DNA of 37,532 nucleotides from Campylobacterales bacterium (lineage in GTDB: Bacteria; Campylobacterota; Campylobacteria; Campylobacterales; QNZT01), in NCBI GenBank assembly GCA_016744895.1, contig JADGDK010000014.1:1-37532 (forward strand), given 5' to 3'. Below, one piece after another: positions 1 through 37,532 of the stretch. Positions within the stretch are counted from its first letter, which is position 1, and the number at the start of each line of letters is the position of its first letter. Under the pieces are notes generated by a model. That model made no database searches. It was not told the origin of the DNA and was given only the letters and a program-made list of their open reading frames with translations. Both the position numbers and the translations under genes were made by a program.

Positions 1-151
1 AGCTAGCACCGAGCAAAACAATAGTATCTTTTAACTTTTTAGGAGGAAGTGGCTTAATACCTAAAAAACTCTTTTTCTTTTTTATCACCAGATAAAGCGT
101 TAACAGAAAGGTAAAAACACCATAAATCCTAAGAGGTGAATAAAATCTCAA
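1..151 (-). CDS. N-terminal fragment of a CDS running off the left edge (N-terminal hydrophobic helix, then ...KLKDTIVLLGAS)
   Basis: Reverse-strand reading from a TTG at 151, preceded by AAGGAG, stays open to the window edge: LRFYSPLRIYGVFTFLLTLYLVIKKKKSFLGIKPLPPKKLKDTIVLLGAS. The ending could be the start of a Rossmann-type motif, but the family is not determinable. Confidence 0.4.
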   Translation of the reverse strand, partial: MRFYSPLRIYGVFTFLLTLYLVIKKKKSFLGIKPLPPKKLKDTIVLLGAS

Positions 152-323
152 ATTTTTTATTTGAGCTCCTTATGTAAAGTGCTTTATTATAGCAGTTTTT
201 AAACCTTTTAGTAGCCACACAATGTCAACTCGTCTTGACTATAAAACATTTCAATCGACATAAATCTCCTACAAACAATCGCGCTATCCTTATAAAATAC
301 ACTTCTAAATAAAAGGAGAACAG

Positions 324-1282
324 ATGAAAGAAGCCATCATACTACTCAACATGGGTGAACCAAACAATCTAAGCGAAGTAAAAGTATTTTTAAACAATAT
401 GTTCAATGATCGTCGTATCATCCAAGCACCATTACTCATACGAAAAGTCATCTCTTTTCTCATCGTAAAGTCATCTCTTTTCTCATCGTAAAGTCACGAC
501 TCAAAGAAGCCACTCAAAACTACAAAGAACTTGGAGGAAAGTCTCCTATCGTAGACTATACCAAGTCACTTATCAAAAAACTAGAGAAAAAAACAGGTGT
601 AGAGACAACCTTTGCTATGCGGTATACGCCGCCATTTACCAAAGAGGCACTAGAGAAGATAAAAGATGCAGATAAGATATATGCCATACCACTCTATCCG
701 CACTTCTCTTCTACTACAACACAGTCATCTTTTGACGCACTTTTTGAAGAAGCAGAAAAACTCGGTATAGAAGATAAGATAGTAACAGTTGATAACTATC
801 ATCTCAATCCACAGTACAATGAAGCTATCGTAAACAGTATCCAAGAGACACTAGGCGATGAAAATCCTGAAGAGTATGATCTGATATTTAGTGCACATGG
901 ACTACCACAAAAGATCATAGACCAAGGTGATCTTTACCAAAAACATATCAAAGAAAATGTAGCCTATGCTAGTCAACTTTTAAAAGAGCAAGGTATCGAC
1001 TTTGCAAATGTACATCTCGCTTACCAATCACGTGTTGGGCCACTACAGTGGACAAAACCCTACCTCGATGAAAAACTCAAAGAACTAGACAATAAAAAAG
1101 TCATTCTATACCCTATCGCTTTTACTGTTGATAACTCAGAGACAGAGTTTGAACTTGATGTAGAGTATAGAGAAGTGGCAGAAGAGTTAGGCTATGAAAG
1201 CTATAAAGTAGCCAAAGCACCTAATGATAATCCTGAGTTTATCAATGCTTTAGACAATATATATAGACGTATAAAATACTAA
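324..1282 (+). pseudogene. hemH: Ferrochelatase, frameshifted by a 23-bp tandem duplication at 444-496
   Basis: ATG at 324 after AAAAGGAGAACAG gives MKEAIILLNMGEPNNLSEVKVFLNNMFNDRRIIQAPLLIRKVISFLIVKS..., then a stop in the second repeat copy. Removing 23 bp restores ...RKVISFLIVKSRLKEATQNYKELGGKSPIVDYTKSLIKKLEKKTGVETTFAMRYTPPFTKEALEKIKDADKIYAIPLYPHFSSTTTQSSF... through the 617..1282 ORF (311 aa in total). Confidence 0.9.
444..496. repeat. 23-bp period direct tandem repeat (about 2.3 copies) inside hemH
   Basis: AAAGTCATCTCTTTTCTCATCGT occurs twice in tandem, followed by AAAGTCA. Positions i and i+23 match from 444 through 473. Confidence 0.97.
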
Positions 1283-1302
1283 AAAAGCACAATCTAATTG
1301 AT

Positions 1303-1350
1303 AAGAAACTATAAGACTTTTCTGTAGACATCAGTAAAACTTAGTTTCTT
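1303..1350. other. Inverted repeat downstream of hemH (possible weak terminator or structured RNA)
   Basis: AAGAAACTA (1303-1311) and TAGTTTCTT (1342-1350) are perfect 9-bp complements. Confidence 0.4.
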
Positions 1351-1533
1351 GGATATATAATTTCAAATATTTATTTTTTGTAAAAAAGTCCCAAATCTGA
1401 CCCAACTTTTGACTCGCCATCTCATACCTTTTTGCACAAATTATCACACTATAAGGCTTCCAATTAATTCAGTAGCCAAACTATAGAGCTGCAATAGTAA
1501 AATGGCATAATCATAAGTAAAAAAAGGATTTAT

Positions 1534-1593
1534 ATGTCAATAGCTGATATAAAGAAAATGCCTTTAGTTGAAAAAAGAGCCCAAGATGGTTAA
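1534..1593 (+). pseudogene. Possible relic of an addiction-module (antitoxin-like) N-terminus, 19 codons
   Basis: An AGGA-preceded ATG gives MSIADIKKMPLVEKRAQDG*. The start resembles the N-terminus typical of small putative addiction-module proteins (MSIAEIKKMSVEERL-like). The ORF ends inside a terminator hairpin. Confidence 0.3.
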
Positions 1594-1607
1594 GTAACTA
1601 TCTTGGG
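1580..1607. terminator. Strong hairpin, likely terminator
   Basis: CCCAAGATGGTTA-AG-TAACTATCTTGGG, a near-perfect palindrome with one G.T pair. Confidence 0.6.
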
Positions 1608-1632
1608 ATATATTCATTTTGATGTAAGGTTA

Positions 1633-2019
1633 TTAGCACTTAAGTGCTTTTGACCACTCCTCCATGGTGTCATGAGCCTTTTCACTTGGTGCTTCCATAA
1701 ATTCTATGATGTATCTGTCTTCAAGTTCACAAATTCCAATAATTCTTGGTCTCACTGCTGCAACTTTCGTATTTGGAATCTCTGGACCAAAACAGAAAAT
1801 AATGTTTTGCATATCTTTGATCTCAGGTGCGATTGGTCCACCGATATCTGTTGTGTGCTCATAATGGTTGAATATAGCAATATATTTTGCGATAGGATGT
1901 GCATCTATCAATATTTTAAAATACGTGATAATCTCCCCAACATTTTGTTGTTTGATCTCATTTTTGTTAAGTTCAAGTGACCATATTGGATATTTGTCTT
2001 TAAAAGTAGTCTGTTTCAT
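1633..2019 (-). CDS. Conserved hypothetical protein, 128 aa
   Basis: Full ORF with codon usage better than its antisense ORFs; soluble protein with no recognised domain. Confidence 0.75.
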   Translation of the reverse strand: MKQTTFKDKYPIWSLELNKNEIKQQNVGEIITYFKILIDAHPIAKYIAIFNHYEHTTDIGGPIAPEIKDMQNIIFCFGPEIPNTKVAAVRPRIIGICELEDRYIIEFMEAPSEKAHDTMEEWSKALKC

Positions 2020-2186
2020 TATGATTCCCTATAAAAAAATTAAGTATATATTATAACAATAGTTACTTACTTTATGTGTTTCTAAGAGATAGATGAAGAT
2101 ATATCACGCAATGGGAACATCTTAATGAGTTAATAGTTTCATAAAATTTTAAATAAGTGTTCCTTAACTTTTCCTAGGGACTTAGC

Positions 2187-2256
2187 GAGTTGTTTAACAA
2201 TCTCCCTCACTGGCAATAGGGTTGGAATCCCCCATAGGGTACCAATTCAACAACTC
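2187..2256. repeat. Compact about 70-bp inverted-repeat element (MITE-, REP- or RNA-like)
   Basis: Arms GAGTTGTTTAA (2187-2197) and TTCAACAACTC (2246-2256) pair over 11 bp with one mismatch. The interior has small GC-rich stems (CCCT...AGGG) that stand out in AT-rich intergenic DNA. Confidence 0.45.
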
Positions 2257-2306
2257 ACAGAAATATGAAATAGTTTGTGTTATCATGCTGAAAAGGAGTT
2301 ATTAAC

Positions 2307-3167
2307 ATGAAAGAGGTCATTAGAGTATATAAAAAGCACCAGCTTACAGTTGATAACTTTGTGATTACATTGCTTAAAAGCTTACCTCAAAACTTTATCG
2401 ACAATGCAGAGACTATTTTAAAACACAATGCATCTATTCAACTCATGTATGCTGTGGATGAATCATATCGTCAAATTACTCCTACTGTATGTAAAAAAGA
2501 GAAAGAATTGACAAGTGTAGATAGTGATAAAAGTCATTATTTTACAAAGCTTTTTCTTGATGAGGAAGGTTTCTATGTCTCCAATCCCTATATCCATTAT
2601 CGTAATGGTGCAGCAAGTATCTCTGTAGTTAAAAAGGTTGATGATATTTATCAAGTATTTGACTTCAATTTGATTTTACTTTTGGAAGAGTTACAACTGA
2701 TTAAGTATAACAGTTTGCATGAAAAGTTTAAAAAGGCTGTGTATTTACTTGGTTCTACTATGCTTGCTGTTGTTTCTATTGTGCTTATAGCATATGGTGG
2801 TTATAAGTTTGTTAGTATCTTTTTTATTGACAATTTAGATTTTTTTGAAGAAACTTTCAAGTCTATTATTGCTGTGACGTTAGGAATTGCAATTTTTGAT
2901 TTGGCAAAACAGATTTTTGAACATGAGGTGATTTTTCATTCATTTACCCATGAAGAAGATAGGCAATATAAAGTATTGGGAAAATTTTTGATCTCAATTA
3001 TCATTGCGCTTTCTATAGAAACATTGATGGTGGTTTTTAAAATAGCATTAGATGATTATACACATATGCTTTCTGCATTTTATCTTTTGATCGGTACGAC
3101 AGTGATGTTTATCGGATTGGCATATTTTTATAAAACGATTAAACAGAGTGGTTGTAGGGATGAGTGA
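2307..3167 (+). CDS. Membrane protein with N-terminal PDC/Cache-like domain and four C-terminal TM helices
   Basis: RBS AAAGGAG before ATG 2307. The N-terminal part contains ...FLDEEGFYVSNPYIHYRNGAASISVVKKVDDIYQVFDFNL..., which resembles the PDC sensor motif. About four hydrophobic helices follow from about residue 145. Confidence 0.65.
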   Translation: MKEVIRVYKKHQLTVDNFVITLLKSLPQNFIDNAETILKHNASIQLMYAVDESYRQITPTVCKKEKELTSVDSDKSHYFTKLFLDEEGFYVSNPYIHYRNGAASISVVKKVDDIYQVFDFNLILLLEELQLIKYNSLHEKFKKAVYLLGSTMLAVVSIVLIAYGGYKFVSIFFIDNLDFFEETFKSIIAVTLGIAIFDLAKQIFEHEVIFHSFTHEEDRQYKVLGKFLISIIIALSIETLMVVFKIALDDYTHMLSAFYLLIGTTVMFIGLAYFYKTIKQSGCRDE

Positions 3168-3177
3168 TTAAGTTTAC

Positions 3178-4116
3178 TTAGACTGCTACATCCAACCCAA
3201 AAAGTGCTTTAGCCTCTCCATTTTCACTCAATGCAACAGATGTTTTTTGAAGTTGAGCAATAGTAGTGTTGGAACTGTCTTTAAAATCAAAACTTCCCTT
3301 TACCGCATCAAGAGATAGTGCGCCGATTCCAGCTTCTTTAAGAGTGATGGTTTTGTCATCTTCAGCTGTTTTAACCCAAAGTTTAAGACTTTTAAATGAT
3401 GAATCATTTTCATCAATCCATCCATTTTTATCTTCATCTAGTTTTGCAAGTTCTGTAAACCCATCACCAGACTTTGGACCAAAAAGTTCACTACCATCAT
3501 TGACTTTTCCATCATTGTTTTTATCCAGTGTTAAAAAGCCACTGTTTGTTGATAGATTGGGTATATGCTCTATAGCACCACCTTTGATAAGATCAAAATC
3601 AAATCGTCCTTGACCGATCGGCGCATTTCCATCGAGTGAGATGACCAGTGGATCACTGAGGGCATCTCCTGCACGGAACTTTGTACTTTGTGTCAAGCTA
3701 AATTCTCTATGAAATTGTACATTAAGTGTAAAATCTATCTCTTTTCCATCTTCTGTACGTACGCTACCTGAGGAGTTGATATCTAATGATTGCTCTTCAT
3801 GTAGGGAGTATTCATTTGTGATCTCTAGCCCCCATCCAAAACGCTTTTCTCCATTTTCATCTGCGCTTTGCCGTTGTAGTGATGCTGAACCGTCAGAGCG
3901 AAAGGATTTCATTGAGATTTTTTTACCTGTGAGTTCTTCTAGTATCGCCACCATGGTACGTAACTTTGGATCGAGGTTTGTCTCTTCAAATTCAGACTCT
4001 TTTGGAGGTGCATTGATAGGGGTAGTTTTTTCAAAACGTATGCTCTGAGTTGACGCTTCATTTTTTACATAGTTCATAGAAGAGAAGTTGTTTACAATCG
4101 AAGATTCTATTTTCAT
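3178..4116 (-). CDS. EF-hand-type calcium-binding repeat protein
   Basis: Contains LDKNNDGKVNDGSELFG..SGDGFTELAKLDEDKNGWIDENDSSFKSLKLWV, with EF-hand-like loops. The ORF track starts at 4125 (GTG); ATG at 4116 (MKIESS) has the better RBS spacing. Confidence 0.7.
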   Translation of the reverse strand: MKIESSIVNNFSSMNYVKNEASTQSIRFEKTTPINAPPKESEFEETNLDPKLRTMVAILEELTGKKISMKSFRSDGSASLQRQSADENGEKRFGWGLEITNEYSLHEEQSLDINSSGSVRTEDGKEIDFTLNVQFHREFSLTQSTKFRAGDALSDPLVISLDGNAPIGQGRFDFDLIKGGAIEHIPNLSTNSGFLTLDKNNDGKVNDGSELFGPKSGDGFTELAKLDEDKNGWIDENDSSFKSLKLWVKTAEDDKTITLKEAGIGALSLDAVKGSFDFKDSSNTTIAQLQKTSVALSENGEAKALFGLDVAV

Positions 4117-4192
4117 AACACCCACCTTTTTAGTCTCTATACTACTAAATCGGTTATTCCAATAGATTCTATGTATCTATCTTATCACTACA

Positions 4193-4207
4193 GCCCTAAA
4201 ATAGGGC
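4193..4207 (-). terminator. Small hairpin, likely terminator of the epimerase gene
   Basis: GCCCT-AAAAT-AGGGC, just downstream of the minus-strand ORF ending at 4241. Confidence 0.4.
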
Positions 4208-4240
4208 GTTTATTTACTATTTGTAACTTATATAACCGAC

Positions 4241-5062
4241 TTATGAGTCTAAAAGGTGTTCCAATGAACGTTCGATTGTTGGATATTTAAAGCTAAACCC
4301 AGCATTTTGTAGTGCTTTTGGATAGATTTCTTTCGAACCTGTTAACACAGATGCCGCTTCTGCATACATAGTCTTCAAAGCAAGTTCAGGGATGGGTAAA
4401 ATGGTAGGGCGATTGAGTACCTTACCTAATGCTTTTGTAAAAGTGTAGTTGCTTACAGGAGTTGGAGATGAAGCATTGAAAATTCCTGTAAGTCTGTTCT
4501 CGATGACAAAATGGTAAATACGCATCAAGTCCTCGATATCGATCCAACTTGTCATCATCTTTCCATCGCCGATGATACCTCCAACACCTAACCGAAATGG
4601 AGTGAGCATCTGTGCAAGTGCACCTCCATTTTCCCCTAGTATGACACTAAAGCGTAAAATAGTGGTTGGTTTTTCACAAAGAAGCGCTTCTTTCTCCCAG
4701 TTAGTAGTCAGTTGTCCTAGAAAATCATCTGCTATTAATTGACATGACTCATCACATGCGATATCATCAGGATAGATACCGATAGCAGAAGTTGAGATAA
4801 AGTGAGAAACTTGACTCTGATTAAGCACTTTTACAAGTTTTTTGGTCGTATCTATACGACTTTTTATAAGTACTTTTTTGTAAGGGGTACTCCACCGTTT
4901 TATGATAGGTGCACCAGCTAAATTAATGACTATATCAACATCTTTTAATTTTTTTAAGATCATAGTTTCATCATCATTTCTTTCAATTACGACGATATCT
5001 TGAAACTGTTTTTGTAGTGCATTCCCCACAAAGCCGTTTGCTCCAGTAAGTGCTATTTTCAT
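4241..5062 (-). CDS. TIGR01777-family NAD-dependent epimerase/dehydratase (YfcH-like)
   Basis: MKIALTGANGFVGNALQKQF... Rossmann motif, INLAGAPIIKRW, SSAIGIYP. Start at 5062 with AAAGGAGTCAATC upstream; the ORF track extends to 5089. Confidence 0.85.
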   Translation of the reverse strand: MKIALTGANGFVGNALQKQFQDIVVIERNDDETMILKKLKDVDIVINLAGAPIIKRWSTPYKKVLIKSRIDTTKKLVKVLNQSQVSHFISTSAIGIYPDDIACDESCQLIADDFLGQLTTNWEKEALLCEKPTTILRFSVILGENGGALAQMLTPFRLGVGGIIGDGKMMTSWIDIEDLMRIYHFVIENRLTGIFNASSPTPVSNYTFTKALGKVLNRPTILPIPELALKTMYAEAASVLTGSKEIYPKALQNAGFSFKYPTIERSLEHLLDS

Positions 5063-5125
5063 GATTGACTCCTTTACAAATATATTCACATGTTACTCAG
5101 AAATGATGTATAAAGTGTGTAGTGT

Positions 5126-5509
5126 TTATTTATCACTTTTATCTGTATATACTTCTGCTAAAGCTTTTTCTCTTTTTTGTTTCCAAATACTTAATAACGT
5201 TTGTTGGTCAATTTTAGAGTTATCTGCGGAAAGTGTGTTAAGTGTTGGATGGACTTTTGTTCCTGATGGTACAAGATCTAATACTCCATTTACTTCACCT
5301 ATCTTCCCATATTCGTAGTTTTTTGATTGATTGTTGTATTTAATGATATGGTTTTTATTGTCTTGAACCCAATTAAACCACTCATCCCCTTTTACTTTTC
5401 CAATAAAAATAGTGCCATCTTTTTGTTTGAATTCTATATCTCCTTTGAATGCAGGAGCTCCAAATGTTAGTGTTGCAATGGCACTAGTTAATAGTATTAT
5501 TTTTTGCAT
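5126..5509 (-). CDS. Small secreted hypothetical protein
   Basis: MQKIILLTSAIATLTFGAPA signal peptide; lies 11 bp downstream of the M6 protease ORF on the same strand. Confidence 0.65.
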   Translation of the reverse strand: MQKIILLTSAIATLTFGAPAFKGDIEFKQKDGTIFIGKVKGDEWFNWVQDNKNHIIKYNNQSKNYEYGKIGEVNGVLDLVPSGTKVHPTLNTLSADNSKIDQQTLLSIWKQKREKALAEVYTDKSDK

Positions 5510-5520
5510 CTAATTTTTCC

Positions 5521-7662
5521 TTATTGTATCTCTATATCTGCAAACATAGAAGCACCATTATCTGAAATATTTGTGATACTGATTCCACTACTTCTAGCGT
5601 TATATAGATTTGAATTTGGTGTTGTTGTGGGTGTGAAACTATCAACATTTCCTGAAAAATAAAGGTTATGTGTATGCCCTCTATGTTCACCAGTATCTAA
5701 ACCTACATTGTTTGCCTCTTCAATGTCTACTAGTTTATGTGTTTCATCATTATTATCATATACATTATCATCAATATGTAAAATAGATAAACCCCCTGTA
5801 AAAGTATTACCTTTCAATAAAGATAGTCCTCTATCGTAACCATTATTTGTTCGATTTTCAACTAAAAAATATTCACCTGAACGCTGTGTAGTTATCTTAT
5901 ATAGTTGATAGTCTATATAAGAAGTTCCGCGAAATTCTAAAGTTGAACTATTGTTTTCTATGACTATTGGATCAACAAATCCAGACTGCATTTTACTCCA
6001 TCCCGTCATATGTGTTGGTGTCATACCTGGTGATTCTGTTATAGATTTTTTGCCCCAGTTACCAGCTCCCATAAGACCAAAATTTCCTATACCTTCAGAG
6101 ACGCCATCAAGGTCAGTATCATAAAGATCTGGTAATCCTAGAGCTGAATGTCCCAACTCATGTGCTATGATACCTATAGTTGCATCAGTACCATGTTGAA
6201 AGTGACTCTCACCAAATCTTGAATACCAGCCATCTGTACTGCACTCCATCAGTTTCACGCCATCAAGTGTAGGTGCATTAGTATTGCCTCCATACATACA
6301 CCAAGCATGTGCCCAAATACCTGGACTTAATCCAGTTGAGCGCTCCCCACCTGCTACTAAAAACATTACTTGGAGTTCATCTCTTGAGATTGCATTATTA
6401 TGATCAGTGTCATATTGGGCGTAGTTGATATAGCTATTTGTTAATTGTATTGCTTCAACAATTCTATTTGGAAAATCATCAACATCATTGGGGTGATTTT
6501 CATTAAGTGATACTGTGATAATTCCATCATTTGTTGTAGCTTGAGTCTCTATAGCTTTTTCAAATTGTAATTTTCCATAAGATATTTCATTGTAGTAGTG
6601 GTTTAATTCACCATCACCTGTTCCAAATATTTTTTGACTCCAAACTGAAGCATCACTGTGGAATTTATAATCATTAAATTCTATACGTATAATTACTAAT
6701 GGTAGTTTATTTGTAACATTTATACTTACACGATCACTTGTAGTTGCATTTTCATTGTCTGTAGCAGTCAATGTAAGCTCATGGATGCCAACTGTTTGGG
6801 GTTTGTATTTAAATGTAGGTTGATCAGATAAAATTTTATTAGATTCTCTCCATTCGTATTTTATGATTTCACCATCACTATCAGTTGCATTTCCAGATAC
6901 CCAAGTTTCATGTCCAACTTTTATTTTTTGATCTTCCCCTGCATTTACTAGTGGAGTATCATTAACTGTTCTAATTAAAATATATACTGTAGCTTCATTA
7001 GAGTCAGAGTTTCCATCATTCACTTTATATCTTACTGTATCACTTCCTCTAAAGTTTTCATTAGGGGTGTATGTCAAATTGGGAAAAATACCATTTAAGG
7101 TTCCATGTATGGGGTTGGAGGTTACAATCATTGTAAGAGGATCCCCTTCAACATCATCTGCTTCTATAGTAAAAGATACCTCTTGATCTTCATCTGTAAC
7201 AATATTTTGGTCTAGTAAAATTGGAATATCATTTGTATCGTTTGATGGAAGAATAGTGATTGTCATTGTATCACTATCTGATTCTCCATGAGCATCAGTA
7301 ACAGTAAAGGTTATATTGTGTTCTCCTTCACTAAAATCATTTTTAGTAAAATCCTTCTTTGTAGATAGTAGGGTTTCACCTTCTTGCCACTTGAAAGATA
7401 GCTGGTCATCATCTGCATCATACGCACCACCAGAAAAGTTAATTAAAACTCCATTTTCTCTTGTGAGTTTATTAACTATTTCAGCTTCTGGTTTAGTGTT
7501 TGTTACGATCTCTTCAGTAGCTGGGATATCTTGTTTCTTCGTTGGAGTCTGTGTAACTTCTTGTACGATTTTATTTTTAGGTGTCTCATCTACTGCACCT
7601 CCACAGGCGGAAAATAAGAAAGTCATTATAATGAATGTAGATAATTTAAATATATATGACAA
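5521..7662 (-). CDS. M6-family metalloprotease-domain lipoprotein with PKD/cadherin-like repeats
   Basis: Zn motif GIIAHELGHSALGLPDLYD and GLMGAGNWG. N-terminal Ig-like repeats include DEDQEVSFTIEADDVEGDPL...PNENFRGSDTVRYKVNDG and a PKD-like VNAGEDQKIKVG...GEIIKYEW. Lipobox LFSAC. TTG start at 7662 preceded by AAGGAG-6 nt. The track start at 7893 overlaps msrBA and is unlikely. Confidence 0.85.
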   Translation of the reverse strand: MSYIFKLSTFIIMTFLFSACGGAVDETPKNKIVQEVTQTPTKKQDIPATEEIVTNTKPEAEIVNKLTRENGVLINFSGGAYDADDDQLSFKWQEGETLLSTKKDFTKNDFSEGEHNITFTVTDAHGESDSDTMTITILPSNDTNDIPILLDQNIVTDEDQEVSFTIEADDVEGDPLTMIVTSNPIHGTLNGIFPNLTYTPNENFRGSDTVRYKVNDGNSDSNEATVYILIRTVNDTPLVNAGEDQKIKVGHETWVSGNATDSDGEIIKYEWRESNKILSDQPTFKYKPQTVGIHELTLTATDNENATTSDRVSINVTNKLPLVIIRIEFNDYKFHSDASVWSQKIFGTGDGELNHYYNEISYGKLQFEKAIETQATTNDGIITVSLNENHPNDVDDFPNRIVEAIQLTNSYINYAQYDTDHNNAISRDELQVMFLVAGGERSTGLSPGIWAHAWCMYGGNTNAPTLDGVKLMECSTDGWYSRFGESHFQHGTDATIGIIAHELGHSALGLPDLYDTDLDGVSEGIGNFGLMGAGNWGKKSITESPGMTPTHMTGWSKMQSGFVDPIVIENNSSTLEFRGTSYIDYQLYKITTQRSGEYFLVENRTNNGYDRGLSLLKGNTFTGGLSILHIDDNVYDNNDETHKLVDIEEANNVGLDTGEHRGHTHNLYFSGNVDSFTPTTTPNSNLYNARSSGISITNISDNGASMFADIEIQ

Positions 7663-7762
7663 AAGAAGCTCCTTACTGAATGTAAATGTTGTTAACAATA
7701 TATCGGTAATTGTGCTATAAACATTACACAGAGTTTTTGTAAAATAGGCTAAAGGAGATATT

Positions 7763-8692
7763 ATGAGAAAAGATGTTTTAATTGTGTTACTGCTGATTTT
7801 GAGCGGTATTTTATATCTAAATGGGGAGGGAAGAAAAGTGGAGTTTAAAAAATTAAATGAACAAGAGGCGAGGGTGATTGTCCATAAAGGCACAGAAGCA
7901 CCATATACCGGAAAGTATGATAAGTTTTATGAAAAAGGTACTTATACGTGTAAAAGATGTGGTACACCACTTTATAATTCATCTGATAAGTTTAGTTCAG
8001 GTTGTGGCTGGCCTAGTTTTGATGATGAGATTGAAGGTGCTGTCAAAAGAGTACCTGATGCAGATGGTAGACGTGTAGAGATTGTATGTGCAAATTGTGA
8101 CGGACATTTAGGACATGTGTTTGAGGGAGAACAGATGACTCCTAAAAATACAAGACATTGTGTAAACTCAATTTCTATGGACTTTGAACCAGCGACTAAA
8201 AAAAATAGTAAAAAAGCATATTTTGCAGGTGGATGTTTTTGGGGTGTTGAGTACCATTTTGAGAAAGTTCCAGGTGTCATTGCTGCTGATAGTGGATATA
8301 TGGGTGGACATAAAGATGATCCAACATACAAAGAGGTTTGTTATACAGATACGGGACATTTGGAAGTTGTTGAAGTGACTTATGATTCTTCAGTTGTAGA
8401 TTTTGAGACATTAACAAAACTCTTTTTTGAGATCCATGATCCAACACAGGCAAATGGACAAGGCCCGGATATCGGAAGTCAATATCTATCTGCAATTTTT
8501 TACAATGACGAAGAAGAAAAAGTCGCAACTGAAAAATTGATATCGATCTTGGAGTCAAAGGGATTAAAAGTGGCTACTAAGCTAATTGATGCTAAAAAAC
8601 ATCCTTTTTATGCGGCTGAGGATTACCATCAAGATTATTATAAAAAGCATAACAAACAACCGTATTGTCATAGTTATACAAAAAGATTTTAG
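7763..8692 (+). CDS. msrBA: Bifunctional peptide methionine sulfoxide reductase (MsrB-MsrA fusion), exported
   Basis: N-terminal signal anchor. MsrB part: CKRCGTPLYNSSDKFSSGCGWPSFDDEI...CANCDGHLGHVFEGE...RHCVNSISMDF. MsrA part: KAYFAGGCFWGVEYHFEKVPGVIAADSGYMGG. Confidence 0.95.
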   Translation: MRKDVLIVLLLILSGILYLNGEGRKVEFKKLNEQEARVIVHKGTEAPYTGKYDKFYEKGTYTCKRCGTPLYNSSDKFSSGCGWPSFDDEIEGAVKRVPDADGRRVEIVCANCDGHLGHVFEGEQMTPKNTRHCVNSISMDFEPATKKNSKKAYFAGGCFWGVEYHFEKVPGVIAADSGYMGGHKDDPTYKEVCYTDTGHLEVVEVTYDSSVVDFETLTKLFFEIHDPTQANGQGPDIGSQYLSAIFYNDEEEKVATEKLISILESKGLKVATKLIDAKKHPFYAAEDYHQDYYKKHNKQPYCHSYTKRF

Positions 8693-8696
8693 TGGG

Positions 8697-8730
8697 ATAG
8701 GGTGGATAAATTCCACCCTATAAAATTTTT
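8697..8730. terminator. Bidirectional rho-independent terminator between convergent genes
   Basis: ATAGGGTGG-ATAAATT-CCACCCTAT followed by AAAATTTTT. Confidence 0.85.
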
Positions 8731-9478
8731 AGGATAATTTCTCTTTTATTGCTAAAAGTTGTTTTTTAAATTCTCCTATCTTAGCTTCATTCTCTTCTTT
8801 AGAAGCAAGTAATTGATCAAACTCATACTGAAGTTTTTCTCTTAGTGTTGAAACTTTTGTAGTTGCATCTGAGAGTTCATACTCTTTTTTATTAAACAGT
8901 GCTCCTAGTGATGAGATCTTTGATGTGAGATCTAAATTTTCTTGATTTAGTGCTTTTTCTTCACGTTTCATTCCTTCCCACATATCACATTTTTGTTGAT
9001 AGGTATCAGCCAATTCAATTGCATTAGCTTTAAGTGCAGTTTCGTGATTTTCGATTTGTGAAATATCTTCAACGCTTAGAGTAGATTTTAGTTCTTGAAC
9101 TTCACTATTATAGTTGTTAAAGAGATCTTCTTGTTTTTGGTATTTACTTTTTACGCTCTCACCTTCTAGTTCAAGTGTACGAATATTTGATTCAAGGTCA
9201 GAAATCTCATTTTTACGTTTAGTAACTTCAAGGTTTCCTTCATGTAATTTACTACTATAAGTCTCTAGTTCGTTTTCTATTTCACCATTTTTAGATAATA
9301 TCGCACTTGATTCTGTTTCGTGATGTTTGATTTTCCGTTTCAAATTTTTGATATCAGGTTTAAAGAGTTCTCTTGCTTTAAATTTTGTATAGAGATAGCC
9401 AAAAATAAGTCCTGTTCCAAGTGCTAAGCCTAAACAGATTTTCATATCACTTATTAAATCGATTAAAGTACCAGTCAT
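8729..9478 (-). CDS. Membrane-anchored coiled-coil protein
   Basis: One N-terminal TM segment (CLGLALGTGLIFGYLYTKF), then about 210 aa of heptad-like charged sequence. Confidence 0.75.
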   Translation of the reverse strand: MTGTLIDLISDMKICLGLALGTGLIFGYLYTKFKARELFKPDIKNLKRKIKHHETESSAILSKNGEIENELETYSSKLHEGNLEVTKRKNEISDLESNIRTLELEGESVKSKYQKQEDLFNNYNSEVQELKSTLSVEDISQIENHETALKANAIELADTYQQKCDMWEGMKREEKALNQENLDLTSKISSLGALFNKKEYELSDATTKVSTLREKLQYEFDQLLASKEENEAKIGEFKKQLLAIKEKLS

Positions 9479-9480
9479 GA

Positions 9481-10317
9481 CTATTTCCCTCCTTTAATAT
9501 ATTGTGCACTTTTACTAAAGAGTTTTTGTATTAAATTTTCAAAGAAACTCTTTTCTTCGTTTTTATTGATGATTTTATCAATAGTATCAAAGTCTATACC
9601 TTCTTGTGCATCCATCTTTTCATTGACATAATTAACTGCATATTGGTAATTTAAAGCTTTACGTTTGGTTGACTCTACGTCATTACGAATTTCTGCTCTT
9701 TTTGTAGAAAACTCATCTTCAATTGCTTTTATTTTGTCAAGTTCTATATTGATTTCTTGTTCTTTACTAGAGATATTTTTATTTTCATTTGTAGCTTTTG
9801 TATTATGAGCTTCTCTTTCAGAAGTAAGATATGATACTTGCTCTCTTAGAGTTTCAATTTCCCCTGTTTTTTGAGCGATATTATCTTCATACTGTACAAT
9901 TGTATTTTGACTCTCTTGTATTCCTGCTTTTTGTGAATTTAAGATATCAAGCTCACCTGTAACATTTTGAATTTTACCATCCATTCCTTCGAGATCAGCC
10001 TCAAGTGCTTTTTGTGAGAGATGAAAGTTTTCTATGTCAGTTTCAAGTTTTTTGCTATGATCTAAGTACTCTTCACTTTGTTTCTGTGCTGAAACAAGTT
10101 TATCTTGAGTATTTGTGAGGTGTCTTGTATTGTTCTCATAATTTACAGAATTGATGTGTAATTCTGAAGCCATATGATCATCTTCTGACATAAGGTCATC
10201 GATGTTTCTTGAGTATTTGGTTCGTGTTGCAGATCGTCTTATAAACCATCCGATAAGAAATCCGATAAGTAGTGCTGCTATCATTAGCAGAAACATATTT
10301 GATACTAGGGCTGACAT
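9481..10317 (-). CDS. Membrane-anchored coiled-coil protein
   Basis: N-terminal TM (MFLLMIAALLIGFLIGWFIRR), then long predicted coiled coil; 2 bp from each neighbour. Confidence 0.75.
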   Translation of the reverse strand: MSALVSNMFLLMIAALLIGFLIGWFIRRSATRTKYSRNIDDLMSEDDHMASELHINSVNYENNTRHLTNTQDKLVSAQKQSEEYLDHSKKLETDIENFHLSQKALEADLEGMDGKIQNVTGELDILNSQKAGIQESQNTIVQYEDNIAQKTGEIETLREQVSYLTSEREAHNTKATNENKNISSKEQEINIELDKIKAIEDEFSTKRAEIRNDVESTKRKALNYQYAVNYVNEKMDAQEGIDFDTIDKIINKNEEKSFFENLIQKLFSKSAQYIKGGK

Positions 10318-10318
10318 A

Positions 10319-11332
10319 TTATTCTCCTCTCTTTAAATGTATTTCTACTCGTCTATTGATTTTTTCTCTTGGATCAGCACTGACTGGTTTCTCTTCTCCA
10401 TAACCAATTGCTTCGATATTTCTGTTAGAGTTATCATTGTCTAAAAGATAATTTTTTACTGAATCTGCTCTTTTTTGACTAAGTAGTTTGTTGTAATAAT
10501 CATTACCTCCAGCATCAGTATGTCCTTCAACTTTTAGTCCTACCGTACTAGCATCTTTTAATAAAGTGATAACACTATCAAGTACTTTTTTACTTTTTGG
10601 CGTAATATTAGAGCTGTCAAATTCAAAATAGATAGGATTTGCTTTGAGCAGTTTGCTAATCTCATTTTGCGTTTCATCAATTGATGGTGTACTTGGTTTT
10701 TTAACTTCTTGAATTACGATTTTTGGTGCTACTGATGTAAGATTTTCCATTTTATAAGTTTCTGGATCAAAAGCTGTCAAAAGTCCATTAAGCGTGTTCA
10801 TCTCTTCTTCATTTTTAAGTTCACCTTCGAGATTAAAAAGTTTACTGTCTATAACAATAGAACCATTTTTAACTTCGTGATCTTTTAAAAATGCAGCAAC
10901 TTTTAATGCATCTGCCTGCCAAGAAGCTTCTTTTGTATTTTTATCAAAGGAAAGATCCTGCGTACAATCGTCAGCTGGACAATATGTCAAGATAAACTCT
11001 TCAAGAGCGTCTGTTTTATCTTGTGAAGCAAGTTTTGCACTAAGCTTAGTTGTATCTTTGACACTATATGAAAACATAGGTTCGTCAAGCTCTACAATGG
11101 TTACTGGTTCTGGTTGTTTTACTTCCTCCACAACAATTGCAGGAGCAGGTTCTTCTTCTTTTATGATTGTAGCTGGCTTTGATGCAGCAGGTGTGATAGT
11201 TTGCAGTGTTGTGTCATTTTCTGCAATTTGATTATATTTAAGTGACAGTGCAGTTTTATTTTCATTAACACACATAAATGTTAAAAATGCACCTACTAAC
11301 AGCCCGAGTAGTAGGATGAGTTTACTTCCCAT
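10319..11332 (-). CDS. OmpA-family protein with possible BON-like middle domain
   Basis: C-terminal PIYFEFDSSNITPKSKKVLDSVITLLKDASTVGLKVEGHTDAGGNDYYNKLLSQKRADSVKNYLL...ERREKINRRVEIHL-type OmpA motif; N-terminal TM or signal anchor. Confidence 0.88.
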   Translation of the reverse strand: MGSKLILLLGLLVGAFLTFMCVNENKTALSLKYNQIAENDTTLQTITPAASKPATIIKEEEPAPAIVVEEVKQPEPVTIVELDEPMFSYSVKDTTKLSAKLASQDKTDALEEFILTYCPADDCTQDLSFDKNTKEASWQADALKVAAFLKDHEVKNGSIVIDSKLFNLEGELKNEEEMNTLNGLLTAFDPETYKMENLTSVAPKIVIQEVKKPSTPSIDETQNEISKLLKANPIYFEFDSSNITPKSKKVLDSVITLLKDASTVGLKVEGHTDAGGNDYYNKLLSQKRADSVKNYLLDNDNSNRNIEAIGYGEEKPVSADPREKINRRVEIHLKRGE

Positions 11333-11355
11333 GATAGCTCCTGTTATAAATTAAA

Positions 11356-11385
11356 GTTATATGAAGAAATTATACATCATATAAC
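11356..11385. promoter_or_regulatory. Inverted repeat surrounding a TATAAT upstream of the OmpA operon (operator or terminator)
   Basis: GTTATATG (11356-11363) and CATATAAC (11378-11385); the minus-strand TATAAT lies in the loop (11369-11374). Confidence 0.4.
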
Positions 11386-11405
11386 CTTTGAGTGTATACC
11401 TTTTA

Positions 11406-12488
11406 TTAGACAAACATTAAGAAGAAAAATACGATAAAAATCACCAGATGAACAAAGCCCTCTAGCATATTAGTTTCACCATCGTTAAAGTGGATAATTC
11501 CTGCGAGAATTGTAAGTCCTAACATAATTCCTTGTACAGGGGTAATTGCTAAATCTATGTCCATTCCCATGATTTTACCCACAATGAGGATTGCTGGAAT
11601 AGTCATCAAAACTGTTGCTAAACTTGCACCTACAGCAATGTTAACAACAGTTTGCATGTTGTTATTTGATGCAGCTCTGACAGCTGTTATAAGCTCAGGT
11701 GATGCGGAAATAAGTGCGACTGAAAATGCACCAAGAGCTAACGGTAATCCGAGCGTTTCAAGATTGTTTGACATAAAGACTGCAAGTACTTCTGATAAGA
11801 GACCGATCATAATAATTGAAAGTATTAATATCCCTGCATGGTAAGCTCCATTAATACTTTCTCTATCTTCTGTATGTACACCGTGTCCAGTACTAGAATT
11901 GCCATCGTTGTATTCAAAAAAGTATCGATGTTCGTTGAGTTGAATTCTTGTAAATATTACATAAAGCAAGATAAACATTACAATAGTAAAATTCATATAC
12001 ATATTCATATGTGCATTATCTATAAAATGCGGTAGTACCATAGCAATTCCAATTGAAACTAAGATCATAGACATGTATGAGTTGGTTGAATCAACATTGT
12101 ATTGTTGCTCTCCATGTTTAATTCCCCCAATAATCGCTGCGATTCCAAGCAAGCCATTGACATCAAGCATAACAGCTGAATAGATTGTATCGCGAGCTAA
12201 TGTTGGATTTTCTGAATGGGTCATCATGATTACGATGATAAGTATCTCAACAATGACAGCAGCACTTGTGAGGATGAGTGTTCCGTAAGGCTCCCCATAT
12301 TTGTGTGCTAGTATCTCTGCATGATGTGCTACATTGAGTGCAGAATAGATAATAACAGCAAAGGCAACTATAAAACCGATGATATTACCACTCATAGTAT
12401 GTGCGATTGTGTGTTCAAGGGGCATTAAAATTGCCAAAGCGATTATTGAAACAAAGAGTGGATACTCTTTAAGAAATTTTTTTAACAT
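11406..12488 (-). CDS. chaA: CAX/ChaA-type cation:proton antiporter
   Basis: Ten-plus hydrophobic segments with repeated ...EILAHKYGEPYGTLILTSAAVIVEILIIV and ...LGAFSVALISASPELITAVRAA, typical of the Ca2+/cation antiporter superfamily. Confidence 0.85.
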   Translation of the reverse strand: MLKKFLKEYPLFVSIIALAILMPLEHTIAHTMSGNIIGFIVAFAVIIYSALNVAHHAEILAHKYGEPYGTLILTSAAVIVEILIIVIMMTHSENPTLARDTIYSAVMLDVNGLLGIAAIIGGIKHGEQQYNVDSTNSYMSMILVSIGIAMVLPHFIDNAHMNMYMNFTIVMFILLYVIFTRIQLNEHRYFFEYNDGNSSTGHGVHTEDRESINGAYHAGILILSIIMIGLLSEVLAVFMSNNLETLGLPLALGAFSVALISASPELITAVRAASNNNMQTVVNIAVGASLATVLMTIPAILIVGKIMGMDIDLAITPVQGIMLGLTILAGIIHFNDGETNMLEGFVHLVIFIVFFFLMFV

Positions 12489-12543
12489 TTGTATAACCTT
12501 AGAAATATTTGACCAAAGTTTATCAAATATTTCTAAAAGTGTA

Positions 12544-14916
12544 TTACTTTTTGCGTCTTCTTAACCAAAACCATACAATTAAACCACCTATTACAAGTGG
12601 TAGAAGCACTTGTACCCATGCTCCGATATTTAAAAGTTTATTTAAAATATCTCCATGCATCTTTTTATCTATCTTTACCCCAGCCATATTAGCAGCATGT
12701 GTCATGGCTGAAACTGCAAGATTTCCTTCAGGAATACTTTGATGACAGCTAAGACACATACCTCGACGATCAAGTTTTGCTCTTGTTTCATTATCAAGTG
12801 CAGCGGAGAGTTTCCAGTGATTTCCAACGGTCTGTACTTGGGTGCCATTTTCATCTATCATTACAGAGTAGTCATGTTTTAGATTTGCAATGGCAGGAAT
12901 CTGTTCATCAATTTGTTTAGGGAGGACTTTTTGATCTGCGGTCATTAAATCAGTAATTGTTGTTTTAGTTTGATCTGCAAAATATTTTCCACCATTAATA
13001 CCATAACCCATAGCTTTTGCACTGGTATGACAGCTCTCACATGGTCGAGGTTTTTTGCTAATAGTATGTGGTTGTACAGGAGACATGGTGATAGAGTTGA
13101 TACCCTCTTTGCCAGCACCTTCGACATTTGGTATTTTCCAGATATGGTTTTGAAGTAGGGCATTTCCTTTTTTACCGATTACGGTTAGTGTGACTTGACA
13201 TCCAGGAATCGTAGGAGAAACACGTCCCTCTCCATTTCTACTGAGTGCTGGATCTTCCCATCTTAGATAGGATCTTGTTTCAGTTACTTTTCCATCAACA
13301 AGAAAGTTTTTAAGATCATCTATTTCTCCAGTTTTACCATTGACATGGGCTTTAGATGCCGCAAGATAATCTGGATTTTGATTTCCATTTGAGTAGTCTA
13401 TTTTTACATGGCATCCATAACATTGAGGAGCCCACGTGGCATGACATGTGTAGCACTCTAATTTGTCAGTATGTGCTTTGATTTGATCCATGGCAACCAA
13501 TCCCTCTTTGGAGATTTTGTCATCCTTTTTGAGCTTTTTAAGTGGGGTGAGTGTGATATCTTTTCCACTTGCTAGATGCATGACAACATGGTTACCTTTT
13601 TTGACCGCTTTTGTGAGTGGGTTTCCACGTGCTGAAAGTAAAAAACCATCACCTTTATCTTTAGGAATAGAACCCTGTTTAAGATACTCTGCAAGAGTTT
13701 TAGTTGTTCCTCTTGCTTTTCCCGCTTTGGGTTTAGTATCAAATTCATCACTATAGCCTAGTGGTAATTCCCAAGGGTATTTATCTGTAGTACCATGGCA
13801 GTCTTGACACTCAATCTCAACAGCGCCTAAGTTTGCTCCTCTAAAAAATCCATCTCCGTGCATGTCATTTGATGTGTGACAGTCTTGACAAAGCATACCT
13901 TTGGAGTAGTGTATATCTTCTGTTAGATGTAGATAGCGTTTGGTATGTAGTTTTGGTTGTCCGTTTCCATCTTTGTCAAATGTCGCTTTGTATTCTGTTT
14001 CCATAAGCCCTTGATAAGATACACCGATTCGTTTTCCTCTGTTATGACAAGTGGTACAAGTCTCTACTGGAATACCAGAATAGTTTATATCATGTACTTT
14101 GACTTTTGTTTTTCTTGAGGATTGGATAGAGTGGATAAGCATATGTCCATCTTCAGTTTTTGAGATACTTTTATCTTTTCCTTCGTATAGTCCAGCATTG
14201 GAGTAGGGGATATGACATGAAGCACAACCAAGACCTCGATAATCACCTCTTTTTTTACGACCTTTCCCACTGGTATGACATCGTAAACACTCTTGACGAA
14301 GATAAGTATAAACAGAGAGACTAGGATCTTTTTCAATTTCATCAGCGGTTGGTGCAGCTGGAAGCTCTTTAGTCTCTTTTGGAAAACCTTGAGGTTCTAG
14401 CTCTGCAAGCTCTTCCATATATTTTTTATAGGTTTCAGTACCTAAACGTTTATGTGGATCAGGAGATTTTCCACCAAAATTTGTGTATGTATGTTCATAT
14501 CCATCTTTTCCACCAAAACCCCAAAGCGCACCATGTATTTTACCTTGTTCTGTTGCCATGAGATTGTTAAACTGTGCACTGACTTGTTCTTGGTGACACA
14601 TTCCACATGTGTTTTCATTAATCCATGCACTTGCAGGATAGGGGTAAAACTCTTTAGGCCCTTTATGGCTTTTAAAGTAGCCAATCGTGCCACTATGAGA
14701 CTTTTCTTTATTTTTTTCTTTTGGATTACCCCCATGACAAACAATACAGTCGTTTCCTTTTGCTCCAGCTTTTTCAGCAACTTTTAAAATTTCTTTCATC
14801 ATATCAGAGTTTCTGTCTCTGATATCAGCGATGCCAGTGTGACACTCTAGACATGTATTTTGATTTGCAAAAAGTATCGTTATAGATAGAAATAGTAAGA
14901 TAGAAATAGTTCTCAT
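12544..14916 (-). CDS. Dodecaheme c-type cytochrome with C-terminal membrane anchor
   Basis: Signal peptide MRTISILLFLSITILFA. Twelve CXXCH motifs: CLECH, CIVCH, CGMCH, CLRCH, CASCH, CTTCH, CQDCH, CQDCH, CYTCH, CYGCH, CESCH, CLSCH. C-terminal TM LLPLVIGGLIVWFWLRRRKK. Confidence 0.93.
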   Translation of the reverse strand: MRTISILLFLSITILFANQNTCLECHTGIADIRDRNSDMMKEILKVAEKAGAKGNDCIVCHGGNPKEKNKEKSHSGTIGYFKSHKGPKEFYPYPASAWINENTCGMCHQEQVSAQFNNLMATEQGKIHGALWGFGGKDGYEHTYTNFGGKSPDPHKRLGTETYKKYMEELAELEPQGFPKETKELPAAPTADEIEKDPSLSVYTYLRQECLRCHTSGKGRKKRGDYRGLGCASCHIPYSNAGLYEGKDKSISKTEDGHMLIHSIQSSRKTKVKVHDINYSGIPVETCTTCHNRGKRIGVSYQGLMETEYKATFDKDGNGQPKLHTKRYLHLTEDIHYSKGMLCQDCHTSNDMHGDGFFRGANLGAVEIECQDCHGTTDKYPWELPLGYSDEFDTKPKAGKARGTTKTLAEYLKQGSIPKDKGDGFLLSARGNPLTKAVKKGNHVVMHLASGKDITLTPLKKLKKDDKISKEGLVAMDQIKAHTDKLECYTCHATWAPQCYGCHVKIDYSNGNQNPDYLAASKAHVNGKTGEIDDLKNFLVDGKVTETRSYLRWEDPALSRNGEGRVSPTIPGCQVTLTVIGKKGNALLQNHIWKIPNVEGAGKEGINSITMSPVQPHTISKKPRPCESCHTSAKAMGYGINGGKYFADQTKTTITDLMTADQKVLPKQIDEQIPAIANLKHDYSVMIDENGTQVQTVGNHWKLSAALDNETRAKLDRRGMCLSCHQSIPEGNLAVSAMTHAANMAGVKIDKKMHGDILNKLLNIGAWVQVLLPLVIGGLIVWFWLRRRKK

Positions 14917-14990
14917 TTAATTGTGTCTCCTCGCAATTATTTTATAAGTATAGCAAATAATCAAGAAAAGTTTAGTATTAGATTCAAAGT

Positions 14991-14997
14991 GGGGGGG
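14991..14997. repeat. G7 homopolymer upstream of the multiheme cytochrome
   Basis: GATTCAAAGTGGGGGGGTGC, a run of seven G in an otherwise AT-rich intergenic region. Confidence 0.9.
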
Positions 14998-15190
14998 TGC
15001 ATAAGTAATATTTATGTAAACGGCGTTATTACGGAGTCTTGTACGTCATCATCTGGTTCAGTATAGTTTTTATAAGAGGATAAAAAATGAGTAAGAAAAT
15101 AAAGTTATTAGATGTCACCATTCAATGTATAAGATAGTAAAGATTTGGTATAATTTCGGATTATATATATTCTCAAAGGTTTAAAGTCTC

Positions 15191-15742
15191 ATGTTCTTAT
15201 ACGATAAAAATTCACATTTTAATTTAGCAAATCTTGTAACATTTGCCAATATTTCAGCAGGTATTGTAGCTTTATATTTTATTCAACAAGGTAATTTTTT
15301 CGCAGCAATTGTTTTAGCATGGATGGCTGGTGCATTTGATATTATTGATGGAAAAATTGCACGAAAATATAACCTCTCATGTGAATTTGGCATCCAAATA
15401 GACTCTTTTGCTGATTTTATATCATTTGTAATTATGCCTTCGTTTTTACTCTTTTATGCAATGGAGAAGGGAAATGGATTTGAGACTTTAGTGGCTGGTT
15501 TGATATTTATATACTATATTATTAGTGGTTTACGAAGACTTATAGAGTTTAATATCCAAAGTGAAGAGGGTGAAGTTGCTAAATATTTTGTTGGAGTACC
15601 GACACCACTTGGGGCAATATTACTTTGGGTGCTTTATCTGATTTACGCGTATGGCGTAATAACCAATTTATATATGATATTACTTATGGTGACTGTGATT
15701 GCATATTTGTTAAATTCTAAGGTTAGAATACCACATCCATAA
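15191..15742 (+). CDS. pssA: CDP-alcohol phosphatidyltransferase, likely phosphatidylserine synthase
   Basis: Signature DGKIARKYNLSCEFGIQIDSFAD matches the CDP-alcohol phosphatidyltransferase motif DG(x)2AR(x)8G(x)3D(x)3D. Confidence 0.85.
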   Translation: MFLYDKNSHFNLANLVTFANISAGIVALYFIQQGNFFAAIVLAWMAGAFDIIDGKIARKYNLSCEFGIQIDSFADFISFVIMPSFLLFYAMEKGNGFETLVAGLIFIYYIISGLRRLIEFNIQSEEGEVAKYFVGVPTPLGAILLWVLYLIYAYGVITNLYMILLMVTVIAYLLNSKVRIPHP

Positions 15743-15760
15743 TTGATAAAGTGAGAGAAG

Positions 15761-16177
15761 ATGAAAAACATAAGAGATTATATAGAAATTTATAAGTTTG
15801 GTAATGAGAAAAATTATAAAGCATTAGAAGAGGGGGATGGATATATTTTTCCTTCTCCTATAAATCCAATTGCAGTTATGCATACCAAAGAAGATGCCAA
15901 ATTTATTGCTGCTTTAAGCTTTGAAGAGGGACAACCTAGAGGTAATCATTACCATCATAAAAAAATAGAGTATATGACAGTTTTAACTGGAAAATTACAT
16001 TGTAGTTGTTATCTATTAGAAAATCCAGAGGATGTATTTGAGTTTATTTTAGAGGAAAGAGAACAGGTCAAGATAATGCCTGGATGTGTTCATACTATGA
16101 CAGCACTTGATGCAGATGCATATGCTATTGAATATTCTCCAATTCGATATAAAATGGATGATGTAGTATTTTTATAG
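15761..16177 (+). CDS. Cupin-fold protein (sugar isomerase/WxcM-like)
   Basis: GNHYHHKKIEYMTVLTGKLHCSCYLLE...EREQVKIMPGCVHTMTALDADAYAIEYSPIRYK, a cupin motif 1/2 pattern. Confidence 0.65.
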   Translation: MKNIRDYIEIYKFGNEKNYKALEEGDGYIFPSPINPIAVMHTKEDAKFIAALSFEEGQPRGNHYHHKKIEYMTVLTGKLHCSCYLLENPEDVFEFILEEREQVKIMPGCVHTMTALDADAYAIEYSPIRYKMDDVVFL

Positions 16178-16241
16178 AATCGATTAAATAAACCTTAAAA
16201 AACTTACTTAAAATAGTTGAATATATTTAAATTTAAATTAT

Positions 16242-16270
16242 GTTTGTTTCCTTTTTAAAAGGAAGCAAAC
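16242..16270. terminator. Long near-perfect palindrome between the cupin gene and the S10 promoter
   Basis: GTTTGTTTCC-TTTTTAAAA-GGAAGCAAAC, one G.T wobble. Confidence 0.6.
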
Positions 16271-16303
16271 TAGAGTGATTTCTTTACAAAACCCCTAAAA
16301 TAC

Positions 16304-16332
16304 TTGACATCATAGTTCAATTTTAGTATAAT
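16304..16332 (+). promoter_or_regulatory. Consensus sigma-70 promoter of the S10 supercluster
   Basis: TTGACA (16304-16309), 17-bp spacer, TATAAT (16327-16332). Confidence 0.85.
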
Positions 16333-16397
16333 CCACGTTCAAATTTACGTTATGTGTTGATTTAATCGATATGTGACGAGTTCTTTTAAGGAAAATA

Positions 16398-16709
16398 ATG
16401 GAAAAAATTAGACTTAAGCTTAAAGCTTATGACCATAGAGTTTTAGATAGATCTGTAACGGCAATTGTCGATTCAGTGAAGCGAACTGGCGCTGAGATCA
16501 GAGGACCAATCCCTCTACCTACAAAGATCAAAAAGTATACTGTACTTAGATCTCCTCATGTTAACAAAGATTCAAGAGAACAATTCGAAATGAGAATGCA
16601 TGCACGATTAATTGATATCGTATCTGCTACAACTGATACAGTTGATTCACTCATGAAACTTGACCTTGCTCCTGAAGTTAATGTCGAAGTTAGAGCTATG
16701 GGTAAATAG
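16398..16709 (+). CDS. rpsJ: 30S ribosomal protein S10
   Basis: [42 protein letters not shown]. Confidence 0.98.
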
Positions 16710-16716
16710 GGAGTAG

Positions 16717-17298
16717 ATGATGGAATATATAGTAGAAAAAATCGGAATGTCAAGAACAATTACAGTTCCTAGTGTACCTGTAACACTTGTAAAAGTTCTT
16801 GAGGCTAAAGTATGTGAAGTTGACGAGAACAAAACTGCAATCGTTGCTTATGCAAGTGGAAAAAAAGAAAACAAAACAATTTCTGGACAACAAAAGAAAT
16901 ATAGTTTAACTGCAGAGTTTAACAGATTTATTACATTAGATGTAGCAAATGCTGAAGCAGGTGATTTAGATGTTGCTCCACTTAGTGATTCAAATCTTGT
17001 AAAATCTACTTTTAGTACTAAAGGTAGAGGTTTTACTGGTGCGATTAAAAGACACGGTTTTGCTGGAGGTCCTGGAGCTCATGGTTCTAGATTTCATAGA
17101 CGTGTTGGTTCAATTGGTAATGCAGAGTGGCCAGGTCGTGTTCAAAGAGGTAAAAAAATGCCTGGACATTATGGTAATACACAAGTAACAGTTAAAAATG
17201 AAATTGTATCATTTGATGCGGATACTGGTGTTTTAGCACTTAAAGGTGCCGTACCAGGAGCAAATGGTGCACTTGGAAAGATAAGGATAGTTAAATGA
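16717..17298 (+). CDS. rplC: 50S ribosomal protein L3
   Basis: [32 protein letters not shown]; position after rpsJ. Confidence 0.98.
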
Positions 17299-17909
17299 GT
17301 AAAGCATTAGTGCTAGATAGCAAATTTCAACAAACAGGTGAGATTGCATTACCAGAGAGTTTTAGTGAGATTAATTCACATAACTTGTATCTGTATGTAA
17401 AATCTTATCAAGCAGCACTTCGTGCAAATACAGCTGTAACTAAAACTAGATCAGATGTTAGTGGTGGTGGTAAAAAACCATTCGCACAAAAAGGTGGAGG
17501 ACGTGCACGTGCAGGTTCTACAAGAAGTCCTATTTGGGTTGGCGGTGGAGTTGCTCACGGACCTAAAAATAATAGAAATTATTTTCAAAAAGTTAATAAA
17601 AAACAAAAAAAGCTTGCACTTCAATTTGCACTAAATGAAAAAGCTGATGCTGGTAAATTACTAGTAGTTGATAGTGTTGTTGTAGAATCAGGTAAAACAA
17701 AAGATGCAGCAGCATTTGTAAACTCATTAAATGTAAGAGATGTATTAGTAGTAAAAGACTTAGTAGATGAAAAAACATTTTACGCATTTAGAAATCTTGA
17801 AAATGCATACCTTGTTGAAGCTAATGAATTAAATGGTTATACAGCAGCTGCTTTTGAAGCAATTGTGATAGAAAAAAGTGTTTTAGAAGCACTAGTAAAA
17901 GAGGACTAA
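17295..17909 (+). CDS. rplD: 50S ribosomal protein L4
   Basis: [34 protein letters not shown]. Confidence 0.98.
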
Positions 17910-17910
17910 G

Positions 17911-18192
17911 ATGGCAGATATTACAGATATTAAATCGATTCTTTATACAGAGAAAACATTAGGTCTTCAAGAAGATGGTATTGTTGTGATCCAAACAAGC
18001 CCAAGAATGACTAAAAATGGTTTAAAAGAGGTTTTAAGAGAATATTTTGGCTTTATCCCACTTAAAGTGAATTCTTTAAGAATGAATGGAAAAGTTAAAA
18101 GTTTTAAAGGTATCAAAGGAAAAAGAGATGACTTCAAAAAGTTTTATGTCACGCTTCCTGAAGGTGCAAAAATAGAAAGTTTGGAGGTATAA
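17911..18192 (+). CDS. rplW: 50S ribosomal protein L23
   Basis: Size and synteny; [25 protein letters not shown]. Confidence 0.96.
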
Positions 18193-18193
18193 G

Positions 18194-19024
18194 ATGGCAA
18201 TTAAATCATATAAACCTTATACACCTAGTCGTAGGTATATGACTGGACTTGATTCAAGTGATATTACCAGTAAGCCTACAGTTCCTGGTCTTCTTAAAAA
18301 ACTTCCAAGAAGTGCTGGTAGAAATAGTAATGGTAGAATCACTTCTCGTCACAGAGAAGCAGGTGCTAAAAAATCTTATAGAATCATTGATTTTAAAAGA
18401 AGAAAATTTGGTATCGAGGGTACAATAGCTACTATCGAATACGATCCGTATAGAAACTGTAGAATCGCACTTGTGAATTATGCTGATGGTGAGAAGAGAT
18501 ATATTATCCAACCTTCAGGAATTAAAGTAGGTGATAAAATTCAAGCAGATGAAAAAGGTCTTGATATCAAACCTGGTAACGCAATGAAGATGAAAAATAT
18601 TCCTGTTGGAACAATTATTCATAACATTGAAATGAAACCTGGTAAAGGTGCTCAAATTGCTAGATCTGCTGGTGGATATGCACAACTTATGGGTAAAGAA
18701 GAGAAATATGTAGTACTTAGATTACCAAGTGGTGAAATGAGACAAATTCTTTCTGAGTGTATGGCTACAATTGGTACTGTTGGTAGTGAAGATTGGGCAA
18801 ATGTTGTACTTGGTAAAGCTGGAAGAATGAGACATATGGGTAAACGACCTCAAACTCGTGGTTCTGCGATGAACCCAATCGATCACCCTCATGGTGGTGG
18901 TGAAGGTAAAACAAATGGTAGTAGACATCCAGTTAGTCCATGGGGTATGCCAACCAAAGGTTATAAAACTAGAAGAAAAAAAGCTAGTGATAAACTTATT
19001 ATCTCTAGAAAGAAAGGAAGATAG
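18194..19024 (+). CDS. rplB: 50S ribosomal protein L2
   Basis: [30 protein letters not shown]. Confidence 0.99.
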
Positions 19025-19303
19025 ATGGCAAGAAGTCTTAAAAAAGGTCCATTTATTGATGGTCACTTACTTAAAAAAGTTACCAAAGCTAAAGAAGCTG
19101 GAGATAAAAAACCTATTAAAACATGGTCAAGAAGAAGTACTATTCTTCCTGATATGATTGGTTTTACTTTTTCAGTTCACAATGGTAGAAACTTTATCCC
19201 AGTATATATCACTGAAAATCACATCGGATATAAACTTGGCGAATTTGCACCAACAAGAACATTTAAGGGTCATAAGGGCTCTGTTCAAAAGAAAATAGGT
19301 TAA
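19025..19303 (+). CDS. rpsS: 30S ribosomal protein S19
   Basis: [19 protein letters not shown]...[15 protein letters not shown]. Confidence 0.99.
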
Positions 19304-19312
19304 GGGTAGGAT

Positions 19313-19963
19313 ATGAGCAAAGCAACATTAAAATTTATCAGACTATCACCTACAAAAGCTAGACTTATAACAAAACAAATTCAAGGAATGAATGCTGAAT
19401 TAGCACTTGCAAGCCTTGAGTTTATGCCAAATAAAGCTGCTGGAATCATCGCTAAAGTTATTGCATCTGCGTGTGCAAATGGTGATTATGAGCCAGAAGA
19501 AGTTACAATTATTTCTGCACGTTCAGATAAAGGTCCAGTTTTAAAGAGATTTAAACCAAGAGCTAGAGGTTCTGCTTCTAGAATTTTAAAACCTACCGCA
19601 CATATCATGATCGAAGTAGGAACTTCAAGCGATACGCAAAAAGAAGCTCCAAAAACTGAGAAAAAAGTTGAAGCTAAAAAAGAAGCTCCAAAAACAGAAA
19701 AGAAAGCTGAGACTAAAGAAGAAGCTCCAAAAGCTGAAACAAAAGTTTCAAAAGATCTTGACTTAAAACAACTTACAGGTGTTGGTCCAGCAATGGTGAA
19801 AAAACTCAATGCTGAAGGTATCACTTCTATTGATCAAATTGCAGACATGACAACAGAGCAAATTGCAGAACTTGATGCAAAAATTGGTGTTAAGGGTAAA
19901 ATCGAAGATACTTGGCAAGCAGAAGCTAAAGAGATATTAAATAATAACAAGAAGGAGTCTTAA
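19313..19963 (+). CDS. rplV: 50S ribosomal protein L22 with C-terminal repeat linker and helix-hairpin-helix-like domain
   Basis: Residues about 1-110 are L22 ([21 protein letters not shown]...[21 protein letters not shown]). The extension is [38 protein letters not shown] followed by [42 protein letters not shown]. Confidence 0.95.
19643..19756 (+). repeat. Three degenerate 39-bp (13-aa) in-frame repeats in the rplV linker
   Basis: GAAGCTCCAAAA starts at 19643, 19682 and 19721, spaced exactly 39 bp. Confidence 0.88.
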
Positions 19964-19965
19964 AG

Positions 19966-20655
19966 ATGGGTCAAAAAGTTAATCCTATTGGTCTTAGACT
20001 GGGTCTTAATAGAAATTGGGACTCTAGATGGTACCCATCTTCTGAGGCTACGGTTACAAACATTGGTGAAGATCACAAAATCAGAACTTTTGTAAAAAAA
20101 GAGCTTTACTATGCAGGTGTGAGTCAAATCATTATCGAGAGAACTGCAAAAAAGCTTAGAGTTACTGTTGTATCAGCACGTCCTGGTATTATTATCGGTA
20201 AAAAAGGTGCAGATATTGAGAAGCTTAGAGTAAAACTTAATAAGCTTGTTGGTAAAGAAGTAAATGTTAACATTAAAGAAGAGAGAAAACCTCAAGCTTC
20301 TGCGCAACTTGCAGCTGAAAATGTTGCAACGCAATTAGAGCGTCGTGTTGCATTTAGAAGAGCAATGAAAAAAGTAATCCAAGGTGCTATGAAAAGTGGT
20401 GCTAAAGGTATTAAAATATCAGTTGCTGGTCGTCTTGGTGGTGCTGAGATGGCAAGAACTGAGTGGTATCTAGAAGGTCGTGTTCCACTTCATACACTTC
20501 GTGCAAAAATTGATTACGGTTTTGCAGAAGCGCATACTACTTATGGAATTATAGGTGTAAAAGTTTGGATTTTTAAAGGTGAAGTACTTGCAAAAGGAAT
20601 TCCTGCAGAGAGCAAAGAGCCAAGCAAACCTAGAAATAAAAGAAGAGGTGAATAA
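19966..20655 (+). CDS. rpsC: 30S ribosomal protein S3
   Basis: [24 protein letters not shown]-domain IIIGKKG. Confidence 0.99.
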
Positions 20656-20657
20656 CG

Positions 20658-21083
20658 ATGTTAATGCCTAAAAGAACGAAATATAGAAAGCAAATGAAGG
20701 GAAGAAATAGAGGTAAATCTCATAAGGGTAACTCTATTGCTTTTGGTGAAATTGCACTTAAAGCTACTGAAGCTGGAAGAATTGGTTCTCGTCAAATCGA
20801 AGCAGCAAGGATTGCTATGACTAGACATGTAAAAAGAGAAGCAAAATCATGGATAAGAGTATTTCCAGATAAGCCTTTAACAGCAAAACCATTAGAGACA
20901 AGAATGGGTAAAGGTAAAGGTGCAGTTGATAGATGGGTTATGAATGTTAAACCTGGAAGAATTATATTTGAAATGGCTGGTGTATCTGATGAGTTAGCGC
21001 GTGAAGCATTGACTTTAGCAAAACATAAATTGCCATTCAAGACAAAAATTATAACTCGAGAGAATGAAAATGAAATATACTGA
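20658..21083 (+). CDS. rplP: 50S ribosomal protein L16
   Basis: [19 protein letters not shown]. Confidence 0.99.
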
Positions 21084-21267
21084 TTTAGATGGTAAAGATG
21101 CTAATGCATTAAGCGAGTTGCTAAAAGAGAAGAAGTTATTGCTATTCAAGCTTAAAGGTAAGCTTAGAACTATGCAATTAAACAATCCAAATGAAATAAA
21201 AGAAGTAAAAAAAGATATAGCAAGAATTCAAACTGCTATAACTGTAGCTTCTACTAGTGAGGCATAA
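21064..21267 (+). CDS. rpmC: 50S ribosomal protein L29 (start could be 21070)
   Basis: Size, synteny, [33 protein letters not shown]. Confidence 0.95.
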
Positions 21268-21269
21268 AA

Positions 21270-21518
21270 ATGGCTTTAAAAGAGATAACAGGTAAAGTAG
21301 TTAAAAAAACTGGTGATAAAACTGCAACAGTTTTAGTTGAGAGACGTGTAATGCATCCAAGATACCATAAAATCGTAAAAAGATTTCATAAGTATATGAT
21401 TCATGATGAAAATAATGATGTAAATACAGGAGATACAGTAAAAGCAATTGAATGTAGACCTCTGTCTAAAAACAAATCTTTTACGCTTACAGAAGTTCTT
21501 TTAAGAGGAGTTGAGTAA
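21270..21518 (+). CDS. rpsQ: 30S ribosomal protein S17
   Basis: [32 protein letters not shown]. Confidence 0.98.
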
Positions 21519-21886
21519 TGATTCAAGGTTTTACTAGACTCGCAGTTGCTGATAACAGTGGTGCAAAAGAGATTATGTGTATTAAAGTTCTTGGTGGTTC
21601 TAAAAGAAGATATGCAAGTGTTGGTGATATCATCGTTGCATCTGTTAAAAAAGCAGCACCAGACGGAAAAGTTAAAAAAGGTAAAGTTGTAAAAGCAGTT
21701 GTTGTTAGAACTAAAAAAGAGATCCAAAGAGAAAATGGTTCACTTATTCGTTTTGACGAAAATGCTGCAGTTATTCTTGATGATAAGAAAGAGCCTATTG
21801 GAACTCGTATTTTTGGTCCAATTGGTCGTGAAGTAAGATATGCAGGTTATATGAAAATTGTTTCACTTGCACCGGAGGTTATATAA
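21518..21886 (+). CDS. rplN: 50S ribosomal protein L14
   Basis: [33 protein letters not shown]. Confidence 0.99.
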
Positions 21887-22119
21887 TGGCTGTAAAGTTA
21901 AAAATTAAAAAAGGCGATACAGTAAAAATTATCGCTGGAGATGATAAGGGTAAAGAGGCAGAAGTATTAAAAGTTATGCCTAAAACTTCTCAAGTAATTG
22001 TTGCTGGTTGTAAAATTGCTAAAAAAGCAACTAAACCAACTGAGCAAAACCCACAAGGTGGATTTTCTGAGATAGAGATGCCTATTAACATTTCAAATGT
22101 TCAAAAAGTAGAAGGTTAA
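21886..22119 (+). CDS. rplX: 50S ribosomal protein L24
   Basis: [27 protein letters not shown]. Confidence 0.98.
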
Positions 22120-22122
22120 GAG

Positions 22123-22671
22123 ATGGCAAGACTTAAAGATAAATATAATAGCGATATAAAACCTGCACTAGTAAGTGAGTTTGATATCAAAAATCCAATG
22201 CAAATACCAGGTTTAGAAAAAATCTCTATTAGTGTTGGTGCAGGTGAAGAAGCTAAAGATAGCAAGATTTTACAAAATGTACAAGATACAATTTCTTTAA
22301 TCGCTGGTCAACACGCAGTTGTTACAAAAGCGAAAAAATCAATTGCTGGTTTTAAACTAAGAGAAGATTTTCCAATTGGTGTTAAAGTCACACTTCGTGG
22401 TGAAAACATGTATGCATTTATGGATAAACTTGTTTCTGTTACACTTCCACGTGTGAAGGATTTTAGAGGATTATCTAGAAATGGTTTTGATGGAAGAGGA
22501 AACTATAGCTTTGGTTTAGATGAGCAACTTGTTTTCCCTGAGGTTAAATTTGATGATATTATAAAAACACATGGTATGAATATTTCATTTGTAACAAGTA
22601 CGGATGACGATAAACAGTCATTTAAATTGTTAGAATTGATGGGTATGCCATTTGCAAAGGAACGTGTGTAA
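22123..22671 (+). CDS. rplE: 50S ribosomal protein L5
   Basis: [36 protein letters not shown]. Confidence 0.99.
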
Positions 22672-22856
22672 TGGCTAAGAAATCAATGATAGCGAAAGCT
22701 AAAAGAACTCCAAAGTTTTCAAGTAGATCTTATACAAGATGTCAAATTTGTGGTAGACCTCATTCAGTTTTAAGAGATTTTGGAATCTGTAGAATTTGTT
22801 TTAGAAAAATGGCTAACGAAGGTAAAATACCTGGCGTTAAAAAATCAAGCTGGTAG
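22671..22856 (+). CDS. rpsN: 30S ribosomal protein S14, short zinc-binding (type Z)
   Basis: 61 aa with [25 protein letters not shown]. Confidence 0.98.
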
Positions 22857-22865
22857 GGGAAAAAG

Positions 22866-23261
22866 ATGGTAAATGATTTAGTAGCAGATGCGCTAACAAG
22901 AATAAGAAATGCCTCTATGAGAAAGTTAGAAGTGACTAAACTTCTACACTCAAAACTTGTAGAATCAGTAGTGAAAATCTTTCAAGAGAAAGGTTATATC
23001 GAAAGTTATAACATTGTTGAAGATGGTCCAAAAAAATTCATTAACGTTGTGCTTAAGTATGATGAGCATGGTAACAAAGTAATTACTGAAGTGAAAATGA
23101 TCTCTAAACAAGGTCGTCGTGTGTATAAACCAAATTCAGAAATTAAAAAATTTAAAAATGGATATGGAACAATAGTAGTGAGTACATCTAAAGGTGTTCT
23201 ACCAAATGAGGTAGCACATAAAGAAGGTGTTGGTGGCGAACTTATCTGTAGTATTTGGTAA
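22866..23261 (+). CDS. rpsH: 30S ribosomal protein S8
   Basis: [19 protein letters not shown]...[30 protein letters not shown]. Confidence 0.98.
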
Positions 23262-23313
23262 GCGTCAAATTTTACGGCATTCGAATATATCGTAGACAAG
23301 TAAAAGGAAAAAA

Positions 23314-23850
23314 ATGTCAAGAATAGGAAAACAACCTGTTTCAATTCCAGCTGGAATTGAAGTAAATGTTAATGATGGCGTTATCACTTTTAAAAAGGGT
23401 AATGTTACAAAAGAGTTGGATACAAAAAATTTTGTTAATGTAAAAGTTGAAAACAATGAAATTGTTTTTACAGCAAAAGGCGATACAAGAGAAGATAGAG
23501 CATTCTGGGGTACTTTTAGATCAATTAGCAACAATGTAATTATCGGATTGACAGAGGGTTATGAGAAAAAACTTGAAATCAATGGTGTTGGTTATAAAGC
23601 TGCCGTTAAAGGAAATGTTTTAGTATTAAATCTTGGTCATTCACATCCAATTGATTATGAATTCCCAAAAGATGTACAAATTGTAGTTGAGAAAAACCTT
23701 GTAACAATTAAAGGTAATGACAAACAAGTTATTGGACAGATTGCAGCTGAGATAAGAAGCTTTAGACCACCTGAGCCATATAAAGGAAAAGGTGTTAAAT
23801 ATCTAGAAGAGCATATTATCAGAAAAGCTGGTAAGACAGCGGCTAAGTAG
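23314..23850 (+). CDS. rplF: 50S ribosomal protein L6
   Basis: [17 protein letters not shown]...[13 protein letters not shown]. Confidence 0.99.
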
Positions 23851-23858
23851 GGGATGAA

Positions 23859-24215
23859 ATGAGAACAAAATTATTAAAACAAAAAAACGCACTTAAAGCT
23901 AGAAGAATTAGAAGAGTAAGAGCAAAAATTTCTGGAACTGTTGAAGTACCAAGAATTGCATTTGTTAAGTCTACTAGATATTTAACTGCTCAAGCTATTG
24001 ATGATGTAGCTGGAGTTACATTAGCGAGTGTAGATGGTAAAAAAGAGGGTCAAAAAGCAAATAAAGAATCTGCTACAGCAGTTGCAAAAATATTTGCTGA
24101 AAACTTAAAAGCTAAAGGTATTGAGAAAGTTGTTCTTGATAGACGTGGCGATAAGTATCATGGCGTAGTAGCGGCTTTTGCCGATGGATTAAGAGATAAC
24201 GGAATAACACTTTAA
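23859..24215 (+). CDS. rplR: 50S ribosomal protein L18
   Basis: [25 protein letters not shown]. Confidence 0.98.
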
Positions 24216-24223
24216 GGACAATC

Positions 24224-24667
24224 ATGGAAAACATTAATAGAGAAGACTTTGAAGAAGTTATTGTTAACATCGGAAGAGTTACAAAAGTTGCAAAGGGTGG
24301 TAGAAGATTTAGATTTACAGCTCTTGTTATCGTAGGTAATAGAGATGGAATTATAGGTTTTGGTACTGGTAAAGCGAAAGAAGTTCCAAATGCTATTAAA
24401 AAAGGTGTTGATGATGCTTTTAAAAATTTAACAAGAGTCAATGTAAAGGGTTCAACTATAGCTCATGACATTGAAGTTAAGTTTAATTCAAGCAGAATTT
24501 TGTTAAAACCAGCGTCTGAAGGTACAGGTGTAATTGCAGGTGGTGCTACAAGACCAGTTCTTGAGCTTGCTGGAATCAAAGATATTTTAACAAAATCTTT
24601 AGGTTCAAATAACCCTGGAAATCTAGTAAGAGCTACAGTTAAAGCACTTACAATGATCAAACAATAA
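24224..24667 (+). CDS. rpsE: 30S ribosomal protein S5
   Basis: [46 protein letters not shown]. Confidence 0.99.
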
Positions 24668-24676
24668 GGATATTTT

Positions 24677-25084
24677 ATGGGACTTCATAATTTAACGCCA
24701 GCTGATGGTTCAACAAAAAACAGAAAAAGAGTAGGTCGTGGTCAAGGTAGTGGTATGGGTAAAACTGCATCACGTGGTGCCAATGGTCAAAAAAGTAGAT
24801 CTGGTTATAAGATCAAAAGAGGTTTTGAGGGTGGTCAACAGCCGCTTCAAAAAAGACTTCCAAAAGTTGGTTTTAGCTCTCGTGTAGTTAAACCATACGC
24901 TATCAGTATTGATAGAGTTAAAAAAATAGCTGAGCTTGATGAGATTACAATGGAATCAATCAAATCAGTTCATAAAATGCAAAATAGTATCAAGAAAGTA
25001 AAACTTATCGGTTCTGGAGCAAAAGATCTTGCTTCAAAAATTAAAGATGAGAATGTATCTTATACTGGTATGAGCAATGAGTAA
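24677..25084 (+). CDS. rplO: 50S ribosomal protein L15
   Basis: [34 protein letters not shown]. Confidence 0.98.
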
Positions 25085-26336
25085 AGATTTAACAAATAAG
25101 ATATTGATAACACTCGGTTTCTTGTTTGCCTATAGGATTTTGTCCTATGTACCAGTTCCAGGTGTAAATGTTGATGTTATCAAACAGTTTTTTGATAGCA
25201 ATGCAGGTAATGCACTTGGAATGGTAAATATGTTCAGTGGTGATGCGGTCAGTAGACTTAGTATCATTTCTCTGGGCATCATGCCTTATATTACCGCATC
25301 CATTATTATGGAACTTCTAGCTGCAACTTTTCCAACTCTAGCACAAATGAAAAAAGAGCGTGATGGTATGACTAAGTATATGCAAATTATTAGATATGCA
25401 ACAGTCGCAATTACTTTTTTCCAAGCTATAGGTGTTTCTATGGGACTTCAAAGTCTAGGTAGTGCAGGTAACCCTGCTATTATGATAGAAATGAGTTTAT
25501 TTATTCCAATAGCTGCATTTTCAATGTTAGCAGGAACTATGATGCTTATGTGGATTGGTGAGCAAATTACGCAACGTGGAATTGGTAATGGTATTTCATT
25601 AATTATCTTCGCAGGTATTGTTTCAGGAATTCCTTCTGCAATTGGTGGAACGGTGAACCTTATAAATACAGGTGAGTTAAATTTCTTATCCGTTATTGGA
25701 ATGTTTGCTGTAATTTTAATTACGATCGGTGTTATTATCTATGTTGAACTTGGTGAGAGAAGGGTTCCTATCTCATATTCAAGAAAAACGATGATGGATA
25801 ATCAAAATAAAAAGGTTATGAACTATATTCCTATTAAAGTAAATCTATCTGGTGTTATTCCAGCAATTTTTGCTTCTGCTATATTGATGATGCCGGCGAC
25901 ACTTCTTCAAGGAAGTACAAATCCAACGGTTTTGGCAATCTCTGATGCACTAAGCCCTGGTGGATATATGTTTAATATATTGATGTTTTTATTTGTTGTG
26001 TTTTTTGCATTCTTTTATGCATCTATTGTATTTAATGCAAAAGATATTTCTGAAAATCTTAAAAAGCAGGGTGGTTTTATCCCCGGGGTTCGTCCTGGAA
26101 AAAGTACTGCTGATTTTATCAATGAGGTTGCAGGAAGATTGACAACTAGTGGCGCAATATATCTTGGACTTATCTCTACACTTCCATTTATTATCATAAA
26201 GTCTATGGGTATCCCATTTTACTTTGGTGGTGTTGCTGTACTTATTGTTGTTCAAGTAGCTCTTGACACTATGAGAAAAATAGAAGCACAAGTTTATATG
26301 AATAAATATGAAACCTTAGGTAATGTTGGACTCTAA
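25077..26336 (+). CDS. secY: Preprotein translocase subunit SecY
   Basis: Ten TM segments, [26 protein letters not shown]; synteny. Confidence 0.99.
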
Positions 26337-26340
26337 TTAA

Positions 26341-27099
26341 ATGGCTATATCTATAAAAAAACCCTTAGAAATTGAAAAACTAAGGGTTTCTAACTCTTAT
26401 GTTGCAAAAACACTTAATCATCTCAAAGCATATGTAAGACCAGGAATGACACTTTCTGAAATTAATGCTATGGGTGAAGATTATATTGCTTCTCTTAATG
26501 CACGACCTGCTTTTAAAGGACTGTATGGTTTTCCAGCTGGGGTTTGCACTTCTTTAAATGAAGTTATTATCCATGGTATTCCTAATGAAACAATTGTAAA
26601 AGAGGGTGATATATTAGGATTAGATATTGGTGTTGAGAAAGATGGTTGGTATGGTGATGCTGCTATTACCCTTCCAATTGGTAAGATTAGTGAATCGGAT
26701 GAAAAACTTATAGCATGTTCTTATGATGCACTGTTTCATGCTATAAACATTATTCAATCTGGTATGCGTTTTAAAGAGCTTAGTCTTGAGTTAGAAAATT
26801 TCATAAAGAATGCAGGATATATTCCTTTACAAGGATTTTGTGGTCATGGGATTGGACGCAAGCCACATGAAGAGCCAGAAATTCCTAATTATTTAGATGG
26901 TAAAAGTCCTAAGCAAGGTCCAAAAATTAAAAATGGAATGGTCTTTTGTTTAGAGCCGATGATCTGTCAAAAAAGTGGCGTTGCTACGATACTTGAAGAT
27001 AAATGGTCGGTTGTTTCAGAAGATGGATTAAGAGGTAGTCACTACGAACATACAGTTGCAGTGATCAATAATAAAGCCGAAATTCTATCGGTAGAGTAA
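26341..27099 (+). CDS. map: Methionine aminopeptidase, type I
   Basis: [45 protein letters not shown]. Confidence 0.99.
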
Positions 27100-27115
27100 A
27101 TTAGTAGGAGATTTA

Positions 27116-27334
27116 ATGGCTAAAGATGATGTCATAGAAATTGATGGTATTGTTGTTGAAGCATTACCAAATGCGACATTTCAAGTAGAACTTGAAAATA
27201 AACATAAAGTGTTGTGTCATATAGCAGGAAAGATGCGTATGCATTATATAAAAATCATGTTAGGTGATAAAGTAAAAGTTGAGTTAACGCCTTATAGTCT
27301 TGACAAGGGAAGAATTACATTTCGATATAAGTAA
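27116..27334 (+). CDS. infA: Translation initiation factor IF-1
   Basis: [47 protein letters not shown]. Confidence 0.99.
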
Positions 27335-27353
27335 ATTTTAACCAATGTTAAAG

Positions 27354-27359
27354 TATAAT
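27354..27359 (+). promoter_or_regulatory. Candidate -10 box of a secondary promoter for rpmJ-rplQ
   Basis: AAAGTATAATGCGCG just after the infA stop; no clear -35. Confidence 0.5.
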
Positions 27360-27398
27360 GCGCGACTCTATTATTTCGAGTGACGGAACTATAAGAAG

Positions 27399-27460
27399 AA
27401 TAATTGACAAAAGCCCACTGTTTTTTCAATTATTGGTTTACAATCAACTTCAGTAAACCA
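27399..27460 (+). promoter_or_regulatory. Two adjacent hairpins in the infA-rpmJ leader
   Basis: Hairpin 1: AATAATTGA (27399-27407) with TCAATTATT (27426-27434). Hairpin 2: GGTTTAC (27435-27441) with GTAAACC (27453-27459). Confidence 0.6.
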
Positions 27461-27513
27461 TTTCGTTCGTTATTTGGTAAGTGGAAATAGATAAAAAACT
27501 TAGGAGATTAACG

Positions 27514-27627
27514 ATGAAAGTTAGACCATCAGTTAAGAAAATGTGTGATAATTGTAAAATTATTAAACGAAGAGGTGCAGTAAGAGTAATCTGCGTAAAC
27601 CCAAAACATAAACAGAGACAAGGATAA
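27514..27627 (+). CDS. rpmJ: 50S ribosomal protein L36 (not in the supplied ORF track)
   Basis: Translated directly: [42 protein letters not shown] upstream. Confidence 0.99.
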
Positions 27628-27629
27628 GC

Positions 27630-27995
27630 ATGGCTAGGATTTCTGGTGTAGATTTACCAAAAAAGAAAAGAATTGAGTACGGACTTACTTATATTTTTGG
27701 AATTGGTCTTAAAAGTTCAAGAGATATTTTGACAAAAGCTGGAATCTCTTTTGATAAGAGAGTACATGAACTTACTGAAGATGATGTAGCAACTATTCGT
27801 AAAGTTATTCAAGATGATTATGCTGTTGAAGGTGATCTTAGAAAACAAGTTGCAATGGATATTAAAGCACTTATGGATTTAGGTAGTTATAGAGGGATTA
27901 GACATAGACGTGGTCTTCCTGTTCGTGGTCAAAAAACTAAAACAAATGCTAGAACAAGAAAAGGCAGAAAAAAGACTGTCGGCGCGGCATCATAA
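27630..27995 (+). CDS. rpsM: 30S ribosomal protein S13
   Basis: [26 protein letters not shown]...[22 protein letters not shown]. Confidence 0.99.
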
Positions 27996-28004
27996 GGAAT
28001 AGGT

Positions 28005-28397
28005 ATGGCAAAAAGAAAAGTAACTAGAAAAAAAGTAGTAAAAAAGAATATTGCTAAAGGTATTGTTCATATCGCTGCAACATTTAATAATACAGTTGTA
28101 ACTGTAACTGATGAAATGGGTAACGTTATCGCATGGAGTAGTGCTGGAAGCCTTGGATTTAAAGGTAGTAAAAAATCAACACCTTATGCTGCACAAGAAG
28201 CAGTAGATGCTGCAATGGCAAAAGCTATGGAGCATGGGATTAAAGAAGTTGGTATTAAAGTTCAAGGACCTGGATCTGGTCGTGAAACAGCAGTAAAAAG
28301 AGTTGGCGCAATTGAAGGTATTAGAGTTGTTTTCTTTAAAGATGTAACTCCACTTCCACACAATGGTTGTAGACCACCAAAACGAAGAAGAGTGTAG
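28005..28397 (+). CDS. rpsK: 30S ribosomal protein S11
   Basis: [21 protein letters not shown]...[12 protein letters not shown]. Confidence 0.99.
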
Positions 28398-28406
28398 GGG
28401 CGGAAT

Positions 28407-29033
28407 ATGGCAAGATATAGAGGACCAGTTGAAAAAATTGAAAGAAGATTAGGTGTTAGTCTCGCACTTAAAGGTGAGAGAAGATTAGCAGGTAAAAGTG
28501 CTTTAGAAAAAAGACCATATGCTCCTGGGCAACATGGGCAAAGAAGAACAAAAGTTAGTGAATATGGTTTACAACTAAGAGAAAAGCAAAAAGCAAAATT
28601 TATGTATGGTGTTAGCGAAAAACAATTTAGAAGATTGTTTAAAGATGCTAATAACATGGAAGGTAATACAGGATCAAACCTTATTACACTTATCGAAAGA
28701 AGATTAGATAATGTTGTTTATAGAATGGGATTTGCTTCAACACGTGCATTTGCTAGACAATTAGTAACACATGGTCACCTTTTAGTGGATGGAAAGAAAG
28801 TAGATATTCCCTCATATAGAGTAAAACCAGGTCAAAAAGTTGAGATCAGAGAGAAATCTAAGAGTAATCCTCAAATCGTTAGAGCTGGTGAATTAACTGC
28901 TCAAACTGGTTTATCTCCATGGATTGATGTTGAGATTGATAAGGGATATGGAATATTCACAAGACTTCCTGAGCGTGAAGAAGTTGTGATTCCAGTAGAA
29001 GAGAGATTAATCGTAGAGCTTTACTCTAAATAA
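28407..29033 (+). CDS. rpsD: 30S ribosomal protein S4
   Basis: [17 protein letters not shown]...[30 protein letters not shown]. Confidence 0.99.
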
Positions 29034-29050
29034 ACATAAAGGGATCTAAA

Positions 29051-30064
29051 ATGAAAAAGATTAGTACATGTTTGTATATGCCTCATGAGATTGAAATAGA
29101 GCAGATAAGTGAAAATAGAGTTAAAATTTTTGCTTATCCTTTTCAATCTGGGTTTGCTATTACTGTAGCACATCCACTTCGTAGGCTTCTTTATGGAAGT
29201 TCAGCTGGATTTGCAGTAACTTCATTAAAGATTGATGGTGTAAGCCATGAGTTTGACAGCATTAAAGGTATGCTTGAGGATGTATCTCTATTTATTTTAA
29301 ATCTTAAAAAAATAAGATTTAAAATTAAAAATGATGCAAAAAGAGTAGAAGTTAATTTTAGTTTTAATGGTCCAAAAGGGATCACTGGAGCTGATCTTGA
29401 AAATGATGATGTTGAAGTGGTAACACCTGATGTACATCTTGCAACAATCAATGAAGATGCAGATCTTAATTTTTCTCTTATTGTTGAAAAAGGCATTGGC
29501 TATATTCCAAGTGAAGACTTGAGAGATAATGTTCCTGAAGGATATATTGGAATTGATGCATTTTTTACACCGGTAAGAAAAGCGATTTATAATATTGAAA
29601 ATATGCTGGTTGAAGATGATCCAACATATGAAAAAATTGTATTTGAAATTGAAACAGATGGTCAAATTGCACCTGTTCAAGCATTTAAAGAGTCAATCGA
29701 GGCATTAAATGATCAAATTGCAATTTTTGGAAAAGCTATGGATATTGATGTGACTTCTCAAGAAGATGATTTTGATAATTCTGTAGATATGAGAAAATTA
29801 GTTCAAAGCGTTAATGAAATGAATTTAAGCGCAAGAAGTTTCAACTGTCTTGATCGTGCAAATATTCGTTATGTTGCTGAGCTATCAATGATGAGTGAAT
29901 TAGAACTTAAAAGTCTAAAAAATTTAGGTAAAAAGTCTTTTGAAGAGATCACAAATAAACTTGAATCTATTGGTTTTCCAGTAGGTAGTGAGTTTAGTGA
30001 AGATTTCCTAAAAGCATTAAATAAAAATATACAAGAGTTAAAAGCTCAAGTAGAAGAGGAATAA
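29051..30064 (+). CDS. rpoA: DNA-directed RNA polymerase subunit alpha
   Basis: [35 protein letters not shown]-terminal [22 protein letters not shown]. Confidence 0.99.
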
Positions 30065-30065
30065 G

Positions 30066-30416
30066 ATGAGACATAAGCATGGATATAGAAAGCTAGGAAG
30101 AACTTCATCTCATAGAAAAGCCCTTTTTAAAAATATGTCAATTGCATTGATTAAAAGTGGAAAAATTGAGACTACACTTCCAAAAGCTAAAGAGCTAAGA
30201 AGTTATTTTGAAAAATTGATTACAAAAGCAAGAGTAGGTGATTTTAATACACATCGTGAAATTTTTTCATATCTTCAAGATAAAGAGTGTACAAAAAAAT
30301 TAATCGAAGAGATTGCACCAAATTATAAAGATAGAAATGGTGGATATACTAGAATTATTAGAACAAGAACTAGACGTGGTGATGCTGCGGATATGGCTTT
30401 TATCGAACTAGTATAA
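30066..30416 (+). CDS. rplQ: 50S ribosomal protein L17
   Basis: [30 protein letters not shown]. Confidence 0.99.
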
Positions 30417-30420
30417 TTTG

Positions 30421-30491
30421 AGAGAGAAGGATTTAAGTTCTTCTCTCGACTTATATTACGTCTTCTTACGCACCGTGCGTACTTAAATTCC
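30421..30491. other. Nested inverted repeats downstream of rplQ (terminator or structured element)
   Basis: GAGAGAAG / CTTCTCTC hairpin; ATTTAAGT (30431-30438) with ACTTAAAT (30481-30488); palindrome TACGCAC-C-GTGCGTA (30467-30481). Confidence 0.55.
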
Positions 30492-30597
30492 CAAATCACT
30501 TCTATTTTATCCTTAACCTCAAATTATAACCGATTTTAATCCTCACATTTAATCTTTTATGATACAATCTTTGGTAATTAAACATATAGGGGTATAT

Positions 30598-30885
30598 ATG
30601 ATTCCATTTTCAGATGAAGAACTTTTACCAGTTGTTGAAAAATCTTTAGAAAAAGTAAAACCAATGTTAGAGCTTGATGGTGGTGGAATGAAACTACTTG
30701 ATGTTAAATCTGGTAAAGTATTTGTTCAGCTTCAAGGTGCGTGTGTAGGTTGTGGATCAAGTAATCAAACAATTAAATATGGGATAGAAAGACAGCTTAG
30801 AATGGATATACATCCAGAAATTGAAGTTATCAATATCGCAGTTGGTATGGAAGATATGATTGAGCAGATTGCGAGCGGTGGGTAA
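30598..30885 (+). CDS. NifU-like (Nfu C-terminal domain) Fe-S scaffold protein
   Basis: VEKSLEKVKPMLELDGGGMKLLDVKSGKVFVQLQGACVGCGSSNQTIKYGIERQL. Start at MIPF (30598), not the 30559 start of the track. Confidence 0.92.
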   Translation: MIPFSDEELLPVVEKSLEKVKPMLELDGGGMKLLDVKSGKVFVQLQGACVGCGSSNQTIKYGIERQLRMDIHPEIEVINIAVGMEDMIEQIASGG

Positions 30886-30888
30886 GTT

Positions 30889-31458
30889 TTGATAAAGTAT
30901 AAAGAGTTAGCAAATAATAGCTTTTTTAAACGAGAGTATAAGAAGGCACTTTTTAATTATGCATTAGCACTTAAAGATGCTCCAGAGGATAAAGAGTCTC
31001 GTATAGGTGCACTTTTATCTGATATGGCAGATGAAAGAGAAGATGAAGCAGTTGCACTTTTTGAGTATTATGAAACTACAAAGAGTTTGGGTCAAGATAG
31101 TGCAGATGAGATGATAGAGCAAATTATCAATGGTGTAGATCTAAATAGTGACTATCTTACTCAGTTGCTTGATGGTTTAGAAGAACATATTATCACTATG
31201 GAAGATGGAATTGAGTATAAAGATTTTCTGCATCTTGCTCAAAATGAAGAAAGTTTTAAAAAGACACTTGAAGATATTATGTTTAGTACTAAGATCATTA
31301 TCCATAAAAAAGAGGATTTTATTGATTTTGTAAATCTTTTATTGGAAAATGGATATAGGGAATTAGCACTTAATTATGTTGAAAACGCTTTAGCGTATTA
31401 TCCTACAGAGCTTTTTTTTCAAAAAAAACTTAAACAATTGGGGCAAATTGAGCATTGA
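30889..31458 (+). CDS. Hypothetical protein with possible TPR-like helices, TTG start
   Basis: MIKYKELANNSFFKREYKKALFNYALALKDAPEDKESRIGALL; sits between nfu and murE. Confidence 0.7.
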   Translation: MIKYKELANNSFFKREYKKALFNYALALKDAPEDKESRIGALLSDMADEREDEAVALFEYYETTKSLGQDSADEMIEQIINGVDLNSDYLTQLLDGLEEHIITMEDGIEYKDFLHLAQNEESFKKTLEDIMFSTKIIIHKKEDFIDFVNLLLENGYRELALNYVENALAYYPTELFFQKKLKQLGQIEH

Positions 31459-32759
31459 AATTTCCAGTTGAAAATAAAGAGTTTCAGTTTATCACTGATA
31501 ACTCGTCAGAGTGTAATGCACAAACAGCTTTTTTATTAACCAAACAGAATAGTGATTTTTTACAAAATGCTAAAGATAATTATGCAAATTGCATCCTAAG
31601 TGTTGAAGCATTAAAAGAGATTTATGAGATATCAGATATCAGAATTATAGGTATTACAGGCACCAATGGTAAAACTACTACGGCTGCTGCGATTTATTCA
31701 TTGCTTTTAGACTTAGATCAAAAAGTTGCTTTTCAAGGGACGCGTGGACTTTATGTCAATGAAGAACGTAGAGAAGAGAAGACACATACAACTCCACCGA
31801 TTTTAAAAACGTTATATAATCTGTATTTGGCAAAAAAAGAAGATTGTGAATATTTTATTATGGAAGTGAGCTCTCATTCTATTGTCCAAGAGCGTATTGA
31901 GGGATTAGAGTTTGCATTAAAAGTGTTTACAAATATCACTCAAGATCATTTAGATTTTCATAAAACTTTTGAAAATTACCTCCATGTTAAGAGCTCTTTT
32001 TTCTCTAATGAGGGGTTAAAACTTATTAATAAAGATGCTAAGAAAATAAATTTTAATTCTAAAAATTGTTACACTTATGCGTTAGAAGTTCCAGCATCGT
32101 TTAATATTTTAGCATATTCAATGAATGATGGTTTAACCGCGGCAATTAAACATTTTGATGTTCAAGAGCCATTTCATACTCCTATGCATGGTTTTTTTAA
32201 CCTTTATAATATTACAGCAGCAATAGCATCTGTAAAATTACTTACAGACTTTTCATTGGCAGAGATTTGTCAAGTATGTGAGAATTTTGCAGGAGTGAGT
32301 GGGCGAATGGAAGTGGTAAGTGATAGACCGTTAGTTATTGTTGATTTTGCACATACTCCTGATGGCATGGATAAAGTACTTGATTCATTAAAAGATAAAG
32401 AAATTTCAGTTGTTTTTGGTGCTGGTGGTGATAGAGATGCTACAAAAAGAGTTCAAATGGGTCGAGTAGCTAATCGATATGCAAAGAAGATTTATCTTAC
32501 AAATGATAACCCCAGAAGTGAAGAGCCACTAACAATTTTAGAAGAGATCGATAACGGTATCACAGATAAAAGTAAAGTGACTATTTTACCAGATCGAAAA
32601 GAGGCTATAGAAGTTGCTATAGATGAGTTAGTAGAGGGAGAAGTATTGCTTATTTTAGGTAAAGGTGATGAAGAGTATCAAGAAATTGGGAGTAAAAAAC
32701 TCCCATTTGATGATAGAGTCGTAACAAAAGCAATTTTGAAAGAAAAATTTAATCATTAA
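31455..32759 (+). CDS. murE: UDP-N-acetylmuramoyl-L-alanyl-D-glutamate--2,6-diaminopimelate ligase, TTG start
   Basis: GITGTNGKTTTAAAI, TNITQDHLDFH, DNPRSEEP (meso-Dap recognition motif). Confidence 0.97.
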   Translation: MKFPVENKEFQFITDNSSECNAQTAFLLTKQNSDFLQNAKDNYANCILSVEALKEIYEISDIRIIGITGTNGKTTTAAAIYSLLLDLDQKVAFQGTRGLYVNEERREEKTHTTPPILKTLYNLYLAKKEDCEYFIMEVSSHSIVQERIEGLEFALKVFTNITQDHLDFHKTFENYLHVKSSFFSNEGLKLINKDAKKINFNSKNCYTYALEVPASFNILAYSMNDGLTAAIKHFDVQEPFHTPMHGFFNLYNITAAIASVKLLTDFSLAEICQVCENFAGVSGRMEVVSDRPLVIVDFAHTPDGMDKVLDSLKDKEISVVFGAGGDRDATKRVQMGRVANRYAKKIYLTNDNPRSEEPLTILEEIDNGITDKSKVTILPDRKEAIEVAIDELVEGEVLLILGKGDEEYQEIGSKKLPFDDRVVTKAILKEKFNH

Positions 32760-32887
32760 TTGATTAAAATAGATATATTACGCAACTAAAAGAGGTAAAA
32801 CATGGTTTATTCATGGGTTACATTTGCGTTAGCGTAGCAAAAAGAGATAAATTTCTTTTTATAATTAAAAAATAGTCAGGGGATAAT

Positions 32888-33262
32888 ATGGGGATACCAC
32901 AACCAGCGTTTTATATATTTAAATGTGAGCAGTCAGCACCTCCAGGGATGCCAAAACCAAGCTGTGTGAGAGAAGATACAAAAGATTTGTTTCAACACTT
33001 AGGAATGGCTTTAATGGAAAAAGGTTTGATCGCTACAGTTCAACCAGTCAGAACAGCATGTTTAAACAGGTGTCAACAAGGTCCAGTGATGTTAGTTGAA
33101 CCTGGACATTATATGTATGTAGAACTTACAAAAGAAAAGATTACAAGAATTATAGATGAACATATCATTGGTGAAAAACCAGTAGAAGAGTATTTAATAG
33201 CTGATGAGTATTGGGATGAAGCACTTCAACCTATGGAAGCTATGAAACTGGCAGGAAGATAA
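32888..33262 (+). CDS. Thioredoxin-like (2Fe-2S) ferredoxin
   Basis: FKCEQSAPPGMPKPSCVRE...ACLNRCQQGPVMLVEPGHYMYVELT. Confidence 0.88.
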   Translation: MGIPQPAFYIFKCEQSAPPGMPKPSCVREDTKDLFQHLGMALMEKGLIATVQPVRTACLNRCQQGPVMLVEPGHYMYVELTKEKITRIIDEHIIGEKPVEEYLIADEYWDEALQPMEAMKLAGR

Positions 33263-33271
33263 GGAATAGAC

Positions 33272-33637
33272 ATGACAATCGATATGCTTTATAGCAAACT
33301 TCACCGAGCTTCAGTTACTGACGCAAATTTAAACTACGTTGGTTCTATTACGATAGACCGTGAGTTAATGGATGCAGCAAAGCTAAGAGTTGGGCAAAAA
33401 GTTGAGATTGTTAATGTTAATAACGGGGAGCGTTTTGCAACCTATGTTATTGAGGGTGAGAGAGGTAGCAAAGATATGTGCCTTAATGGAGCGGCTGCAA
33501 GAAAAGCAGAGATTGGTGATATTATCATCGTTATTGCATATGCCAATATGACGCTTGAAGAGGCAGAAAGTTTTAAACCTCATATTGTGTTACTAAATAG
33601 TGAAAATGAGATAACAGGGATCAAAGATTATGTTTGA
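33272..33637 (+). CDS. panD: Aspartate 1-decarboxylase
   Basis: [32 protein letters not shown], with the GS self-cleavage site. Confidence 0.98.
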
Positions 33638-33944
33638 AAATATGGACTTTAGTAAAATGGGTGAAATGCTTCAGCAGGCTCAAGAGAGTGCACAAAAGAT
33701 GCAAGAAGAGAGTGCTAAAAAAGAGTTTACCTCAAAAAGTGGCGGTGGCATGATCAAAGTTACTGGAAATGGTAGTGGAGAAATAATTGATATTGATATT
33801 GATAATTCACTTTTGGAAGATAGAGAGTCACTACAGATCTTACTCATAAGTGCAGTTAATGATGTTAATAAAATGATTGAAGAAGATAGAAAACTTTCTG
33901 CAACTTCTATGTTAGGCGGTCTTGGTGCCTTCACAGGGAAATAA
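33630..33944 (+). CDS. ybaB: YbaB/EbfC-family nucleoid-associated protein
   Basis: [21 protein letters not shown]...[21 protein letters not shown]; size and fold signature. Confidence 0.92.
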
Positions 33945-34788
33945 TCTACTTCAAGAATTTGAACATTTTTTACAATCACATCTACCAGATGCACCAAGTT
34001 TTCATCCAACATACAATTTAGCTTTAAAAGAGATGTTTATCGCAGGTGGTAAACGATTTCGTCCATTGATGCTTTTGGAAGTGGTTGAATCGTATGAGCC
34101 TCAACTGGTTCAAAATGCATTTTGGGTTGCAGCTGCAATTGAGATGCTTCATACTTATTCACTCATTCATGATGATTTACCTACTTTTGACGATTCTAAA
34201 CTTCGACGAGGACATCCAACACTTCACACAACTTACGACGAAGTTACGGCCACTTTAATTGGAGATGCATTAAATTCACATAGTTTTTTAATGATTACAA
34301 ATGCTCCTTTGGTAGATAAAGTAAAAATAATTTTGATCAAAGAACTTTCTCAAAATGGTGGAACAGATGGAATGGTTTTAGGACAAGCAATAGATTGTTA
34401 TTTTGAAGATAAAAAACTTACTATTGATGAATTAACATTTTTACATATTCATAAAACTGCAAAGCTTATAGCAGCAAGTATGAAAATGGGTGCAATTATT
34501 GTTGGACTTGAGAAAAAGACAGAAGATTTACTTTATGATATTGGCTTGAATATTGGTCTTTTATTTCAAGTGCAAGATGATATTATCGATGCAACATTTA
34601 CAAGTGATGAAGCGGGTAAACCAACAAATAATGATAATAGTAAAAATTCATTTACAAACCTTTTGGGTGTAGATGGAGCAGAAAGTGAAAAACAGAAATT
34701 AATCTCAAAAATAGAAACACAAATTGATCAACTAGGTCCAGTGTTGAAAAAAAGATTACTCACAAGCATAAATATATATTTTAAATAA
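33922..34788 (+). CDS. ispA: Polyprenyl (farnesyl/geranylgeranyl) diphosphate synthase, TTG start
   Basis: AGGKRFRPLMLLE, LIHDDLPTFDDSKLRRGHPTLH, FQVQDDIIDATFTSDEAGK. Confidence 0.93.
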   Translation: MVPSQGNNLLQEFEHFLQSHLPDAPSFHPTYNLALKEMFIAGGKRFRPLMLLEVVESYEPQLVQNAFWVAAAIEMLHTYSLIHDDLPTFDDSKLRRGHPTLHTTYDEVTATLIGDALNSHSFLMITNAPLVDKVKIILIKELSQNGGTDGMVLGQAIDCYFEDKKLTIDELTFLHIHKTAKLIAASMKMGAIIVGLEKKTEDLLYDIGLNIGLLFQVQDDIIDATFTSDEAGKPTNNDNSKNSFTNLLGVDGAESEKQKLISKIETQIDQLGPVLKKRLLTSINIYFK

Positions 34789-34797
34789 GGGAAAAAA

Positions 34798-36780
34798 ATG
34801 TCACAAAAACAGATGTTGACAAACATGGCAAATACAGTTAGATTTTTAAGTGCAGATATGGTGCAAAAAGCAAATAGTGGACACCCAGGCGTAGCAATGG
34901 GGCTTGCAGATATTGTTACTGTATTATCTCTTCATTTAAATCATAATCCTAAAAACCCTAAATGGTTAAATCGTGATAGATTGGTTTTTAGTGGCGGTCA
35001 TGCGAGTTCTATGATCTATTCTCTACTTCATCTTTGGGGTTATGATATGAGTTTGGATGATTTAAAAGACTTTAGACAATTTGGAAGTAAAACTCCTGGT
35101 CATCCAGAATATCATGATGTGCCTGGTATTGAAGTGACTACTGGACCTTTAGGACAGGGTGTTGCAAATGCTGTTGGGTTTGCAATGAGTGCTAAATATG
35201 CAGAAAAATTACTTAACAGTGAGACTGCAAAAGTTATAGATCATAAAGTTTATTGTTTGTGTGGTGATGGAGATCTTGAAGAGGGAATTAGTTATGAAGC
35301 ATGTTCTCTTGCTGGACATCAGAGTCTTGATAATTTAGTCATGATTTATGACTCGAATAAGATTACAATTGAGGGTAATACAGATATCGCTTGGAGTGAA
35401 AATGTAAAAGCTAGATTTGAAGCGCAGGGTTGGAAGGTTTTCAGAATAGATGGTCATGATTATTCTGAAATTGATCAAGTTCTTTCAGAGATCAAAACGG
35501 AACAGAATAAACCTTGTCTTGTGATTGCTGAAACAACAATTGCTAAAGGTGCAGATAAAATGGAAGGAAGTCATCATTCTCATGGTGCTCCATTAGGTGT
35601 TGATGAAATAAGAAATGCTAAGCAAAAAGCTGGTTTTGATCCTGATAAAGATTTTTATATCAGTAATGACGTGAAAACAGCTTTTAGTGAAGCAGTAGTA
35701 AAAGGTGATGAAAATGAAAGAGCTTGGAAAAAGCTTCTTATGGATACACCATTAGTAGAGCAAAATGCAACTTTAGATCTTTTACTCAACCCAGATTATT
35801 CAAGAATCCAGTGGCCTTCATTTGAAGAGGGTGTAGGCTATGCTACAAGAGATAGTAATGGACAAATCTTAAATGCTATTTCAAAAGCGATACCTGGATT
35901 TATCGGTGGAAGTGCAGATCTTTCTCCTTCAAATAAAACAGAGTTAAAGGGCATGGGTGATTTTCCAAATGGTAAAAATATTTATTTTGGAATTAGAGAA
36001 CATGCGATGGGTGCTATTGCAAATGCAATGAGCCTTTATGGTCTTTTTATCCCATTTTCTGCAACATTTTTTGTGTTCAGTGATTATATGAAACCTGCTG
36101 TGAGGTTGGCAGCACTTATGAGTCTTAAAAATTATTTTGTTTGGACTCATGATAGTATAGGTGTGGGAGAAGATGGTCCTACGCATCAACCAATTGAGCA
36201 TTTAAGTCAATTTAGAGCATTACCAAATTTTTATGTTTTTCGTCCAGCTGATGCAAGTGAAAATATTGCATGTTGGAAAAAAGCATTAGAGCTAGAGGCA
36301 CCGTCTGGATTTGTACTAAGTCGTCAAAAATTAAAAACACTGAAATCAAAAGTAGATGTTGGTGATGCGAGCCGCGGTGGATACATGATTAAAAAAAGAG
36401 AGGGTGCAACTGTTACTATCATGGCAACTGGTAGTGAAGTGATGCCTTCCCTTCAAGCAGCATGCCATTTAGAACTCGCTGGGATAAAAGCAAATATTGT
36501 TTCAGTTCCATGTTTTGACCTTTTCAATGAACAAGATAAAAGCTATAAAGAACAAGTTGTTGACTCTAGTACAAAAGTTTTAGCTGTTGAAGCTGGAAGT
36601 GGTGTAGAGTGGTATCGTTATGCAGATGAAGTTTTAGGAATGAACTCATTTGGAGCCAGTGGAGATGCAAATAAATTATTTGAGCACTTTGGTTTTACAA
36701 TCAAGGGAATTAAAAAAGCTGTTTTTGAGATGGTTGGTGAAGATTATAAAGAAACAGAAATTAATGAGTGTAAGATATAA
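34798..36780 (+). CDS. tkt: Transketolase
   Basis: ANSGHPGVAMGLADI, GDGDLEEGISYEACSLAGHQSLDNLVMIYDSNKITIEG, HDSIGVGEDGPTHQPIEHL. Confidence 0.98.
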   Translation: MSQKQMLTNMANTVRFLSADMVQKANSGHPGVAMGLADIVTVLSLHLNHNPKNPKWLNRDRLVFSGGHASSMIYSLLHLWGYDMSLDDLKDFRQFGSKTPGHPEYHDVPGIEVTTGPLGQGVANAVGFAMSAKYAEKLLNSETAKVIDHKVYCLCGDGDLEEGISYEACSLAGHQSLDNLVMIYDSNKITIEGNTDIAWSENVKARFEAQGWKVFRIDGHDYSEIDQVLSEIKTEQNKPCLVIAETTIAKGADKMEGSHHSHGAPLGVDEIRNAKQKAGFDPDKDFYISNDVKTAFSEAVVKGDENERAWKKLLMDTPLVEQNATLDLLLNPDYSRIQWPSFEEGVGYATRDSNGQILNAISKAIPGFIGGSADLSPSNKTELKGMGDFPNGKNIYFGIREHAMGAIANAMSLYGLFIPFSATFFVFSDYMKPAVRLAALMSLKNYFVWTHDSIGVGEDGPTHQPIEHLSQFRALPNFYVFRPADASENIACWKKALELEAPSGFVLSRQKLKTLKSKVDVGDASRGGYMIKKREGATVTIMATGSEVMPSLQAACHLELAGIKANIVSVPCFDLFNEQDKSYKEQVVDSSTKVLAVEAGSGVEWYRYADEVLGMNSFGASGDANKLFEHFGFTIKGIKKAVFEMVGEDYKETEINECKI

Positions 36781-36785
36781 TTGAG

Positions 36786-36824
36786 TTAGAGAGTGGTGCT
36801 TAAAGCACTACCCTCTAAATTTTT
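36786..36824. terminator. Rho-independent terminator between tkt and a convergent gene
   Basis: TTAGAGAGTGGTGCTT-AAGCACTACCCTCTAA followed by ATTTTTA. Confidence 0.8.
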
Positions 36825-37532
36825 ATGCTTCGTCAGAAGGCGTTTCAACATTTTCTAAGTCACACTCTTTTACCCAGTTTTTATCAATCATCAATCTAAC
36901 ATCATCAAGTGTTAAACTTGGCACTCTCATCTCGAGTCTTACAGTCTCTTTGTCAAGATCATTTCGTTTGTTTTCTTCGATGTTGTCTTTATCCATGTAG
37001 TTGAGACCTCTTTTATCTCTAGGAACTCTTACAAATGAACCAAGGTCAAGTGCGCGAACTAATTCATCTTGACTAAGAATAGTCTCTTCCATCTTCTCAC
37101 CATGCCTAGCTCCAATAACTTCAATAGTTCTATTTTTTGCATTATAAACTTCAAAAAGACACTCTGCAAGGTTTTGTAGTGTTGTTCTTCTTGCTTTATA
37201 CACAAAAAGATCTCCACTTTCACCATTTTCCATAGCAAAAAGTGCAAGCTCAACTGCTTCATCAACCGTCATAATAGATCTTTTCATCTCAGGGTGTGTC
37301 AGTGTGATTGGGTTACCCTCTTTAATCTGCTTTGTAAAGATGTTAACTGCTGATCCACGTGTAGCAAATACATTTGAGTATCTAATATATTTTAATGTTG
37401 TTGTTGTATTCTCTTCTTCATCTAATTGTCTAGCTCTATTAATAATGGTTTTTTCCATAAGTGCTTTTGAAAGTCCCATAGCGTTAATAGGGTAAACTGC
37501 TTTACCTGTACTTAAACAGATCACATCTGATA
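36823..37532 (-). CDS. UDP-N-acetylglucosamine 4,6-dehydratase-like / CapD-type polysaccharide biosynthesis protein, 5' end off the window
   Basis: SDVICLSTGKAVYPINAMGLSKALMEKTII...YSNVFATRGSAVNIF...GARHGEKMEETI; reading frame open to the edge. Confidence 0.85.
   Translation of the reverse strand, partial: SDVICLSTGKAVYPINAMGLSKALMEKTIINRARQLDEEENTTTTLKYIRYSNVFATRGSAVNIFTKQIKEGNPITLTHPEMKRSIMTVDEAVELALFAMENGESGDLFVYKARRTTLQNLAECLFEVYNAKNRTIEVIGARHGEKMEETILSQDELVRALDLGSFVRVPRDKRGLNYMDKDNIEENKRNDLDKETVRLEMRVPSLTLDDVRLMIDKNWVKECDLENVETPSDEA

Follow-up and report, generated by a model that had tools for sequence, protein, structure and literature searches.

A second, type B ferrochelatase gene of a Campylobacterales bacterium disrupted by a 23-bp tandem duplication flanked by microhomology

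Tandem duplications within the pneumococcal capsule genes cap and tts switch these genes off and can revert, according to the passages of PMC4022640 that cite Waite et al. (2001, 2003), and reversible microhomology-mediated tandem duplications have been described in ssp1 of Schizosaccharomyces pombe (PMC13207564). Paired ferrochelatases are likewise known: HemH1 and HemH2 are redundant in Shewanella, whose cytochrome-rich strain MR-1 tolerates deletion of either one (PMC6664582), and a pair is also found in Bacillus thuringiensis (PMC11988928). The locus described here, hemH-B, resembles the capsule and ssp1 duplications in having short direct repeats at the segment ends within coding sequence, two exact copies and a broken frame, whereas it differs from them in being a gene for a redundant metabolic enzyme that is known here from assembled sequence alone. 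As in Shewanella and B. thuringiensis, two divergent ferrochelatases occur in one genome, and as in Shewanella the host is rich in c-type cytochromes; unlike those pairs, one copy is frameshifted, and the predicted ferrochelatases belong to clades of this bacterial order.

The window analyzed is the entire contig C55 (37,532 bp) of a draft genome comprising 370 contigs and 3.08 Mb, for which the assessment tool estimates a bin contamination of 5.4%. On its plus strand, hemH-B begins at ATG 324, preceded by a good ribosome-binding site (AAAAGGAGAACAG), and continues for 55 codons to a TAA at 489–491 that arises at the duplication junction; this N-terminal fragment (324–491) matches TIGR00109 at 2.8e-10. 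The remainder lies in the -1 frame (410–1282, with its stop codon at 1280–1282), matches TIGR00109 at 1e-72, and by itself passes the curated cut-off of that profile (245 bits vs 124.6). The two fragments match consecutive profile positions, the PF00762 score is 263 bits, and the conserved SAH and DNSETEFELD motifs, which surround the catalytic His and Glu, are present as FSAHGLP and DNSETEFELDVEY and align with those of relatives, their human counterparts being FSAHSLP and TSDHIETLYELDIEY. The family match is interrupted at codons 48–56 by the duplication, so that an uninterrupted reading frame of about 310 residues is precluded by the TAA at 489–491; no further stops or frameshifts were seen in 410–1282. 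Deletion of one unit yields a frame of 311 codons, exactly as the sequence-only reading of this DNA had claimed and in keeping with the 308-residue nearest ortholog. Because the product as it stands is a 55-residue stub, the allele is considered null.

The 23-mers at 444–466 and 467–489 (both plus strand, identified by direct reading and by TRF) are identical (AAAGTCATCTCTTTTCTCATCGT), and AAAGTCA at 490–496 repeats the first seven bases of the unit as a partial third copy and supplies the distal microhomology of the duplication. TRF reports the array with period 23, 2.7 copies and a score of 108. Since 23 bp do not make a whole number of codons, the frame shifts by -1. AAAGTCA thus stands at 444, 467 and 490, that is, at both segment ends, the arrangement that characterizes microhomology-mediated tandem duplication. 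No other perfect tandem duplication with a unit longer than 9 bp occurs across the window, which argues that the array is not a chance feature. The sequence-only reading had held that hemH is broken by a 23-bp tandem duplication, that the duplication is a change from an ancestral state, and that a pair of AAAGTCA copies served as template for slippage. All three proposals are upheld: the units are identical, the frame is shifted and a stop lies at the junction; no other aligned ferrochelatase has an insertion at this site; and direct repeats of 7 bp bound the segment on either side, as would be expected from slippage. The use of one such pair is itself unremarkable because pairs of this kind are common, with 203 pairs of at least 7 bp identity, 10–50 bp apart, in the window (approximately one per 185 bp).

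A second ferrochelatase gene, hemH-A, is found elsewhere in the genome, on contig C131 (positions 1–597, minus strand), as an open frame of 199 codons cut off by the contig end. It shares 71–85% identity with the hemH gene of each of the five sister genomes, and the gene order on C131 (hypothetical protein, histidine kinase, HMA protein, hemH) is kept in those genomes, apart from G004, where no HMA-domain gene was detected; the identity and the shared neighborhood together indicate that hemH-A is the vertically inherited copy. The genome search thus settles in its favor an alternative already raised from the window, that of a second ferrochelatase. The claim that ferrochelatase is lost is accordingly borne out for the window gene and not supported for the genome, since hemH-B is one of two and the genus-standard copy lies on C131. 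The supposed conflict with the 12-heme cytochrome of the window, whose 12 CXXCH motifs are confirmed at 12544–14916, likewise disappears once hemH-A is known. No other contig of the assembly was found to hold the final third of hemH-A, most likely because of a contig break; as C131 ends within the gene its integrity is unproven, and it is taken here to be complete past the contig end and active.

In a maximum-likelihood tree of 51 ferrochelatases, type A, which occurs throughout the family, and type B form separate groups. The C131 copy falls inside the type A clade of the genus, whereas the window copy lies within the well-supported clade B as sister (support 100/99) to the extra copy of the sister genome G002. 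That copy, the nearest ortholog of hemH-B (MAG O_S4.2_bin.7, JAHZKW010000111; 308 aa, 72% identical), is intact and stands alongside a type A gene, and G002 is the only one of the five sister genomes with type B; among 23 genomes of the family, only G002 and the source genome have two ferrochelatases. Type B also holds genes of four other families of the order, many genomes of which carry two ferrochelatase matches. The different clade, its presence in one sister of five and its frequency in other families indicate that hemH-B is an accessory copy, probably acquired. In a separate observation, a type B query gave no match in two nearly complete genomes of the order (G318 and G380, 99–100%), a result that may mean true absence or may stem from the limits of the first-look filter.

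The surroundings of hemH-B bear on its possible origin. The start of a UbiB/AarF (ABC1 kinase)-like gene that runs off the contig start (1–170, minus strand) has 53% identity over 49 residues to a protein of locus L043 with a Pfam ABC1 match, and a UbiB-like gene adjoins hemH-B in genome G095 too. An NAD-dependent epimerase with DUF1731 (SDR39U1-like; 4241–5089, minus strand), 3 kb away, is 60–73% identical to epimerases adjoining hemH-B in other families, so that both of these genes correspond to type B neighbors there. The epimerase belongs to a block (2020–5128) that is missing in G001 and G005 between the DUF6858 gene and the gene at 5126–5509, and that also encodes proteins of 286 aa and 315 aa, neither with a Pfam match, the latter having a DKNNDGKVNDG-type stretch; the block represents either an insertion in the source genome or a deletion in G001 and G005. 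The type B surroundings and the absence of the block suggest, without proving it, that hemH-B was gained horizontally. A shared chromosomal site for the gene in G002 was considered and rejected, as no other genes are shared. More generally, SDR39U1-like epimerases are frequent neighbors of type B hemH, and in families f6, f16 and f20 (loci L041, L043, L044 and L046) type B hemH lies directly 5' of a gene for an FAD-dependent desaturase/amine-oxidase-like protein, Pfam having been run on the L041 protein only; this conserved neighborhood might hint at the role of type B.

Compared with the G002 copy by the NG86 method, hemH-B has a dN of 0.26 and a saturated dS of about 2.8, giving a ratio of approximately 0.1, and its branch in the tree is without acceleration, suggesting that the gene was under purifying selection until recently. 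Such constraint implies that the duplication is young, unfixed, or a product of assembly. Taken together, these data make it probable that hemH-B is an accessory second ferrochelatase recently nulled by one microhomology-mediated 23-bp tandem duplication, with type A supplying haem. Two AAAGTCA copies 23 bp apart would have seeded replication slippage, a single recent event would have duplicated the 23 bp, and the extra bases would have moved the frame by -1, so that translation stops where the second unit ends; the null allele would be tolerated because haem comes from type A. The duplication is therefore best explained as affecting either a gene that the organism can do without or only a subpopulation of its cells. 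The broken gene would then represent the ordinary loss of a redundant copy and not a danger to haem supply, and a clean case of a redundant gene starting to decay through microhomology slippage. The existence of two hemH clades, of which type B is patchy, is of moderate interest for haem supply in cytochrome-rich bacteria of the Campylobacterota type. If hemH-A were truncated or absent, hemH-B would be the only ferrochelatase and the case would be striking; the example also cautions that a broken housekeeping gene on one draft contig says little before the whole genome is searched.

The strongest alternative, although unlikely, is that the true or dominant allele has a single unit and that the extra one belongs to minority cells or was introduced by a chimeric read or by the assembler. 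The fragmented draft bin with its estimated contamination, the position of the duplication approximately 450 bp from a contig end, and the otherwise undamaged state of hemH-B, which indicates a change that is very recent or not fixed, are all compatible with such an artefact. Against it, the assembly holds one allele only, no other contig carrying the one-unit form, and the reading frames of C55 align to those of sister genomes free of frameshifts where compared. Moreover, the 53-bp array is shorter than an ordinary short read, and assemblers usually collapse repeats and seldom expand them. The duplication is thus taken to exist in cells and not to have been made during assembly. The contig itself was rejected as a contaminant, given that its SecY is the single copy in the genome and 92–97% identical to those of sister genomes and that the DUF6858 gene adjoining hemH-B (1633–2019) is 91% identical in G001.

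Far less probable is a reversible switch, in which slippage would contract the duplication at appreciable frequency and so generate subpopulations with hemH-B on or off, as the sequence-only reading had entertained. Here, as phase variation by tandem duplication calls for, an open reading frame holds a perfect two-copy repeat whose unit length is no multiple of 3, the capsule and ssp1 duplications provide precedents, and reversal by slippage is mechanistically possible. However, there are two copies only, and low-rate reversion is open to any two-copy duplication, which means that reversibility alone does not make a switch. Comparable 7-bp pairs are ordinary in the window, and any phenotype would be masked by hemH-A. 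Nor is the repeat kept among relatives as a contingency locus would be: the G002 ortholog reads AAAATCA ... GAAGTCA at the matching positions and therefore does not share the perfect pair, and it has no duplication. No positive evidence of phase variability was thus obtained, and no report of a phase-variable hemH was found in the open literature searched. More doubtful still is the proposal that such a switch toggles cells between two- and one-ferrochelatase states, tuning haem or porphyrin supply for multihaem cytochromes. Finally, a working split or recoded protein, made by -1 ribosomal frameshifting or by re-initiation at ATG 617, is scarcely credible and was rejected: although the frames overlap and are both open over 410–491, that overlap lacks both an X XXY YYZ slippery heptamer and any homopolymer of at least 6, the first usual start of the downstream frame, at 617, has no ribosome-binding site, and its product would be missing some 90 residues at the N-terminus, among them the GGKSP motif common to all relatives.

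Several minor features were noted elsewhere in the window. A non-coding stretch of approximately 107 bp at 1397–1503 is 82% identical to G000:C342:12046-12153 and is a dispersed repeat, partly inverted-repeat in character. The short reading frame at 1534–1593 (MSIADIKKMPLVEKRAQDG), too short for profile tools, resembles by eye a shortened start of an addiction-module antitoxin. The multihaem product of 12544–14916 has 790 residues and an MtrC/MtrF-like domain match. The large protein encoded at 5521–7893 combines PKD/Big_9 repeats with a partial M6 peptidase family match, and is probably secreted or on the surface.
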